A stretch of 64,000 nt of DNA, from positions 28,062-92,061 of the forward strand of contig JANYKG010000128.1 in the NCBI GenBank assembly GCA_025358205.1, in the 5' to 3' direction. The notes under the pieces are model-generated. The model did no database searches. It had not been told where the DNA came from and saw only the letters and a program-made list of their open reading frames with translations. Each line of letters starts with the position of its first letter. Position 1 is the first letter of the stretch. This stretch comes from Armatimonadota bacterium (GTDB taxonomy: Bacteria; Armatimonadota; UBA5829; DTJY01). The position numbers and the translations under genes were made by a program. Positions 1 to 64,000 of this stretch are shown piece after piece.

Positions 1-2
1 AG

Positions 3-131
3 GTGACGCGAGTGTGCAAGGCCCCGATTAACAGCCATTATGGTTGGGAGTACGGCATCAAGTTCACCAAGATGGATGATGGCGTGCGGCGGGCATTGAG
101 AGTTATGGTAGACACAGACGGCGTTAGCTAA
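3..131 (+). CDS. C-terminal fragment of a protein entering from upstream, possibly PilZ-domain-like
   Basis: Open frame from window start to TAA at 129-131: VTRVCKAPINSHYGWEYGIKFTKMDDGVRRALRVMVDTDGVS; 'YGIKFTKMDDGVRRALR' resembles the end of PilZ domains. Confidence 0.45.
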   Translation: MTRVCKAPINSHYGWEYGIKFTKMDDGVRRALRVMVDTDGVS

Positions 132-161
132 TACCGATTGACAACGAATGAAGGATACTCG

Positions 162-196
162 AGGCCCCGGTGGAGACATCGGGGCCTTGTTTCGTT
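162..196 (+). terminator. Possible intrinsic terminator
   Basis: AGGCCCCG-n10-CGGGGCCT stem (162-169/180-187) followed by a T-rich stretch. Confidence 0.45.
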
Positions 197-274
197 CGTT
201 GCCAAATGAGCATAGCTGTGTTATCATTACGCTTGTCGGGCGGTATGCTCGATTGTGAATGGAGCGATATACCC

Positions 275-1318
275 ATGAGAGCAGGCATAGTTGGAGCATC
301 GGGATACGCCGGGGGTGAGTTGGTAAGAATTCTAGCCGGTCACCCAGGCGTAGAACTCACATATTTGTGTTCGGAGACCTACAAGGGTCAGGATATCAGT
401 GCCGCCTTACCGAACATGCGTGGCCTACTGAGCAAGGAATGCGTGTCGTATGACCCGGCGACCGCGGTGGAGCAGTGCGAGGTAGTGTTCCTGGCGCAGA
501 GCAATGGCTGGGCGATGAATCAGGCCGCAAAACTGCTGGAGGCCGGGCTTAAGGTCATTGATCTCAGCGCGGATTTTCGGCTGAAGTCCATTGCTGCATA
601 TCAGGAGTGGTACAAGCTCTCGCATACATCGCCGGATCTTCTGACAGGCGCGATCTACGGACTGCCTGAGTTACACAAGACCGCTATTCAGGCCGCGAAC
701 CTCGTGGCGAACCCAGGGTGTTACTGCACCAGCGCGATTCTGGCCCTTGCCCCGCTCCTCAAGGATCGGTTGGTTGAGCCTGATACGGTTATAGTGGATT
801 CCAAATCGGGCGTCTCCGGCGCGGGTCGGTCATCATTCAAGCTGGACAACCATTTTCCTGAGCTGAACGAGAGCATGAAGGCATACAATATCGGCGTTCA
901 CAGGCATACTCCTGAGATCGAGCAGGAGTTGACTCTGCTCGCTGGTCGGGCGATGAAGATATCTTTCACGCCGCATCTTATCCCCATCACCAGGGGTATC
1001 CTGACTACCGCTTATGCAGGACTGATAGCGCCGGACTGGACTACCGAGGAGCTGATAACGCTGTATGCGGAGTTCTACGGATCGGCTGCATTTGTCCAGG
1101 TGTTGGACGCCGGGCAGTATCCGACCACGAAGGCGGTCTGCGGCGGCAACTTCTGCCACATCGGGCTGAGAGTTGACCCGCGAACGAACCGCGTGGTGGT
1201 CGTGTCTGCGCTGGACAACATGGTTAAGGGCGCGGCGGGACAAGCTGTGCAGAACATGAACCTGATGTTTGGGCTTGACGAGATGGCAGGGCTGGACAGA
1301 GCGGGGGTGTATCCGTGA
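275..1318 (+). CDS. argC: N-acetyl-gamma-glutamyl-phosphate reductase
   Basis: MRAGIVGASGYAGGELVRIL Rossmann start; NPGCYCTSAILALAPL active-site motif; start chosen at ATG 275 inside ORF 170-1318. Confidence 0.95.
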   Translation: MRAGIVGASGYAGGELVRILAGHPGVELTYLCSETYKGQDISAALPNMRGLLSKECVSYDPATAVEQCEVVFLAQSNGWAMNQAAKLLEAGLKVIDLSADFRLKSIAAYQEWYKLSHTSPDLLTGAIYGLPELHKTAIQAANLVANPGCYCTSAILALAPLLKDRLVEPDTVIVDSKSGVSGAGRSSFKLDNHFPELNESMKAYNIGVHRHTPEIEQELTLLAGRAMKISFTPHLIPITRGILTTAYAGLIAPDWTTEELITLYAEFYGSAAFVQVLDAGQYPTTKAVCGGNFCHIGLRVDPRTNRVVVVSALDNMVKGAAGQAVQNMNLMFGLDEMAGLDRAGVYP

Positions 1319-2517
1319 TGGCGGATGTGACAGGTGCGGTTACATTTCCAAAGGGGTTCAAGGCAGCGGGCGTTCGGGCCGGGCTGAAGGAACAGGGGCT
1401 GGACATGGCGTTGATCGTGTCCGACGTGCCTGCTGTTGCGGCAGGTGTGTTCACGACCAATGTGGTGAAGGCTGCCCCGGTCTTGCTGAGCAAATCGCGC
1501 GTGCCGAGCGACAAGGTTAGTGCGGTGATCGTGAACAGTGGAAACGCCAATGCCTGCACAGGCGAGCAGGGGATGGCGGATGCTGTGGCAATGGCTGAGC
1601 AGACTGCCCAGGGGCTTGGCATTTCAGCGGAAGCGGTTCTGGTCGCTTCGACGGGTATCATCGGGAAGCGCATGCCGATGGACAAGATCACGTCTGGAAT
1701 CGCTGATGCGGTGCGGTCACTCAGCGCTGACGGTGGGGCCGATGCAGCGCGGGCGATTATGACGACCGACACTGTCCCGAAGGAAGCCGTTGCTGAAATC
1801 GTTATTGGTGATATCAAAGTGCGCATAGGCGGTATTGCAAAGGGCGCCGGGATGATTTGTCCGAACGTGGCTACCATGCTGACGTTTATCACTACGGATG
1901 CTGCCATTACGCCGGATGCTCTGCAGGGTTGCCTGGCAAAATCCGCTGAGGTATCGTTCAACTGTCTGACTGTTGACGGCGATACCAGCACGAATGACTC
2001 AGTGATAATGCTCGCGAACGGACTGGCTGGCAATGATCCTATCGCTATCGGCAGCGAACATGTTGCGAAGTTCCAGGAGGGATTGGACGGCGTAACGACC
2101 AGCTTGGCGCAGCAAATAGCCGCAGACGGTGAGGGTGCCACTAAGAACGTGACCATCACTGTGGACGGCGCGAAGACATACGATGAGTGCAGACAGATCG
2201 CGAAGACCATTGCCAATTCGCCTCTGGTGAAAACGGCAATGTTCGGGTGCGACCCGAACTGGGGGCGCATCCTGGCAGCGGCGGGCAGGGCAGGGGTGGA
2301 TTTTGACCCTGCGGCGGTGAAACTGAGTATGGGTGACATTACGCTTGTTCTGGCCGGTGAGCCGATTGCTTTTTCGGAAGACGAGGCGCACGAATATCTG
2401 ACCAACAGAGATATTCTGATCAGGCTTAAGGTTGGCGATGGCGGGTCGTCGTCTACTGTCTGGACATGCGATTTCTCATACGATTACGTGAAGATCAACG
2501 CGGAGTATCATACGTAG
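1315..2517 (+). CDS. argJ: Bifunctional glutamate N-acetyltransferase/amino-acid acetyltransferase
   Basis: Full-length Arg[22 protein letters not shown] autoprocessing-site motif; overlaps argC stop. Confidence 0.95.
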
Positions 2518-2617
2518 GCTTTTGCTTGGAGAGCCTCTGCACGGTGCGGCAAAGCGAGGCGGCTGCTTGTGGAGTAAGAGCAAGAGTACGAGTACGAGGA
2601 AGAGATACGAGGGAGAG

Positions 2618-3469
2618 ATGAAGAATAGGGCTGAACAGGCGGAGATACTGGTTCACGCATTGCCGTACATCAGGCAGTATCACGGTAAGACCGTGGTCAT
2701 CAAGTACGGCGGGAATGCCATGACCGACGAGGCGCTGAAAGAGAGCGTTACGAAGGACATCGTCCTCCTGCACTACGTTGGGTTGCGCCCGGTTGTGGTA
2801 CACGGCGGCGGCCCCGAGATCACCGAGATGCTGAACCGCGTCGGCAAGGTGTCGGACTTCGTAAACGGTCGGCGTGTTACGGATGCCGAGACCATGGAGA
2901 TAGTCGAGATGGTGCTGGCTGGGAAGACCAACAAGAGCATTGTCTCGCTTATCAACCAGCAGGGCGGTACGGCGGTGGGCCTCAGCGGCAAGGACGCGAA
3001 TCTTCTGGTGGCGAAGAAGGCGATGCCGGACGGCGTGGACATCGGCCAGGTCGGCGACATCGTTGAGGTGAACACGGATATCATTCTGACGCTCATTGAA
3101 AAGGGCTACATTCCGGTACTCTGCTCGGTTGCAGTGGGTGAGAACGGTGAGTCATACAATGTGAACGCAGACACTGTCGCGGGTGAAATCGCGGCGGCTC
3201 TGGGCGCGGAGAAGCTGCTGATGCTGACCGATGTGCAGGGCGTGTACCGGGATTTCAGCGATAAATCCAGCCTGCTCAGCGAACTATCCGTCGCGGAGGC
3301 GGAGGAAGTTGCGAAGTCCGTGGATAAGGGTATGATACCCAAGTTGGAAGCGTGTATCACCGCGATTCGAGGCGGCGTTGGGAAGGCTCACATCATTGAC
3401 GGCACGATACCACACTCGCTGCTGATGGAAGTTTTTACTGACACGGGCATCGGCACGATGATTGCGTAA
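2618..3469 (+). CDS. argB: Acetylglutamate kinase
   Basis: [44 protein letters not shown] motifs; start at ATG 2618. Confidence 0.95.
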
Positions 3470-3476
3470 ATATCTG

Positions 3477-3506
3477 TTGACATAACACCGATGTCGGGGT
3501 TACAAT
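3477..3506 (+). promoter_or_regulatory. Sigma70-type promoter upstream of argD
   Basis: TTGACA (3477-3482), 18 bp, TACAAT (3501-3506). Confidence 0.6.
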
Positions 3507-3537
3507 AACGTTATACGATGGTTGCAGAGGAGATGGC

Positions 3538-3600
3538 ATGAAGACGCCGGCGATTCTTCCAACCAAATATGGGTTTGCGAAATTCGGAGACAGGGCTTGA
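3538..3600 (+). CDS. Candidate 20-aa leader peptide MKTPAILPTKYGFAKFGDRA
   Basis: ATG preceded by GAGGAG with about 5 nt spacing; stop codon lies inside the following terminator-like hairpin. Confidence 0.4.
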   Translation: MKTPAILPTKYGFAKFGDRA

Positions 3601-3617
3601 CTCTGTCTCTTTTCGTT
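3587..3617 (+). terminator. Intrinsic terminator/attenuator-like hairpin before argD
   Basis: GAGACAG (3587-3593) / CTGTCTC (3603-3609) followed by TTTTCGTTT. Confidence 0.5.
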
Positions 3618-3638
3618 TCTGTGGTAATGGAGTAGTAG

Positions 3639-4856
3639 ATGTCGGTCACTGAGAAAAAATACGATACGCGGGCAGTCATGGAAATGGACGCCGCTTACAT
3701 GATGCATTTTGTGAACCGGTTGCCGGTAGTGTTTGTGCGCGGTAAAGGCATGCAGTTGTGGGATGCGGACGGCAAGGAATATTTGGATTTTCTGGCGGGT
3801 ATAGGAGTGATGGGGCTGGGGCATTCCCATCTGGATTTAGTTGCTGCCATAAGCGCACAGGCGGCGGAACTGATGCATGTCAGCAATCTGTTCTACATGC
3901 CTCAGCAAGCCATGCTCGGCAAGCGGTTGGTTGAGCTTTCCGGCATGGGGAAGGCATTCTTCTGCAACAGTGGTGCGGAGGCGAACGAAGCTGCGATCAA
4001 GCTGGCCCGTAAGTGGTCAAAGGACAAATACGGTCCGCACAAGCACGAGATCATCACATTCTATGGTTCGTTTCACGGACGCACCATGGCCACAGTTACC
4101 GCGACTGCCCAGCCCAAGTACCATGAAGGATTTCATCCGATGCTGCCGGGGTTCAAGTATGTGTCGTTCAACGACCTGGCTGCCATCGAAGCGGCAGTTA
4201 CCGACGATACATGCGCAATTATGTTTGAACCGGTTCAGGGTGAAAGCGGCGTCCATCTTGCGACGCAGGAATTCATGTCAGGAGTTCGCAAGCTGTGCAA
4301 CGACCGGGGCATTCTGCTGATACTTGATGAGGTTCAGTGTGGTTTGGGTCGAACCGGCAAGTGGTTTGGATACGAACACTATGGAGTTAAGCCGGATATC
4401 ATGACGCTGGCGAAGACACTGGGCGGCGGGTTCCCGATAGGCGCTTGTCTGGCGACTGATGATGTTGGCGGTGCATTTGTGCCTGGAAACCATTCATCCA
4501 CGTTTGGAGGCAATGCGCTGGGATGCGCTGCGGCGCTGGCAACTCTAGATATTATGGAAAGAGAGAGCCTGATACGGAACTCTGCTGAAACAGGAGCGTA
4601 TCTAAAAGAAAGACTACTGGAGTTACAGAGCAGCCGATCGGATATTTGCGAGGTGCGAGGTGTGGGCCTCATGTGCGCTCTGGAGTTCACCACTGAAATA
4701 GCTGCGGACCTTGGCGCGGAATGCCTGCGCAGAGGTCTGGTTGTGAATCCGATAGGCAAGAACATTTTGAGGATGCTTCCTCCGCTGATATGCAGCAGGG
4801 AAGATGTAGATATCGCTGTCGGCATCATTGCCGAATCAATTCAGGGCATTTCGTAA
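3639..4856 (+). CDS. argD: Acetylornithine aminotransferase
   Basis: Class III aminotransferase: FCNSGAEANEAAIKLARK, ILDEVQCGLGRTG, TLAKTLGGGFPIGA; operon context. Confidence 0.93.
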   Translation: MSVTEKKYDTRAVMEMDAAYMMHFVNRLPVVFVRGKGMQLWDADGKEYLDFLAGIGVMGLGHSHLDLVAAISAQAAELMHVSNLFYMPQQAMLGKRLVELSGMGKAFFCNSGAEANEAAIKLARKWSKDKYGPHKHEIITFYGSFHGRTMATVTATAQPKYHEGFHPMLPGFKYVSFNDLAAIEAAVTDDTCAIMFEPVQGESGVHLATQEFMSGVRKLCNDRGILLILDEVQCGLGRTGKWFGYEHYGVKPDIMTLAKTLGGGFPIGACLATDDVGGAFVPGNHSSTFGGNALGCAAALATLDIMERESLIRNSAETGAYLKERLLELQSSRSDICEVRGVGLMCALEFTTEIAADLGAECLRRGLVVNPIGKNILRMLPPLICSREDVDIAVGIIAESIQGIS

Positions 4857-4886
4857 TCCGCAAAAACACGCATCCCGCGGATTGCG

Positions 4887-4901
4887 GACCTCATTGAGGT
4901 C
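4887..4901. repeat. Short perfect palindrome upstream of Clp_N gene
   Basis: GACCTC-ATT-GAGGTC. Confidence 0.35.
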
Positions 4902-4927
4902 GTACTTGGAAACGGGAGGTACGTCAC

Positions 4928-5416
4928 ATGTGGAAACAGCTCACCCATAAGGCCAGGAAAGCTATCTGCCTGGCGCAAGAGGAAGCAGGGCGTCTGGGGT
5001 ACAGCAATGTCAGTCCGGAGCATCTGCTCCTCGCGCTTTCACGGGAAGACGACTGCATGGCGGTGGCCATACTTGAAGGCATGGGACTCGATACCGGGAC
5101 AGTTCGCGCCCGTACCATGAAACAGCTTTCGCGCGGCACAGATTCGCCGAGTCAGGACATGCAGTTGACCTTCGAGGCAAAGAGCGTTATTGACCTGGCT
5201 TTCTCGGAATGTAGAGAAATGAAGGAAGATTGGGTGGGAACGGAGCATTTACTTCTTGGTATATTGCGCTCCACGGAAAGCATGGCGGCCGGTGTGCTGG
5301 CGGAACTGGGTGTTGAAATGTCCAGCGTCCGAAATCAGATCAGAAATCTGAAGGCCGGTACACTTCCAATGGGTATAGTCAACGGAAACGGTTCTATGAC
5401 TCTACTCAGCATATAG
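4928..5416 (+). CDS. Stand-alone Clp N-terminal (Clp_N) double-repeat protein, no AAA+ module
   Basis: MWKQLTHKARKAICLAQEEAGRLGYSNVSPEHLLLAL...QLTFEAKSVIDLAFSECREMKEDWVGTEHLLLGIL matches both ClpC N-domain repeats; ORF ends at 162 aa; GGGAGGT RBS upstream. Confidence 0.9.
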   Translation: MWKQLTHKARKAICLAQEEAGRLGYSNVSPEHLLLALSREDDCMAVAILEGMGLDTGTVRARTMKQLSRGTDSPSQDMQLTFEAKSVIDLAFSECREMKEDWVGTEHLLLGILRSTESMAAGVLAELGVEMSSVRNQIRNLKAGTLPMGIVNGNGSMTLLSI

Positions 5417-5453
5417 TCGGCATCCGGGCGAGGAGCGCACCAGGGAGTGCGGG

Positions 5454-6887
5454 ATGTGGCAGAAGTTTACGGAACGGGCAAGGCGCGCTGTCTTCTTTGC
5501 TCAGGAAGAAGCCGCCAGGTACGGTTGGGATAAGGTTGCTACTGAGCATTTGCTGATGGGTCTCGTCAGAGAAACCGACAGCATTGCGATAAGAGCCTTG
5601 GAACGGATGAACGTGGATCTTCGTCGGCTGCGTGCGGACCTGGATCGGCGCGCGCCGAGGGCTGAGAGCATCAACAGCGGGCGAGACATGCAACTCACCG
5701 CGGACGCGCGTAAGGCTATTGACCTTGCGTATGTTGAAGCTCGCGACTTCGATAACAGCTACATTGGTACGGAACACCTGCTGCTTGGGCTTATGCGTGA
5801 AAATGATGGATTGGCTGCCCGGATACTCACAGACGCCGGCGCTGATCTGGAACAAGCGCGTTGCATCATCGCTGCCATGCAGGGAATTCGTCTCCCAAAC
5901 ACTATCCCACACGGCATTGATAACGCGATAAAGGCATGTAAGATGAAAAGCATTGACGATAGCATGAGAGGGAGAGACTTTCTCTCCATAAGAGATTTGA
6001 GACTAGCTGAGGTTCAGCGGATATTCACCGTAGCCTCGGAACTCAAAGACACGCCTCTGTCAGAGCAGGTGGAGAACCCGATATTGGCCGGCAAGACGTT
6101 GGCGATGATCTTCGAGAAGCCTTCCCTGCGAACAAGGGTGTCCTTCGAGGTCGGCATGACTCAGCTTGGCGGCCATGCGATCTACCTTCAGCCGTCGGAT
6201 ATCAAGCTCGGCGAGCGTGAGACAATCGCCGACGTTGCGCGGAATTTGGAGCGTATGGTGGACGGCATCATGGCGAGGACGTTCTTGCACTCCACGGTGA
6301 CGGAACTGGCTAAACACGCAGGGATACCGGTTATCAACGGTCTATCGGACCTTGAGCATCCGTGTCAGGCGTTGGCGGACTACTTTACCATCTTCGAGAA
6401 GAAGGGTGATCTCTCCGCCGTTAAGCTTGCGTACATCGGCGATGGCTGCAACACCTGCAACAGCCTCATGCTCTTGACCGCCAAGTTCGGCGCATCCATG
6501 GTGGTGGCTTGTCCTGAGGGATATGAGCCGGACACCGCGTTGTTCACCAGTGCGCAGCGTGAGGCCCGAGAAAACGACGCGTGCATTACGGTGACGCATG
6601 ACCCATATGAGGCGGTAGCGAATGCGGATGCGGTGTACACGGACATATGGACCAGCATGGGTTTGGAGGCGGAAGCGGAGAAAAGACTGGAAGCCTTCCG
6701 ACCATATCAAGTGAATAGTGAGCTTCTGCGCGCGGCGAAGAGGGATGCGATTGTGCTGCACTGCCTGCCTGCACACAGAGGCGAGGAGATAACGGACGAG
6801 GTTATAGAAGGACCTCAGTCGGTGGTGTTTGATGAGGCGGAGAACAGACTTCACGTGCAGAAGGCTGTCATGGCCTTGATGATGTAG
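5454..6887 (+). CDS. argF: Clp_N domain fused to ornithine carbamoyltransferase
   Basis: One uninterrupted 477-aa ORF: residues about 1-145 ClpC-N-like (KFTERARRAVFFAQEEA...ATEHLLMGLV...YIGTEHLLLGLM); about 165-477 complete OTC (FEKPSLRTRVSFE, HPCQALADYFT, HCLPAHRGEEITDEV). Confidence 0.93.
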   Translation: MWQKFTERARRAVFFAQEEAARYGWDKVATEHLLMGLVRETDSIAIRALERMNVDLRRLRADLDRRAPRAESINSGRDMQLTADARKAIDLAYVEARDFDNSYIGTEHLLLGLMRENDGLAARILTDAGADLEQARCIIAAMQGIRLPNTIPHGIDNAIKACKMKSIDDSMRGRDFLSIRDLRLAEVQRIFTVASELKDTPLSEQVENPILAGKTLAMIFEKPSLRTRVSFEVGMTQLGGHAIYLQPSDIKLGERETIADVARNLERMVDGIMARTFLHSTVTELAKHAGIPVINGLSDLEHPCQALADYFTIFEKKGDLSAVKLAYIGDGCNTCNSLMLLTAKFGASMVVACPEGYEPDTALFTSAQREARENDACITVTHDPYEAVANADAVYTDIWTSMGLEAEAEKRLEAFRPYQVNSELLRAAKRDAIVLHCLPAHRGEEITDEVIEGPQSVVFDEAENRLHVQKAVMALMM

Positions 6888-6917
6888 TTGGAACGCAAGA
6901 TAAGGAGTATTTCTGAG

Positions 6918-8105
6918 ATGAAAAAAGTCGTGCTTTCATATTCCGGGGGACTGGATACCTCGGTGTGCATACCGATGATGAAGGAGTTCTACGGGTTCGA
7001 CGAGATCGTGACCGTCACCGTGGACGTTGGTCAGCCGGACAGTGATATCAAAGAGGCCGAAGAGAAGGCCAAGACGCTGGGTACCGAGCATTACACCATT
7101 GACGCCAAAGAGGAGTTCGCGGTGGACTACTGCTGGCCGTCCGTGAAGGCGAACGGCGACTACCAGGGATATCCGATTAGCACATCCATCGCCCGCCCGC
7201 TCATCGCGGTGAAGGCGGCTGAAATTGCGAAGAAGACCGGCGCAGAGGCGTTTTGTCACGGATGCACGGGGAAGGGGAACGACCAGTTCCGCTTCGAGTA
7301 CGTTGTGCGGGCGCTGGCCCCTGAGATGGAAATTATCGCCCCTATGCGGGAGCGAAACTATACTCGGACGGAAGAGATTGAGTACGCAAAGCAGCACGGC
7401 GTGCCGGTTGGGCAGAGCTCCGACAAGATATGGAGCATAGACGAGAACCTCTGGGGCAGGTCTATCGAGGGCGGACGGCTTGAAGAGCCGAACTATGCGC
7501 CGCCGGAGGAGATCTTCCACTGGACGACGCGCGCACAGGACTGCCCGGATACCCCGGCGATCGTGCAGATCGGCTTCGAGGACGGTGTGCCTGTCTCAAT
7601 CAATGGATTCAAGATGGACCCGGTTTCGCTCATCACTGCGGCCCACAAGCTGGCGGGTGACAATGGCGTGGGCCGGGTGGACATCATGGAGGACAGGATT
7701 CTAGGGCTGAAGGTTCGAGAGAACTATGAGTGTCCGGCTGCCGTCCTTCTCATCATGGCTCACAAGTCGCTGGAAGGTTTGGTCTGCACCAAGGATGAGC
7801 GCATGTTCAAGACCATGGTTGACCAGAAGTGGGGCGAGCTTGCATACGCCGGGCTGTGGTTTGACGCGCTGAAGGATGCGCTCGAAGCGTTCATCAACAA
7901 GATTCAGGAGCGGGTCACCGGGACGGTTTCGCTGGAGCTGTTCAAGGGCAACGCGAAGGTGATCGGACGGACCAGCCCGTTCGCGCTGTATAATGAGGAT
8001 CTCGCCTCGTTTGACTCGAAGACCTTCGATCAGAGCGAGATGACGGGTGCGGTTAAGGTACACGGTCTGCAGTCGCGGATGTACTGGATGCTGAAGAAGG
8101 ACTAG
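6918..8105 (+). CDS. argG: Argininosuccinate synthase
   Basis: KKVVLSYSGGLDTSVCIPM; GCTGKGNDQFRFE; ATG 6918 with AAGGAG RBS (ORF track opens at TTG 6888). Confidence 0.96.
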   Translation: MKKVVLSYSGGLDTSVCIPMMKEFYGFDEIVTVTVDVGQPDSDIKEAEEKAKTLGTEHYTIDAKEEFAVDYCWPSVKANGDYQGYPISTSIARPLIAVKAAEIAKKTGAEAFCHGCTGKGNDQFRFEYVVRALAPEMEIIAPMRERNYTRTEEIEYAKQHGVPVGQSSDKIWSIDENLWGRSIEGGRLEEPNYAPPEEIFHWTTRAQDCPDTPAIVQIGFEDGVPVSINGFKMDPVSLITAAHKLAGDNGVGRVDIMEDRILGLKVRENYECPAAVLLIMAHKSLEGLVCTKDERMFKTMVDQKWGELAYAGLWFDALKDALEAFINKIQERVTGTVSLELFKGNAKVIGRTSPFALYNEDLASFDSKTFDQSEMTGAVKVHGLQSRMYWMLKKD

Positions 8106-8107
8106 TG

Positions 8108-9502
8108 ATGGCAAAGCTGTGGGGCGGTCGGTTCAGTAAGGAAACATCAAAACTAGTAGATCAGTTCAACGCCTCGATAGGCTTCGATTGCAGGCTGTGG
8201 GAGCATGATATTCGCGGCAGTATTGCGCACGCCTCCATGCTGGGCAAGTGCGGCATAATACCGCAGGCGGATGCTGAAGCGATTGTCGTCGGCTTGCGCG
8301 GCATTGAGGATGACATCCGCGTAGGTCAGGTGGAGTTCGACGTTTCCGCCGAAGACATTCACATGAATATCGAGAAGTTGTTGCACCAGCGCATTGGCGA
8401 TGTGGCAGGCAGGCTTCACACCGCCCGAAGCCGGAATGACCAGATTGCTCTCGACCTTCGCATGTACGTGAAGGATCAGATAACATACGCCATTGAGGCC
8501 ATCAAGGGCCTGCAGACGGCGCTGATTGCCACTGCTGAGAAGCATCAGGAAACGGTGATGCCCGGCTACACGCACCTCCAGCACGCGCAGCCCGTGACAC
8601 TGGCGCATCACGTTATGGCCTATTTCTGGATGCTGCAGCGTGACGTGGAGCGATTTGCCGACTGCTACAAGCGCACTGACGTGATGCCTCTCGGTTCGGC
8701 GGCGATGGCCGGCACCTCGTATCCCATTGATCGTCAGTATGTGGCGGACCAGCTTGGTTTCTCACGAGTCAGCGAGAACAGCATGGACGCGGTTGCGGAC
8801 CGGGATTTCGCTGCTGAGTTCCTTGCTGACTGCGCCATTCTTTCAATGCATATGTCGCGGTTTGCCGAAGAGATCATCATTTGGAACACCCGCGAGTTTG
8901 GGTTTGTGGAACTGGATGATGCGATGGCGACCGGCAGCAGCATCATGCCGCAGAAGAAGAACCCCGATGTTGCCGAACTGATTCGCGGGAAAACCGGTCG
9001 GGTCTACGGCGATCTCACTGCGCTGCTCACGGTGCTTAAGGGCCTGCCACTGACCTACAACAAGGATCTTCAGGAAGACAAAGAACCTGTGTTCGATGCC
9101 GCCGATACCGTGCTCCAGTGTGTGATGATGCTGCAGAAGCTGATAGAGACCACAGAGTTCCGCGCTGCCGCCATGAAGGAGTCCGCCAAGGGTGACTTCT
9201 CAACTGCTACCGATGCAGCCGACTATCTTGTTCGGCGCGGCATACCTTTCCGCCAGGCCCATGAGATTGTAGGACGCATGGTGGGGTACTGCATCGCTCA
9301 GGGAAAAGCCATCGAGGATCTGAGCCTGGAGGAGATGAAGTCGTTCTCCGAGGCGTATGAGGACTCCGGTGAGGCGTTCAACCTTGAACACAGTGTGGAG
9401 GCCAGGGGAATAATCGGCGGAACTGCGGCGAAGTTCGTGAAAGCGCAGATTGAGGCGGCACAGGCAGTCGTGAAAGCGGAAGCGATACCTGCTACAGAGT
9501 GA
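8108..9502 (+). CDS. argH: Argininosuccinate lyase
   Basis: MAKLWGGRFS; TARSRNDQIALDLRMY; GSSIMPQKKNPDVAELIRGKTGRV signature. Confidence 0.96.
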   Translation: MAKLWGGRFSKETSKLVDQFNASIGFDCRLWEHDIRGSIAHASMLGKCGIIPQADAEAIVVGLRGIEDDIRVGQVEFDVSAEDIHMNIEKLLHQRIGDVAGRLHTARSRNDQIALDLRMYVKDQITYAIEAIKGLQTALIATAEKHQETVMPGYTHLQHAQPVTLAHHVMAYFWMLQRDVERFADCYKRTDVMPLGSAAMAGTSYPIDRQYVADQLGFSRVSENSMDAVADRDFAAEFLADCAILSMHMSRFAEEIIIWNTREFGFVELDDAMATGSSIMPQKKNPDVAELIRGKTGRVYGDLTALLTVLKGLPLTYNKDLQEDKEPVFDAADTVLQCVMMLQKLIETTEFRAAAMKESAKGDFSTATDAADYLVRRGIPFRQAHEIVGRMVGYCIAQGKAIEDLSLEEMKSFSEAYEDSGEAFNLEHSVEARGIIGGTAAKFVKAQIEAAQAVVKAEAIPATE

Positions 9503-9902
9503 CGTGTTTGACCATCGTCAGCACGTTCATGCCCTGGCGGGAGCAAATCTTCATCTCATCCATGCACTGGTTGATGAGATAAAGTCCCAAACCCCCAACT
9601 CTCAGCTCGTCGTGTTTTGGTCGAGTATTTGGAATCTCAGGGTCAAACTCGCATCCTTCGTTCTGCACCTCGATCTCCAATCCGTGTGATGTGAACCTGT
9701 ACTCGACGACCACCGGGGTAGCGCATGGGTTGCTGTATTTGACGGCGTTGGCGCACGCCTCACCCACAGCCAGTGACATATCATCCATTTGCCTTTGTGT
9801 CAAAGAGAACTTGCGTCCGATCGCCTTCAGCACCATTCTGGCAATGCTCACATACCGCATGGAGCAGGGCATCTGTATTCGTATTGCTGCGTCATTTACC
9901 AT
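9492..9902 (-). CDS. RsbW-type anti-sigma factor/serine-protein kinase ATPase
   Basis: MSLAVGEACANAVKYSNP (N box), GGLGLYLINQCMDEM (G box) of HATPase_c RsbW family. Confidence 0.85.
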   Translation of the reverse strand: MVNDAAIRIQMPCSMRYVSIARMVLKAIGRKFSLTQRQMDDMSLAVGEACANAVKYSNPCATPVVVEYRFTSHGLEIEVQNEGCEFDPEIPNTRPKHDELRVGGLGLYLINQCMDEMKICSRQGMNVLTMVKHVTL

Positions 9903-12141
9903 GAACAGGAATCCTCTTGGTTCGGCGTAATGCTACCATAGCTATGTCGTCAGGTGATCGCTGCGAACCTTCGCGCATGGCAGCCTCATGGATATTATCG
10001 GTAATCTTTTGCGGATGATGCAGAGCATTTTCTGAGAGCATGCGGCCCAACGTCACCATCGGATCAAATGGTTTCATGTAAAGTGCGTTGATCAGCCCAT
10101 CGGTATAGAGTAGCAGCACGTCGCCGGCGCTGAGCCGAGCGCGCCGCTCGGTGAAACGCGCTTCTGGATGCACGCCCAGCAGCATCCCGGAGCTATGCAG
10201 GTGACGTTGGTTGCCGGCACCCGCTTTGTGCAGTATGCCCGGCTCATGTCCAGCGGAGGCGTACACGATCTCGTCGTGGCTAGAGTCTATCAGCACATAG
10301 CACATGCTTATGAAACTGTCTTCCTCGATGTATTCACAAATGAAGCGGTTCATTTTGGCCATTAAGCGGGCAGGCGATGGGATATGCTCGGCCAGTGCGC
10401 GCAGAGCATACTTACACATGCCCACGCTCTGTGACGCGGCGGTGTCTTTTCCTGATACGTCCAGAATGGCGAGGCCGTAGCGGGATTCGTCCACTCGAAT
10501 AAGATCGAAATAGTCACCGCCAACGTTGTGGGCCGGGGTAAAGCGCGTGCCTATCTGGAATCCGGGTATGTTTCCGGCTACACATGGGGTCAGCTCACGT
10601 TGTGTGACGTTGGCTATGGCCTTCTGACGCTCATAGAGGCGGGCGTTCTCAAAAGCTATTGAAGCGAGTTCTGAAAGACCTTGAACCAGGCTGATTTCCT
10701 GCCGGGAGAAACCGCCGGGGCGTGAACGGAACAGCGCTATGACACCGGAATTATTGTTCTTTAGACTCAGCGGTGCGAACAGGGCCGATCTCAGACCGGC
10801 ACGAACCGCCATGTCGGTCATGCAAATGTTTTCTGAACTGTAGGACTCGTCAACAAGCAGAGCGTTGCCCGGCTCCAAGGTGGATACTATACTCTCAGGA
10901 AGGAGCGCCCTGTATGCTGCATCGCCACCCGCCATGCCGAACCCTCCCGCCACATTATACTCCCTCGAACGCGAGTCCTTGAGAAACACGGCGCATGTTT
11001 CGCATCCCACCAGCGATTTCAGGCTTTTCACAATGAGTTTGGCGATAAGATCAGGTTCTAATCTGGATGTGACGCTCTTTGCCACCCGGTGCAGGCTGCC
11101 GAAGGTCTTTATCTGAGTTCGCACAGCGTGGTGAAGGCGGGCGTTGTGCAGGGCCATGGCCAGGTAATGCGCCGCAGTCGTTGCAAGAGCCAGCTCATCA
11201 TCGGTGAATTGCTGTTTTGTTGAAGATGTACGGTTTAGGTTTAGTACGCCAAGAACGGCCTTGTTGCTTATCAGTGGCAGGATCATGGATGAAACCACTT
11301 CGGGCCTTGGTATGGCATTTGGATAGTCAGTTCTGTTGGCGGAACCCTGGATCAACACAGGTTGATGCGATGAAAGCGCTTGGCCGGACACTGATCCACT
11401 TTCTAACAACAGCCGTTGTGGGAGCGCTTTCTTCTCCAGTCCTACTGCCGCGCCGATTCGAAGTGACGAGTCTTCTCGCACCAGCACTGACCCGCCGTCT
11501 GCGCCGACGAAACGGAGAAGCTCCAGGAATGCCAGTTCGAGCGAGTCATCAATGGAACTGCTGGCTATGGTCCGTATGCGTTCCAGTGAGTCAGCTCGCC
11601 GTCTATGTTCAGTGTCGCGATTACTGGACATGAGTGCGGCGGCGGCATGGTTGGCGGCTGTGTTTAATATTTCCAGTTCCCAAACGAGGAACGGGTCCGT
11701 GTCAACGCGGCTGCACACCAGTACGACTGGGCAGTGGCCGTCAGTGACTATCGGTATGCAGGCCAGGGTATGAGAGCCGGAAGTGTGCAGCAGATCGGCG
11801 CATGCTGAGATGGGACTGCAGAGGCGGCTAACTACCTTCGGTGATTGCGCGTCTGCGACGTCTCTTACGCTGCAGCCGTGATGAGCGTGACAATCTGCCG
11901 GTAGTCCCCATGAGGCGTTTTTGGATGCCAGTGGTACGCATGGTCCGCCGTCCGGTGAGAGGTGCAGGAGAATAGCGCTGTGGGCTTTCAGGCAGTCAAC
12001 AGGCAACCCTACCACCGCATCAAGAACCTTTGTCAGGTCTCCGTCTGCGGTGTTTCGCGAAAGCGTCTGCAAGTATCCGCATGCATTTATCAGATGATTC
12101 GCAGGCGCGGCATCAGGTTCCGCTGCTACCTTGATCTTCAT
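9892..12141 (-). CDS. Multi-GAF domain SpoIIE/RsbU-type PP2C phosphatase
   Basis: GAF-like regions, C-terminal VGGDYFDLIRVDESRYGLAILDVSGKDTAASQSVGM...DVLLLYTDGLINA...DDIAMVALRR. Confidence 0.88.
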   Translation of the reverse strand: MKIKVAAEPDAAPANHLINACGYLQTLSRNTADGDLTKVLDAVVGLPVDCLKAHSAILLHLSPDGGPCVPLASKNASWGLPADCHAHHGCSVRDVADAQSPKVVSRLCSPISACADLLHTSGSHTLACIPIVTDGHCPVVLVCSRVDTDPFLVWELEILNTAANHAAAALMSSNRDTEHRRRADSLERIRTIASSSIDDSLELAFLELLRFVGADGGSVLVREDSSLRIGAAVGLEKKALPQRLLLESGSVSGQALSSHQPVLIQGSANRTDYPNAIPRPEVVSSMILPLISNKAVLGVLNLNRTSSTKQQFTDDELALATTAAHYLAMALHNARLHHAVRTQIKTFGSLHRVAKSVTSRLEPDLIAKLIVKSLKSLVGCETCAVFLKDSRSREYNVAGGFGMAGGDAAYRALLPESIVSTLEPGNALLVDESYSSENICMTDMAVRAGLRSALFAPLSLKNNNSGVIALFRSRPGGFSRQEISLVQGLSELASIAFENARLYERQKAIANVTQRELTPCVAGNIPGFQIGTRFTPAHNVGGDYFDLIRVDESRYGLAILDVSGKDTAASQSVGMCKYALRALAEHIPSPARLMAKMNRFICEYIEEDSFISMCYVLIDSSHDEIVYASAGHEPGILHKAGAGNQRHLHSSGMLLGVHPEARFTERRARLSAGDVLLLYTDGLINALYMKPFDPMVTLGRMLSENALHHPQKITDNIHEAAMREGSQRSPDDIAMVALRRTKRIPVHGK

Positions 12142-12309
12142 CCAACCGGTTCCTCGAACTACTCTGCGTAGTCCACATTGCGCGGATCATGATCCGCGTC
12201 CTTGCATATCGTGGAGCAGTGAAGCTCCAGTAATGTCGGTTGGTAAATCGCGGGGTTTGCTAGTCGGGCCTTGAAGCTGCTGTGGTATTTCCACAAACTC
12301 CGTATGATG

Positions 12310-12338
12310 ATAGTATCAACATGGCACGAGTTTGTCAA
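12310..12338 (-). promoter_or_regulatory. Sigma70-type promoter, minus strand, for the GAF-SpoIIE gene
   Basis: Reverse complement TTGACA-17-TACTAT. Confidence 0.55.
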
Positions 12339-12535
12339 GCATTAATTTCATTTCCGGTTTGCGCAGAAGGTAATCTGGTAAGCGCCGCGATGCTCTGGTG
12401 TGAGTATGGGATGCATCATAAATGACACTGAAACGGCAGCACGGCAGGACTTTTCGTTGGCTAGGTCTAACATCACCGTAATAGTGAGCATTCGGCTCAC
12501 CTGTGAAACACAAAATCCTTAGTCAGGAGTTACTG

Positions 12536-13372
12536 ATGTCATTAGTCCTTCCGGTTGTCCAGATAACGGCGAAGACTCTTCCCGAAGCATGGGAGAAATC
12601 CGTGCTTGAAACGTGGGAGCACGGCGCGAGAATAGCCACTCAGTATGATAAACCCGGCGACCCGGTCAGCCGCGACGCAATCTGCGTGATAGCGGTAACC
12701 GACCCGTTCGCGGAGCCTCGCATTCACCGAGCATTCCCCGGCGGGATAGTTGAGCTTGAGGCGTATCGGCAGGAGGTTGTCGAGGGTATTCACGACCACT
12801 GGGTTGACCCGGAGGCGGGCAAGTGGGAGTACACCTACCACGAGCGTCTGGCGGCATACTCTGTGCCCGGACTTTCGACGCCGATTGACCAGGTGGAGTA
12901 TATGATCAACGCGCTTTCAGAAGCTCCGCATACTCGCAGAGCGCAGGCGATTACCTGGAAGCCGTGGGAAGACGCAGGCATCCACGATCCGGCGTGTCTT
13001 CAGCGAATCTGGTGCCGGATATTTGACGATGAGCTGGTGATGAACGTCCACATGCGCTCGAACGACGCGTACAAGGCCGCGTTCATGAACATGTATGCGT
13101 TCACTGACCTTCAGCGGATGGTGGCGGACGAGGTGTCGAAGCGGCTTGGCCGGACGATCAACGTCGGCCAGTACACGCATATCGCGGATTCTTATCACAT
13201 CTATGGCGCGTATTTCGACGAGTTTGAGGGGTTCTTGAATACCCTCAAGGCGCGCACATTTGATGAGCGGACTTACTGCACTGAGGATGTTCAGGATATC
13301 ACAGACGAGGCGAGGGAGCAGATCGCGAAATCCCTGTCCGCCGAAGCGGTATCGGGCCGCAAAGGACTGTAG
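12536..13372 (+). CDS. Divergent thymidylate synthase/dCMP hydroxymethylase family protein
   Basis: DPACLQRIWCRIFDDELVMNVHMRSNDAYKAAFMNMYAFTDLQRMVADEV...VGQYTHIADSYHIYG follows TS-family order with non-canonical motifs; AGGAG RBS. Confidence 0.7.
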   Translation: MSLVLPVVQITAKTLPEAWEKSVLETWEHGARIATQYDKPGDPVSRDAICVIAVTDPFAEPRIHRAFPGGIVELEAYRQEVVEGIHDHWVDPEAGKWEYTYHERLAAYSVPGLSTPIDQVEYMINALSEAPHTRRAQAITWKPWEDAGIHDPACLQRIWCRIFDDELVMNVHMRSNDAYKAAFMNMYAFTDLQRMVADEVSKRLGRTINVGQYTHIADSYHIYGAYFDEFEGFLNTLKARTFDERTYCTEDVQDITDEAREQIAKSLSAEAVSGRKGL

Positions 13373-13380
13373 AGGAACTG

Positions 13381-13441
13381 AAGAGTGATAAGTGATACGT
13401 GAACTGCCTCGAGATGGGTTCACTCATCACTCATTACTCTT
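13381..13441. repeat. Intergenic imperfect inverted repeat
   Basis: 24-nt arms AAGAGTGATAAGTGATACGTGAAC and GTTCACTCATCACTCATTACTCTT, 20/24 complementary. Confidence 0.6.
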
Positions 13442-13464
13442 ATGCTGCATACGGAGGTGGAGAA

Positions 13465-13677
13465 ATGCTTTTTCCAAAGGAAAAGATCGGTCATACCAAC
13501 AGCTATCAGGGCAACGATTCGGAGGCCGGGTGGCTGGTGCTGAACATCGGCAACGTTGAGCTGGACGGCGTTACCAAGGTCTACATTGACCTGCGGGACG
13601 TTCAGGAGATCAAGCAGCGCGCGGTCAAGGAGTCCGACGCACTCGCGGACGCCAAGCGCCTACTGGGTGGGGAGTAG
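13465..13677 (+). CDS. Small conserved-looking hypothetical protein (70 aa)
   Basis: MLFPKEKIGHTNSYQGNDSEAGWLVLNIGNVELDGVTKVYIDLRDVQEIKQRAVKESDALADAKRLLGGE; ACGGAGGTGGAG RBS. Confidence 0.6.
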   Translation: MLFPKEKIGHTNSYQGNDSEAGWLVLNIGNVELDGVTKVYIDLRDVQEIKQRAVKESDALADAKRLLGGE

Positions 13678-13681
13678 CCAT

Positions 13682-14677
13682 ATGGAGTGGATGAAGTTTC
13701 CGGATGATCGGTTCAAGGTGAACGGGCTGGCCTGGTGGGACGAGAATAAGCCTTCCCTCTCACGGCTGCCGATAAGGTTGAAGGACAAGTATCGCGAGCC
13801 GGTGTGGGAACTCGCGCAGTGCCCGGCAGGCGGACGGATCCGTTTCCGCACGGATTCTGCCACGGTGGGACTGCGCGCGAAGGGTCCTGGTAACGCGGTG
13901 ATGCAGCACATTACGCTCATCGGGCAGAGCGGGTTTGACATCTATTCTGATGGATTCTTCATGGGTAGCTTGTGGCCGGACGCCGAGGGGAACATGCAGT
14001 CCGCGTGGCGGCTGGACTCCAAGAAGAGGATGCGCGAGATTACCATCCACATGCCGCTGTACAAGTCCGTAGAGATCCACGAAATCGGACTCGAGGAAGG
14101 TTCAGTGATCGAACCGCCTGCGCCGTTCGCGCTGAAGAAGCCGGTCGTGTACTACGGAACCAGCATAACGCAAGGCGGATGCGCCTCGACCCCCGGCACC
14201 ACGTATCAGGATTTCATTTCGCGCTGGCTGAACATTGACTTCATCAATCTGGGGTTCTCCGGCAACGGCAAGGGCGAACCGGAACTGGCGGATACTATTC
14301 TGGAGATAGACAGCTCATGCATAGTCGTGGATCACTGGGCGAACACCGGAGCGGACTATGAGAAGAATCTGCCGGAGTTTGCCGGAAGACTGCGGAAAGG
14401 CAACTCGACCGTGCCGATTGTGGTAGTTGGCCCGTTTTACCTGTGCAGTACGGAGCACGGCGGTGGGGTTACGCCTCAGCAGCGCAAGTGGGCATCGGAT
14501 TACGTGAGCAAGATGCGCAGGGCCGGCGACAAGAACATCCACTATGTGGACGGACTGAAGATGCTTTCCAAGAAAGAGAGTTTCGGGCTGGTAGACGGCG
14601 TGCATTGCAATTCGCTGGGCTTCTACTTCTGCGCAAAGGGCCTCGCGCCGTACCTGAAGAGGATTCTGGCACTATAG
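13682..14677 (+). CDS. SGNH/GDSL-type hydrolase
   Basis: VVYYGTSITQGGCAS (block I), LGFSGNGKGEPE, DGVHCNSLGF (DxxH) motifs. Confidence 0.82.
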   Translation: MEWMKFPDDRFKVNGLAWWDENKPSLSRLPIRLKDKYREPVWELAQCPAGGRIRFRTDSATVGLRAKGPGNAVMQHITLIGQSGFDIYSDGFFMGSLWPDAEGNMQSAWRLDSKKRMREITIHMPLYKSVEIHEIGLEEGSVIEPPAPFALKKPVVYYGTSITQGGCASTPGTTYQDFISRWLNIDFINLGFSGNGKGEPELADTILEIDSSCIVVDHWANTGADYEKNLPEFAGRLRKGNSTVPIVVVGPFYLCSTEHGGGVTPQQRKWASDYVSKMRRAGDKNIHYVDGLKMLSKKESFGLVDGVHCNSLGFYFCAKGLAPYLKRILAL

Positions 14678-14690
14678 TTGAGAGAGGTGT

Positions 14691-14812
14691 TAGGTGGTAG
14701 TTGTTAGGTGTTAGGCCCGGAACCGGAGAGTTGTACCGGCCACCAGAGCGGTCTGGTGAGACCGTCAGTCCAACTCCCTGACTACCACCTACCACCAACC
14801 ACCTGCCACCCA
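14691..14812. repeat. Intergenic low-complexity arms in opposite orientation around a GC-rich core
   Basis: GGTGTTAGGTGGTAGTTGTTAGGTGTTAGG ... CTACCACCTACCACCAACCACCTGCCACC. Confidence 0.5.
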
Positions 14813-14823
14813 CGGTTGTTGTC

Positions 14824-15795
14824 ATGCACAAGCTTTCACCTACACAATATGCGTTGATGCTGCACTGCGTTCCCCACCTGGGACCGAAGGGCATCGTGCG
14901 TCTGATCGGTGAGTCGGCGGGTACGGCGCGTGACGGCGTGGACTTAAGCCGACTGTCTGCATGGGCGGTTTCGGCGGACACTCTAAAGGACGAGTACAAG
15001 CTGCACCCCGAAGCTGCCGAATGCCTGGCCGTTCGCAAGGCTGATCTTCTTAAGGCCTCGGCGGAGATGACTGAGTCCGCTGAGAAGATCGGAATTCGCG
15101 TGATGACGTGTACTGATCCCGACTATCCGTCGCTCCTCAGAGAGTCTGATTCCTATCCCCCGATCATCTACGCGTATGGAAACCTGGGCCTGCTCCGCGA
15201 GCGGAAGTACGCCGTCATCAGTTCGAACGGCATCAGCCCGCGCGGCGTGGAGTTGACGCGAGAGGTTGCCGGTACGCTGTCCGATGAGGGGCTGACCGCC
15301 GTCACCAGTCACAACACCGAGGCCTATCAGGTGGTGGGTCTGGCCGCAAAGAGCAGGAATGCCCCCGTGCTGATGGTCTTGGACCGTGGAATCCTGAGTG
15401 CGTTTCCGCAAGGCCTCGGCTTCGAGCCGATCAAGCAGGCGCGGATATGGGACCTCCGCTTCGACCCGGAAAAAGACCTCGTGCTATCCCGCTTCCGGCT
15501 CTACGACCACTGGATCGGCGCAAACGGTCGCGACCGGGACAGGATGGTCTTCGGCCTGGCAGACGTGGTGGTGGCCGTGGAAGTGCGCCCCGGCGGAGTG
15601 ATGGAGACCGAGTGCCTCCGCGCACACAGGAATGGCCGTGATGTCTTCGTCCACCAGCCGGATGATGCAGTCCCAGAGGGTAACGCCTCGCTCTTGGCAA
15701 AAGGCTGCACACCCATCCCGGCTAACTGGTCACGCTCGTTGCTAACGACTTTGGATATTCTCTCAGATAGATCAGACGGGGATGATGTTCTCTAA
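14824..15795 (+). CDS. DprA/Smf-like Rossmann protein, divergent
   Basis: DPDYPSLLRESDSYPPIIYAYGN; ADVVVAVEVRPGGVMETECLRAHRNGRDVFVHQ; PEGNASLLAKGCTPI layout of DprA. Confidence 0.65.
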   Translation: MHKLSPTQYALMLHCVPHLGPKGIVRLIGESAGTARDGVDLSRLSAWAVSADTLKDEYKLHPEAAECLAVRKADLLKASAEMTESAEKIGIRVMTCTDPDYPSLLRESDSYPPIIYAYGNLGLLRERKYAVISSNGISPRGVELTREVAGTLSDEGLTAVTSHNTEAYQVVGLAAKSRNAPVLMVLDRGILSAFPQGLGFEPIKQARIWDLRFDPEKDLVLSRFRLYDHWIGANGRDRDRMVFGLADVVVAVEVRPGGVMETECLRAHRNGRDVFVHQPDDAVPEGNASLLAKGCTPIPANWSRSLLTTLDILSDRSDGDDVL

Positions 15796-15978
15796 GGAAC
15801 CCAGGAAGTTATGATGATGACAGCGTATGTGTGTTTGTCGTCAGTGCAATGCACACCGCATATGTCATCGGGCCGTTGGCCCTCCAGAGAGGCTGCGATG
15901 AGTTGGCGGGGATATGATATTGATAGAATGTCTAGTAGGTGACTTCCTCCTGCTTTCTTGGCTTCCTAAGAGGCCTTT

Positions 15979-16002
15979 CTCCGTGCCCTCCGTGTCTCCG
16001 TG
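15979..16002. repeat. Three CTCCGTG direct repeats
   Basis: CTCCGTGCCCTCCGTGTCTCCGTG. Confidence 0.5.
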
Positions 16003-16019
16003 GTTTGTTCGGTTTTTCC

Positions 16020-16049
16020 TTGACATGCAGACTTAGCGTGTGCTAATCT
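16020..16049 (+). promoter_or_regulatory. Sigma70-type promoter for smc
   Basis: TTGACA-18-TAATCT. Confidence 0.5.
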
Positions 16050-16133
16050 TTGCGTGTAAGTTGCCCCACATTGGAGCGGTCAGACAAGGCCGCCAAATCA
16101 TCGGTTTGTTACCTTCTTTCGGGATGTGTTTGC

Positions 16134-19100
16134 ATGATTCTGAAAAAGCTTGAAATCCAGGGATTCAAGAGTTTTGCCGACCGTGTGGAGGTGCTCTTCA
16201 GCCCCGGCGTTATCGCTGTGGTTGGCCCCAACGGCAGCGGCAAAAGCAACATATCCGACGCTATTCTCTGGGTTCTCGGCGAGCAGAACGTTCGCGCGCT
16301 GAGAGGCGAGAAATCCCGAGACGTTATCTTCGCCGGTACGGACAAGCGCCGCGCCGTGGGGATGGCCGAAGTATCGCTCACCGTGGACAACACCAGCGGC
16401 AGGCTGCCGGTCAACTACACCGAGGTGACAGTCACCCGCCGCGCATACCGCTCAGGCGAGAGCGAGTTCTTCATCAACAAAACCCCGTGCCGCTTGAAAG
16501 ACATCTACGAGCTTTTCCTCGATACCGGCGTCGGGCGTGAAGCTTACTCCATAGTCAGTCAGGGCGAGATTGACGCCATTCTTTCCGTGCGCTCCGAGGA
16601 TCGCCGCGCGCTTTTCGATGAAGCTGCCGGTATCCGCAAGTACCGTGTCCGCAAGAAAGAGGCGGAGCGGAAGCTGGAGTCCACCGAACAAAACCTCAAC
16701 CGGGTCAATGATATCGTCACCGAGATTCAGTGCCAGATCGAGCCGATGCGCGAGCAGGCCGAGACAGCGACCAGGTATCTGGAACTGGCTGAACGGCTTC
16801 AGGAGATCGAGGTCGGCATACTGGTGACGGACCTGCAGCGGTTCACCGGTGACATCGCTCGTGTGCGCGATGAGCGTGCGTCAGGCGTCAAGTCTATCGC
16901 CGATTCCGATGCCGTGCTTTCCGCGCTTGACGAGGAAAAGAGCGCACTGGCCGCCGATCTCTCCGCCGCGGATGCGCAGGTCGAGCGGTTCCACTCGCTT
17001 TATCAGGAAGCTTTGAGTCACCAGGAGCGCACTGAGAGCAGGCTCGCGCTTGTGAATCAGCGGCACACTGCCTCAATCAACGCCGAGAAACTGCTGGTTG
17101 AGGAGATCGCCCAGATCGAGGGCCGAATCGCTCAGCTTGAGGCCCAGCGCACCGACGTCTCCGCCGAGAAGGAAGGCGCGGGCGAAGAGGAACTGCGGCT
17201 CAGCGAACTGATGGCTGCGAAGACGGTGGCGCTTGAGGACATCCAGGCGAAACTCGATGCCGAGTCGAAGGCGGTTGAGGACCAGAAGGCAAGCTACATC
17301 GAACTGGCCAAGCAGTTGGCCGCTCAGCGGAACGAGTTGACGAACACCGCTGCCAGGATAGAGAACCTCCGACTGCTTCTTGATCGCCGGTCAGCCGATC
17401 TTCAGACCGCCGAACGCGCCTCCGCTCGCGCGAAGACCGAGTTCAACGGCGTCGAGAAGGAATTCGAGCGGATCAAGACCGAGTTGGCGTCGGTTAGCGA
17501 GAACATGGCGAGGCTGCGCAGTGAACTGGAAGAGAAACGCGCATCGGCAAAGCAGGCTGGTGAGCAGATAGTAATTCACGGGCGGGACCTAGCGGACAAG
17601 GGTTCGCGCCTTCACACTCTAAGAGAGATGGAGGAGGCGAGGGAAGGGTACTTCGCGGGCGTTCGCTCGGTCATGTCTGCGCTGAAGGGCGGCAAGATTC
17701 ACGGCGGCTACAAGGTTGTGGCCGATGTGATAAAGGTTCCCAAGGGTTACGAAACCGCCTTCGAGGTTGCGTTGGGCGCGAGCGTTCAGGACATCATCAC
17801 GGACACTGAGCGCGAGGCGAAGGACGGCATCGAGTATCTGAAACGCAACCATGCCGGACGCGCGACGTTCCTGCCGCTGAACATGATGCGCCATTCGGTT
17901 TCTCCCGCACTGAAGGATTTGGTTGGGAAGAACGGCGTGCTTGGGATTGGGAACGCGCTGCTTGAGTTCGACAAGAAATACTCTCCGGCGATAGACTCGC
18001 TGCTGGCCAAGGTGCTTGTCGCCGAGGACATAGACGCCGCAATCGCCGCTTCACGGTCCGCCATCGGGTGGAACCGGATAGTCACGCTGGACGGCGAACT
18101 GATCTCACCGAGCGGCGCGATGACCGGTGGCCATGCGGTCGGCAAGGTGGCGAACCTGCTCAGCCGAAAGCAGGAGATGGAGTCGCTGAAGACCGAGGTG
18201 CAGGGCTTGGAAGCAGGTATCGCGTCATGGGAAAAGAGCCTGGCGACACTGCAGAAGGATGGCGACGATCTGGCCGCGAGACTCCGCGTTGTTGAAGAGC
18301 AGGACACGAAGCTGAAGATGGGCATGCTCGAAAAGGAACGGCAGATCGAGTATGTGGGCAAGGAATCCAAGCGGCTGACGAACGAGCAGGAGTCGCTTGA
18401 AGCCGAGAAGGAAGACATTCAGGAACAGCTCAAGAAGGCGCGCGAAACTCATGCTGTTCTTACAGAGACAGTTGCATCGGCGGATAAGCAGAACACCACG
18501 CTGGACGGCACGATGTCCCAGTCGGCGGAAGAGATTCGCGGGCTGCAGGATCAGTATGACGCACTGAGCGCGGAGGTGAATCAGACTAACGTGACGCTGG
18601 CGTCGCTGACCCAGAAGCGGCTTGGCATTGAGCAGATGCTGGAGACTTCTGAGACCTCCAAGCGCGAACTGGCGGCGGAGATCTATCGGAAGCGCGATCA
18701 GCTCAAGAATGCAGTTCAAGAGAAGGCCGATACCGATACAGGTCGTGGTGATCTGGAAACCGAGCTTGAGAAATGCAGAGAGACCAGCGGTGAGACTCAC
18801 ACTCAGGCGGAGCAGTGGCGCAAGACCAAGCAGGAGATCATCGGGTCAAGCACTGAGGTGAACGACCGTATCAAGGACGTCAGTCGTGGGCGAGAGGAAG
18901 TGCAGCAGAAGGTCCACGCCTCTGAACTCCGAGAAACCCGCTTGGACGTGCAGATCACTCAGACCACCGCGCGACTGCTTGAAGAATATGACATAGCCCC
19001 CGAAGAAGCGCTGCGTCGCGAGCCGCCGGATGAGAAGCAAGGCTCAGCGGCGGAGGTGTTCAGACTGAGGCGCGAGATCAAGTCTATGGGCGAGGTCAAC

Positions 19101-19697
19101 ACCGGCGCGGTGCAGGAGTATTCCAGACTGACAGAGCGATACGACTTCCTGAATAGTCAACGACAGGACCTGTTCGAGGCGCGGCAGAAGCTGCTGGATG
19201 CGATCAAAGAGATTGACGAGAGTACCCGAGGCGTCTTCATGGAGACCTTTGAGGCGGTCAGGGTCGCGTTTCAGGACATGTTCAAGAGGCTGTTTGACGG
19301 CGGCAGCACGGACCTCATACTCTCGAATCCTGAGGACATTCTGGAAACCGGGATTGACGTTATCGTCGAGATGCCCGGTAAAAAGCGTCAGAACCTCATG
19401 CTCTTATCAGGCGGAGAGAGAGCGCTGACCGCTGCGGCGTTGATGTTCGCGCTGATGGTGGTTCGCCCCAGCCCGTTCTGCCTGCTGGACGAGGTGGACG
19501 CGCCGTTGGATGAGGCCAATGTGGAGAGGTTTGCCGAGGTCGTGAAGGACTTTGCCTTGACCTCGCAGATGATTGTGATCACCCACAACAAGGCGACCAT
19601 GGAGGCTGCGGATATACTGTACGGGGTCACAATGCAGGAGCCGGGCATCTCGAAGCTGGTCTCGGTGAAGCTGAGCGAGGCGCTTCAGTCGAACTAG
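16134..19697 (+). CDS. smc: Chromosome segregation protein SMC
   Basis: MILKKLEIQGFKSFADR, VGPNGSGKSNISDAI Walker A, hinge, coiled coils, LLSGGERALTAAALMFALM, PFCLLDEVDAPLDEANV. Confidence 0.97.
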   Translation: MILKKLEIQGFKSFADRVEVLFSPGVIAVVGPNGSGKSNISDAILWVLGEQNVRALRGEKSRDVIFAGTDKRRAVGMAEVSLTVDNTSGRLPVNYTEVTVTRRAYRSGESEFFINKTPCRLKDIYELFLDTGVGREAYSIVSQGEIDAILSVRSEDRRALFDEAAGIRKYRVRKKEAERKLESTEQNLNRVNDIVTEIQCQIEPMREQAETATRYLELAERLQEIEVGILVTDLQRFTGDIARVRDERASGVKSIADSDAVLSALDEEKSALAADLSAADAQVERFHSLYQEALSHQERTESRLALVNQRHTASINAEKLLVEEIAQIEGRIAQLEAQRTDVSAEKEGAGEEELRLSELMAAKTVALEDIQAKLDAESKAVEDQKASYIELAKQLAAQRNELTNTAARIENLRLLLDRRSADLQTAERASARAKTEFNGVEKEFERIKTELASVSENMARLRSELEEKRASAKQAGEQIVIHGRDLADKGSRLHTLREMEEAREGYFAGVRSVMSALKGGKIHGGYKVVADVIKVPKGYETAFEVALGASVQDIITDTEREAKDGIEYLKRNHAGRATFLPLNMMRHSVSPALKDLVGKNGVLGIGNALLEFDKKYSPAIDSLLAKVLVAEDIDAAIAASRSAIGWNRIVTLDGELISPSGAMTGGHAVGKVANLLSRKQEMESLKTEVQGLEAGIASWEKSLATLQKDGDDLAARLRVVEEQDTKLKMGMLEKERQIEYVGKESKRLTNEQESLEAEKEDIQEQLKKARETHAVLTETVASADKQNTTLDGTMSQSAEEIRGLQDQYDALSAEVNQTNVTLASLTQKRLGIEQMLETSETSKRELAAEIYRKRDQLKNAVQEKADTDTGRGDLETELEKCRETSGETHTQAEQWRKTKQEIIGSSTEVNDRIKDVSRGREEVQQKVHASELRETRLDVQITQTTARLLEEYDIAPEEALRREPPDEKQGSAAEVFRLRREIKSMGEVNTGAVQEYSRLTERYDFLNSQRQDLFEARQKLLDAIKEIDESTRGVFMETFEAVRVAFQDMFKRLFDGGSTDLILSNPEDILETGIDVIVEMPGKKRQNLMLLSGGERALTAAALMFALMVVRPSPFCLLDEVDAPLDEANVERFAEVVKDFALTSQMIVITHNKATMEAADILYGVTMQEPGISKLVSVKLSEALQSN

Positions 19698-19703
19698 ACT
19701 AGC

Positions 19704-21047
19704 TTAGGCCGCACCCTGTGCCCTGCGAATCTCCTCGCAGACACGTTGCGTAACGACTTCGAGTTCCGCCAGGTCCGGCCCCTCAGCCATCACTCTTACT
19801 AGCTTCTCAGTGCCGGATGCCCGCACCAGAATGCGGCCTCTGCCCTCAAGCTGTTCCTCGGCGGACTTGATCGCGTCTGCCACTGTGGAAACCCTGGTCC
19901 ATGCGTCTCTGTCTGCCACTGCGATGTTGATAAGCAGTTGCGGAAACTCCCTCATCTGCGAGGCGAGTTCGGACAGCGGTTTACGTGACTCCGTCATGGC
20001 GGTCAGAACCTGGAGCGCGGTGACAAGTCCGTCGCCGGTCGTGGAGTACTGAGAGAAGATGATATGACCGGATTTCTCACCGCCGAGTGATATGCCGGAT
20101 TTGCGCATCTCGTCCGACACATACCTGTCGCCGACCTGAGTGCGAACCAGCGAAACCCCCTTATTGCGAAGGGCGATCTCCAGCCCGATGTTGCTCATGA
20201 CGGTGGCCGCCACGGTATTGCCCGCCAGTTTTCCCCCGCTTGCCATGTGCAGCCCGCACACCGCGAGAATGTGATCGCCGTCCACGGTCATACCCTTATC
20301 GTCAATCATAATTGCTCGGTCGCCGTCGCCGTCGAACGCCATGCCTATATCCGCGCGCTCTCGCACCACTAGCTCTCGGAGCGAGTCCGGGTACATGGAG
20401 CCGCAGTTGAGATTGATGTTCGTCCCGTCCGGCTGGCAGTTGATAGCGGTCACATTCGCGCCGAGTTTACGGAACAGCTCTGGCGCTATGTCATAGACTG
20501 CTCCATTCGCACAGTCAACCACCAGCTTCAATCCGTTGAGTGAGTAGGGGAACGTGCGTCGCAGATGGTCTACGTATTGCTCCACAAGCCCCTCGGAGCG
20601 GTACATCCTGCCGACTCCCGCGCCTTCTGGACGGTACATGCTGTCCAGTCTGCCGACCTGATCTTCGATCTCGGATTCTATCTCGTCGGGCAGCTTGAAA
20701 CCGTCGCCGCCGAAGAACTTGATGCCGTTGTCGCGCATGGGATTGTGCGAGGCGGAGATCACTATCCCGGCGTCCGCTTGTATCAGCCTGCTGAGATAGG
20801 ATATTCCCGGTGTGGGGATGACTCCGGTTAGGTGGACATCCACTCCGAGTGAGCAGATACCGGCAGCCAGTGCGCTTTCAAGGATATCGCCGGAGATGCG
20901 CGGGTCTCTGCCTATAATCATCTTGGAGCCGTGGTGTTTCGTGCGTAGGACGTATGCCGCAGCCGAACCCAGCCTCAACGCGAATTCCGCGCTGAGTTCC
21001 GTGTTTGCCACTCCTCTTACCCCGTCAGTTCCGAAAAGCTTGCCCAC
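19704..21047 (-). CDS. glmM: Phosphoglucosamine mutase
   Basis: MGKLFGTDGVRGVAN; GIVISASHNPMRDNGIKFFGGDG; FDGDGDRAIMID; RASGTEKLVRVMAE. Confidence 0.96.
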   Translation of the reverse strand: MGKLFGTDGVRGVANTELSAEFALRLGSAAAYVLRTKHHGSKMIIGRDPRISGDILESALAAGICSLGVDVHLTGVIPTPGISYLSRLIQADAGIVISASHNPMRDNGIKFFGGDGFKLPDEIESEIEDQVGRLDSMYRPEGAGVGRMYRSEGLVEQYVDHLRRTFPYSLNGLKLVVDCANGAVYDIAPELFRKLGANVTAINCQPDGTNINLNCGSMYPDSLRELVVRERADIGMAFDGDGDRAIMIDDKGMTVDGDHILAVCGLHMASGGKLAGNTVAATVMSNIGLEIALRNKGVSLVRTQVGDRYVSDEMRKSGISLGGEKSGHIIFSQYSTTGDGLVTALQVLTAMTESRKPLSELASQMREFPQLLINIAVADRDAWTRVSTVADAIKSAEEQLEGRGRILVRASGTEKLVRVMAEGPDLAELEVVTQRVCEEIRRAQGAA

Positions 21048-21172
21048 CTGCTGAACTCCCTATTCCGGTATTTACCACAAACTCACCGCCGTCTAACAGG
21101 ACATAGGGTTGTTCGTGGTGAACCATGCATCGGTATTGTTCCATGAATGGGCAGCTTTTGGAGGATAACAGG

Positions 21173-22312
21173 ATGCGCAAGTTCGGGGTTGGAATGGTTG
21201 GCTACGGCTTTATGGGCAAGATGCACACATATGCTTACCAAAGCCTGCGGATGGTCTACGATCCTCCTCCAGCAGATATTCGACTGGTGGGTGCGGCCAC
21301 TGCCACGGAAGCAAGCGGCGTAAAAGCGATGGAACAAGGCGGATACGAGTTCGCCACGCGAGACTATCGCGATCTCTTGGCCCGTGACGACATTCATCTG
21401 ATCAATGTGTGTGTGCCGAACCATCTGCACTGTGACGTGGTGATAGACGCGCTGAATGCCGGCAAACATGTGTACTGCGACAAGCCGCTTGCCCTGAACG
21501 TGGAAGAGGCCAGGGAGATGTGGGCTGTTGCGCAGAAGTCGGTGGGCATCAATCAGATGACATTCAACTATCGGTTCATCCCGGCCATGCTTCGCGCAAA
21601 ACAGATCATGGATGAAGGGCGGTTGGGGCGTATATATCAGTTTAGAGCAGTGTACCTGCATTCGGGATACATTGATCCAAACAGGCCTATGTCCTGGCGG
21701 TTGGATAAGTCGAAGGGTGGGGGAGGCGCGTCCGCCGATCTGGGTTCGCACGTGATTGATCTCGTCCGGTATCTGCTGGGGGACTTCGATTCGGTCAACT
21801 CGCATCTGGAAACGATGATCAAAGAGCGCCCGATTGCTTTGGGTTCGGCGGAAAGCGCACCGGTAGGAGTGGATGATGTGATGTGGTTAACGGCGCGGAT
21901 GAAGTGCGGGGCGGTTGGCACGGTGGAGGCCACCAGGCTTGCGACAGGCGCTTGTGATGAGATTCGGCTGGATATACACGGGGAACACGGAGCGCTTAGG
22001 TTCAACTCTATGGACCCGAACTGGTTGGACTACTATGACGTGCGCGCTGAGGGCGGGGCGTATGGCGGCGACAGGGGATTCAAGCGGATTGAGTGCGTGC
22101 AGGGGTATCCGTCACCATCCGCTCTGCCGGGTCCAAAGAACACGGTCGGCTGGATGCGGTACCACATCGCCAGCATGCACGATTTTGTCCAGAATGCGGC
22201 GGCAGGCAAGCAGTCCGCGCCAAATATACTCGACGGCCTGAGAGTTCAAGAAATATTGGGTGCTGTATATGGTTTGGAGGAACTGGAAAACTGGGTATCA
22301 GTGAATGACTAA
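21173..22312 (+). CDS. Gfo/Idh/MocA family oxidoreductase
   Basis: VGMVGYGFMGKMHTYAYQ; HVYCDKPLALNVEEAREM. Confidence 0.9.
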   Translation: MRKFGVGMVGYGFMGKMHTYAYQSLRMVYDPPPADIRLVGAATATEASGVKAMEQGGYEFATRDYRDLLARDDIHLINVCVPNHLHCDVVIDALNAGKHVYCDKPLALNVEEAREMWAVAQKSVGINQMTFNYRFIPAMLRAKQIMDEGRLGRIYQFRAVYLHSGYIDPNRPMSWRLDKSKGGGGASADLGSHVIDLVRYLLGDFDSVNSHLETMIKERPIALGSAESAPVGVDDVMWLTARMKCGAVGTVEATRLATGACDEIRLDIHGEHGALRFNSMDPNWLDYYDVRAEGGAYGGDRGFKRIECVQGYPSPSALPGPKNTVGWMRYHIASMHDFVQNAAAGKQSAPNILDGLRVQEILGAVYGLEELENWVSVND

Positions 22313-22429
22313 CGAATCGCGCAGATTCAGTGGCTATGCGTATCTGCCGAGATAAGCCTGATGTCTATGAGCGTCCTATGCCAATGGTGAAAAGTGTGTG
22401 AACAAATTAAGTAATTTTCGCGAAACGCA

Positions 22430-22459
22430 TTGACATCCGTGCAAGCTATACTGTAAAAT
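22430..22459 (+). promoter_or_regulatory. Sigma70-type promoter for the BlaI-like regulator
   Basis: TTGACA-18-TAAAAT. Confidence 0.5.
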
Positions 22460-22531
22460 ACAAGAGGTTGAACGTTCAGCATGGGACGACGACCAACAAT
22501 CGCTTTGGGTGTTTGAAAGGAGCAATGTTTT

Positions 22532-22966
22532 ATGGACTCGAAAGATGGAGCACGGGACTACGTAGGTATCCGCAAAGGTTTGGGTGGCCAGTCGCTTGGT
22601 GAACTAGAGGCTCAGATCCTCGACATCATTTGGGACTTGCAGCCGCCGGTCAGCACCACTCAGGTGTTCAAGATCATGTATCCTCGCAGGGAGCTTTCTT
22701 ATTCCACCATCATGCTTACCATGGCCAAGCTTGCTCGCAAGGGCATTTTGGACCAGGAGCGAACTGGTGACAAGAAGACAGACGCTTTCATTTACAGAAC
22801 GAACATTTCACGTGAAGAGATGGGCATCGCTCTGATGAATGCAGTGTCGAAGCAGGTTCTCCGCAAGCCGCTTGATGAGTCTCTCATGGAGATTTGCGGC
22901 GCTGATGCTAAGAGCGTTTCCAAGGTTAAGGCAATTGTCAAGAAGGCCGAGGCTCTGGGAAGTTAG
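22532..22966 (+). CDS. BlaI/MecI/CopY family transcriptional regulator
   Basis: GELEAQILDIIWDLQPPVSTTQVFKIM...YSTIMLTMAKLARKGIL winged helix. Confidence 0.82.
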   Translation: MDSKDGARDYVGIRKGLGGQSLGELEAQILDIIWDLQPPVSTTQVFKIMYPRRELSYSTIMLTMAKLARKGILDQERTGDKKTDAFIYRTNISREEMGIALMNAVSKQVLRKPLDESLMEICGADAKSVSKVKAIVKKAEALGS

Positions 22967-23006
22967 TTCGCTAGTGCAACGCGCTACGGAATACTTGTAA
23001 CGAACC

Positions 23007-23046
23007 CAAGAAGGGGCAGGAAGTAATTTCTGCCCCTTCTTTTTTT
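23007..23046. terminator. Bidirectional intrinsic terminator between convergent genes
   Basis: AGAAGGGGCAGGAA-gtaa-TTTCTGCCCCTTCT then T-run; A-rich side upstream on the opposite strand. Confidence 0.85.
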
Positions 23047-23049
23047 ATG

Positions 23050-23787
23050 TCAGCCGCTCGCAGGCAGTAACCGGCCCAACATCGCGCCGAGTGTCTGAAG
23101 GTTGCCGGTAAAGATGACTATTCCGACCAGGATCATCAATACACCGCTCGCGATTTCAATTACCTTGAAATACTGACGGAACCTACCTAGCGCTTTGAGG
23201 ACGGCACCGGTCGCGAAACCTGCTATTAGAAACGGCAATCCCAATCCCATCGAATATACCGCCAACAAGCTAACGCCTCGGCCTATCGTTTCGCTGTTCG
23301 CTGCAAGTCCCAGGATGCCCGCCAGAACCGGCCCTACGCACGGAGTCCAACCAAACGCGAACGTCAGCCCAATAACAAACGCTCCCAGATAGCTCACCTT
23401 GGACATCCTGGAATGGAAGCGCTTCTCGGTATACAGCGCCTTGATGCGGAAGAGTCCGGTCATATGCAGGCCAAATATGACGATGACCACTCCGCCGATC
23501 TTCATCAAGAGTTCAGCCTTGTCCGTCAGGAACTGCCCGATGGAGGCGGCAGTTGCGCCCATGCTGACGAACACAACGGAAAAGCCCAGCACGAACATAA
23601 CGGATTTCAGTCCGGTTCGCCGCATGGCCTCACCGCTGGGCGCAGACATCAGTTCCTCAACGGAAACGCCGGACATATAAGATAGATATGCCGGTACCAA
23701 CGGCAGCACGCATGGACTGAGAAAGGACAATAGCCCCGCCACGAATGCCGCCGGTATGGTAGTGGCAGCAGACAAATGCATGAACAA
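23050..23787 (-). CDS. ccdA: Cytochrome c biogenesis protein CcdA family
   Basis: AGLLSFLSPCVLPLVPAYLSYMSG; FGWTPCVGPVLAGIL. Confidence 0.92.
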   Translation of the reverse strand: MFMHLSAATTIPAAFVAGLLSFLSPCVLPLVPAYLSYMSGVSVEELMSAPSGEAMRRTGLKSVMFVLGFSVVFVSMGATAASIGQFLTDKAELLMKIGGVVIVIFGLHMTGLFRIKALYTEKRFHSRMSKVSYLGAFVIGLTFAFGWTPCVGPVLAGILGLAANSETIGRGVSLLAVYSMGLGLPFLIAGFATGAVLKALGRFRQYFKVIEIASGVLMILVGIVIFTGNLQTLGAMLGRLLPASG

Positions 23788-23790
23788 CTC

Positions 23791-24330
23791 CTATTTCAGC
23801 AGTGATTTGACTGTGTTTTCGATCATTGATTCGGTATCCGGTCCCACACCAATCTGTATGGCCTGCACCACACCGTGTTTGTCAATGATGAATATAGTGG
23901 GTGTGTAGCGCACTCCATAAGGTCTCGCCACAGCGTTTCCAGTTTCACAAAGCATAGTATACGTGATGTGACGCTCATTGACAAATGGCTTTACCACGCT
24001 TGCACCTTCGCGATCCAATGCTATGCCGACGAACGCCAGCCCCTTAGCCGCATACTTCTTGTGGAGCATCTGGTTGAATGAGAGTTCATCCACACATGGC
24101 GGACACCCTGTGGCCCAGAAGTCCAGTATCACCACGCGCTGCTGCCCTTTTCGAGCTGGATCCTTTCTGATCTGAGAAAGACTCATTTGCTTTCCATCTA
24201 TGGAAGTTAAAGTGAAGTCGGGGGCGGCAGAACCTTTCTTCACCATAGCCATGGCGTATCCCGATATCAATAGAGAAACCATGGCGACTATACATACTAT
24301 TCGTATAAATCTGAAATCGAACTTCTTCAT
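23791..24330 (-). CDS. TlpA/ResA-like thioredoxin-fold protein
   Basis: Signal-like N-terminus MKKFDFRFIRIVCIVAMVSLLISGYAMA; APDFTLTSIDGKQM; FWATGCPPCVDEL (CxxC); start placed at 24330 rather than 24777. Confidence 0.88.
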   Translation of the reverse strand: MKKFDFRFIRIVCIVAMVSLLISGYAMAMVKKGSAAPDFTLTSIDGKQMSLSQIRKDPARKGQQRVVILDFWATGCPPCVDELSFNQMLHKKYAAKGLAFVGIALDREGASVVKPFVNERHITYTMLCETGNAVARPYGVRYTPTIFIIDKHGVVQAIQIGVGPDTESMIENTVKSLLK

Positions 24331-24537
24331 ACATGAACCTCCTCTATCAGTACAACTGATCTGCAATAGTGACAGTATGCCCCTGACTGGCTGCGGCACA
24401 CCTCTCTGTTCATAAGACGTTCGTGATGAGCGCTGCATTCCGCAATTGGGGTTTGAAATCGGGTGTGGTTTCGTGCTATGCTGGTTCACGGATGCAGGAA
24501 TGATGCACTCGACTAAGAGAGCATCCCAGGAGGTCAC

Positions 24538-24834
24538 ATGGACAGGGCCGGACGAATTGCAGGCATGAGTGTTTTCCTGATCGGTGTGGGATTGCTGGTA
24601 TTGGCATTCGGCTCGGCGCACAGTATGTTCGCTGCTACAACCACCGAGACGCTGGGCGGCGCTAATAAGGCAACGGCTATCGGCATGGGCACAGCGGCGG
24701 TCGGCATGTTCGTTCGCATAGGACTGCTTTTTGTGATGACGCTTGCCGGTTCGCTTGTGGCCGCACGTGGCATTCATCTTTATCTGGGCAGTTCGCGCGG
24801 TGTTGATACAAACGGAGACGACGGGAAAACCTGA
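24538..24834 (+). CDS. Small membrane protein of unknown function
   Basis: Two hydrophobic segments, AGGAGGT RBS upstream of ATG 24538. Confidence 0.6.
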   Translation: MDRAGRIAGMSVFLIGVGLLVLAFGSAHSMFAATTTETLGGANKATAIGMGTAAVGMFVRIGLLFVMTLAGSLVAARGIHLYLGSSRGVDTNGDDGKT

Positions 24835-24911
24835 CGCATCGGACGCGGATTGCGTTGCGTATGCATCGGCGTTTATGTTAGAATCCTGACATTCAGTTTA
24901 TTGAAGAAGGG

Positions 24912-25586
24912 TTGATTGTTTTGCAAGATGCTCTGATTATGTCCCTGAAACTAGTGATGGCTGGAGTGTTTGGCGGCATAGTTGGATATGAACGCGAAGT
25001 ACACGAGCACCCGGCTGGGCTGAGGACGCACATACTGGTCTGTATGGGTTCTACGCTGATGACGATAGTTTCGATGTCGTTTCAGCCGCCCGCCAGCGAT
25101 CCCAGCCGAATAGCCGCGCAGATTGTGAGCGGCATTGGCTTCCTGGGCGCGGGAACAATCCTGAGGCAGGGCAGTGTGGTCAAGGGGCTTACCACGGCGG
25201 CTAGTCTGTGGACAGTGGCCGGGATAGGCATCGCAGTGGGCGTTGGCGGCAAGGACGGTATATTCTATATCATCTCGGCTGTTGCCACGTTGGTGGTCTT
25301 TCTCACGCTCTCTCTGCTGAGCCGTTTTGAGCCGGGCATGAGCAAGAGATCAGCCAGGAGGTTGAGGTTCGAGACATCGGGTGAAGGCGGTGCAGTTCTT
25401 GGACTGGTTATGCAGACTCTGCTAAATCTTGGGGCAGAGATTCAGACTGTTCATGGTGTTGAATCGCATACACAGGGTTGTACTGCGTACAGGCTCAAGG
25501 TAGTCTTGCCAAGGAAACTCGGACCGGAGTCAATGCTGGAGGTCTTTGCGGGATTGAAGGCGATAGACAGGTTCGACTGGACTTAG
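24912..25586 (+). CDS. MgtC/SapB family protein
   Basis: GVFGGIVGYEREVHEHPAGLRTHILVCMGSTLMTIVS...GIGFLGAGTILRQGSVVKGLTTAASLW. Confidence 0.92.
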   Translation: MIVLQDALIMSLKLVMAGVFGGIVGYEREVHEHPAGLRTHILVCMGSTLMTIVSMSFQPPASDPSRIAAQIVSGIGFLGAGTILRQGSVVKGLTTAASLWTVAGIGIAVGVGGKDGIFYIISAVATLVVFLTLSLLSRFEPGMSKRSARRLRFETSGEGGAVLGLVMQTLLNLGAEIQTVHGVESHTQGCTAYRLKVVLPRKLGPESMLEVFAGLKAIDRFDWT

Positions 25587-25618
25587 CGTGCATGTCCCGC
25601 ATAATCCGCAGCCTTCTG

Positions 25619-25649
25619 AGCATTATTCATGCTGGTCATGAATAATGCT
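25619..25649. repeat. ATTATTCA/TGAATAAT palindromic repeat, copy 1
   Basis: AGCATTATTCATG-ctggt-CATGAATAATGCT, perfect 13-bp arms. Confidence 0.75.
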
Positions 25650-25665
25650 GGTTAGAGAAAAGTTC

Positions 25666-25695
25666 TTGCACTCCGGCGTGGTTCCGTGTTATAAT
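25666..25695 (+). promoter_or_regulatory. Sigma70-type promoter of the nusA operon
   Basis: TTGCAC-18-TATAAT. Confidence 0.6.
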
Positions 25696-25725
25696 GATTT
25701 AGCTTTACGGGTTGGTACCTCGTTG

Positions 25726-25757
25726 AAAGAGTGGGTTTTCTGCCCACTCTTTTTATT
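25726..25757 (+). terminator. Intrinsic terminator in the nusA leader
   Basis: AAAGAGTGGG-ttttctg-CCCACTCTTT then TTATT. Confidence 0.75.
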
Positions 25758-25790
25758 GCTATGGTAGCTTTGTATGGAAAAGGGTGTGCC

Positions 25791-27119
25791 ATGAACGGTG
25801 ATTTTATCGATGCGCTGCGTGCCATCGAAAAAGAAAAAGAGATACCGCTCGAAGTCTTGATAGAGACTGTCGAGTCAGCATTGGTCACGGCGTATAAGAA
25901 GAACTTTGCTACGACCAGCGATATTCACGTGCGCGTGCAGTCCGGCAAGAACGGGTTCAAAGTGTTTGCCGGAAAGCTGGTTGTGGAGCACGTAACGAAC
26001 TCGCACGCCGAGATAAACATAGAAGAGGCGAGACGTGTGCAGCCGGACATCTCGGAGGGCGACTTCCTGGAAGTCGAGGTCACTACTGAGGACTTCGGCC
26101 GCATAGCCGCGCAGACCGCCAAGCAGGTGGTCATGCAGCGCATACGTGAGGCGGAGCGCGACCATGTATTCGACGAATACAGCGAGAAGGTCGGCGATGT
26201 TCTCACGGGTATTGTGCAGCGAATCGAGCAGAGAAACGTATTCATCAACATAGGCAAGATAGAAGCGTTGCTGCCGGTGGGTGAGCAGGTTCCCAGTGAA
26301 CCGTACAAGTTCAACGACCGGATCAAGGTATTTGTCCTCGAGGTAAGAAGAACGCCTAAGGGTCCTCAGGTGATAGTTTCCAGAACCCATCCGAGCTTGA
26401 TTAGGCGCTTGTTTGAGCTGGAAGTGCCGGAGATTCATGACGGCATTGTCACGCTGAAGTCGGTAGCTCGTGAGCCGGGTTCGCGCTCCAAGATAGCGGT
26501 TCATTCCACTGACGACCAGGTTGATCCTGTCGGCGCGTGCGTCGGACACAGAGGCAGCAGGGTTCAGGCGGTGGTGACGGAGCTTTACGACGAGAAGATA
26601 GACATCATCAGATGGAACGAGGATTTGTCACGCTTTATCGCTGAGTCGCTCAGCCCGGCGAAGGTCGTATCTGTGACCATTACCGAGGAGAACAAGAGCG
26701 CATTCGTGATCGTGCCGGACAACCAGTTGTCATTGGCGATAGGCAAGGCCGGACAGAATGTGCGGTTGGCCGCGCGGCTGACCGGTTGGAGAATAGACAT
26801 TCGCAGCGAGGCTCAGATTGCCAAGACGGCGCTTAGTGTAGATCCGGATGATGTTACTGAGGTTGCAGTTGAAGCCCCGCCGGTGGTTGATACTGTTGAC
26901 GCGGTTGCTGAGACTGAGGAGATAACGCCGGTTATTGAGCCTGAGCCTGTAGTAAAGCGCAAGCGTGTGGCGAAAAAGGTTAGCAAGCCCGCTCAGGCAG
27001 AGGATGCCGATGAGTCGGAGTCTGTCGTTCCCGAAGTTGAGGCAGAAGAAGCAGTCGCCGAGAAGGTTGAAGAGGCGGCTTCAGATAAAGCCCCGGTTGA
27101 ACCCGATGAAAACGCCTAA
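25791..27119 (+). CDS. nusA: Transcription termination/antitermination protein NusA
   Basis: S1/KH domains: VDPVGACVGHRGSRVQAVVTEL, LSLAIGKAGQNVRLAARLTGWRIDI; acidic low-complexity C-terminal tail. Confidence 0.96.
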   Translation: MNGDFIDALRAIEKEKEIPLEVLIETVESALVTAYKKNFATTSDIHVRVQSGKNGFKVFAGKLVVEHVTNSHAEINIEEARRVQPDISEGDFLEVEVTTEDFGRIAAQTAKQVVMQRIREAERDHVFDEYSEKVGDVLTGIVQRIEQRNVFINIGKIEALLPVGEQVPSEPYKFNDRIKVFVLEVRRTPKGPQVIVSRTHPSLIRRLFELEVPEIHDGIVTLKSVAREPGSRSKIAVHSTDDQVDPVGACVGHRGSRVQAVVTELYDEKIDIIRWNEDLSRFIAESLSPAKVVSVTITEENKSAFVIVPDNQLSLAIGKAGQNVRLAARLTGWRIDIRSEAQIAKTALSVDPDDVTEVAVEAPPVVDTVDAVAETEEITPVIEPEPVVKRKRVAKKVSKPAQAEDADESESVVPEVEAEEAVAEKVEEAASDKAPVEPDENA

Positions 27120-27384
27120 GACATCTATCAGAACGTGCGTGGCGTGCAGAACCAGCGGTGAGAAGAAATACCTGGTTCGCCTGGTACGGAGACCGGATGG
27201 GTGTGTGGTTTCTGATAACAGTGGAAAAATGCCTGGCAGAGGCGCATATATCTGCCCGTCGGCGGAGTGTCTTCGTCGTGCCGTGAAAGAGAAGCGATTG
27301 AGCAGGGCGCTTAGAACGGAAGTACCGGACGACGCGCTGCATGAGCTTGAGATAACCGTTCAGCAAGGGTCGGAACACATGTGA
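27106..27384 (+). CDS. ylxR: YlxR family RNA-binding protein (DUF448)
   Basis: RTCVACRTSGEKKYLVRLVR...GRGAYICPSAECLRRAVK; overlaps nusA 3' end. Confidence 0.9.
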   Translation: MKTPKTSIRTCVACRTSGEKKYLVRLVRRPDGCVVSDNSGKMPGRGAYICPSAECLRRAVKEKRLSRALRTEVPDDALHELEITVQQGSEHM

Positions 27385-27540
27385 ACACAGGGTGATATTC
27401 GGCTATAGAGTGTAATCGCACGCCGGCTCCACAGAAGAGTGGATGCGTGTGCTGATACTCAGGCCCTCCGACCGGCCAGGCATGAACCCGCGCAAGTAAT
27501 GGGTGTTTCCTGTGTTCAGTTAGTAGAGGTGATAGGTACA

Positions 27541-29778
27541 GTGGCACACGTGCGAGTATACGAATTAGCAAAAGAATTGAATCTCAGCAATCACGATATG
27601 ATTGCTAAGTTAGCCGAAATGGGCATTGAGGTCAAGAGCCACGCCAGCGGCCTTGAAGACGACATTGTCGCCAAGGTCAAGGGGTATGTGGCCAGTCCTA
27701 AGGCCGCATCGGCTCCGGCTAAGGCTAAGGCCAAAGTGAAGCCCTCTGTTACCCTAACCGCTGAAGTTACCGTGCGGGAACTGGCGGAGTTGCTTGAGGT
27801 TGCCCCCGCTGACGTTCAGAAAGTCCTCATTGCCGGCGGAGCGCTCGTTCGCATCAATCAGGCTATCGGCGCTGATTTGGCCGCCAAGGTCGCGGAGAGT
27901 CTGGGATTCTCTGTTATCTCTCCTGCACCGGTGAAAGAGCCTGTAAAGGAACCGGTCAAGCCGCCGGTTAAGGAAGAACCAAAGGCCGCACCGGTTGTTG
28001 AGGCTCCGAAGCCAACTCAGAAGATCGAAGCGCCGAAGCCCACAGCTAAGGCCGAAACACCGATACCGGTTCAGAAGAAGGTTGAAGCGCCGAAACCCGC
28101 ACCCAAGGTGGAAGCGCCGAAGGTTGAGAAGCCTGCTGCTGCACCTGTCCCTGCGCCTCCGCCCGCACCCGAGGCGCCAACCGCCAATGTGGATCTGAAA
28201 CCCAAAGCGGAAGGCAAACCGGCTCCTAAGAAGAAGACCCGTCTCACAAAACCCGAGGACCTGGTTCCCAGGCCGCCGATTGTCACCATCCTCGGACACG
28301 TTGACCACGGTAAGACTACTTTACTGGACGCCATTCGGCAGACTAACGTGGTGGATCAGGAGTTTGGCGGCATCACCCAGCACATCGGCGCATACCAGGT
28401 TGACGTGAAGGGTCGAAAGATAACATTTCTGGATACCCCCGGCCATGAAGCGTTCACCGCCATGAGGATGCGCGGCGCTCAGGTGACGGATATCGCGATT
28501 CTGATTGTGGCTGCCGACGACGGCGTTATGCCGCAGACCATCGAGGCTATTAACCACGCAAAAGCCGCCGAGGTTCAGGTCATTGTAGCGATCAACAAGA
28601 TTGATAAACCGGATGCAAATCTGGACCGCACCAAGCAGCAACTGGCTGAACACGGGCTTGTGATAGAGGATTGGGGCGGCGACATAGTAGCAGTCGCTCT
28701 GTCCGCCAAGTCCCGAGATAACCTTGACGAACTCCTGGAGATGATTCAGTTGTCCGCCGACATGATGGAACTGAAGGCCGATCCGCATGCGCCTGTAGAA
28801 GCCACTGTTATCGAAGCTCAGCTCGACAAGGGCAAGGGGCCGATTGCCACGGTTCTAGTCTCCGAGGGTACATTGAAACAAGGTGACTCGGTAGTGGTCG
28901 GTGAGTCATACGGTCGCATAAAGGCGATGTTGGACGACCGGGGTAAGCGAGTGCAGAAGGCCGGGCCTGCTATGCCGGTTGAGATAGTTGGGCTGTCCTT
29001 AGTTCCCATGGCCGGTGACAAACTGGAAGTTGCCGCCAGTGAGAAGGAAGCCCGCCAGATCGCCGAAGTCCGTGTGCAGGAAGGCCGTGACAACAAGCTC
29101 GCGGCGAGCGGCCAGCGCATTACGCTAACCGACCTGTACAAACAGCTTCAGGACGGCGTTGTGAAGGACCTGAATGTCATCCTCAAATGCGATGTTCAGG
29201 GATCGGTTGAAGCCGTGGGGCAGTCGCTGGAACGCCTTTCCACCGAGGAAGTTCGCGTGAACATGATTCACACAGGCGTCGGCAATGTCGGCGAATCGGA
29301 TATCCTGCTTGCATCAGCCTCCAATGCAGTTATCATCGGTTTCAATATCCGCGTGGATAATCCCGCGAAAGCCGCCGCCGAGGTGGAGCACATTGACGTT
29401 CGCACGTACAATATCATTTACGAACTCATTGACGAAGTGCGCGCCGCCATGGAAGGGCTGCTGGAGCCTGATATCAAGGAAACCGTCATCGGCCACGCGG
29501 AGGTTCGGCAGTTGTTCAGGCTTCCGAGGGGTGGCAGCATTGCAGGTAGCTACATCACCGATGGGCAGCTCAGGCGCAACGCTGAGGCCAGGGTACTGCG
29601 CGATGGCGAAGTGATCCACACAGGCAAGGTGTCTTCACTCAAGCATGTGAAGGAAGACGTGCGTGAGATCAACACCGGCTTCGAGTGCGGAATCATGGTT
29701 GATGGATTCAGCTCGTTCCAGGTCGGCGATATCGTGGAAGGCTATATCATCGAGTTGATCGCCCGACGTATCGGCTAG
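27541..29778 (+). CDS. infB: Translation initiation factor IF-2
   Basis: [12 protein letters not shown]-domain, P/A/K-rich linker, [35 protein letters not shown] start at 27541 assumed. Confidence 0.96.
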
Positions 29779-29798
29779 GCGAGACCCTGACGAGGTGA

Positions 29799-30083
29799 GT
29801 GGTGATAGTCGGCGTGCTGACCTTGAATCTGTTGATAGAAGACAGCAATTCGCTGAAAGACAAGCGGCAGGTCGTCAAAAGTCTGCTTGACGGCATAAAG
29901 CACAAGTATAACGTGTCCGCTGCTGAGTTGGCAGAATTGGATAAATGGAGGAGGGCGGTGATCGGCGTTGCGGTTATCAGCAATGATAAGAATACGGCGA
30001 ACACCGTCCTCAATCACATATTGGACGGCATAGACTCTGATCCGCGAGTTGACGTGGAATCGTGCGAGATGGAGTTCCTATAA
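29799..30083 (+). CDS. ylxP: DUF503 family protein YlxP
   Basis: VGVLTLNLLIEDSNSLKDKRQVVKSLLDGIKHKYNVSAAEL; infB-rbfA context. Confidence 0.88.
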   Translation: MVIVGVLTLNLLIEDSNSLKDKRQVVKSLLDGIKHKYNVSAAELAELDKWRRAVIGVAVISNDKNTANTVLNHILDGIDSDPRVDVESCEMEFL

Positions 30084-30091
30084 GATAGACC

Positions 30092-30442
30092 ATGAGTACA
30101 AGACAAGAAAAGATCAACCATCTGCTGAAGGTAGAGATCAGCGATATAATACGGCGTGAGATCAGAGACCCCAAGCTGGGTTTTGTGACCATAACGGACG
30201 CCTCTGTAACCAAAGACCTGCGCGAGGCTATCATCTTCGTTAGCGTGCTAGGCGATGATGAGCAGAAAGCGCAGAGTCTGAAGGTGCTTTGGAGGGCTGC
30301 CGGGCACATACGCGGTGAGTTTGGCCGTCGTGCGTCCATGAAGGTCATCCCTGAGTTGAAGTTCAGGATGGACAGCGCAGTGGATCAAGGCATGCGCATA
30401 TTCGAGCTACTGCAACAGGTAAAACCTCATGACGAAGAGTGA
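30092..30442 (+). CDS. rbfA: 30S ribosome-binding factor A
   Basis: INHLLKVEISDIIRREIRDPKLGFVTITDASVTKDLREAIIFVSVLGD; PELKFRMDSAVDQGMRI. Confidence 0.94.
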   Translation: MSTRQEKINHLLKVEISDIIRREIRDPKLGFVTITDASVTKDLREAIIFVSVLGDDEQKAQSLKVLWRAAGHIRGEFGRRASMKVIPELKFRMDSAVDQGMRIFELLQQVKPHDEE

Positions 30443-31400
30443 CATGCAGTCTGCTGTTGATGCGTTTAAGGGCGCGTCAACGTTTCTGGTATTGAGTCAC
30501 GTAAGCCCGGACGGCGACTCGCTCGGGTGTATGTGCGCTTTTGCACTCGCCGCTGAGTCGCTGGGCAAGACCGCTGTGATGCTCCATCCGGACGGCGCGG
30601 GCGAGCTGTACACTTTCCTACCGGGAATAGATGCCCTACTCACCACTGTCTCGAAGGACCAGCGATTTGACTTGGCTGTCTTGCTAGACTGCGATGGTCC
30701 CACCAGACTAGGGCTTGCTCAGGAACTGCTCTCTCAGTGCGATAAGATCCTCGAACTAGACCACCACCTTGGAACCGACAGAGTATCGGATTTTCGGATT
30801 ATTGATTCAACCTCCGCTTCGACAGGCGAGGTGTTATATGATTTCCTCCGCGCAGCAGACGTGTCCATCAGCAGCGAGATCGCCGAATGCCTGTTGACGG
30901 CCGTGGTGACCGATACCGGCTGCTTCCGATTCAGCAATGTGAAGCCTTCCACACTCCGCGTGGCGAGTGAACTGGCTGAGATCGGGGCATCGGTACACGA
31001 TATCGTTGAGCATGTATACGAAAGCCGCACGTTGAGCGCGGCGAGGATACTCGGGACCACGCTGGCAGCATTGAAGACTGCATTGGACGGTAGAGTGGCG
31101 TATTCCCGTATTACTCGCGAGGAGTTGCTCTCTTCCGGCGCAGATGAAAGCGAGACCGAGGGGATTGCCAACTACGTCCGTTCCATCCGAGGTGCGAAGA
31201 TCGCGCTGCTGTTCCGTGAGGCCGAGGATGGCTCCACGCGGGTGAGCCTCAGGTCCGTGGTCGGCGGCGATGTCAGCGTGGTTGCCAAGCAGTTTGGCGG
31301 CGGCGGCCATCGCATGGCGGCGGGGTGTACGGTCGAGAAGCCCATGAACGAAGCCATCGAACTTGTGATAAGCGCGGTTGAAAAATGGATGGTATCCTAA
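30429..31400 (+). CDS. DHH/DHHA1 phosphoesterase, NrnA-like
   Basis: LVLSHVSPDGDSLGCMCA; LELDHHLGTD; GGGGHRMAAG. Confidence 0.9.
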   Translation: MTKSDMQSAVDAFKGASTFLVLSHVSPDGDSLGCMCAFALAAESLGKTAVMLHPDGAGELYTFLPGIDALLTTVSKDQRFDLAVLLDCDGPTRLGLAQELLSQCDKILELDHHLGTDRVSDFRIIDSTSASTGEVLYDFLRAADVSISSEIAECLLTAVVTDTGCFRFSNVKPSTLRVASELAEIGASVHDIVEHVYESRTLSAARILGTTLAALKTALDGRVAYSRITREELLSSGADESETEGIANYVRSIRGAKIALLFREAEDGSTRVSLRSVVGGDVSVVAKQFGGGGHRMAAGCTVEKPMNEAIELVISAVEKWMVS

Positions 31401-32326
31401 ACGTCCACAAGCTTTCCGGCCCGACTTCCCATGATGTAGTGGCTCGCGTGCGAAGGATAGCGGGGATGAAGCGCGTGGGTCATACCGGCACACTCGATCC
31501 GCTGGCGTCAGGCGTGCTGGTGGTCTGTCTGGGCAACGCGACTCGGGTGATAGAGTACATGTCCGGCTGGCAAAAATTGTACTCTGCGGAAGCGGTTCTG
31601 GGCGTGGAAACGGACAGTGAGGACTCCACCGGCGAGGTTCTTTCCAGATGTGACGCGTCGAGGATCACAAGGGCTGATATCGAGTCCGTGATACCGCGCT
31701 TTACAGGCAAGATCATGCAGGTTCCGCCGATGGTTTCAGCCGTCAAACATCAAGGCAAGCGGCTGTATGAATTGGCCAGGGCTGGCAAGACCGTCGAGAG
31801 AACCGCTCGTGAGATCGAAGTGTATTCACTGCGCCTGACCGAGTTTGAGGCTGGTGAAGAAGCCCGATTCGATATTGAAGTGATCTGTTCAGGTGGCACG
31901 TACATCCGCACGCTGTGCGCAGATATCGGCAAGGCGCTGGGCTGCGGGGCGCATATGTCTGCGCTCACGCGTACTGCTGTTGGTGAGTTTCGGATCGAGG
32001 AAGCTCTGACCACCGAAAGCCTGGAGCAGGTGGCCGCGGAGGGTCGGCTGGAACAAGCGCTCGTGCCGATGAGCCGATTGCTAGGGGATATGCCGTCGCT
32101 TATTGCCGCACCGCACGAGGAATTGCTTGTAACCAACGGCGTGGTTCTGGCGTTAGACCGGTTCACACCGGGCGTCGGAATACCGATCGAGGGACATCCT
32201 GTGCGTATCTGTGCTGAAGGAGATAGGCTGATGGCTATTGGCCTGTTGAGACGTGGTGTGAATGGGTCTCTGGAAGTAAAGCCCGCGAAGGTGTTCGCAA
32301 TCAACGAGAATGATGAAGAAGCCTGA
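31385..32326 (+). CDS. truB: tRNA pseudouridine synthase B
   Basis: DGILNVHKLSGPTSHDVVARVRRI; KRVGHTGTLDPLASGVL. Confidence 0.95.
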   Translation: MDGILNVHKLSGPTSHDVVARVRRIAGMKRVGHTGTLDPLASGVLVVCLGNATRVIEYMSGWQKLYSAEAVLGVETDSEDSTGEVLSRCDASRITRADIESVIPRFTGKIMQVPPMVSAVKHQGKRLYELARAGKTVERTAREIEVYSLRLTEFEAGEEARFDIEVICSGGTYIRTLCADIGKALGCGAHMSALTRTAVGEFRIEEALTTESLEQVAAEGRLEQALVPMSRLLGDMPSLIAAPHEELLVTNGVVLALDRFTPGVGIPIEGHPVRICAEGDRLMAIGLLRRGVNGSLEVKPAKVFAINENDEEA

Positions 32327-33260
32327 CATGGAGATCATCCGAAGTATAGACGAATTGACTGCCAGAACGCCTTCAGTGGTAACCGTGGGCGTGTTCGACG
32401 GTGTACACCTGGGCCATCAGACCATCATGCGCATTGTTCGAGCCGATGCTGAGGAACGCAAAGCCCGGTCAGTGGCCGTGACTTTTGACCGTATGCCCGA
32501 GGAGTTGGTTCATCCATCATCGAACCCTGTCTTCATCACCACGCTGGACGAGAAGCTGAACCTCATCGCCGCGCAAGGCATAGACCTGACTGTGGTGCTT
32601 CCGCTTGAACAACACATCCTGGACATCACTGCAGATGATTTCATCCACGATATCCTCTGCCGCAGACTGTGTACGGTTCAACTTGTGGTGGGCGCCACCT
32701 TTGGGTTTGGCAAGGGCCGCGCTGGGAACCTGGATATGCTTCGGCGCGAGGGCGCGGAGTGCGGGTTCGGGGTTCTCGGCATGTCGGCTATCGAGTTTGA
32801 CGGCGAGTTGGTTAGCAGCACTGTGATCAGGCGGTTGATTGCGGATGGTGATATTGATCGCGCGAACGAGATGCTTGGCCGTCCGTTTATGATGCAGGGC
32901 GAGGTGGTGCGAGGCGAGGGGATAGGAACCACGCTTGGCTTTCCGACGGCGAACATCGCTGTGCCTGAGCGGCAGGTTATGCCCGCGCGAGGCGTCTATG
33001 CCTGCACCGTGAATCTGGACGGACGGCGGTGGGTCGGCGCGATGAACATCGGCACAAGGCCGACGGTCGGCGGGCAGGGTACCCTTGTGGAGGTCTATCT
33101 CATCGGTTTCTCCGGTGAGCTTTACGGACGCGAGCTGAGGGTGGAATTCCATCATCGGTTGCGGGCCGAAACCAAGTTCCCGGACCGAGAAGCCTTGACG
33201 CGTCAGATACAGGTGGATGTGCAACAGATTGCCGAAATGCTGGAGGACGGGACGCGGTGA
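32310..33260 (+). CDS. ribF: Bifunctional riboflavin kinase/FAD synthetase
   Basis: TVGVFDGVHLGHQTIM; GFPTANIAVPERQVMPARGVYAC; MNIGTRPTVGG. Confidence 0.95.
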   Translation: MMKKPDMEIIRSIDELTARTPSVVTVGVFDGVHLGHQTIMRIVRADAEERKARSVAVTFDRMPEELVHPSSNPVFITTLDEKLNLIAAQGIDLTVVLPLEQHILDITADDFIHDILCRRLCTVQLVVGATFGFGKGRAGNLDMLRREGAECGFGVLGMSAIEFDGELVSSTVIRRLIADGDIDRANEMLGRPFMMQGEVVRGEGIGTTLGFPTANIAVPERQVMPARGVYACTVNLDGRRWVGAMNIGTRPTVGGQGTLVEVYLIGFSGELYGRELRVEFHHRLRAETKFPDREALTRQIQVDVQQIAEMLEDGTR

Positions 33261-33309
33261 TGTAGTGGGGTATTGAGGCGCTGAAGGACCTTGCGGGAGG
33301 CGATGTGAA

Positions 33310-34743
33310 ATGAGATCGGATAAACACCCATTCTTGAGAGCAGCGACACTGATGTTTGTGGGATTGGCGATATACGCGCAGTCCATACCAGTCAATGCGT
33401 CCGCGCCTTCGTCCCCGAATCCGTTCAAAGATCAGGTCATCACTCGTGAGCAGCGGACGATGGGGCTTGTTACCGTCTATTCGCTCGCCAAACAGCACTT
33501 TGCGCTCTTTGACGACCTCCCAAAGCTGGACTGGGATAAGACGTTCATTGAGTACATTCCGCTGGTCGAGAAGGATCAGAGCCTCTACGACTACTACAGG
33601 GTGCTCCAGCGCTTCAACGCTCTCCTGGAAGACGGGCACACCACTATCAGCTTCCCGACGATTGTGCAGAAGGAACTAGACGAGCTGCCTATCCGCGCGA
33701 ATATAGTGGAGGGCAAATGGGTCATCGTGACCCGCTTCCCCACGAAAGAGGTGCTCAAGGAGGACATCCCACGGGGATCGGAGCTTCTGTCCATCGAAGG
33801 CATACCGCCCGCGAAGTACTATGCCGACAAGTTTTATCCGTACATCGCAGCCGGGCGTGAGCAGTTCAAGCGTCAGAAGCTGTCCGCCTATGCGTTGTAC
33901 CCCAAGAACACACCGATTAAGGTGGCGCTTCGTTACCCGGATGGATCGTCGCACGAGCGAGTACTCAAGGCCAACGCAGCGACAGTCAACTGGAGCGACG
34001 AGAGCCTCCTTGCGAAGTATATCATGCCCTGGAGCGTCGGACCCGGGTTCGCCTCCAGCGAACTCGATGGGGGCATCCTCTATATCGCTTTCCGGAGCTG
34101 CGACCGGGACAGCGAGAACAAGATTGTGAAACTACTGGAGTCGCGGAAATCGAACTGGCCGAAGGGCGTGATCCTGGACCTGAGGGCAAACCGAGGCGGG
34201 AGTTCGCCGGAGGACCTCATCGCGCATCTGATCTCCCAGCGAGTGGAATGGTATGAGGCGTTGTCACGCTGGTCGCTCTCCTACATGACAGCCCAGACAA
34301 AGGACAGCACCGAGGCGCAAGCGGCGGAATGGCTCAAGGGCCGGGGACTATCGGCGGAGTTCAGCCCCAAATGGTACAGAATGCCCTGGTCTCTCACGCC
34401 GGCGAAAATCCACTATGACGGCCCGCTCGCGATCCTGACCAGCCCCACCACCGGAAGCGCGGCCGAAGATGTCGTAGCGCTACTGCAGCAGGCGGGCAGA
34501 GGTAAGGTCATCGGCGACCGGACTGCCGGCGCTACCGGCCAACCCCTCTCGTTCGATCTGCCCGGCGGCGGATCGGGGCGCGTCTGCACGATGAAATGCC
34601 GATACCTCGACGGTCGGGAGTTCCAGAAGGTCGGTTGTCCACCGGACATCCTCGTGACACCGACGCTGAAAGGGATCACGGAGGCCCGTGACGAGGTGCT
34701 TGAAGTTGCGCTGAAGTATATCCGGTCATCGGCTGCGCTCTGA
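33310..34743 (+). CDS. S41 (C-terminal processing) family peptidase, secreted
   Basis: Signal-like N-terminus; GVILDLRANRGGSS; LTSPTTGSAAEDVVALLQQAGRGKVIGDRTAGATG. Confidence 0.87.
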   Translation: MRSDKHPFLRAATLMFVGLAIYAQSIPVNASAPSSPNPFKDQVITREQRTMGLVTVYSLAKQHFALFDDLPKLDWDKTFIEYIPLVEKDQSLYDYYRVLQRFNALLEDGHTTISFPTIVQKELDELPIRANIVEGKWVIVTRFPTKEVLKEDIPRGSELLSIEGIPPAKYYADKFYPYIAAGREQFKRQKLSAYALYPKNTPIKVALRYPDGSSHERVLKANAATVNWSDESLLAKYIMPWSVGPGFASSELDGGILYIAFRSCDRDSENKIVKLLESRKSNWPKGVILDLRANRGGSSPEDLIAHLISQRVEWYEALSRWSLSYMTAQTKDSTEAQAAEWLKGRGLSAEFSPKWYRMPWSLTPAKIHYDGPLAILTSPTTGSAAEDVVALLQQAGRGKVIGDRTAGATGQPLSFDLPGGGSGRVCTMKCRYLDGREFQKVGCPPDILVTPTLKGITEARDEVLEVALKYIRSSAAL

Positions 34744-34822
34744 GACAGAGTTCCCGGAACGAGAAGCCCTGACGTTTCAGATACAGGCAGATGTCGCAAA
34801 GATAGCCGAGATGCCAGCTTAG
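34727..34822 (+). pseudogene. Degenerate duplicate of the ribF 3' end
   Basis: In frame HRLRSETEFPEREALTFQIQADVAKIAEMPA* versus ribF HRLRAETKFPDREALTRQIQVDVQQIAEMLE. Confidence 0.8.
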
Positions 34823-34867
34823 AATACCGCAACTGTGGGCAAGATGATCTTGTCTGTAGATAGACAC

Positions 34868-34907
34868 ATTTGACAGAGGAGTTGCATTGTGTTATACTCT
34901 GTCAAAT
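34868..34907 (+). promoter_or_regulatory. rpsO promoter within an 11-bp inverted repeat
   Basis: TTGACA (34870-34875)-17-TATACT (34893-34898); ATTTGACAGAG/CTCTGTCAAAT arms. Confidence 0.65.
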
Positions 34908-35091
34908 CTAGACCGGGCCATGTCGGCTGCGCTAGCGGCGGATGGGTTGCGGTAGACGACAGTCTGTAGATCATCTTCACCCAATGGTGAAGAACTCATG
35001 CCACGGTCTACAGCCTCCAGTCTATTGCCTCCCTGTCTTCCCCAGTTAGCCTGCGTGAGTCCTGCGAGAATCATCAGGAGAATACATCCAA
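34908..35091 (+). promoter_or_regulatory. Structured 5' leader of rpsO, candidate S15-responsive RNA
   Basis: Nested pairing CTGTAGA (34964-34970)/TCTACAG (35008-35014) around TCTTCACC-caat-GGTGAAGA; alternative GTAGAC/GTCTAC pairing. Confidence 0.45.
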
Positions 35092-35361
35092 ATGACTTTG
35101 CAAAAAGACGACAAGAGCACCATCATTGACCAGTACCGTATGCATGAGGGTGACACCGGATCTGCAGAAGTTCAGGTAGCGTTGCTGACGGCGAGAATCA
35201 ACTTGCTTACAGAACACCTGAAGATGCACAAGAAGGATCACCATTCCAGGCGCGGACTCCTAATGATGGTCGGGCAGCGACGCAGGTTGCTGAATTACCT
35301 CACCAAGGTGGACATAGAAAGATATAGGTCTATGGTTACACGGCTTGGCCTGAGGAGATAG
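35092..35361 (+). CDS. rpsO: 30S ribosomal protein S15
   Basis: [51 protein letters not shown]. Confidence 0.97.
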
Positions 35362-35378
35362 GGAGAACAAAACAACAT

Positions 35379-37625
35379 ATGATTCATCAGGTTGAAATGG
35401 ACCTGGATGGTCGCAGTCTACGCATGGAGACCGGCAAAGTGGCTCTTCAGGCCGACGGCGCCGTGCTTCTGAGCATGGGCGATACCGTCGTGCTTGCGAC
35501 TGCCACAATGAGCAACACTCCGAGAGCGGGCATGGATTTCTTTCCGCTCGTCTGCGACTATGAAGAGAGAAAGTACTCCGTAGGTAAAATACCCGGAGGA
35601 TTCGTGAAGCGCGGAGGCAGGCCCTCTGAGCACGCGATTCTGGTTTCAAGACTGATTGATAGACCGCTAAGACCTATGTTCCCGGATGGCATGAGGAATG
35701 AGGTCCAGGTGATCGCGATCACTCTTTCGGTAGATTTGGACAATCCGCCGGATGTGCTGGCAATGCTGGCGTCATCGGCGGCCCTCAGCATCTCCCGGAT
35801 TCCTTTCGCAGGCCCCATCGGCACAGTTCGTGTGTCGCATGTGGACGGCGAGTTCATCTGCAATCCTTCATGGGAACAGCAGAGCGCCGCGGAGTTGAAC
35901 CTGATTCTATCAGGCACCCGCGACACCATCCTCACAGTTGACGTTGAAGCCAACATTGTGGACGAATCACTGGTCATTGATGCGATCAGCTTCGGACACG
36001 AGCGCATCGTGAAGCTGATTGACCTTCAGGATGAGCTGGCTAAGTTGGTCGGAAAAGCCAAGGTTGAGGTAGAGCTTCACAAGACCCCGGCTGAGATCGT
36101 GCAGGCAGTGCGTGACAGTGCAGGCGCTGACGTTCGCAAGACAGCTCAGAATCCCGACAAGGCGCTGCGCGAGTCCAATCTGCAGACCCTTAAGACTCAG
36201 GTGATCGAGCGGATGACCGAGCAGTTCCCAGAACAGGTCTCCGATCTCGGTGAGGCCTTCGAGAAGGTGCTGAAAGAGAATGTCCGCAGCCTCATCCTTG
36301 ATGAAGGCGTGCGAGTTGACGGCAGGAAGCCGCAGGACATCAGGAATATCTGGAGTGAAGTCGGTCTGCTTCCGAGAGTACACGGATCAGGTCTGTTCAC
36401 CAGGGGCGAAACCCAGGTGCTGACCGCGTGCGTTCTCGGATCGCTGGAAGACTCACAGATCGTTGACACGGTTGAGGAAGACACTCGGAAGCGCTACATG
36501 CACTTCTACAACTTCCCGCCATTCAGCGTGGGCGAGACTCGGCCGTTGCGCGGTCCGGGTCGTCGAGACATCGGGCACGGTGCGCTTGCAGAGAGAGCGC
36601 TGCTGCCGGTCATTCCTTTGCAGGAGGAGTTCCCGTATACCCTGCTGCTGACATCCGAAGTGCTTGGTTCCAACGGCTCGACATCTATGGCTAGTACGTG
36701 CGGAAGCACGCTAGCGCTTATGGATGCCGGTGTAAAGATCAAAGCGCCCGTAGCCGGCACCGCGATGGGACTGATGACCGACGGCACGAAGTTCGTAGTT
36801 CTCAGCGACATCATGGGACTGGAAGACTTCTCAGGCGACATGGACTTCAAGGTTGCCGGAAGCGCGGAGGGCGTGACCGCCATCCAGATGGACACCAAGA
36901 TTCACGGCGTCCCTGCTTCCATTCTGGGCAACGCGCTTGCCGAAGCGAAGACAGCGCGTCTTCACATTCTCGGCAAGATGCTTGAGACTCTCGAAGCGCC
37001 CAGAGAAGAGATGTCCGAATATGCGCCTAGAGTTCTGATCATTGAGATCAACCCTGAGAAGATCGGTGAAGTTATCGGCCCGGGCGGCAAGGTGATCAAG
37101 CGGATCGAAGCCGAGACAGGCGCGTCGCTGAGCATTGAGCAGGACGGCCATGTGTACATCACCGCTGCGGACAAGGCCGGTGGCGAGGCGGCGTACAAGA
37201 TGGTGGACGAGATCACACGCGATGTCAAGATAGGCGAGACCTATATTGGCCGTGTGACCAGAATCCAGCCGTTTGGCGCGTTCGTCGAGATTCTTCCAGG
37301 CCGTGAGGGTTTGGTTCACGTTTCGCAGCTTGCCCCGCACAGAGTGGAGCGAGTCGAAGACGTGGTGAAGCTGGGCGAAGAACTGATGGTCAAGGTCATC
37401 GAGGTCAATCCGAAGATCGCTCTGACCCGCAAAGGGTGTACCGGCGCAGGTGATGAACCGTCAGGCGACCAGGGTGATTCTCAGCGTGAGCGCGGCGGAC
37501 GCGAAGACAGGCGTCCTCGCGAAGAGAGAGCGCCTCGCGAGAGCAGACCTGAGCCTGCAGCAGAGCCTGTTGCAGAGGCTCCCGGCGACGACACGCTTCA
37601 GGCGAAGTTCAGACCGAAGCGGTAG
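35379..37625 (+). CDS. pnp: Polyribonucleotide nucleotidyltransferase
   Basis: RNase PH repeats, KH (IGEVIGPGGKVIKRIEAETGASLSIEQDG) and S1 (YIGRVTRIQPFGAFVEILPGREGLVHVSQL) domains. Confidence 0.97.
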   Translation: MIHQVEMDLDGRSLRMETGKVALQADGAVLLSMGDTVVLATATMSNTPRAGMDFFPLVCDYEERKYSVGKIPGGFVKRGGRPSEHAILVSRLIDRPLRPMFPDGMRNEVQVIAITLSVDLDNPPDVLAMLASSAALSISRIPFAGPIGTVRVSHVDGEFICNPSWEQQSAAELNLILSGTRDTILTVDVEANIVDESLVIDAISFGHERIVKLIDLQDELAKLVGKAKVEVELHKTPAEIVQAVRDSAGADVRKTAQNPDKALRESNLQTLKTQVIERMTEQFPEQVSDLGEAFEKVLKENVRSLILDEGVRVDGRKPQDIRNIWSEVGLLPRVHGSGLFTRGETQVLTACVLGSLEDSQIVDTVEEDTRKRYMHFYNFPPFSVGETRPLRGPGRRDIGHGALAERALLPVIPLQEEFPYTLLLTSEVLGSNGSTSMASTCGSTLALMDAGVKIKAPVAGTAMGLMTDGTKFVVLSDIMGLEDFSGDMDFKVAGSAEGVTAIQMDTKIHGVPASILGNALAEAKTARLHILGKMLETLEAPREEMSEYAPRVLIIEINPEKIGEVIGPGGKVIKRIEAETGASLSIEQDGHVYITAADKAGGEAAYKMVDEITRDVKIGETYIGRVTRIQPFGAFVEILPGREGLVHVSQLAPHRVERVEDVVKLGEELMVKVIEVNPKIALTRKGCTGAGDEPSGDQGDSQRERGGREDRRPREERAPRESRPEPAAEPVAEAPGDDTLQAKFRPKR

Positions 37626-37708
37626 TCTCGGGTATTATCAGAAAAAGTCACCGGCCGGAGCAGGATGCGAATAAGCGCCTGGTCTGGCCGGTTGTTTATC
37701 TGCCCCAC

Positions 37709-37733
37709 ATTATTCCCTAGAAAGGTGAATAAT
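37709..37733. repeat. ATTATTC/GAATAAT palindromic repeat, weak copy 2
   Basis: ATTATTC-n11-GAATAAT, 7-bp arms. Confidence 0.5.
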
Positions 37734-37762
37734 CCAGGCTGGATATTGGAAAGAGGAAGCAT

Positions 37763-39028
37763 ATCAGCAAGGTTGAGCGCATCATAAGAAAAAGCGCCCT
37801 GCCGAATGGCGTGCGCATTCTGAGCGAACGAGTGCCATACGTGCAGTCGGTCTCCATCGGCATGTGGATAGGCTCCGGCGCGCGGGACGAGGACGACTCT
37901 AACCGGGGCATTTCGCACTTCCTTGAGCACATGATGTTCAAGGGCACGGAACGGCGGACTGCCAGGCAGATTGCCGATGAATTCGATTGCGTCGGCGGTC
38001 AACTGAATGCCTTTACGGACAAGGAATACACCTGCTATTACGGTAAGATTCTCTCGGAGCATCTGCCGTTAGCGATTGACGTGTTATCGGACATGCTGCT
38101 TCATTCGCTGTTGGACCCGGCGGAGATCGCGGTAGAACGCAAGGTTGTTCTTGAAGAAATCAAGCGACATGAAGATACTCCAGAGGACATGGTACACGAT
38201 GCCTTTGCGGAGAAGGTGTGGGGCAACCATCCGCTAGGGAAATCCGTCTTGGGGTCTGCGAAATCCGTGAGGGGAATGTCCAGGGCTGATCTGGTAAAGT
38301 ACATCGAGTCGCGGTACAGCCCGGATAGCATTGTCGTCTCGGCTGCCGGTTTGCTGGATCATGACGAACTGGTTGAGACCATATCGGCGCTTTTCGGTGG
38401 TTTGCAGGGCTGCAAGGCGACAAGTGTCAGTGAAGCGCCGACCTTTACCTATGAGTCCGTGCTGACGAAAAAGCGGACGGAGCAGGTGCATTTCTGCATT
38501 GGCGCTCCGGGGTATTCTCAGCTTGACCCGGATCGCTATGCCCTTGCCGTGATAGACACCACGCTTGGCGGAGGCATGAGTTCGCGCCTGTTTCAGGAGA
38601 TTCGCGAGAAACGCGGTCTGGCTTATGCCATAGGTTCCTACTCGGCGGCTTACAGGGAGGGCGGACTCTTCACGGTCTACGGCGGGACCAGTCTGGAAAA
38701 CATGGAAGAAGTGCTCAACCTGGTCAGGGTTGAGTTTGCGAATGTGAAGGCCAACAACATAACACAAGCGGAACTGGACAAGGCCAAGAACCAGATGCGC
38801 GGCGGATTGGTGCTTTCTCAGGAGAGCATGAGCAACCGCATGATGCGCATGGCGAAATCGGAATTGTACTTTGGCCGAATCATTGATTTGCAGGAGTTGA
38901 TTGACTGCATCGTGAAAGTGACTCATGACGACGTGGGCCGCGTCGCCGGGCGCATATTCGCGGATTCGAATTACCCGGTGGTGGCTATCGGCCCGTTCAA
39001 GAAACGAAAGGTACAAGCAGATGATTGA
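37763..39028 (+). CDS. M16 family zinc metallopeptidase
   Basis: HFLEHMMFKGT (HxxEH); conserved RKSALPNGVRIL encoded upstream of the ORF-track start at GTG 37811, so the start is uncertain. Confidence 0.88.
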   Translation: MSKVERIIRKSALPNGVRILSERVPYVQSVSIGMWIGSGARDEDDSNRGISHFLEHMMFKGTERRTARQIADEFDCVGGQLNAFTDKEYTCYYGKILSEHLPLAIDVLSDMLLHSLLDPAEIAVERKVVLEEIKRHEDTPEDMVHDAFAEKVWGNHPLGKSVLGSAKSVRGMSRADLVKYIESRYSPDSIVVSAAGLLDHDELVETISALFGGLQGCKATSVSEAPTFTYESVLTKKRTEQVHFCIGAPGYSQLDPDRYALAVIDTTLGGGMSSRLFQEIREKRGLAYAIGSYSAAYREGGLFTVYGGTSLENMEEVLNLVRVEFANVKANNITQAELDKAKNQMRGGLVLSQESMSNRMMRMAKSELYFGRIIDLQELIDCIVKVTHDDVGRVAGRIFADSNYPVVAIGPFKKRKVQADD

Positions 39029-39812
39029 ACCTATACGCGTGGCGGTTTCCGGCGCGGGCGGACGAATGGGCCGCGAAGTCGTGAATGCGGTACTGGAAGC
39101 GGCTCCCGAGTTTGCACTGACGGCTGCGGCTGATCCGGTCTATGCCGGGCGGACGGTATCCGTGGCGCTGGGCTTGGAGTCGGATGTGCGAATAGAGGCC
39201 GATCTGACTTCGGCGCTGGGAACGGCTAAGGCCGACGCGGTAGTAATATTCAGTCTGCCGGGCGTGGTGATGAGCGACATCGAAGCGGCTATGGTCGCAG
39301 GCGTCGTCCCGGTGGTAGGCACTACGGGAATCACGCCGGAGCGACTGGCTTCGATAAGGGCATTTTCAGCGCTGCACGGGGTTGGAGCCATCATAGCCCC
39401 TAACTTCGCGATAGGCGCGGTGCTGATGATGAAAGTCGCCGCTGAGGTTGCGCAGTACATGCCTTCAGCGGAAATCATCGAGTTTCACCATGACAAGAAG
39501 CTTGACGCGCCGTCCGGCACAGCCGCAAAAACCGCGGAGATGATGGCAGCAGCCAGGCCCCAGGGGTTCACGCAGGCGGCGGGTGAGAATGTGCCGGCAA
39601 GGGGCGACGAGTTCTTCGGCGTACAGATACACAGCGTTCGGATGCCGGGGATGATCGCCCATCAGGAAGTGATCTTTGGCGGGGTAGGGCAGACGCTCAC
39701 TATCAGGCACGATTCGTATGACCGCAAGTCGTTCATGCCGGGCGTGCTCATGGCGCTCAGGAAGGCTTACGAGCTGAAAGAGGTCATCTACGGTTTGGAG
39801 AACATTTTGTAG
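39021..39812 (+). CDS. dapB: 4-hydroxy-tetrahydrodipicolinate reductase
   Basis: RVAVSGAGGRMGREVVNAV; IIEFHHDKKLDAPSGTAAKTAEMM; start ATG 39021. Confidence 0.95.
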   Translation: MIEPIRVAVSGAGGRMGREVVNAVLEAAPEFALTAAADPVYAGRTVSVALGLESDVRIEADLTSALGTAKADAVVIFSLPGVVMSDIEAAMVAGVVPVVGTTGITPERLASIRAFSALHGVGAIIAPNFAIGAVLMMKVAAEVAQYMPSAEIIEFHHDKKLDAPSGTAAKTAEMMAAARPQGFTQAAGENVPARGDEFFGVQIHSVRMPGMIAHQEVIFGGVGQTLTIRHDSYDRKSFMPGVLMALRKAYELKEVIYGLENIL

Positions 39813-39868
39813 GTAGTCCGCGAGGTTCGCGGCAGTTTGCGAGTAAGAATCATCAGAGGGGGTTTCCA

Positions 39869-40912
39869 GTGGATCGTTTCAATGTGGCGGTAGTCGGGGC
39901 CGGAGCTGTCGGCCAAGAGATGCTGAAGACGCTGGCCGAGCGCAACTTCCCGATCAACGAGTTGAAGGTACTGGCTCGCTCAGCACGAGAGATGACTGTT
40001 GACGGCAGATCATATCAGGTGCGCGAGACCGTTCCTGAGGAGTTTGACGGTGTAGACATCGCTCTCTTCGCGGGCACCGAGGGTGAAAGCGGCGCAAGTA
40101 AGCTTTTCGCTTGGGAAGCTGCCGGACGTGGAGCCGTCGTGATTGACAACTCCGCGACGTTTCGGATGGATGATCGCGTGCCGTTGGTAGTACCGGAGTG
40201 CAACCCGGACGATCTGGCGTGGCACAAGGGCATCATCGCCAACCCGAACTGCTCAACGATTCAGATGGTACATGCGCTGAAGCCGTTGCATGATCGTTCC
40301 AGGATTACCAGGATTGTGGTCAGCACCTATCAGGCGGTTTCCGGCACCGGACGAGATGCTATCACCGAACTTCACGACCAGTCCGCGCTGTTGGTCGCAG
40401 GTAAGGCGATTGACCCGCCCGCCGTATATCCGTTCCAGATCGGTTTCAACTGCCTGCCGCAGATCGGCGGATTCAGGCCGGACGGATACACCTCTGAGGA
40501 ATGGAAGATGGTGGCGGAGACCCATAAGATACTGGGCGATAATGAGATCAAGGTCACCCCGACCACGGTTCGCGTCCCAGTCTATAACGGACACTCGGAG
40601 TCAGTTTACATTGAGACCGAAGAGAAAATCACGGCGGACGAAGCTCGTGAGCTTCTGGCGAAGTTCCCGGGAATCAAGGTTGTGGACGATCTGAAACCGA
40701 CCGAAGGCGATCCCAACTGCCGGACGTATCCTATGCCCATCGAGGCATCGGGCCGTGACGAGACGTTCGTTGGCCGTGTCAGGGAGGATCCGTTCATCGC
40801 CACTGGATTGAACATGTGGATCGTATCGGACAATCTCCGCAAGGGCGCGGCGTTGAATGCCGTGCAGATCGCGGAACTGCTGGTGGCAAAGGGCATGCTC
40901 AAAGGCAGATAG
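39869..40912 (+). CDS. asd: Aspartate-semialdehyde dehydrogenase
   Basis: VAVVGAGAVGQEMLKTL; NPNCSTIQMVHALKPL; VSTYQAVSGTGRDAI. Confidence 0.95.
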   Translation: MDRFNVAVVGAGAVGQEMLKTLAERNFPINELKVLARSAREMTVDGRSYQVRETVPEEFDGVDIALFAGTEGESGASKLFAWEAAGRGAVVIDNSATFRMDDRVPLVVPECNPDDLAWHKGIIANPNCSTIQMVHALKPLHDRSRITRIVVSTYQAVSGTGRDAITELHDQSALLVAGKAIDPPAVYPFQIGFNCLPQIGGFRPDGYTSEEWKMVAETHKILGDNEIKVTPTTVRVPVYNGHSESVYIETEEKITADEARELLAKFPGIKVVDDLKPTEGDPNCRTYPMPIEASGRDETFVGRVREDPFIATGLNMWIVSDNLRKGAALNAVQIAELLVAKGMLKGR

Positions 40913-40936
40913 TAAACAGCATAAGATAACATGCAG

Positions 40937-40977
40937 GCGGGACGGTGGCGAGAGCGTTGCTGTCCCGCGCTTTTTCG
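40937..40977 (+). terminator. Intrinsic terminator between asd and RNase J
   Basis: GCGGGAC-n18-GTCCCGC then GCTTTTTCG. Confidence 0.55.
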
Positions 40978-40989
40978 TGTACCGGCAGA

Positions 40990-42663
40990 ATGAAGGACAA
41001 AATGGATAAAGACAAACTAAGAATCATCCCCTTGGGCGGCGTCAGCGAGATCGGCAAGAACATGACTGCGGTAGAATACGGCGGCCAGATACTAATCATA
41101 GACTGCGGCCTCATGTTCCCCGACGAAGAGATGTTGGGGGTAGACATCGTCATCCCAGACGTGAGCTACCTTCTGGAGAACATTGAAAAGGTTCAGGGAA
41201 TCATCCTTACGCACGGCCATGAAGACCACATTGGCGCTTTGCCTTACGTCCTTCGGCAGATGAATGTGCCTATCTGGGGATCGAGACTCACACTGGGGTT
41301 CGTGAAATCCAAGCTAGACGAGCATCACCTTACGGATACGACGGAGACGCACGAGATGGAGCCGGGTGATCGGTTCAACATCGGGCTATTCGACATCCAG
41401 ACCATACGTGTTACCCACAGTATACCCGACTGCATGGCGCTTGCGGTTCGGCTGCCCGTCGGTACACTGCTCCATACCGGCGACTTCAAGTTCGATCTGA
41501 CTCCTGTGGACGGCAAACCCGTGGACATCCCTTCGTTCGCGCAGCTTGGCAAAGAGGGTGTAAAAGTGCTGATGATAGACTCCACGAATGTGGAGAAGCC
41601 GGGGCACGTGAAGTCCGAGCGAGTGGTTGTCCAGATGTTTGAAGAGGTGTTTGCGAAGGCGCGAGGCAAAATCATCGTCGCCACGTTTGCTTCGAACATC
41701 AACCGAATCCAGCAGGTCTTCAATACCGCCGCGCTCTTTGGACGCAAGGTGGCCGTTGAAGGTCGTAGCATGGCGCAGAACATAGACATCGCTGAGGATT
41801 TGGGCTACCTGGTCATACCGCCGAATACCAAGATTCAGCTTTCTGAGATACCGGGTCTCTATCCCGTGGAGGTAGCTATTCTCACCACAGGCAGTCAGGG
41901 TGAACCGCTCTCCGCGTTGACGCGTATTGCCACCGACGATCATAAGAAGATTAAGATTGCGAAGGGTGACACTGTGGTCATTTCTGCAACCCCGATACCC
42001 GGAAACGAGGACTTGGTCTCTCGTACCATCAACCGGCTCTTCGGGCGGGGTGCAAACGTCATATATGACGCCGTACAACCCGTCCACGTCTCCGGACATG
42101 CCAACAGTGAGGACATCAAGCTGATGCTCAATCTCACCCAGCCGGAATTTGTAATACCGGTTCATGGTGAGCGGCGGCACATCGCGAAGTTCACTGACCT
42201 GGCTGAGGATATGGGTATCCCTAAGGAAAACTGCTTCGGCATGGATGTGGGCCAGGTTCTGGAAGTGGATGAGGACGGTGCGCGCATTGACGGCCAGGTG
42301 ACTTCCGGGGATGTCCTGGTTGACGGCATAGGCGTCGGCGATGTCGGCGAGGTGGTTCTGCGCGACAGGCGGCACTTGGCTAGCGATGGGATGTTCATGG
42401 TGGTGATCAGCATTGACCGGAAGTCCGGCACTATCGCGGCGGGACCTGATGTCATATCCAGAGGGTTCATATTTGTTGACGAATCCGAGGCCCTTGTAGA
42501 AGAGGCCAAGAACTGCGTCGTGGAACTTTTGGAAGGTATGGACCCGGATGCATTGGTGGAATTGACTACCATCAAGGCCGACATACGCAGCGCGGTTGCC
42601 AAACTGCTCTATACTCGAACACGCCGCAGACCGATGGTTGTACCTGTGATAATGGAGATATAA
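40990..42663 (+). CDS. rnj: Ribonuclease J
   Basis: Metallo-beta-lactamase LTHGHEDHIGALPYVL; beta-CASP; DSTNVEKPGH; VHGERRHIAKFTDLA. Confidence 0.94.
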   Translation: MKDKMDKDKLRIIPLGGVSEIGKNMTAVEYGGQILIIDCGLMFPDEEMLGVDIVIPDVSYLLENIEKVQGIILTHGHEDHIGALPYVLRQMNVPIWGSRLTLGFVKSKLDEHHLTDTTETHEMEPGDRFNIGLFDIQTIRVTHSIPDCMALAVRLPVGTLLHTGDFKFDLTPVDGKPVDIPSFAQLGKEGVKVLMIDSTNVEKPGHVKSERVVVQMFEEVFAKARGKIIVATFASNINRIQQVFNTAALFGRKVAVEGRSMAQNIDIAEDLGYLVIPPNTKIQLSEIPGLYPVEVAILTTGSQGEPLSALTRIATDDHKKIKIAKGDTVVISATPIPGNEDLVSRTINRLFGRGANVIYDAVQPVHVSGHANSEDIKLMLNLTQPEFVIPVHGERRHIAKFTDLAEDMGIPKENCFGMDVGQVLEVDEDGARIDGQVTSGDVLVDGIGVGDVGEVVLRDRRHLASDGMFMVVISIDRKSGTIAAGPDVISRGFIFVDESEALVEEAKNCVVELLEGMDPDALVELTTIKADIRSAVAKLLYTRTRRRPMVVPVIMEI

Positions 42664-42935
42664 TGGCACCGGTTGCTGATCTAGCATCAGTGACTTGTGA
42701 CATCATCAAAGATATACTCCGCAATCTTGCGTTTTTGTCCGTTCGAAAAATAAAACCCGTAAAATTGGTCGTTTGGCAGTCCTCCAAGTGTAAAAACTGG
42801 AAAAACTGGTAATGTTACTAGTTGACGGCGGGGCGCGTTTGCAGTACAACTGTGTATAGTGAACTAGGTACGCGTACGGAGGCCGAAACAACGGTCTTCG
42901 GCATAGTGCCGGTGTGGAGGAGACTTCTCAAAGAG

Positions 42936-43235
42936 ATGAAAACATTTACAGGATCGCGCGTAATCCAATTCAGTTTGCCGGCGGACCCATCAGCCTTGTC
43001 AATAGTCCGCCGTTTCATAAGTGAAATTGCAGGTACCACTACTTTGCATGTTGAAGAAGTGCGCAACCTTCAGGTGACGGTGACCACTGCTTTCCATAAT
43101 GCGTTGGGGCAACAGCGTTTTCCCGGTGAAGGCCGAATAGCCCTCAGAATTCACGCATGGGATGATCGGATATCAGTGGATCTCGTCTACCGGGAAACTG
43201 ATTTCCCGCCTGCAGAGTTCTTCTCCAGATCCTGA
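42936..43235 (+). CDS. Truncated/degenerate RsbW-like anti-sigma ATPase-fold protein
   Basis: IQFSLPADPSALSIVRRFISEIAG...EEVRNLQVTVTTAFHNALG resembles RsbW N-terminal half; no G box; ORF ends at 99 aa. Confidence 0.55.
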   Translation: MKTFTGSRVIQFSLPADPSALSIVRRFISEIAGTTTLHVEEVRNLQVTVTTAFHNALGQQRFPGEGRIALRIHAWDDRISVDLVYRETDFPPAEFFSRS

Positions 43236-43282
43236 ATTACGGGCAGTGTAACGCTGCGGGCATCTATTCCTCGCCTGACGCA

Positions 43283-43311
43283 TTGACATTTGCTCGCCTG
43301 CAGGGTACTAT
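43283..43311 (+). promoter_or_regulatory. Sigma70-type promoter for TPR-deacetylase
   Basis: TTGACA-17-TACTAT. Confidence 0.55.
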
Positions 43312-43324
43312 TCTGTAATGCTCT

Positions 43325-43360
43325 AGCTTGGATCACGCGTAAAACGCAGGATCCAAGGCT
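43325..43360. repeat. Intergenic hairpin
   Basis: CTTGGATC-acGCGTaaaACGCag-GATCCAAG. Confidence 0.5.
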
Positions 43361-43366
43361 TTCGGA

Positions 43367-43395
43367 GCATTATTCACTCTGTTTGTGAATAATGC
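43367..43395. repeat. ATTATTCA/TGAATAAT palindromic repeat, copy 3
   Basis: GCATTATTCAC-tctgttt-GTGAATAATGC, perfect 11-bp arms. Confidence 0.75.
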
Positions 43396-43426
43396 GGACT
43401 CGTGCGCGTTCGGAGTTAGACCAATC

Positions 43427-45202
43427 ATGACTTCTACCATCAAGCGGTTTTATGCCGCATTCCTGCTGTTTCTTATTTCCATGTCTCAGTGCTGGTGCAG
43501 CGCCCGGTCTGAGCGTGTGCTAGATGCTATTTCGCTTATTCAGACAGGTCGCTACAACGAAGCTGCGGCATCGGCGGCAAAGGCGTTGGATGCGGATGAA
43601 TCCGATCCAGTGGCAAGTGCGGTGCTGGGCGTCGTTCTCCTTCACACAGGCAGACTCGCGGATGCTCGGGTACAGATGCAGAAATCGTTGGCGGTGTGGC
43701 CAGAGAACTGGCAGGCTCATTATGCGTTGGCGGTGATTGCAGTCCTCGAAGATCGTCCGGTTGAGGCCGAGAAACAGCTTGCAGAGATCGAAGGCGTACC
43801 GTCGGCGGCACGAGTAGTAGCAGTTTTTCGGTCCTATCTGAAGTTTGTGAATGGAGGATCGTTCAACGTCAATGATCCGCGGGGGATGTTGCCGGTGGAG
43901 GCAGAGATATCAGCGGTGCAACTTGCGAGGGCAGGAAAAGACACCGAAGCAGAGTCGTTGTTTGCCTCTTTGGTCAAAACAATGGGGCCTGCCGGTTTCG
44001 CCGAAACACATGCGCCGCTTCCTACCATGGAGCCGAACCAGCCTATCTCCGTTCCCGGCAGCAAGTTTACGTGGAAACCCGCTGCTCCATCGAAAGTTCC
44101 GGTTGTGAACGGCACGGCCACGCTACGAGCGGACGCCGACAAGCTTACTGATGTATCGTTTGTCTCGCTCTTCGTGGACGACGCCTGCATCTCAGTCACC
44201 AACAACTCGCCTTACCAGTTTGACTGGGACACCACCACTTACTCCAACGGGCTGCATCGCATCAAGATCGAGGCCAAGGGTAAAGCCGGGTCTACGCTGA
44301 GCAGCAAGTCGTTCTCGGTGCGTGTGGCGAATGAGCGCTCTGGGGTTGCGTTCAATTACTCTCAGGAAGACATGGATCTCATGTCCAGACTGTGGGCGTT
44401 CATACAGCTAAGTCCGTCCAGGAAACTCGCGCACTACGAACTTGGACGCATATGTGAAGCATCCGGCAGACTGGATGAGGCGCAGACCCACTTCGAGTAT
44501 GCGGTGGCCGCCGACCCGAAGTATAGAGACTCCCGATCCAGGCTGAACAATTTGAGAGGGTGGGGTACGAAGTACGCGGAGGCCTGGCGGGGCAGACCGG
44601 GCGGCAAGATGGTGGCGCTGACCTTTGATGACGGCCCCAACGAACGGACCGCGGATATGCTGGAGGTTCTCGCTAGACTGAAGGTTCCCGCGACGTTCTT
44701 CGTGGTTGGATTCCGTGCGGAGACGCAGCCGGAGCTGGTGCGCGCCATGATCGCCGGTGGGCATGAACTGGAGAGCCATACCTATACTCACACAATCCTG
44801 ACCACTCTTACCGCCGATGAGATCGAGGTCGAGCTGTCCCGAAACGAAGCTATTCTGCGGTCCTTCACCGGGAAGGACGCGCGGTACTTCCGTCCACCAG
44901 GCGGGCATGCAAACGCGACTGTCAGGGAAGCGGCGGGGCGTCAAGGGTTCACGGGGGTCTTCTGGACGGTGCTGTGCAGTCCGTATGAGGGTGCCAAGTA
45001 CCCGGACATGGCTCGGTATGTGATAAAGAATACCACCGATGGGTCCATCATTCTCATGCACAACGGGGAGATCGCCGCCACCTCATTCATGCCTCAAATA
45101 GTCAAGGAGCTTCGGGCAAAGGGATACCGCTTTGTGACATTAAGCGAACTCCTCTCGCGCGGAATTCTGGGAGCGCGGACGTCCTCGTCCGCTTCGAAAT
45201 AA
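43427..45202 (+). CDS. TPR-repeat polysaccharide deacetylase, secreted
   Basis: Signal-like N-terminus, TPR units, Ig-like segment, NodB domain: ALTFDDGPNERTADMLEVL, GHELESHTYTH, RYFRPPGG. Confidence 0.9.
   Translation: MTSTIKRFYAAFLLFLISMSQCWCSARSERVLDAISLIQTGRYNEAAASAAKALDADESDPVASAVLGVVLLHTGRLADARVQMQKSLAVWPENWQAHYALAVIAVLEDRPVEAEKQLAEIEGVPSAARVVAVFRSYLKFVNGGSFNVNDPRGMLPVEAEISAVQLARAGKDTEAESLFASLVKTMGPAGFAETHAPLPTMEPNQPISVPGSKFTWKPAAPSKVPVVNGTATLRADADKLTDVSFVSLFVDDACISVTNNSPYQFDWDTTTYSNGLHRIKIEAKGKAGSTLSSKSFSVRVANERSGVAFNYSQEDMDLMSRLWAFIQLSPSRKLAHYELGRICEASGRLDEAQTHFEYAVAADPKYRDSRSRLNNLRGWGTKYAEAWRGRPGGKMVALTFDDGPNERTADMLEVLARLKVPATFFVVGFRAETQPELVRAMIAGGHELESHTYTHTILTTLTADEIEVELSRNEAILRSFTGKDARYFRPPGGHANATVREAAGRQGFTGVFWTVLCSPYEGAKYPDMARYVIKNTTDGSIILMHNGEIAATSFMPQIVKELRAKGYRFVTLSELLSRGILGARTSSSASK
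45169..45193. repeat. GGGAGCGCG(GA/AG)CGTCCTCG repeat family, copy A
   Basis: GGGAGCGCGGACGTCCTCGTCCGCT; hairpin GCGGACG-TCCT-CGTCCGC. Confidence 0.7.
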
Positions 45203-45244
45203 GTGATAGTCCTCGCTCTCTCCGATTGAGTGCAGAAATTTATC

Positions 45245-45274
45245 TTGACAGGAAAAGGGAGTCGCTGCTATACT
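45245..45274 (+). promoter_or_regulatory. Sigma70-type promoter of pyr operon
   Basis: TTGACA-18-TATACT. Confidence 0.65.
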
Positions 45275-45278
45275 ATAA

Positions 45279-46031
<753 letters not shown>

Positions 46032-46048
46032 CGCAGGGAGGCCATACA

Positions 46049-46987
46049 ATGCGCCTGAAGAGAAAAGACATTTTGGGCTTGGAGGAGATGTCCTCAGACG
46101 AGATAGAGCTGATACTCCAGACGGCTCTGTCCTTCAAGGAGATATTGGGCAGGCAGATCAAGAAGGTGCCTACTCTGCGGGGCCGGTCTGTGGTGACGCT
46201 GTTTTACGAACCGAGCACTCGCACGCGAACTTCGTTTGAGCTTGCCGCCAAGATACTAAGCGCCGACACTTCCAGCATAGCGCCGTCAACCAGCAGCGTT
46301 GTGAAGGGCGAGTCGCTGAAGGATACCATCCTCACGCTCAGGGCGATGAAGCCGGATCTATTCATTATGCGCCATCAGTGCTCAGGCGCAGCGCACTTTG
46401 TGGCGAAGATGATACCCGAACACGTGATAAACGCGGGCGACGGCATGCACGAGCATCCTACTCAGGGACTGTTGGACATGCTCTCCATCCACGAGAAGAA
46501 GGGCAAGATCAGCGGACTGACCGTGGCGATAGTGGGCGACATTCTACACAGCAGGGTAGCACGCTCCAACATGTGGGGGCTGACCAAGATGGGCGCAAAG
46601 GTGCGGCTGGTCGGTCCGAAGACCCTCATCCCCCCTGAAGCAAGGAATCTTCCAGTCGAGGTTTACACCAATCTGGAAGAGGGACTGAAGGGCGTGGATG
46701 TGGTGAACGTCCTGCGAATCCAGCTTGAGCGCATGAAGAAGGGGCTGCTGCCGAGCCTGCGCGAGTACTCCACGATGTTTGGCATCAGCAAAGAACGCCT
46801 GAAGGCGGCTAAGGATGACGTGATTGTGCTGCATCCCGGTCCGATGAACCGAGGCGTGGAGATCATGCCCGAGGTCGCGGATGACCCGGTATGCCTGGTT
46901 ACTGAGCAGGTGACGAACGGTGTGGCGGTACGTATGGCGCTGCTCTACCTGCTGTTAGGAGGGACCGAAGATGCGGCTGCTGCTTAA
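46049..46987 (+). CDS. pyrB: Aspartate carbamoyltransferase catalytic subunit
   Basis: FYEPSTRTRTSFELAAK; DGMHEHPTQGLLDMLSI; VLHPGPMNRGVEI. Confidence 0.95.
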   Translation: MRLKRKDILGLEEMSSDEIELILQTALSFKEILGRQIKKVPTLRGRSVVTLFYEPSTRTRTSFELAAKILSADTSSIAPSTSSVVKGESLKDTILTLRAMKPDLFIMRHQCSGAAHFVAKMIPEHVINAGDGMHEHPTQGLLDMLSIHEKKGKISGLTVAIVGDILHSRVARSNMWGLTKMGAKVRLVGPKTLIPPEARNLPVEVYTNLEEGLKGVDVVNVLRIQLERMKKGLLPSLREYSTMFGISKERLKAAKDDVIVLHPGPMNRGVEIMPEVADDPVCLVTEQVTNGVAVRMALLYLLLGGTEDAAAA

Positions 46988-48257
46988 GGGCGGAAGGATT
47001 CTGGACACGTCACAGGGATTGGACAAAGTTGCTGACCTGCTGATAGAGGACGGCGTCGTAGCGGAGATCGGCAGCATCACAGCGAAGGCCGACGACCAGG
47101 TGGAGGACGTTACCGGCAAGGTGGTTGTCCCAGGACTCATTGACATGCACGTACACCTCAGAGAGCCGGGCTTCGAGCACAAAGAAGACGTTCGTTCGGG
47201 CACGCGGGCGGCGATAGCGGGCGGATTTACGTCCATAGCGGCCATGCCGAACACCAAGCCTGTTACAGACAACCGCTCGGTGGTGGAGTTCATCCGCATG
47301 CGGGCTGCTGAAGCGGGACTTGCGCGAGTTCATCCCATCGGCGCGTTGACCAAGGAATTGAAGGGCGATGAGATTGCTGAGATCGGCGACATGATCGCAG
47401 GCGGCGCGGTGGCCTTCTCGGACGATGCGTTCCCGATTGAGAATGCTGGTCTCATGCGCCGGGCCATGGACTACTGCGCGATGTTCGACAAACCGGTCAT
47501 TGTCCACTGCGAAGACAAAGCGCTGGCCGACGACGGGTTCATGAACGAAGGGCTGCTCGCCACCATCCTGGGGCTGAAGGGCATACCGCGTGAGGCCGAG
47601 GAGATTGCGGTCTACAGGAACGTCATGATCGCCAATCTCACCGGCTGCAGGCTGCACGTAGCGCACGTCAGCACGCGGGGTTCGGTGGAGATCATTCGCC
47701 AGGCCAAGGAAGACGGAGTCACCGTGACTTGCGAGACATGCCCGCAGTACTTCACACTGACCGAGGACGCGGTTAAGGGCTACGATACAAACGCGAAGAT
47801 CAACCCGCCGCTGCGCTCGGCAGACGACGTAGCCGCTATCAAGGAAGGCCTTGCGGACGGCACTATTGACGTGATAGCGACCGACCACGCTCCGCATGCA
47901 ATTGAGGAGAAGGAGACCGAGTTCGCCTACGCGTTTTGCGGCATGGTAGGGCTTGAGACTGCTCTGGGACTGGCGCTTACGGAGTTGGTTCACGCCGGAG
48001 TGATCTCGCTGGCGTCAGCGATTGAGAAGATGACTGCCGCGCCTGCCCGCATACTGGGGCTGGAGAACGGCATTAAGATCGGAAATGCAGCCGACATCAC
48101 CGTGATTGACCCTGACGCGAAGTGGACGGTTGATCCGGCGAAGTTTTATTCGAAATCAAAAAATACACCACTCGGCGGTAGAGAACTAATTGGAGCAGCG
48201 TCGCTCACGATTGTAGGCGGTCGAGTGGTTGCGAGAAACAATGAGGTAATCGCATGA
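46971..48257 (+). CDS. pyrC: Dihydroorotase
   Basis: VPGLIDMHVHLREPGFEHKEDV; ATDHAPHAIEEKETEFAYAFCGMVGLET. Confidence 0.95.
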   Translation: MRLLLKGGRILDTSQGLDKVADLLIEDGVVAEIGSITAKADDQVEDVTGKVVVPGLIDMHVHLREPGFEHKEDVRSGTRAAIAGGFTSIAAMPNTKPVTDNRSVVEFIRMRAAEAGLARVHPIGALTKELKGDEIAEIGDMIAGGAVAFSDDAFPIENAGLMRRAMDYCAMFDKPVIVHCEDKALADDGFMNEGLLATILGLKGIPREAEEIAVYRNVMIANLTGCRLHVAHVSTRGSVEIIRQAKEDGVTVTCETCPQYFTLTEDAVKGYDTNAKINPPLRSADDVAAIKEGLADGTIDVIATDHAPHAIEEKETEFAYAFCGMVGLETALGLALTELVHAGVISLASAIEKMTAAPARILGLENGIKIGNAADITVIDPDAKWTVDPAKFYSKSKNTPLGGRELIGAASLTIVGGRVVARNNEVIA

Positions 48258-49234
48258 GAAAAGCAAAAGTAGCGCTGGTAGGACTAGGCGGATGGGGCGG
48301 GGAGCAGAGCCTGCCCGCGCTTGGTGAGTGTGAGACTGTGGAATTGGTCTCATGGTATGATGCTAATCCGGCAATCGTGGAAGACAGGCGACCGATGATC
48401 GCCGCTCCGCCAGCCGGTTCGTACGATGAACTGCTGGACAACGAAGAGGTCGAGGGTATCATACTCATCGTTCCGAATCACATCCACAAGCAGCTCACGG
48501 TACAGGCGGCAGGGCGCGGCAAACACGTGTGGATAGAAAAGCCCATCGCCAACACAGTGGCCGAAGCGGACGACCTGATCAGTGCCTGCGAGGACGCGGG
48601 AGTCATACTGCAGATAGGTCACAGCCTGCGTAGAGCGCCTGCGATGAGACTGATGAAGAAGATGATCGGTGAGGGCAAGATCGGTGAACTCGCTACTCTG
48701 GAAGCGCATCAGTCGCACCGAGGCGGATGGGCGCTGGACTCCACCATGTGGCGCTGGTATCGGGATAGGTGCCCGGGCGGACCGTTGAACCTTTTAGGTA
48801 TCCACCAGATAGACAATATGAACTACCTTTTGGGCGGCGCGGAAGAGGTCACGGCAATGGCGTCGAAGCGCGTGCTGGAGTGCGAGATAGACGAGATTTT
48901 CCAGGTTGTCATACGTTTTAGCAACGGAGTTTTGGGGAGCGTATCGGATACTTACATAACACCCGGCAAGACGTTCATTGCGGCTTACGGAACAACCGGT
49001 TGGATTGAGTACAACTCGCTTACGAATGTGCTGACCCTTTTCGATATAGAGGGTGTTCCACAGCAGATTGAGGTTGAGAAGATCAATCTGATTGCGGACG
49101 AGTTTAAGGAGTTTGGTGAGTGCATAGTCACGGGCAAACGCCCGGAGACCGGCGGACCCGAGGGCCGGGCAGCGGTGGCGATCATGGAAGCGGCCATCGA
49201 GTCCGCGCGGACAGGCAAGACCGTGAAGCTGTAA
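48254..49234 (+). CDS. Gfo/Idh/MocA family oxidoreductase embedded in pyr operon
   Basis: KVALVGLGGWGGEQSLPALG; HVWIEKPIANTVAEADDLI; ATGA overlap with pyrC stop. Confidence 0.9.
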   Translation: MRKAKVALVGLGGWGGEQSLPALGECETVELVSWYDANPAIVEDRRPMIAAPPAGSYDELLDNEEVEGIILIVPNHIHKQLTVQAAGRGKHVWIEKPIANTVAEADDLISACEDAGVILQIGHSLRRAPAMRLMKKMIGEGKIGELATLEAHQSHRGGWALDSTMWRWYRDRCPGGPLNLLGIHQIDNMNYLLGGAEEVTAMASKRVLECEIDEIFQVVIRFSNGVLGSVSDTYITPGKTFIAAYGTTGWIEYNSLTNVLTLFDIEGVPQQIEVEKINLIADEFKEFGECIVTGKRPETGGPEGRAAVAIMEAAIESARTGKTVKL

Positions 49235-49256
49235 GACAAGCAGGGGAGAAGTCACG

Positions 49257-50357
49257 TTGAAGAAAGCAATACTTGCGCTGGCAGACGGAACCACATACGA
49301 GGGATTGGCGTTCGGCGCTGAGGGAACCACGTTCGGCGAGGTGGTTTTCAGCACATGTATGACCGGATATCAGGAGATGCTTACTGATCCGTCATTCGCA
49401 GGCCAACTCTTGGCGCCTACCTACCCGCTGATCGGCAACTATGGGGTCGCACCGGAGGACTTCGAGTCGAAGAAGGTTCAGGTCGAAGGGTTCATCGTCA
49501 AGGAGCTTTGCGAGGCTCCGAGCAACTGGCGGTGCAAGGGTACACTCCAGGATTTTCTGGCCGGACATGACATTGTGGGCATACAGGGCATAGATACCCG
49601 CGCATTGACCAAGCATCTGCGGGTCAGCGGCGTCATGATGGGGTCTATCTCGACCGAGGGTACGCGCGCAGAGGTGCTCGCGCATATCAAGGATGCGCAG
49701 GACTACGGGAGTATTGATTTTGTGAAAGCGGTTTCGACGGACAACCCCTACGTCTGGCGGGAAAGCTCCGACGACATGGACAAGCGGTACGACATCGCAC
49801 TGGTGGACTGTGGAGTGAAGTATAACATCATGCGGTGCCTCGCCAAGCTGGGCTGCCGCGTGACCGTTTACCCCTGTGACACACCGGCGGAACTGATACT
49901 GGAGCAGAACCCTGACGGCGTTGTGTTCTCCCCAGGTCCCGGCGACCCCGCGCTGCTGGACTACGTTCTGGATGTGGTGAACGGCTTGGTCGGCAAGAAA
50001 CCTATCATGGGGATATGTCTAGGCCATCAGGTACTTGGTCGGGCGTTCGGCAGCACGACGTTCAAGCTGAAGTTCGGCCATCGCGGCGGCAACCATCCGG
50101 TGAAGGACACCAGGACCGGCCGAGTATACATCACCTCCCAGAACCACGGTTATGCGGTGGATGCCGACGGACTGAAGGGTTCGGGCATGGAAGTGGCGTT
50201 CCTCAATCTTAACGACGGCACAGTGGAAGGCATGAGACACACAGAGCTGCCGATCTTCTCCGTGCAGTATCACCCTGAGGCGTCGCCAGGCCCAATGGAC
50301 AGCAGATACCTTTTCAGCGAGTTCCTCGACATGATCGAGAAGTCAGGAGTCAAGTAG
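49257..50357 (+). CDS. carA: Carbamoyl-phosphate synthase small subunit
   Basis: [28 protein letters not shown] glutaminase; [17 protein letters not shown] start. Confidence 0.96.
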
Positions 50358-53300
50358 TGCCCAAACGCGAAGGAATCAAGAAGGTAATGGTTATCGGCAG
50401 CGGCCCTATCATAATCGGGCAGGCTGCGGAGTTTGACTATGCGGGAACTCAGGCTTGCACCGCGCTCCGCGAAGAGGGCATTGAGGTCGTCCTGATCAAC
50501 TCCAACCCTGCGACGATCATGACGGACACCGAGATCGCCGACAAGGTGTACATCGAGCCGCTGAACGTGGAGTTTGCGGCGCGTGTCATGGAGATAGAGC
50601 GCCCGGACGGTCTGCTACCGACGCTTGGCGGGCAGACGGGCTTGAACCTGGCGACTGAGCTTGCGAACGGTGGTTACCTGGAGACGTACGGCGTGCAACT
50701 CCTGGGAACTCCGCTCAAGGCCATCCAGCAGGCCGAGGACCGCGAGCATTTCCGCAACCTCATGAAGGATATCGGCGAACCGGTTCCAGATAGTTGGATC
50801 GTCGAGACCGAGGAACACCTGCAGGAGATTGCCGAGACTGCTGTGTTGCCGCTCATCATTCGTCCGGCTTATACATTGGGCGGAACCGGGGGCGGAGTGG
50901 CGTATGACAAGGCGCAGCTCTTGGAAATAGGTGGTCGCGGACTGAAGCTCTCCATGCGCCACCAGATACTGGTCGAGCGCTGCCTGCTCGGGTGGAAAGA
51001 GGTCGAGTACGAAGTGATGCGCGACGGTGCGGATAACTGCATCACTATCTGTAACATGGAGAACTTCGACCCGATGGGCGTTCACACCGGCGACTCCATC
51101 GTTATCGCGCCGAGCCAGACGCTTTCGGACAAAGAGTATCAGATGCTGCGCACGGCGTCGCTCAAGATCATCCGCGCGCTGGGTATCGAGGGCGGCTGCA
51201 ACGTGCAGTTGGCGCTCAACCCGCACAGCTTCGAGTACTATGTGATCGAGGTGAACCCTCGCGTGAGTCGCTCCTCTGCACTGGCATCGAAGGCCACGGG
51301 ATACCCGATTGCGCGCGTCTCGGCCAAGATCGCTGTCGGCTTCACGCTGGACGAGATTCCCAACGCCGTCACCAAGAAGACACTCGCATGTTTCGAGCCT
51401 GCGCTCGACTACTGCGTTATCAAGATTCCGCGCTGGCCGTTCGATAAGTTCGTCTCTGCCGACCGAACCATCGGCACGCAGATGAAGGCAACGGGCGAGG
51501 TCATGTCCATTGACCGCAGCTACGAGGCCGCGCTGATGAAGGCCGTGCGGTCCATGGAAGTCGGCATGCACAGTCTCCGCCACAAGAATGCAAACATGTG
51601 GAAGGAGATGGAGATCGAGGAGAAGATCAAGAGGCCGAACGACGAGCGGCTGTTCGTGATTGCTGAGGCCTTCCGGCGCGGCATGATGCTGGAAGAGATC
51701 GCCGAGCTGTCAGATATCACCCCTTGGTTCCTGGAGGGTATCCAGCGTTTGGTCAACATGGAATCGAAGGTCAAGGAGATGGCCGGTGAGTTCAGGCTGA
51801 TGGCCGCTGGTGACGTCTCGACTTCCATGCGCGATTTGTTGGTGCCTAAGATGCTCCTTGAAGCGAAGAAACTGGGGTTCCCGGACAAGCTGATCGGCGA
51901 GCTGGTCGGCATGGACGAGATGCATGTGCGCGAGTTCCGCAAGGCGCTCGGCATACTCCCGACGTATAAGATGGTTGACACCTGCGCGGCCGAGTTTGAG
52001 GCGCAGACGCCCTACTTCTACTCCTGCTACGACGATGCGGATGAGGCGGAGAACTTCATCCCGATTCACGGCGGCGAGGCCGTGGAGAAGGACCGGAAGA
52101 AGGCGATTGTCATCGGCTCAGGACCGATCAGGATAGGGCAGGGGATCGAGTTCGACTACTGCTCGGTTCATTCGGTCTGGGCGCTCAAGGAAGCGGGCTA
52201 CGAATCCATTATTATCAACAACAACCCCGAGACCGTCAGCACCGATTTCGACACCTCGGACAAGCTATACTTCGAGCCGCTGACTGCAGAAGACGTGCTG
52301 AATATCATTGATCTGGAGAAGCCGGAGGGCGTGATAGTTCAGTTCGGCGGACAGACGGCGATCAATCTCGCGGAACCGCTGGACAAAGCGGGTGTGCGAA
52401 TCCTGGGGTCGTCCTTCAAGTCCATAGATATCGCTGAGGACCGCGATAAGTTCGAGCGGATTCTCAACGAATTGGGCATTCCCAAGCCGCCGGGACGCGC
52501 CGTCACGACAATCGAGGACGCGGTGAAGGTTGCGGAGGAGATCACCTATCCCGTCCTTGTGCGCCCATCCTACGTGCTGGGCGGACGTGCCATGGAGATC
52601 ATCGGCAACACGCAGGAGCTAATGGCGTACATGACCTACGTGGTTGATGTCTCGCCGAATGCCCCGATTCTGGTGGACAAGTACATTGTCGGCGGCGAGG
52701 CTGAGGTGGACGTGATCTCGGACGGCGTGGACTGCTTGCTGCCCGGCATCATGGAGCACATCGAACGGGCGGGTGTTCACTCGGGTGACAGCATGGCCGT
52801 CTATCCTCCGCAAACCATGACCAAATCGGTTATTGACCAGATCGTCAGTTCGGCGATCAAGATATCGAAGGCGCTGGAAGTCAAAGGCGTGATGAACGTC
52901 CAGTACGTTATCGAGAACGATACGGCGTACGTGCTGGAAGTGAACCCGCGTGCCAGCCGGACCATACCATACCTGTCAAAGATCACCGGCATTCCGATGA
53001 TCAACGTCGCTACCAACCTGATACTGGGCAAGTCACTTAAGAGCCAGGGTTACTCAACCGGGTTGGTTCCATCCCAGCAGAATGTAACTGTCAAGGCTCC
53101 GGTCTTTTCCTTTGCCAAACTTGTACAGGTAGACATCGGACTAGGCCCGGAGATGAAGTCCACCGGCGAGGTGATGGGCGTGGACAGCAGCTACTCCAAG
53201 GCGCTGTACAAGGCGATGGTTGCTGCTGGGATTGACGTTGCCACCAGCGGCTCGATGCTCGTCACCGTAGCTGATCAGGACAAGGAAGAGTCCATAGATA

Positions 53301-53653
53301 TTATCAAGGGATTCGTTGATCTCGGCTATAGCGTTCATGCCACCAAGGGCACGGCGGATTTCCTCAACTCAAAGGGGGTACAGGCCGCTGCGGTCAACAA
53401 GATCAGCGAAGGCAGCCCGAACCTGGTTGACCTTATCAGAAGCGGAAATGTCTCCCTGCTTATCAACACCATCAGCAAGGATAAGAAGATCGAGCGAGAG
53501 GGAGCGGTGATTCGTCGGGCGTCGGTTGAGCACGGCATTCCGTGCCTCACATCGCTGGATACCGCCAGGGCGCTTCTGTACGCGTTATCATCACGCAAGG
53601 AAGGCGAGACATTCGGCTGTCTCACGATTGACAAATATGTCGTCCAGCGTTAG
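50357..53653 (+). CDS. carB: Carbamoyl-phosphate synthase large subunit
   Basis: 1098 aa, two ATP-grasp halves, [25 protein letters not shown] and [25 protein letters not shown]. Confidence 0.97.
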
Positions 53654-54452
53654 GCAGACAAAGTGCCGGATTCTGCAACACGAGTGCGACGGGAACTTTC
53701 GGCGGTTGGTGTTCGAAGCCCCGGAGATCGCCGCACTCGCGCGTCCCGGTCAGTTTGTACATCTGCTCTGTGGTGGCACGCATGATCCGCTCTTGCGCCG
53801 TCCGCTTAGTATCTATCGTGCTGAGGCGGACCAGGTGGCGGTACTCTACGAGATCAGGGGTCGCGGCACTGCTCTGCTGGCCGAGAAGAAACCCGGCGAT
53901 TTGGTGGACGTGATAGGTCCGCTTGGCACAGGATTTACCTTGCCGGATTCGCCGACTCAGCAGATTGTGCTGGTTGGCGGTGGGATAGGCGCACCCCCCC
54001 TGTCTTTCCTTGCGAGTACAATCGCCAAGTCGTTCGGCTGCGAGCGGCTGACTACCATGATAGGCGCTCAGACTGCAGAGAAGCACATCTGCGCGGACGA
54101 ATTTCGCGGTCTATCGGTTGATGATAACGCATGTCTGCTCGCGACGGACGACGGGTCATGCGGGCACAGCGGACTGGTAACCGATATACTCCGCGAGCGT
54201 TTGAAGTCCGAGTCACTTATTTCACCCATGATATATGCTTGCGGACCAACTCCAATGCTGAAGGCGGTCGCGCTGATTGCGAAAGAATACCACCTGAAGT
54301 GCCAAGTCTCGCTTGAGGCCAAGATGGCGTGTGGAGTAGGTGCGTGCATGGGATGCGTTATCAAGGTACACAACGGCGGCGGCTGCAAGTACGTGCGCGT
54401 CTGCCACGAAGGCCCGGTTTTCGATGCAGAAGAGGTGGTCTGGGATGAATAG
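53637..54452 (+). CDS. pyrK: Dihydroorotate dehydrogenase electron-transfer subunit
   Basis: [54 protein letters not shown] 2Fe-2S motif. Confidence 0.92.
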
Positions 54453-55362
54453 GCTCACGACCGACATCTGCGGTATCCAGATGAAGAACCCGGTAATGGT
54501 CGCGTCCGGGACGTTCGGCTTTGGCAAGGAATACGCCGAACTGATTGACCTGAACCTGCTAGGCGCAATTGTTACCAAAGGCACTTCGCTGGTTCAGTGG
54601 GACGGTAACCCGCCTGAGCGAATCTGTGAAACCCCCGCTGGGATGCTTAACGCGATCGGCCTGCAGAATGACGGCGTAGATAGCCTCATAAACGATAAGA
54701 TTCCGTGGCTACAATCCGCCGCGGCGGATACGCCTGTGATCGTGAACGTCGTCGGCAAGACCTTGGATGAGTACGCCGAGGTAGCCCGCCGACTTGACGG
54801 GGTGCCTGGAGTTGCCGGTCTTGAGATCAACATCTCGTGCCCCAACGTGAAGCACGGCGGCATTGCGTTCGGCACTGACCCCAGTATGTGCGCCGAGGTT
54901 GTCCGCGCTGTGAGAAAAGCCACGAGTCTGCCTCTCATACCCAAGCTCTCTCCGAATGTGACCGATATCACGGCTATGGCGAGAATCTGCGTTGATTGCG
55001 GGGCAGATGCGCTATCGCTGATAAACACGCTGCTCGGCACGGCGATTGACATCAAGACGCGGAAGTTCAGACTTGCGAATATCACTGGCGGTCTCTCCGG
55101 CCCTGCTGTCAAACCGGTCGCACTGCGCATGGTCTGGCAGGTGGCAAGTGCAGTGGATGTGCCGGTTATAGGCATGGGCGGCATCATGAATGCGGACGAT
55201 GCACTGGAGTTTCTGTTGGCCGGGGCGAGTGCTGTGCAGGTCGGTACTGCGAACTTCGTGAATCCGCAGTCGGCCATTGAGATTGCACAGGGAATTGACG
55301 ATTATCTGGTAACTTGCGGCGTCGAACATGTGGACGAGATCATAGGAACTGTGCAGTCGTAG
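54445..55362 (+). CDS. pyrD: Dihydroorotate dehydrogenase, class 1B
   Basis: [68 protein letters not shown]. Confidence 0.95.
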
Positions 55363-55373
55363 AAGGAGACGCA

Positions 55374-56096
55374 ATGGCAGCCAAAGACAAGATCATACTT
55401 CCATTGGATGTGAGCACTGAGAGTGAAGCTGTTGAATTGGTCGCCGAACTCAAGGACTGCGTCGGCGCCTTCAAGATCGGGTTGGAGTTGTTTACATCCA
55501 TTGGTCCGCGCATCATTGAGTCGGTGAGGACTGCCGGGGCGGAGCGGATATTCTTCGACGGCAAGTTTCATGACATACCGAATACCGTGGCCGGCGCAGC
55601 TCGTGCAGCAGTTCGCATGGGCGTCTGGATGTTCAATGTTCACGCGCCGGGCGGATCGGCCATGATGCGCGCTGCAGTGGATGCTGCGTCCGAAGAAGCG
55701 GACAAGCTCGGGATCGTGGTCCCCGTTATCATCGGCGTGACCGTGCTCACCAGCATCAGCGCGGATGTTCTCAACAACGAGCTTTCTGTGCCGCTGGCAG
55801 TGGAAGGTCAGGTCGCACATCTCGCGAAACTGGCGCAAGCCTCAGGCATGAACGGAGTGGTGGCGTCACCCCACGAGATTCGCACAGTCAAGGCTGCTTG
55901 CGGTACAAATTTCCTTGTGGTCACGCCTGGCGTGCGTCCATCGTGGTCGGCCAAGAACGATCAGGCGAGGATTATGACCCCCTCAGAAGCCGCAATGGCC
56001 GGTGCAGACTACATGGTGATCGGTCGCGCGATAACAGCGGCGGATGACAGGCGCGCGGCGGCAATGCGGGTGATTGCGGAACTTGAAGAAGCATAG
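55374..56096 (+). CDS. pyrF: Orotidine 5'-phosphate decarboxylase
   Basis: IILPLDVSTESEAVELV; FFDGKFHDIPNTVAGAARA; TPGVRPSW; DYMVIGRAIT. Confidence 0.95.
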   Translation: MAAKDKIILPLDVSTESEAVELVAELKDCVGAFKIGLELFTSIGPRIIESVRTAGAERIFFDGKFHDIPNTVAGAARAAVRMGVWMFNVHAPGGSAMMRAAVDAASEEADKLGIVVPVIIGVTVLTSISADVLNNELSVPLAVEGQVAHLAKLAQASGMNGVVASPHEIRTVKAACGTNFLVVTPGVRPSWSAKNDQARIMTPSEAAMAGADYMVIGRAITAADDRRAAAMRVIAELEEA

Positions 56097-56100
56097 TGGG

Positions 56101-56131
56101 GAGGATGGGCAGGGGGCATCTGCCCATCCTC
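56101..56131 (+). terminator. Strong hairpin after pyrF without U-tract
   Basis: GAGGATGGGCAG-ggggcat-CTGCCCATCCTC, perfect 12-bp stem. Confidence 0.5.
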
Positions 56132-56166
56132 AGGGGCTCACGCGGGCGGGTCAAGGAAGATTGTCC

Positions 56167-56195
56167 GCATTACTCACGAACAACGTGAATAATGC
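56167..56195. repeat. ATTATTCA/TGAATAAT palindromic repeat, copy 4
   Basis: GCATTACTCACG-aacaa-CGTGAATAATGC, 11/12 paired. Confidence 0.7.
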
Positions 56196-56213
56196 TCTTA
56201 AGGCTAGAAAACG

Positions 56214-56408
56214 CTATTCCAGGTGTAGCGAGTGAGTCATGCCTTCGGAAACCGGTCCCGGACACTTGCCAATGATGTAGGCTCCGTATACCGGTACGTA
56301 CGTGAGGTCTTCCACACGCACCACTTTCCTGCGCTTCCGCCCCGAGTTGTCGGTGCAGGTTATCCAGCAGTTTCGTCCAGCAAATTGTTCTGTATAGTGT
56401 GATCGCAT
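56214..56408 (-). CDS. Small hypothetical protein
   Basis: 64-aa ORF MRSHYTEQFAGRNCWITCTDNSGRKRRKVVRVEDLTYVPVYGAYIIGKCPGPVSEGMTHSLHLE; no strong RBS. Confidence 0.3.
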   Translation of the reverse strand: MRSHYTEQFAGRNCWITCTDNSGRKRRKVVRVEDLTYVPVYGAYIIGKCPGPVSEGMTHSLHLE

Positions 56409-56912
56409 AGTTGGTTTTCAGTGGGATGCTGCGAAATGCAGACGCCCCACGCCGTGAATGACCAAATAAATCGCCAGGCTGAACGAACATCAATCGCCCG
56501 CGCCCGAACTCCTCGAAAAACTCAAAGAGATCTCTCCCCAGTGGCGCACGACAGCGACATCAACTCGACAGCCTGGCTGTCTTACCAGTACTCGGCTTTC
56601 ATCGGCTGCACCCCGGTTCTATAGGTTATTGCGGGGTTGTCTCGCAGCCATTGACCGCAGCTTACTGGGCTAGATCCTGGCTTTGGTTGGCGCCCTTTCG
56701 AGCGCTTCGCTCCGGCTCTTATTCGGTTACAGTGTGATTGTGCCACGCCTGCAGAAGTAGTCGCCCGGTATGTATGCGGGTTTCAATAATAACCCGGCAT
56801 CTATGACAGGGTTTGCGGGTGTGGAAGAGGAATGTGTGCGGGAAACAAGTCGAATTCTACCCTTACTCAGGCTGAATGAGCGGTGAAATCGAGGCTGTTT
56901 GTACGAGTCTGC

Positions 56913-57116
56913 TCAGCTTCTGTGGATCTTGCCGGTATGTAACTCTCTCTCGGCGTAAGCGGTCGCCTCTTCCCAGTCCAGGGCTAAGACGTCCTCCTGG
57001 GGTTCGCATGTGAGACCGGTCACCACGTCCTGATAGGATTCAGACTCCATCATCCGCCAGTGGTGATCCGCGTCACTCTCCGTGTATGGATCCCAGTCAG
57101 CATCCGGTCTTGGCAT
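56913..57116 (-). CDS. Small acidic hypothetical protein (67 aa)
   Basis: MPRPDADWDPYTESDADHHWRMMESESYQDVVTGLTCEPQEDVLALDWEEATAYAERELHTGKIHRS; GGAGGTG RBS 5' of ATG on the minus strand. Confidence 0.55.
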   Translation of the reverse strand: MPRPDADWDPYTESDADHHWRMMESESYQDVVTGLTCEPQEDVLALDWEEATAYAERELHTGKIHRS

Positions 57117-57191
57117 AGTGACACCTCCGTGCGGTTTGCGGTATTTACAACCCCACGCTGGAGACATTCCCATCCGGACTGCAGTCTAAAC

Positions 57192-58274
57192 TCAGAAGTT
57201 GAACTGGTCTACATTTTCTTTAGTTATTATCAGTCCAGGCATGATGATGACGCCGGTGGGGCTTACCTTCAGCTTGCCGACGCCTGCCATCTCCATGCCG
57301 TCGCGGGGCTTCTTGCCGTCAAGATAGTCGTTCACCAGCTTTGTGGTAACGTAGGTGAGTTTGCCCGGGTCCCATATCGTCAAACCGTTCACGATGCCCT
57401 GCTTGATGTAGTCGCGGTTTTCGCTGGGTATGGACAAACCCCAGATTTTGATCTTCTTGTCCTTGCCTGTTTGTATGAGCGCACGAGCCGCACCAGGAAC
57501 GCCCGGCGAGTTCACGCACGCGAACGCGGCCAGGTCAGGGTTCTTTTGCAGCAAAGTGATCGCGCCCTGAATCGCCTTCTGCTGGTCGTCGTCGTTGTAG
57601 ATGTACGGCTTAACGAGCGTGATGCCGGGATACTTCTTCACGCCCTTTTCCACGCCCTGCACGTGAAGCGACAGGTTGAGCGCGTTCGGGCTGCCGGTCA
57701 TCAGCGCCACTTTACCCTTGCCGCCGATCTCCTTGGCCACGCGGTCTATCACTATCTCGCCGATGCCTATGTCGTCCGCCGCAGCCACGTAGAATATGCG
57801 CTTACTCTTCGGCGCATCGGAGTCCCACGTGAACACCTTGATGCCCTTGTTCATGGCTTTCTGTATGACCGGTATCACGGCCTTGTCATCGTTCGGCGAT
57901 ATCACTATGGCATCCACACCGCGCGATATCTGGTCCTCGATGATGCTGATTTGCTGAATGGTGTCGCCGCCGGTGCTTGGGCCAAGGAACTCGGCTTCAA
58001 TGCCAAGCTCTTTCGCGGCTTTCTTCATGCCTTCCTCGCACACGTTGGTGTAGGGAATGCCTATAAGTTTCATCACGAACACTATCTTGCGCTTGTGTTT
58101 GGTGGACGTTGGCTTGGTGACAGTGGTAGTCGTCGTGGGCTTTGTGGTGCGCCGCGTGCATCCGTTTATTGCGAAAATCGCCGCCAGCACAATGATGGCC
58201 GCGCAGACCATAGCAAGGGTTCTTGATGACTTCAACGCTGTAATCCTCCTATAACAAAACATGGCGAACTGCAC
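57192..58274 (-). CDS. Sugar ABC transporter substrate-binding protein (RbsB/periplasmic-binding type 1)
   Basis: Lipoprotein-like INGC N-terminus; KAAKELGIEAEFLGPSTGGDTIQQISIIEDQISRGVDAIVISPND. Confidence 0.9.
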   Translation of the reverse strand: MQFAMFCYRRITALKSSRTLAMVCAAIIVLAAIFAINGCTRRTTKPTTTTTVTKPTSTKHKRKIVFVMKLIGIPYTNVCEEGMKKAAKELGIEAEFLGPSTGGDTIQQISIIEDQISRGVDAIVISPNDDKAVIPVIQKAMNKGIKVFTWDSDAPKSKRIFYVAAADDIGIGEIVIDRVAKEIGGKGKVALMTGSPNALNLSLHVQGVEKGVKKYPGITLVKPYIYNDDDQQKAIQGAITLLQKNPDLAAFACVNSPGVPGAARALIQTGKDKKIKIWGLSIPSENRDYIKQGIVNGLTIWDPGKLTYVTTKLVNDYLDGKKPRDGMEMAGVGKLKVSPTGVIIMPGLIITKENVDQFNF

Positions 58275-58275
58275 T

Positions 58276-59280
58276 TCACGCCTCGGCCTTTGATGGCTCC
58301 AACGCTTGCTGCCGACTCTCCAGCCTACTGCGCATCCACACGCGCAGGTTGTCAGCGAGCACGGCCAAAATAAGCATGGCCCCCAAGAAAAGCACCTGCC
58401 AGGTGTTTGGCACGCCGCGCAGATTCAAGCCGTTCCTGAGAATCCCCATCACGGCGACACCTATCATGGTGCCGATAATACTACCTTCACCACCGCGCAG
58501 GCTGCTTCCTCCCATTACCACGGCGGTTATTGCCTCAAACTCAAACCCGTTGCCTGCATCGGGTACGGAGGACGCGACACGTGCGGTCATCATTATACCG
58601 CCCAGTCCGCACAGAAGACCTGTCAGCGAGTATGCGAACACCTTTACCTTCACGACGCCGATGCCCGAAAGACGGGTTGCTTCCTCGGAGAAGCCGACCG
58701 CGTGTATCATGCGGCCAAGTGATGTGAACCTGAGTAGAACAAAACCGCACACTGCGAGCAAAAGCGCCAGGCAGACAGAGAGTGGGATGTAGCCGATGAA
58801 CGGAACCGGTCCCACCTCGGTCTGGCCAAGTCCGACGAAACTATCGGGAAAGTCAGCGAGCGATCTGGCGCCCGAAAGCACGAATGCCAGTCCGCGCGCG
58901 GCGCTCATCATGGCGAGAGTGGCGACTATGGGTTGCACACCCAGTTTTGTTATTACCAGACCGTTCAGTGTGCCGCAGAGCAGGCCGACCGCCATCGCCG
59001 CCGCGCATGCCGCCCAGACGTTCATGTGCATCTGACCGGCCAGCACGCCTAGTGTGATAGAAGACAGGCCGACAATAGAGCCGACCGATATGTCTATGCC
59101 GCCGGTGATGATAATCATGGTCAGCCCGACCGCAACTACTGCCAGCTCGGAGTACTGCCTCGCGATGTTCAGCAGGTTGTCCACCGACGCAAATCGGTCA
59201 GTGGTCACGGCGAATGCGGCAAAGACCACGATGAACATCAACAGAACGACTGATTCTTTGGCCCTTATCAAGGATCTCAT
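58276..59280 (-). CDS. Ribose-type ABC transporter permease
   Basis: VGLTMIIITGGIDISVGSIVGLSS; AITAVVMGGSSLRGGEGSIIGTMIGV. Confidence 0.92.
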   Translation of the reverse strand: MRSLIRAKESVVLLMFIVVFAAFAVTTDRFASVDNLLNIARQYSELAVVAVGLTMIIITGGIDISVGSIVGLSSITLGVLAGQMHMNVWAACAAAMAVGLLCGTLNGLVITKLGVQPIVATLAMMSAARGLAFVLSGARSLADFPDSFVGLGQTEVGPVPFIGYIPLSVCLALLLAVCGFVLLRFTSLGRMIHAVGFSEEATRLSGIGVVKVKVFAYSLTGLLCGLGGIMMTARVASSVPDAGNGFEFEAITAVVMGGSSLRGGEGSIIGTMIGVAVMGILRNGLNLRGVPNTWQVLFLGAMLILAVLADNLRVWMRSRLESRQQALEPSKAEA

Positions 59281-60212
59281 TTGCGTCCCAATGACCTCAT
59301 CTTGTCGAACAGCACGGCTGTCAGGATAACCCCGCCGATGATGACCTTGTGCCAGTGGATTGGCACACCCGTGAGTATCAGCGCGTTGTACAAGACGGCC
59401 ATGATAGCCGCGCCGATCATCGTGCCGGGAACGGAGCCTTGTCCGCCCGCTATGCTTGTTCCGCCGATCACCACGGCTGCTATCACGTTGAGTTCGTATC
59501 CGGTCGCCACGTTTGACTGGGCTGATGACATGGATGAGGCTATGATCAGCCCGGAGACCGATGCCAGCAAGCCGTTGAGCGAGTACACCAGAGTACGCGT
59601 CTTTGCGATGGAGACACCGGAAAGGCGGGCGGCCTCTTCGTTTCCGCCTATCGCGTAGACATATCTGCCCGGCCTGGTGCGGGTGAGAAACAGTGTAGAT
59701 AGGGCGGCGATGCCGATTAGCATGAGCAATGGGACGTATCCAGTACTCAACACGTCAAGCGCGCGCGGCAACGGGGCGATGCATCTGGCGTGAGTAAACA
59801 GGGTCGCGCCGGCCCGCAGTATGCCCATTGTACCCAGTGTGGTGATGATTGGAGGAACTCGAAAACGGTTGATGAGTATTGCGTTCACTAGACCGAGTAT
59901 CAGCCCCACCACAAGGGCGGCCAGGATAGCTATCCACACCGGCGTTCCGTCAACCATCAACTTGGCCATGACTACCGAGGAAACCGCGAGGATGGAACCT
60001 ACGGAAAGGTCTATCCCGGAGGTGATGATTACCATGGTCATGCCGCAGCCCATGATCCCTGCTATCGCCATTTCCCTTGCTGTGGCGAGCAAGTTGACTT
60101 CCAGACGGAAGCTTGGTATCTTGATCCACAGCACGGCTACGGCAATGATCAGGAATGCCAGCGCAGGCAGTTCGCGTACAGACCAGAGTTCGACAGAGCG
60201 TTTTGATTTCAT
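59277..60212 (-). CDS. Ribose-type ABC transporter permease
   Basis: MVIITSGIDLSVGSILAVSS; IAAVVIGGTSIAGGQGSVPGTMIGA; start placed at MKSKRSVELW. Confidence 0.92.
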   Translation of the reverse strand: MKSKRSVELWSVRELPALAFLIIAVAVLWIKIPSFRLEVNLLATAREMAIAGIMGCGMTMVIITSGIDLSVGSILAVSSVVMAKLMVDGTPVWIAILAALVVGLILGLVNAILINRFRVPPIITTLGTMGILRAGATLFTHARCIAPLPRALDVLSTGYVPLLMLIGIAALSTLFLTRTRPGRYVYAIGGNEEAARLSGVSIAKTRTLVYSLNGLLASVSGLIIASSMSSAQSNVATGYELNVIAAVVIGGTSIAGGQGSVPGTMIGAAIMAVLYNALILTGVPIHWHKVIIGGVILTAVLFDKMRSLGRK

Positions 60213-60320
60213 GAGATGTGTACCGACCAGACTAAGGTCAGTATACCAGAGCGAAATCAGGCGGGTCAAACGATGAACGGGTCATATTTGGGAATTCTGG
60301 GTATATATAACAGATGGAGT

Positions 60321-60333
60321 GTATACTGTATAC
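60321..60333. promoter_or_regulatory. Operator-like palindrome
   Basis: GTATAC-T-GTATAC. Confidence 0.35.
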
Positions 60334-60344
60334 AGGGGGCTGCC

Positions 60345-60530
60345 ATGCGAATGACCAGGGATACATATGCCAAAGAAGTTCTGAGGGTTATCAAATCGCT
60401 GGACGAAGGTGTAGAGCATATTTTCTGTCCACGCGAGAATTGTGAGAGCGAGTTGAAGATCCAAGTGAGCAGTCTTCAGGCCGGCGCTCAGGTTATATGT
60501 CCGGATCACGGCATCATTTTTAGGGACTAA
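60345..60530 (+). CDS. Small zinc-ribbon-like protein (61 aa)
   Basis: MRMTRDTYAKEVLRVIKSLDEGVEHIFCPRENCESELKIQVSSLQAGAQVICPDHGIIFRD; AGGGGG RBS-like. Confidence 0.6.
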   Translation: MRMTRDTYAKEVLRVIKSLDEGVEHIFCPRENCESELKIQVSSLQAGAQVICPDHGIIFRD

Positions 60531-60583
60531 GCCGACCTGGATTGAAGGTTCCGCGCAGGGTTGAGTCGAACCGTACAAGCACT

Positions 60584-61729
60584 ATGGAGTTCACATTCAG
60601 TACGGTAAAGAAGATAATATTTGGTCCTGGGAAACGGCGCGAGGTCAGCGTGGAGGCTGCCATGCTTGGGACTCGGGCATTGCTGGTTTCGGGCGGCGGC
60701 TCACTCAGAAGGGCGGGACGGTTGGCCGAAGTTGTGGATTCTCTGCGGAGTTCCGGCGTGTTTGTTTGCGCGTTTGACGGGGTTCCCGCTGAACCGGCGT
60801 TGTCATTGGTGGATCGCGGCATCAGCGTTGTGGCAGAGAACCATTGTGATGTCGTGATTGCGATAGGCGGCGGTAGTGCGATGGACGTTGGCAAGGCAGT
60901 GGCGGGTCTGGCGCAAGCGTCCGGCTCAACCTCGGAGTATTTCGACGGCAGAGTTGTGGAGAAGAAGGGCCTTCCATTTATCGCTATTCCCACGACTTCC
61001 GGCAGTGGCGCAGAGGTTACGCCCAACGCGGTACTGACTGACGAGGGGCGGGGGGTCAAGGCCAGTATCAGAAGCTGGCATCTGCTGGCCGATGTCGCGA
61101 TAGTTGACCCCGAACTTACGCTCTCCTGTTCGCCGGAGACCACTGCATTCTCAGGCATGGATGCGCTGTGCCAGGCGCTTGAGGCTCTGGTTTCCAAAGG
61201 CGCAACACCGCTTACGAACTCTCTCTCCCGCGATGCGGCCGTAGGTCTGCTGAGACACCTGCCCGGCGCATACGCTCACGGAGATGATCTGGGCGCGCGC
61301 ACCGAGGTGGCGTTGGGCAGTCTCATGGGCGCGATGGCGTTCTCAAACTCACGGCTCGGTCTTGTCCACGGCCTCGCGCATCCCTTAGGTGTGCTAACCG
61401 GCTTGCCTCATGGTCTTATCTGCGGCTTGTTCCTCCCGCCCGTTATGCGGTTCAACGCGCATACATCCGCAGGGGCATACGCCGAGGTCGCCAGACAAGC
61501 GGGCATGACATCAGCGAATGACAGTGATGACCACGCCGCTGCCATGCTCATCCGCAGGATTGAGCGCCTGAACTCAGATATGGGGTTGAACCCGTACAGA
61601 GAACGGATTGCCGTACCCACAAGCGCTCTGCGGTCGTTCGTCGAGCAGACCCTCGCATCGGGTTCGACGAAGAGCAATCCCCGTGTTGTTGCCGAGCCGG
61701 ATATACTGCAGATACTGGACACCGTCTGA
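60584..61729 (+). CDS. Iron-containing alcohol dehydrogenase
   Basis: IFGPGKRREV; AIGGGSAMDVGKAVAGLA; IPTTSGSGAEVTPNAVLTDE; HGLAHPLGVLTGLPHG. Confidence 0.92.
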   Translation: MEFTFSTVKKIIFGPGKRREVSVEAAMLGTRALLVSGGGSLRRAGRLAEVVDSLRSSGVFVCAFDGVPAEPALSLVDRGISVVAENHCDVVIAIGGGSAMDVGKAVAGLAQASGSTSEYFDGRVVEKKGLPFIAIPTTSGSGAEVTPNAVLTDEGRGVKASIRSWHLLADVAIVDPELTLSCSPETTAFSGMDALCQALEALVSKGATPLTNSLSRDAAVGLLRHLPGAYAHGDDLGARTEVALGSLMGAMAFSNSRLGLVHGLAHPLGVLTGLPHGLICGLFLPPVMRFNAHTSAGAYAEVARQAGMTSANDSDDHAAAMLIRRIERLNSDMGLNPYRERIAVPTSALRSFVEQTLASGSTKSNPRVVAEPDILQILDTV

Positions 61730-61817
61730 CAGCGGGTTTCCTTGACCTCGCCGGTGGTCGGTGGTAGAATGGCGCATCGAATAACCTCACGCACGAAAGT
61801 TGGTAAGGATACAAAGC

Positions 61818-62450
61818 ATGAACTTTGAATTGTTGACTCTGCGACGGCTGACTGTCGGCCTGCTCTATCAACCGGTGGCGCTTCAGACCGTTGACCTGAA
61901 CAGACTATACGCCCTGATCACCGAGAACTACGCGTACCAGGCTCTTCAGCACCTGCCCGACGGCGTGCGAATGGCCAATGCCGACAATGACTGCTTCATC
62001 CAGCAGTCGCGGATCCAGTTGAACGAGGAGGTTATGTACTTCGCCGCGAGTAAGGAAAAGTGCCTCGATATATTTCGCGTGGTCACCAGCAAGCTGGGGT
62101 TGAACCAATTTGTGAACTTCGGGGTAAAGCTGACGGCGTTCATGCCGATGGATGATGAGAACGCGGCCACGAAGTTCATCGAGTCCCGGGCGCTGGCGGT
62201 GAGGCCGGAGGAGTGGGAGATACTCGGCGCGGGTCGTCAGGGCACCGGTCTGCGAATCGTTCTTCACCGAGACGGTGTGCATGAACTGAGGATTGAGCCG
62301 TTCTTCTCCGATTCTTCTCAGTTGTACGTGGAACTGGATGTACAGCATCCTGAGCCGTTCACGGGGTTGGAGAGCCTGGACGGGAAGATGGACGCAGCTT
62401 ACAGCTTCATGTTCGACAACGTAAAGCCGTTCCTGAATGCGCTGAAATAG
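61818..62450 (+). CDS. Hypothetical protein
   Basis: 210-aa ORF, TAAGGA RBS upstream; no family recognised with certainty. Confidence 0.7.
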   Translation: MNFELLTLRRLTVGLLYQPVALQTVDLNRLYALITENYAYQALQHLPDGVRMANADNDCFIQQSRIQLNEEVMYFAASKEKCLDIFRVVTSKLGLNQFVNFGVKLTAFMPMDDENAATKFIESRALAVRPEEWEILGAGRQGTGLRIVLHRDGVHELRIEPFFSDSSQLYVELDVQHPEPFTGLESLDGKMDAAYSFMFDNVKPFLNALK

Positions 62451-62477
62451 ATTATACTTGTAACTACACACCTTCTT

Positions 62478-62565
62478 GGGAGCGCGATCCGCCGCGGCGG
62501 ACGCCAAGACAGGAGCGCGGACGTCCTCGTCCGCTCTGGAAGCGAGCGGGGACGCTCGCGCTCCC
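62478..62565. repeat. GGGAGCGCG repeat family, compound copy B
   Basis: Outer GGGAGCGCGA/TCGCGCTCCC arms enclosing TCCGCC-gc-GGCGGA and GCGGACG-TCCT-CGTCCGC hairpins. Confidence 0.7.
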
Positions 62566-62703
62566 GGCTAGCCCCGTACAAATACCTGTTTTCCGCCTTC
62601 CTCTTGCCAAGCAAACAGAAACATGATAACATGACATTGTTGTAAGTCTACCGAAGAGTCAGACGAATTGTGAGGAGCGGAAATTATGAAGAAGATTCTT
62701 CGG

Positions 62704-62774
62704 TGGGAGCGCGAGCGTCCTCGCTCGCTTTTTTTGAGAGGGAATGGGAGCGAGCGAGGACACTCGCGCTCCCA
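62704..62774. repeat. GGGAGCGCG repeat family, copy C
   Basis: 26-nt arms TGGGAGCGCGAGCGTCCTCGCTCGCT / AGCGAGCGAGGACACTCGCGCTCCCA, 25/26 paired, 19-nt loop. Confidence 0.8.
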
Positions 62775-62784
62775 GGAGGTCATT

Positions 62785-63963
62785 ATGTTCTCAAGGATTG
62801 CAGGGTTTCTTGCGTTGATGGTGTGCTTCGCATTGCCCACCTGGGCCGCGGCGCCGGTGGTGAGCAATGTGTCCGCGTCTCAGCGGTCGGACGGCAGCAA
62901 GAAGGTGGACATTTGGTACAACGTGTCCGATTCGGACAGCCCCACGCTGGTGATCTCCGTCAGTGTGTCAAGTAATGGCGGAAGCAGCTACACGATCAGC
63001 CCAACGTCTTTCGGGCCGGGTAGCGATGTAGGCAGCAACGTGGCTCGGGGGACCGGCAAGCACATAATATGGAATGCCGGGACCACTCTGCCTGGCGCGT
63101 ACGGAACCAGCTACAAGGTTGCGGTCACCGCCAGCGACTCAGCTTACGCAGGTCAGATGATCTACATCCCCGCCGGGTCTTTCCTGATGGGGAACTCGAA
63201 TGTTGGCGCAGATGCGACGTATCGCAGCTCGTGCCCAAATGAACTCCCCCAGCACTCCGTCTCCCTTTCAGCCTACTACATCGGCAAGTATGAGGTCACG
63301 CGCGGGGAGTACCGGGCGTTCATGAATGCCGGTGGGTACACCAACTCGTCGTATTGGTCCAGCGCAGGCTGGTCTTGGAAAGTGAGCAACAGCCGCACAG
63401 AGCCGTCCTACTGGGCCGCCGCTCAAGACTGGTACGGCGGTCAGCCTTTCACACAGACGGACAATCACCCGGTAGTTGGAGTGAGTTACTACGAGGCAGA
63501 GGCATTCTGCAACTGGGCGGGCGGGCATCTGCCTACGGAAGCCCAGTGGGAGCGCGCAGCAAGATGGAACACAACTACAAGTCATCCTAATGTATATCCC
63601 TGGGGAGATACCTGGAACCAGGAGTACTGCAACAACTACTATGACAGCAACCCCGCTGGAGGTGGGTATCAGAGATGTCAGACTGCACCGGTAGGGAGTT
63701 ACTCAGCATACGGAAGTCCATCCGGTTGCCAGGACATGGCAGGAAACGTGTGGGAATGGTGCAAAGACTGGTACGGCAGCACATACTATTCTACAAGCCC
63801 TTCAAGTGACCCACCAGGGCAGTCAAGTGGCAGCTATCGTGTCTTGCGGGGCGGTAGTTGGGGCAACGACGCCTACTACTACTACCGCTGCGGTTACCGC
63901 TACTTCAACTACTCCGGCCCGAGCGGCAGCGACTACTACAGCGGGTTCCGCCTGGCCCGCTAG
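62785..63963 (+). CDS. Formylglycine-generating enzyme/SUMF1-domain protein, secreted
   Basis: Signal-like MFSRIAGFLALMVCFALPTWAAA; MIYIPAGSFLMGNS; VGVSYYEAEAFCNWAGGHLPTEAQWERAAR; GNVWEWCKDWYG; VLRGGSWGNDAYYYYRCGYRY...SGFRLAR. ORF opens at ATG 62686. Confidence 0.9.
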   Translation: MFSRIAGFLALMVCFALPTWAAAPVVSNVSASQRSDGSKKVDIWYNVSDSDSPTLVISVSVSSNGGSSYTISPTSFGPGSDVGSNVARGTGKHIIWNAGTTLPGAYGTSYKVAVTASDSAYAGQMIYIPAGSFLMGNSNVGADATYRSSCPNELPQHSVSLSAYYIGKYEVTRGEYRAFMNAGGYTNSSYWSSAGWSWKVSNSRTEPSYWAAAQDWYGGQPFTQTDNHPVVGVSYYEAEAFCNWAGGHLPTEAQWERAARWNTTTSHPNVYPWGDTWNQEYCNNYYDSNPAGGGYQRCQTAPVGSYSAYGSPSGCQDMAGNVWEWCKDWYGSTYYSTSPSSDPPGQSSGSYRVLRGGSWGNDAYYYYRCGYRYFNYSGPSGSDYYSGFRLAR

Positions 63964-64000
63964 TCGCTATCGGTATTGGAGTTTGCACTTTGTCTGTTTT

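Follow-up and report, generated by a model that had tools for sequence, protein, structure and literature searches.

A ClpC-type N-terminal domain fused in frame to ornithine carbamoyltransferase in the arginine operon of Armatimonadota

In the genome of an Armatimonadota bacterium, the only gene for ornithine carbamoyltransferase (OTC) encodes a chain that begins with a ClpC-type N-terminal domain (Clp_N). The fusion certainly exists, and we conclude that in the Armatimonadota it represents a genuine multidomain OTC of ancient standing. It lies in a complete arginine operon, in the order argC-argJ-argB-argD-[Clp_N]-[Clp_N-OTC]-argG-argH, within the 64,000 nucleotide stretch of DNA that was analysed (the window). 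The features are listed below, numbered from the first nucleotide of the window.

278..1318, + strand: argC (TIGR01850; longest ORF from 170)
1315..2517, + strand: argJ
2612..3469, + strand: argB (longest ORF from 2522)
3639..4856, + strand: argD
4928..5416, + strand: stand-alone two-repeat Clp_N protein, 162 aa, without an ATPase, directly upstream of the fusion
5442..5447, + strand: Shine-Dalgarno sequence AGGGAG preceding the fusion start (duplex -7.7 kcal/mol)
5454..6887, + strand: Clp_N-OTC fusion gene, 477 aa; the genome's only ornithine carbamoyltransferase gene
5454..5888, + strand: ClpC-type N-domain, residues 1-145, two Clp_N repeats
5469..5471, + strand: T6, equivalent to ClpC T7, phosphoarginine site 1
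5544..5546, + strand: E31, equivalent to ClpC E32, phosphoarginine site 1
5697..5699, + strand: T82, equivalent to ClpC T81, phosphoarginine site 2
5772..5774, + strand: E107, equivalent to ClpC E106, phosphoarginine site 2
5889..5963, + strand: linker, residues 146-170, with little conservation among relatives
5964..6884, + strand: ornithine carbamoyltransferase domain, residues 171-477
6918..8105, + strand: argG (longest ORF from 6888)
8105..9502, + strand: argH

The ORF at 5454-6887 has 477 codons, an ATG start and no internal stop codon in its translation. Pfam places Clp_N (PF02861) in two stretches of the product (E 2e-29), OTCace_N (PF02729) at residues 174-315 (E 8e-50) and OTCace (PF00185) at residues 323-476 (E 5e-62), all above the gathering cut-offs, and the NCBIfam ornithine carbamoyltransferase model TIGR00658 scores 421 bits (cut-off 280.85). 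These matches confirm the original prediction, made from the DNA alone, that a Clp_N domain and a complete OTC share one 477-codon ORF. The SLRTR, HPCQ and HCLP motifs that it had reported as kept are indeed in the translation, where the active-site set SxRTR, HPxQ, SMG and HCLP is represented in full. The best solved relatives of the fused N-domain are ClpC N-domains (E 2e-31), which identifies it as ClpC-type, and it is 41 % identical to the B. subtilis ClpC N-domain and 58 % identical to that of the genome's own ClpC. AAA+ D1 and D2 modules and an M-domain are absent from the Pfam matches and the translation and, as the chain instead runs on into OTC, the fusion protein is not a ClpC. The AlphaFold2 model, made with an alignment of 13 relatives, has a confident Clp_N domain at residues 1-145 (pLDDT mostly near 90), a disordered stretch of about 20 residues of the linker (146-165, pLDDT below 50) and an OTC that is again modelled with confidence (mean pLDDT 83.7, pTM 0.62). 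The OTC part matches the P. furiosus OTC structure 1a1s with a TM-score of 0.90 (by target length) at 56 % identity. Judged by sequence and predicted fold, the OTC core is complete.

Clp_N domains are found genome-wide only in ClpC, in ClpB and in the two arg operon genes, and those outside ATPases are all in the arg operon. The stand-alone Clp_N gene is kept at the equivalent place in the four other genomes of the family; neither this gene nor the arg operon setting was included in the original prediction. As the genome's carbamoyltransferases are one OTC and one PyrB (46028-46987 in the window), the sister transcarbamoylase of OTC, arginine synthesis must depend on the fusion. Another contig of the same genome (L075) has an mcsA-like gene, mcsB and clpC in succession, and their presence supports the original prediction in part. 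McsA, McsB and ClpC make up a phosphoarginine degradation system, in which McsB is the protein-arginine kinase. The McsB match (264 bits) is above the Pfam cut-off and below the NCBIfam equivalog cut-off of 385. The genome's ClpB, a chaperone that does not work with ClpP, matches TIGR03346 above the cut-off.

The original prediction had allowed that the single ORF might be an assembly artefact and that the fusion might be absent from all relatives. Both are refuted by at least 37 of 291 Armatimonadota genomes, independently assembled and belonging to 12 families (f1, f3, f4, f5, f7, f8, f10, f11, f17, f21, f25 and f27), which carry Clp_N and OTC in one frame; recurrence on this scale is far more than chance would produce. 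Between close relatives, dN/dS over Clp_N is 0.02-0.17, comparable to the OTC part, and from these values Clp_N is under purifying selection in frame with OTC. The linker has evolved fast in several pairs of relatives. With low dN/dS in Clp_N and OTC and drift in the linker, both domains are selected and joined by a free tether. Production of OTC from an internal start might be suggested by ATG codons within the fusion at 5943 and 5964, and one relative (G020) has a strong Shine-Dalgarno match ahead of an internal ATG. However, the best internal ATG has a duplex of -3.2 kcal/mol, as against -7.7 at the fusion start, and in relatives such as G008, G012 and G023 the linker holds only GTG or TTG codons with weak Shine-Dalgarno matches, so that the fused chain is probably the sole OTC of those genomes. 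Chance read-through, or an internal start as the only source of OTC, is disfavoured by these energies and codons, G020 excepted, and we consider it highly improbable that the fusion is an artefact of assembly or annotation or that OTC is really made from an internal start.

The fusion is almost always between argD and argG. The Clp_N copies in the locus range from one to four (for example G046 and G077), and two or three Clp_N domains are present per chain in G029, G056 and G046. In f6 (G028, G042 and G055), a separate Clp_N ORF adjoins an unfused OTC. Many Armatimonadota lack the fusion altogether, even inside one genus, as in G022 compared with G006, G008 and G023. Outside the phylum, no Clp_N-OTC fusion was found in 400 Chloroflexota, 149 Eremiobacterota and 120 Bacillota genomes (669 in total). 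A scan of 84,980 species with two OTC motifs as the query gave 80 loci among the matches listed. Fusions among these matches were confined to Armatimonadota records or to MAGs, of which L125 and L126 match the Armatimonadota contigs G057 and G230, and the named relatives with the same architecture are Armatimonadota/Chthonomonadia MAGs. An apparent argF-clpB fusion in Anoxybacillus and Geobacillus was rejected, as the Clp ATPase is a separate downstream ORF; in L133, L151, L154 and L191 this ORF encodes 811-921 aa with a divergent Clp_N and lies directly downstream of argF.

To explain its distribution on the OTC tree, the fusion must have been gained or lost some nine to eleven times. Being lost or gained repeatedly, even within one genus, the fusion is not indispensable. 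The Clp_N tree is weakly resolved, and in it the third Clp_N of G046 groups with that genome's own ClpC (support 96/89). A single origin for all fused Clp_N domains was rejected (AU p 0.028) with this ClpC-like domain included, and gave p 0.076 without it. One or more additional events of capture or gene conversion are therefore likely, though not proven. In some lineages (G046, G030 and G057) the fused Clp_N resembles the ClpC of its host, and recurrent capture or gene conversion from the host ClpC is plausible.

The ClpC N-domain has two phosphoarginine pockets, one involving T7 and E32 and the other E106, and R9, K85 and R122 anchor the N-domain to the rest of ClpC (PMC12583610). Among 21 ClpC proteins of the phylum, the pocket and anchor positions hardly vary. 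We take T81 to be the partner of E106 at site 2, based on the symmetry of the repeats and on the residues named in the original prediction. In the window's fusion, T6, E31, T82 and E107 correspond to T7, E32, T81 and E106 of B. subtilis and S. aureus ClpC, and the T and E residues of both repeats are thus retained, as that prediction had stated. Across 33 fused domains, T7 is T or S in 33, E32 is kept in 32, T81 is T or S in 32 and E106 is kept in 31, with the full T/E/T/E set in 30. The anchors, invariant in the ClpC of the same genomes, are kept less often (R9 in 14, R83 in 16 and R122 in 15), and many fusions have N, H, D, E or G in place of R9, which is at pocket 1. The four pocket positions are less variable than other ClpC-invariant positions (P 0.013; P 0.004 among polar positions), whereas variability at the anchors is not significantly higher than at other invariant positions (P 0.06-0.24). 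The pattern suggests that the ligand side has been retained and docking to the ClpC body relaxed, the second part being subject to those P values.

The original prediction had read the T and E residues as pointing to phosphoarginine. The residues are kept, but they are not diagnostic, and as proof of phosphoarginine binding they were rejected. The genome's own ClpB has T/E/S/E at the same positions, and the two pocket Thr residues are located at helix N-termini, where T, S or D are favoured for structural reasons. Because ClpB shares the letters and the Thr residues cap helices, retention of the pocket alone does not prove binding. We consider the T/E pocket residues to be necessary, not sufficient, for a phosphoarginine receptor, and sensing of phosphoarginine by the fused domain is possible rather than demonstrated.

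McsB is found in 31 of the 37 fusion genomes and in 138 of the 254 others, or in 57 of 169 others with the large family f16 left out (Fisher 2e-8). However, phylogenetically independent contrasts gave only five pairs, with no fusion/McsB trend, and the co-occurrence, large by count, is not significant after phylogenetic pairing. The fusion genomes in which McsB was not detected are G020, G046, G066, G032, G105 and G225, and several of these assemblies are incomplete. In G001, the closest member of the family that has no fusion, McsB is missing as well, and G022 has lost the fusion and kept McsB. The link is suggestive and is not proof.

Known OTCs are trimers, and an OTC core that trimerises in the same way would carry three receptor domains, with six pocket sites, per enzyme particle. 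Our preferred reading, held tentatively and at a little below an even chance, is that the domain is a docking module through which the ClpC/McsB network controls OTC, perhaps by regulating its turnover. The tethered domain would bind partners of the ClpC N-domain, which could be ClpC itself, McsA/McsB or a different ClpC adaptor, or proteins that bear phosphoarginine, and binding would place citrulline and arginine synthesis under ClpC/McsB proteostasis control. The most likely outcome would be post-translational down-regulation of OTC under stress or starvation, through adaptor-mediated delivery to ClpCP or through sequestration, and the stand-alone Clp_N protein encoded just upstream would take part as a co-receptor or compete with the fused domain. 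The ClpC N-domain binds phosphoarginine substrates and adaptors (PMC12583610; PMC9240326), BacPROTAC work found that recruitment to this domain suffices for degradation (PMC9240326), and in B. subtilis starved of glucose, PyrB is reportedly among the targets of ClpCP (PMC5746743). Docking is favoured by the sole OTC gene, conservation in 12 families, the dN/dS values, the restriction of non-ATPase Clp_N to the arg operon, the presence of mcsA-mcsB-clpC and the retained pocket. Against it, ClpB shares the pocket residues, the association with McsB loses significance when independent pairs are compared, the fusion has been repeatedly lost or gained, and some fusion genomes have no detected McsB. 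In addition, the N-domain of ClpC belongs to the protease and not to the substrate, and carrying one would not obviously make a protein a substrate. That a receptor of the phosphoarginine system has been transplanted onto OTC, which would read the phosphoarginine/McsB state directly and couple arginine production to quality control, we rate as somewhat unlikely.

The retained pocket and relaxed contacts to the ClpC body would also suit a receptor decoy, in which OTC trimers and the stand-alone Clp_N form an abundant, multivalent sink for phosphoarginine proteins, adaptors or N-domain-targeting antibiotics, buffering ClpCP, with OTC mainly the carrier. The way in which Clp_N copies have built up into arrays at the locus (from one up to four; G046 and G077) is consistent with this, and mycobacterial ClpC2 and ClpC3 counteract N-domain ligands (PMC10914731). 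However, a decoy needs neither an arg operon position held in 12 families nor fusion to OTC specifically, and the genome has no other Clp_N fusion carrier; we consider it unlikely. Specific fusion to an arginine-pathway enzyme inside the arg operon would be accounted for if occupancy of the Clp_N pockets by arginine, phosphoarginine or some other guanidino compound served as an allosteric feedback valve on OTC, and this would agree with the four pocket residues kept in 30 of the 33 domains and with the micromolar affinity of the ClpC N-domain for the free amino acid phosphoarginine (PMC9604228). A valve of this kind is nevertheless distinctly unlikely, given that S. aureus ClpC is activated by phosphoarginine and not by unphosphorylated arginine (PMC12583610), that a disordered, drifting linker would be poor at allosteric coupling, and that R9 at pocket 1 is so often replaced. 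ArgB also has an N-terminal extension typical of arginine-inhibited acetylglutamate kinases, so feedback is probably already present.

A purely structural role, with a stable helical module serving as a solubility, oligomerisation or metabolon-scaffolding tag unlinked to proteolysis, would fit the loose linker, the relaxed anchor residues, the repeated gain or loss and the existence of other OTC fusion partners in the phylum, such as ArgD in f16 and part of f17. This we find quite improbable, as polar pocket residues are retained beyond other ClpC-invariant positions and the fused Clp_N is recurrently like the host ClpC (G046, G030 and G057). That resemblance points to some importance in matching the partner set of the live ClpC.

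Relative to anabolic ArgF (TIGR00658; PDB 1a1s and 4nf2), the fusion has the same catalytic domain, motifs, fold and arg operon position, but known ArgF starts at the carbamoyl-phosphate domain, whereas here 145 residues of Clp_N and a linker precede it. The two Clp_N repeats and the T7/E32/T81/E106 equivalents are shared with the ClpC N-domain (PF02861; B. subtilis ClpC NTD, PDB 5hbn). Unlike ClpC, the fusion lacks AAA+ modules, the M-domain and the ClpP loop, has its Clp_N on a metabolic enzyme, and in many members has relaxed inter-domain anchors. Mycobacterial ClpC2 and ClpC3, which are related to ClpC, likewise supply the ClpC receptor domain in additional copies that are not part of the active unfoldase and provide a decoy precedent, but they have no enzyme attached and are not in a biosynthetic operon. 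Turnover of PyrB and biosynthetic enzymes by ClpCP in starved B. subtilis would be an analogous case of ClpC-dependent control of a transcarbamoylase, although the B. subtilis substrate has no ClpC receptor domain.

Both parts are known families, and what appears new is the re-use of an AAA+ protease receptor domain on a metabolic enzyme. ClpC N-domains are known in unfoldases, stand-alone Clp_N proteins and decoys, and their use as a module of a core metabolic enzyme was not found described in the literature searched. The fusion, its operon context and its phylum-wide conservation were also undescribed in that literature, which largely omitted subscription papers. A fusion kept by selection across many species suggests a built-in connection between arginine synthesis and protein quality control. 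Binding of McsB, phosphoarginine or ClpC would show a biosynthetic pathway wired to regulated proteolysis, provide a precedent from nature for the BacPROTAC-like logic of engineered targeting to ClpC, and allow the physiological role that arginine phosphorylation has outside Bacillota to be tested with a single purified protein.

Several variant loci were observed. In a thirteenth family, the gene between argD and argG in G037 (L073, 7717-9168) joins Clp_N to a transcarbamoylase-like domain that has diverged; this domain is 26-32 % identical and has lost the catalytic motifs, a normal OTC is encoded elsewhere (L052), and the fusion is possibly a dead enzyme retained for a Clp_N or regulatory role. 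In G028 (L094, 9529-11631) and G042 (L095, 8109-10325), the OTC ORF shares its frame with a Clp_N dyad ORF, from which a stop codon separates it, making the two loci candidates for recent fission or read-through. McsB was not detected in these two genomes, the Clp_N of the locus has D, H or E for T81, and the ClpC of G042 also has D. G001 (L091), the sole family member without the fusion, has an OTC without Clp_N in a rearranged locus; the stand-alone Clp_N is still beside argD, and a second, divergent carbamoyltransferase (25 % identity) is nearby. G052 (L049, 11689-13269) encodes a 527 aa protein downstream of argH, with three Clp_N matches as its only Pfam domains. In many f16 genomes and part of f17, OTC is instead fused to ArgD (acetylornithine aminotransferase) in chains of about 740 aa (for example L213, 1288-3498, and L214, 4048-6315).

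In the window, a GAF-SpoIIE phosphatase and HATPase_c_2 (anti-sigma-kinase-like) pair at 9492-12141 (- strand) is convergent with argH. A similar pair adjoins the arg operon in G002, G004, G012, G019, G027 and G058, making this stress-signalling module a recurrent neighbour of the operon. Also beside the operon, at 12503-13372 (+ strand), is a gene for a thymidylate-synthase-like protein (weak Pfam match, E 4e-12), which may be a diverged member of that family.
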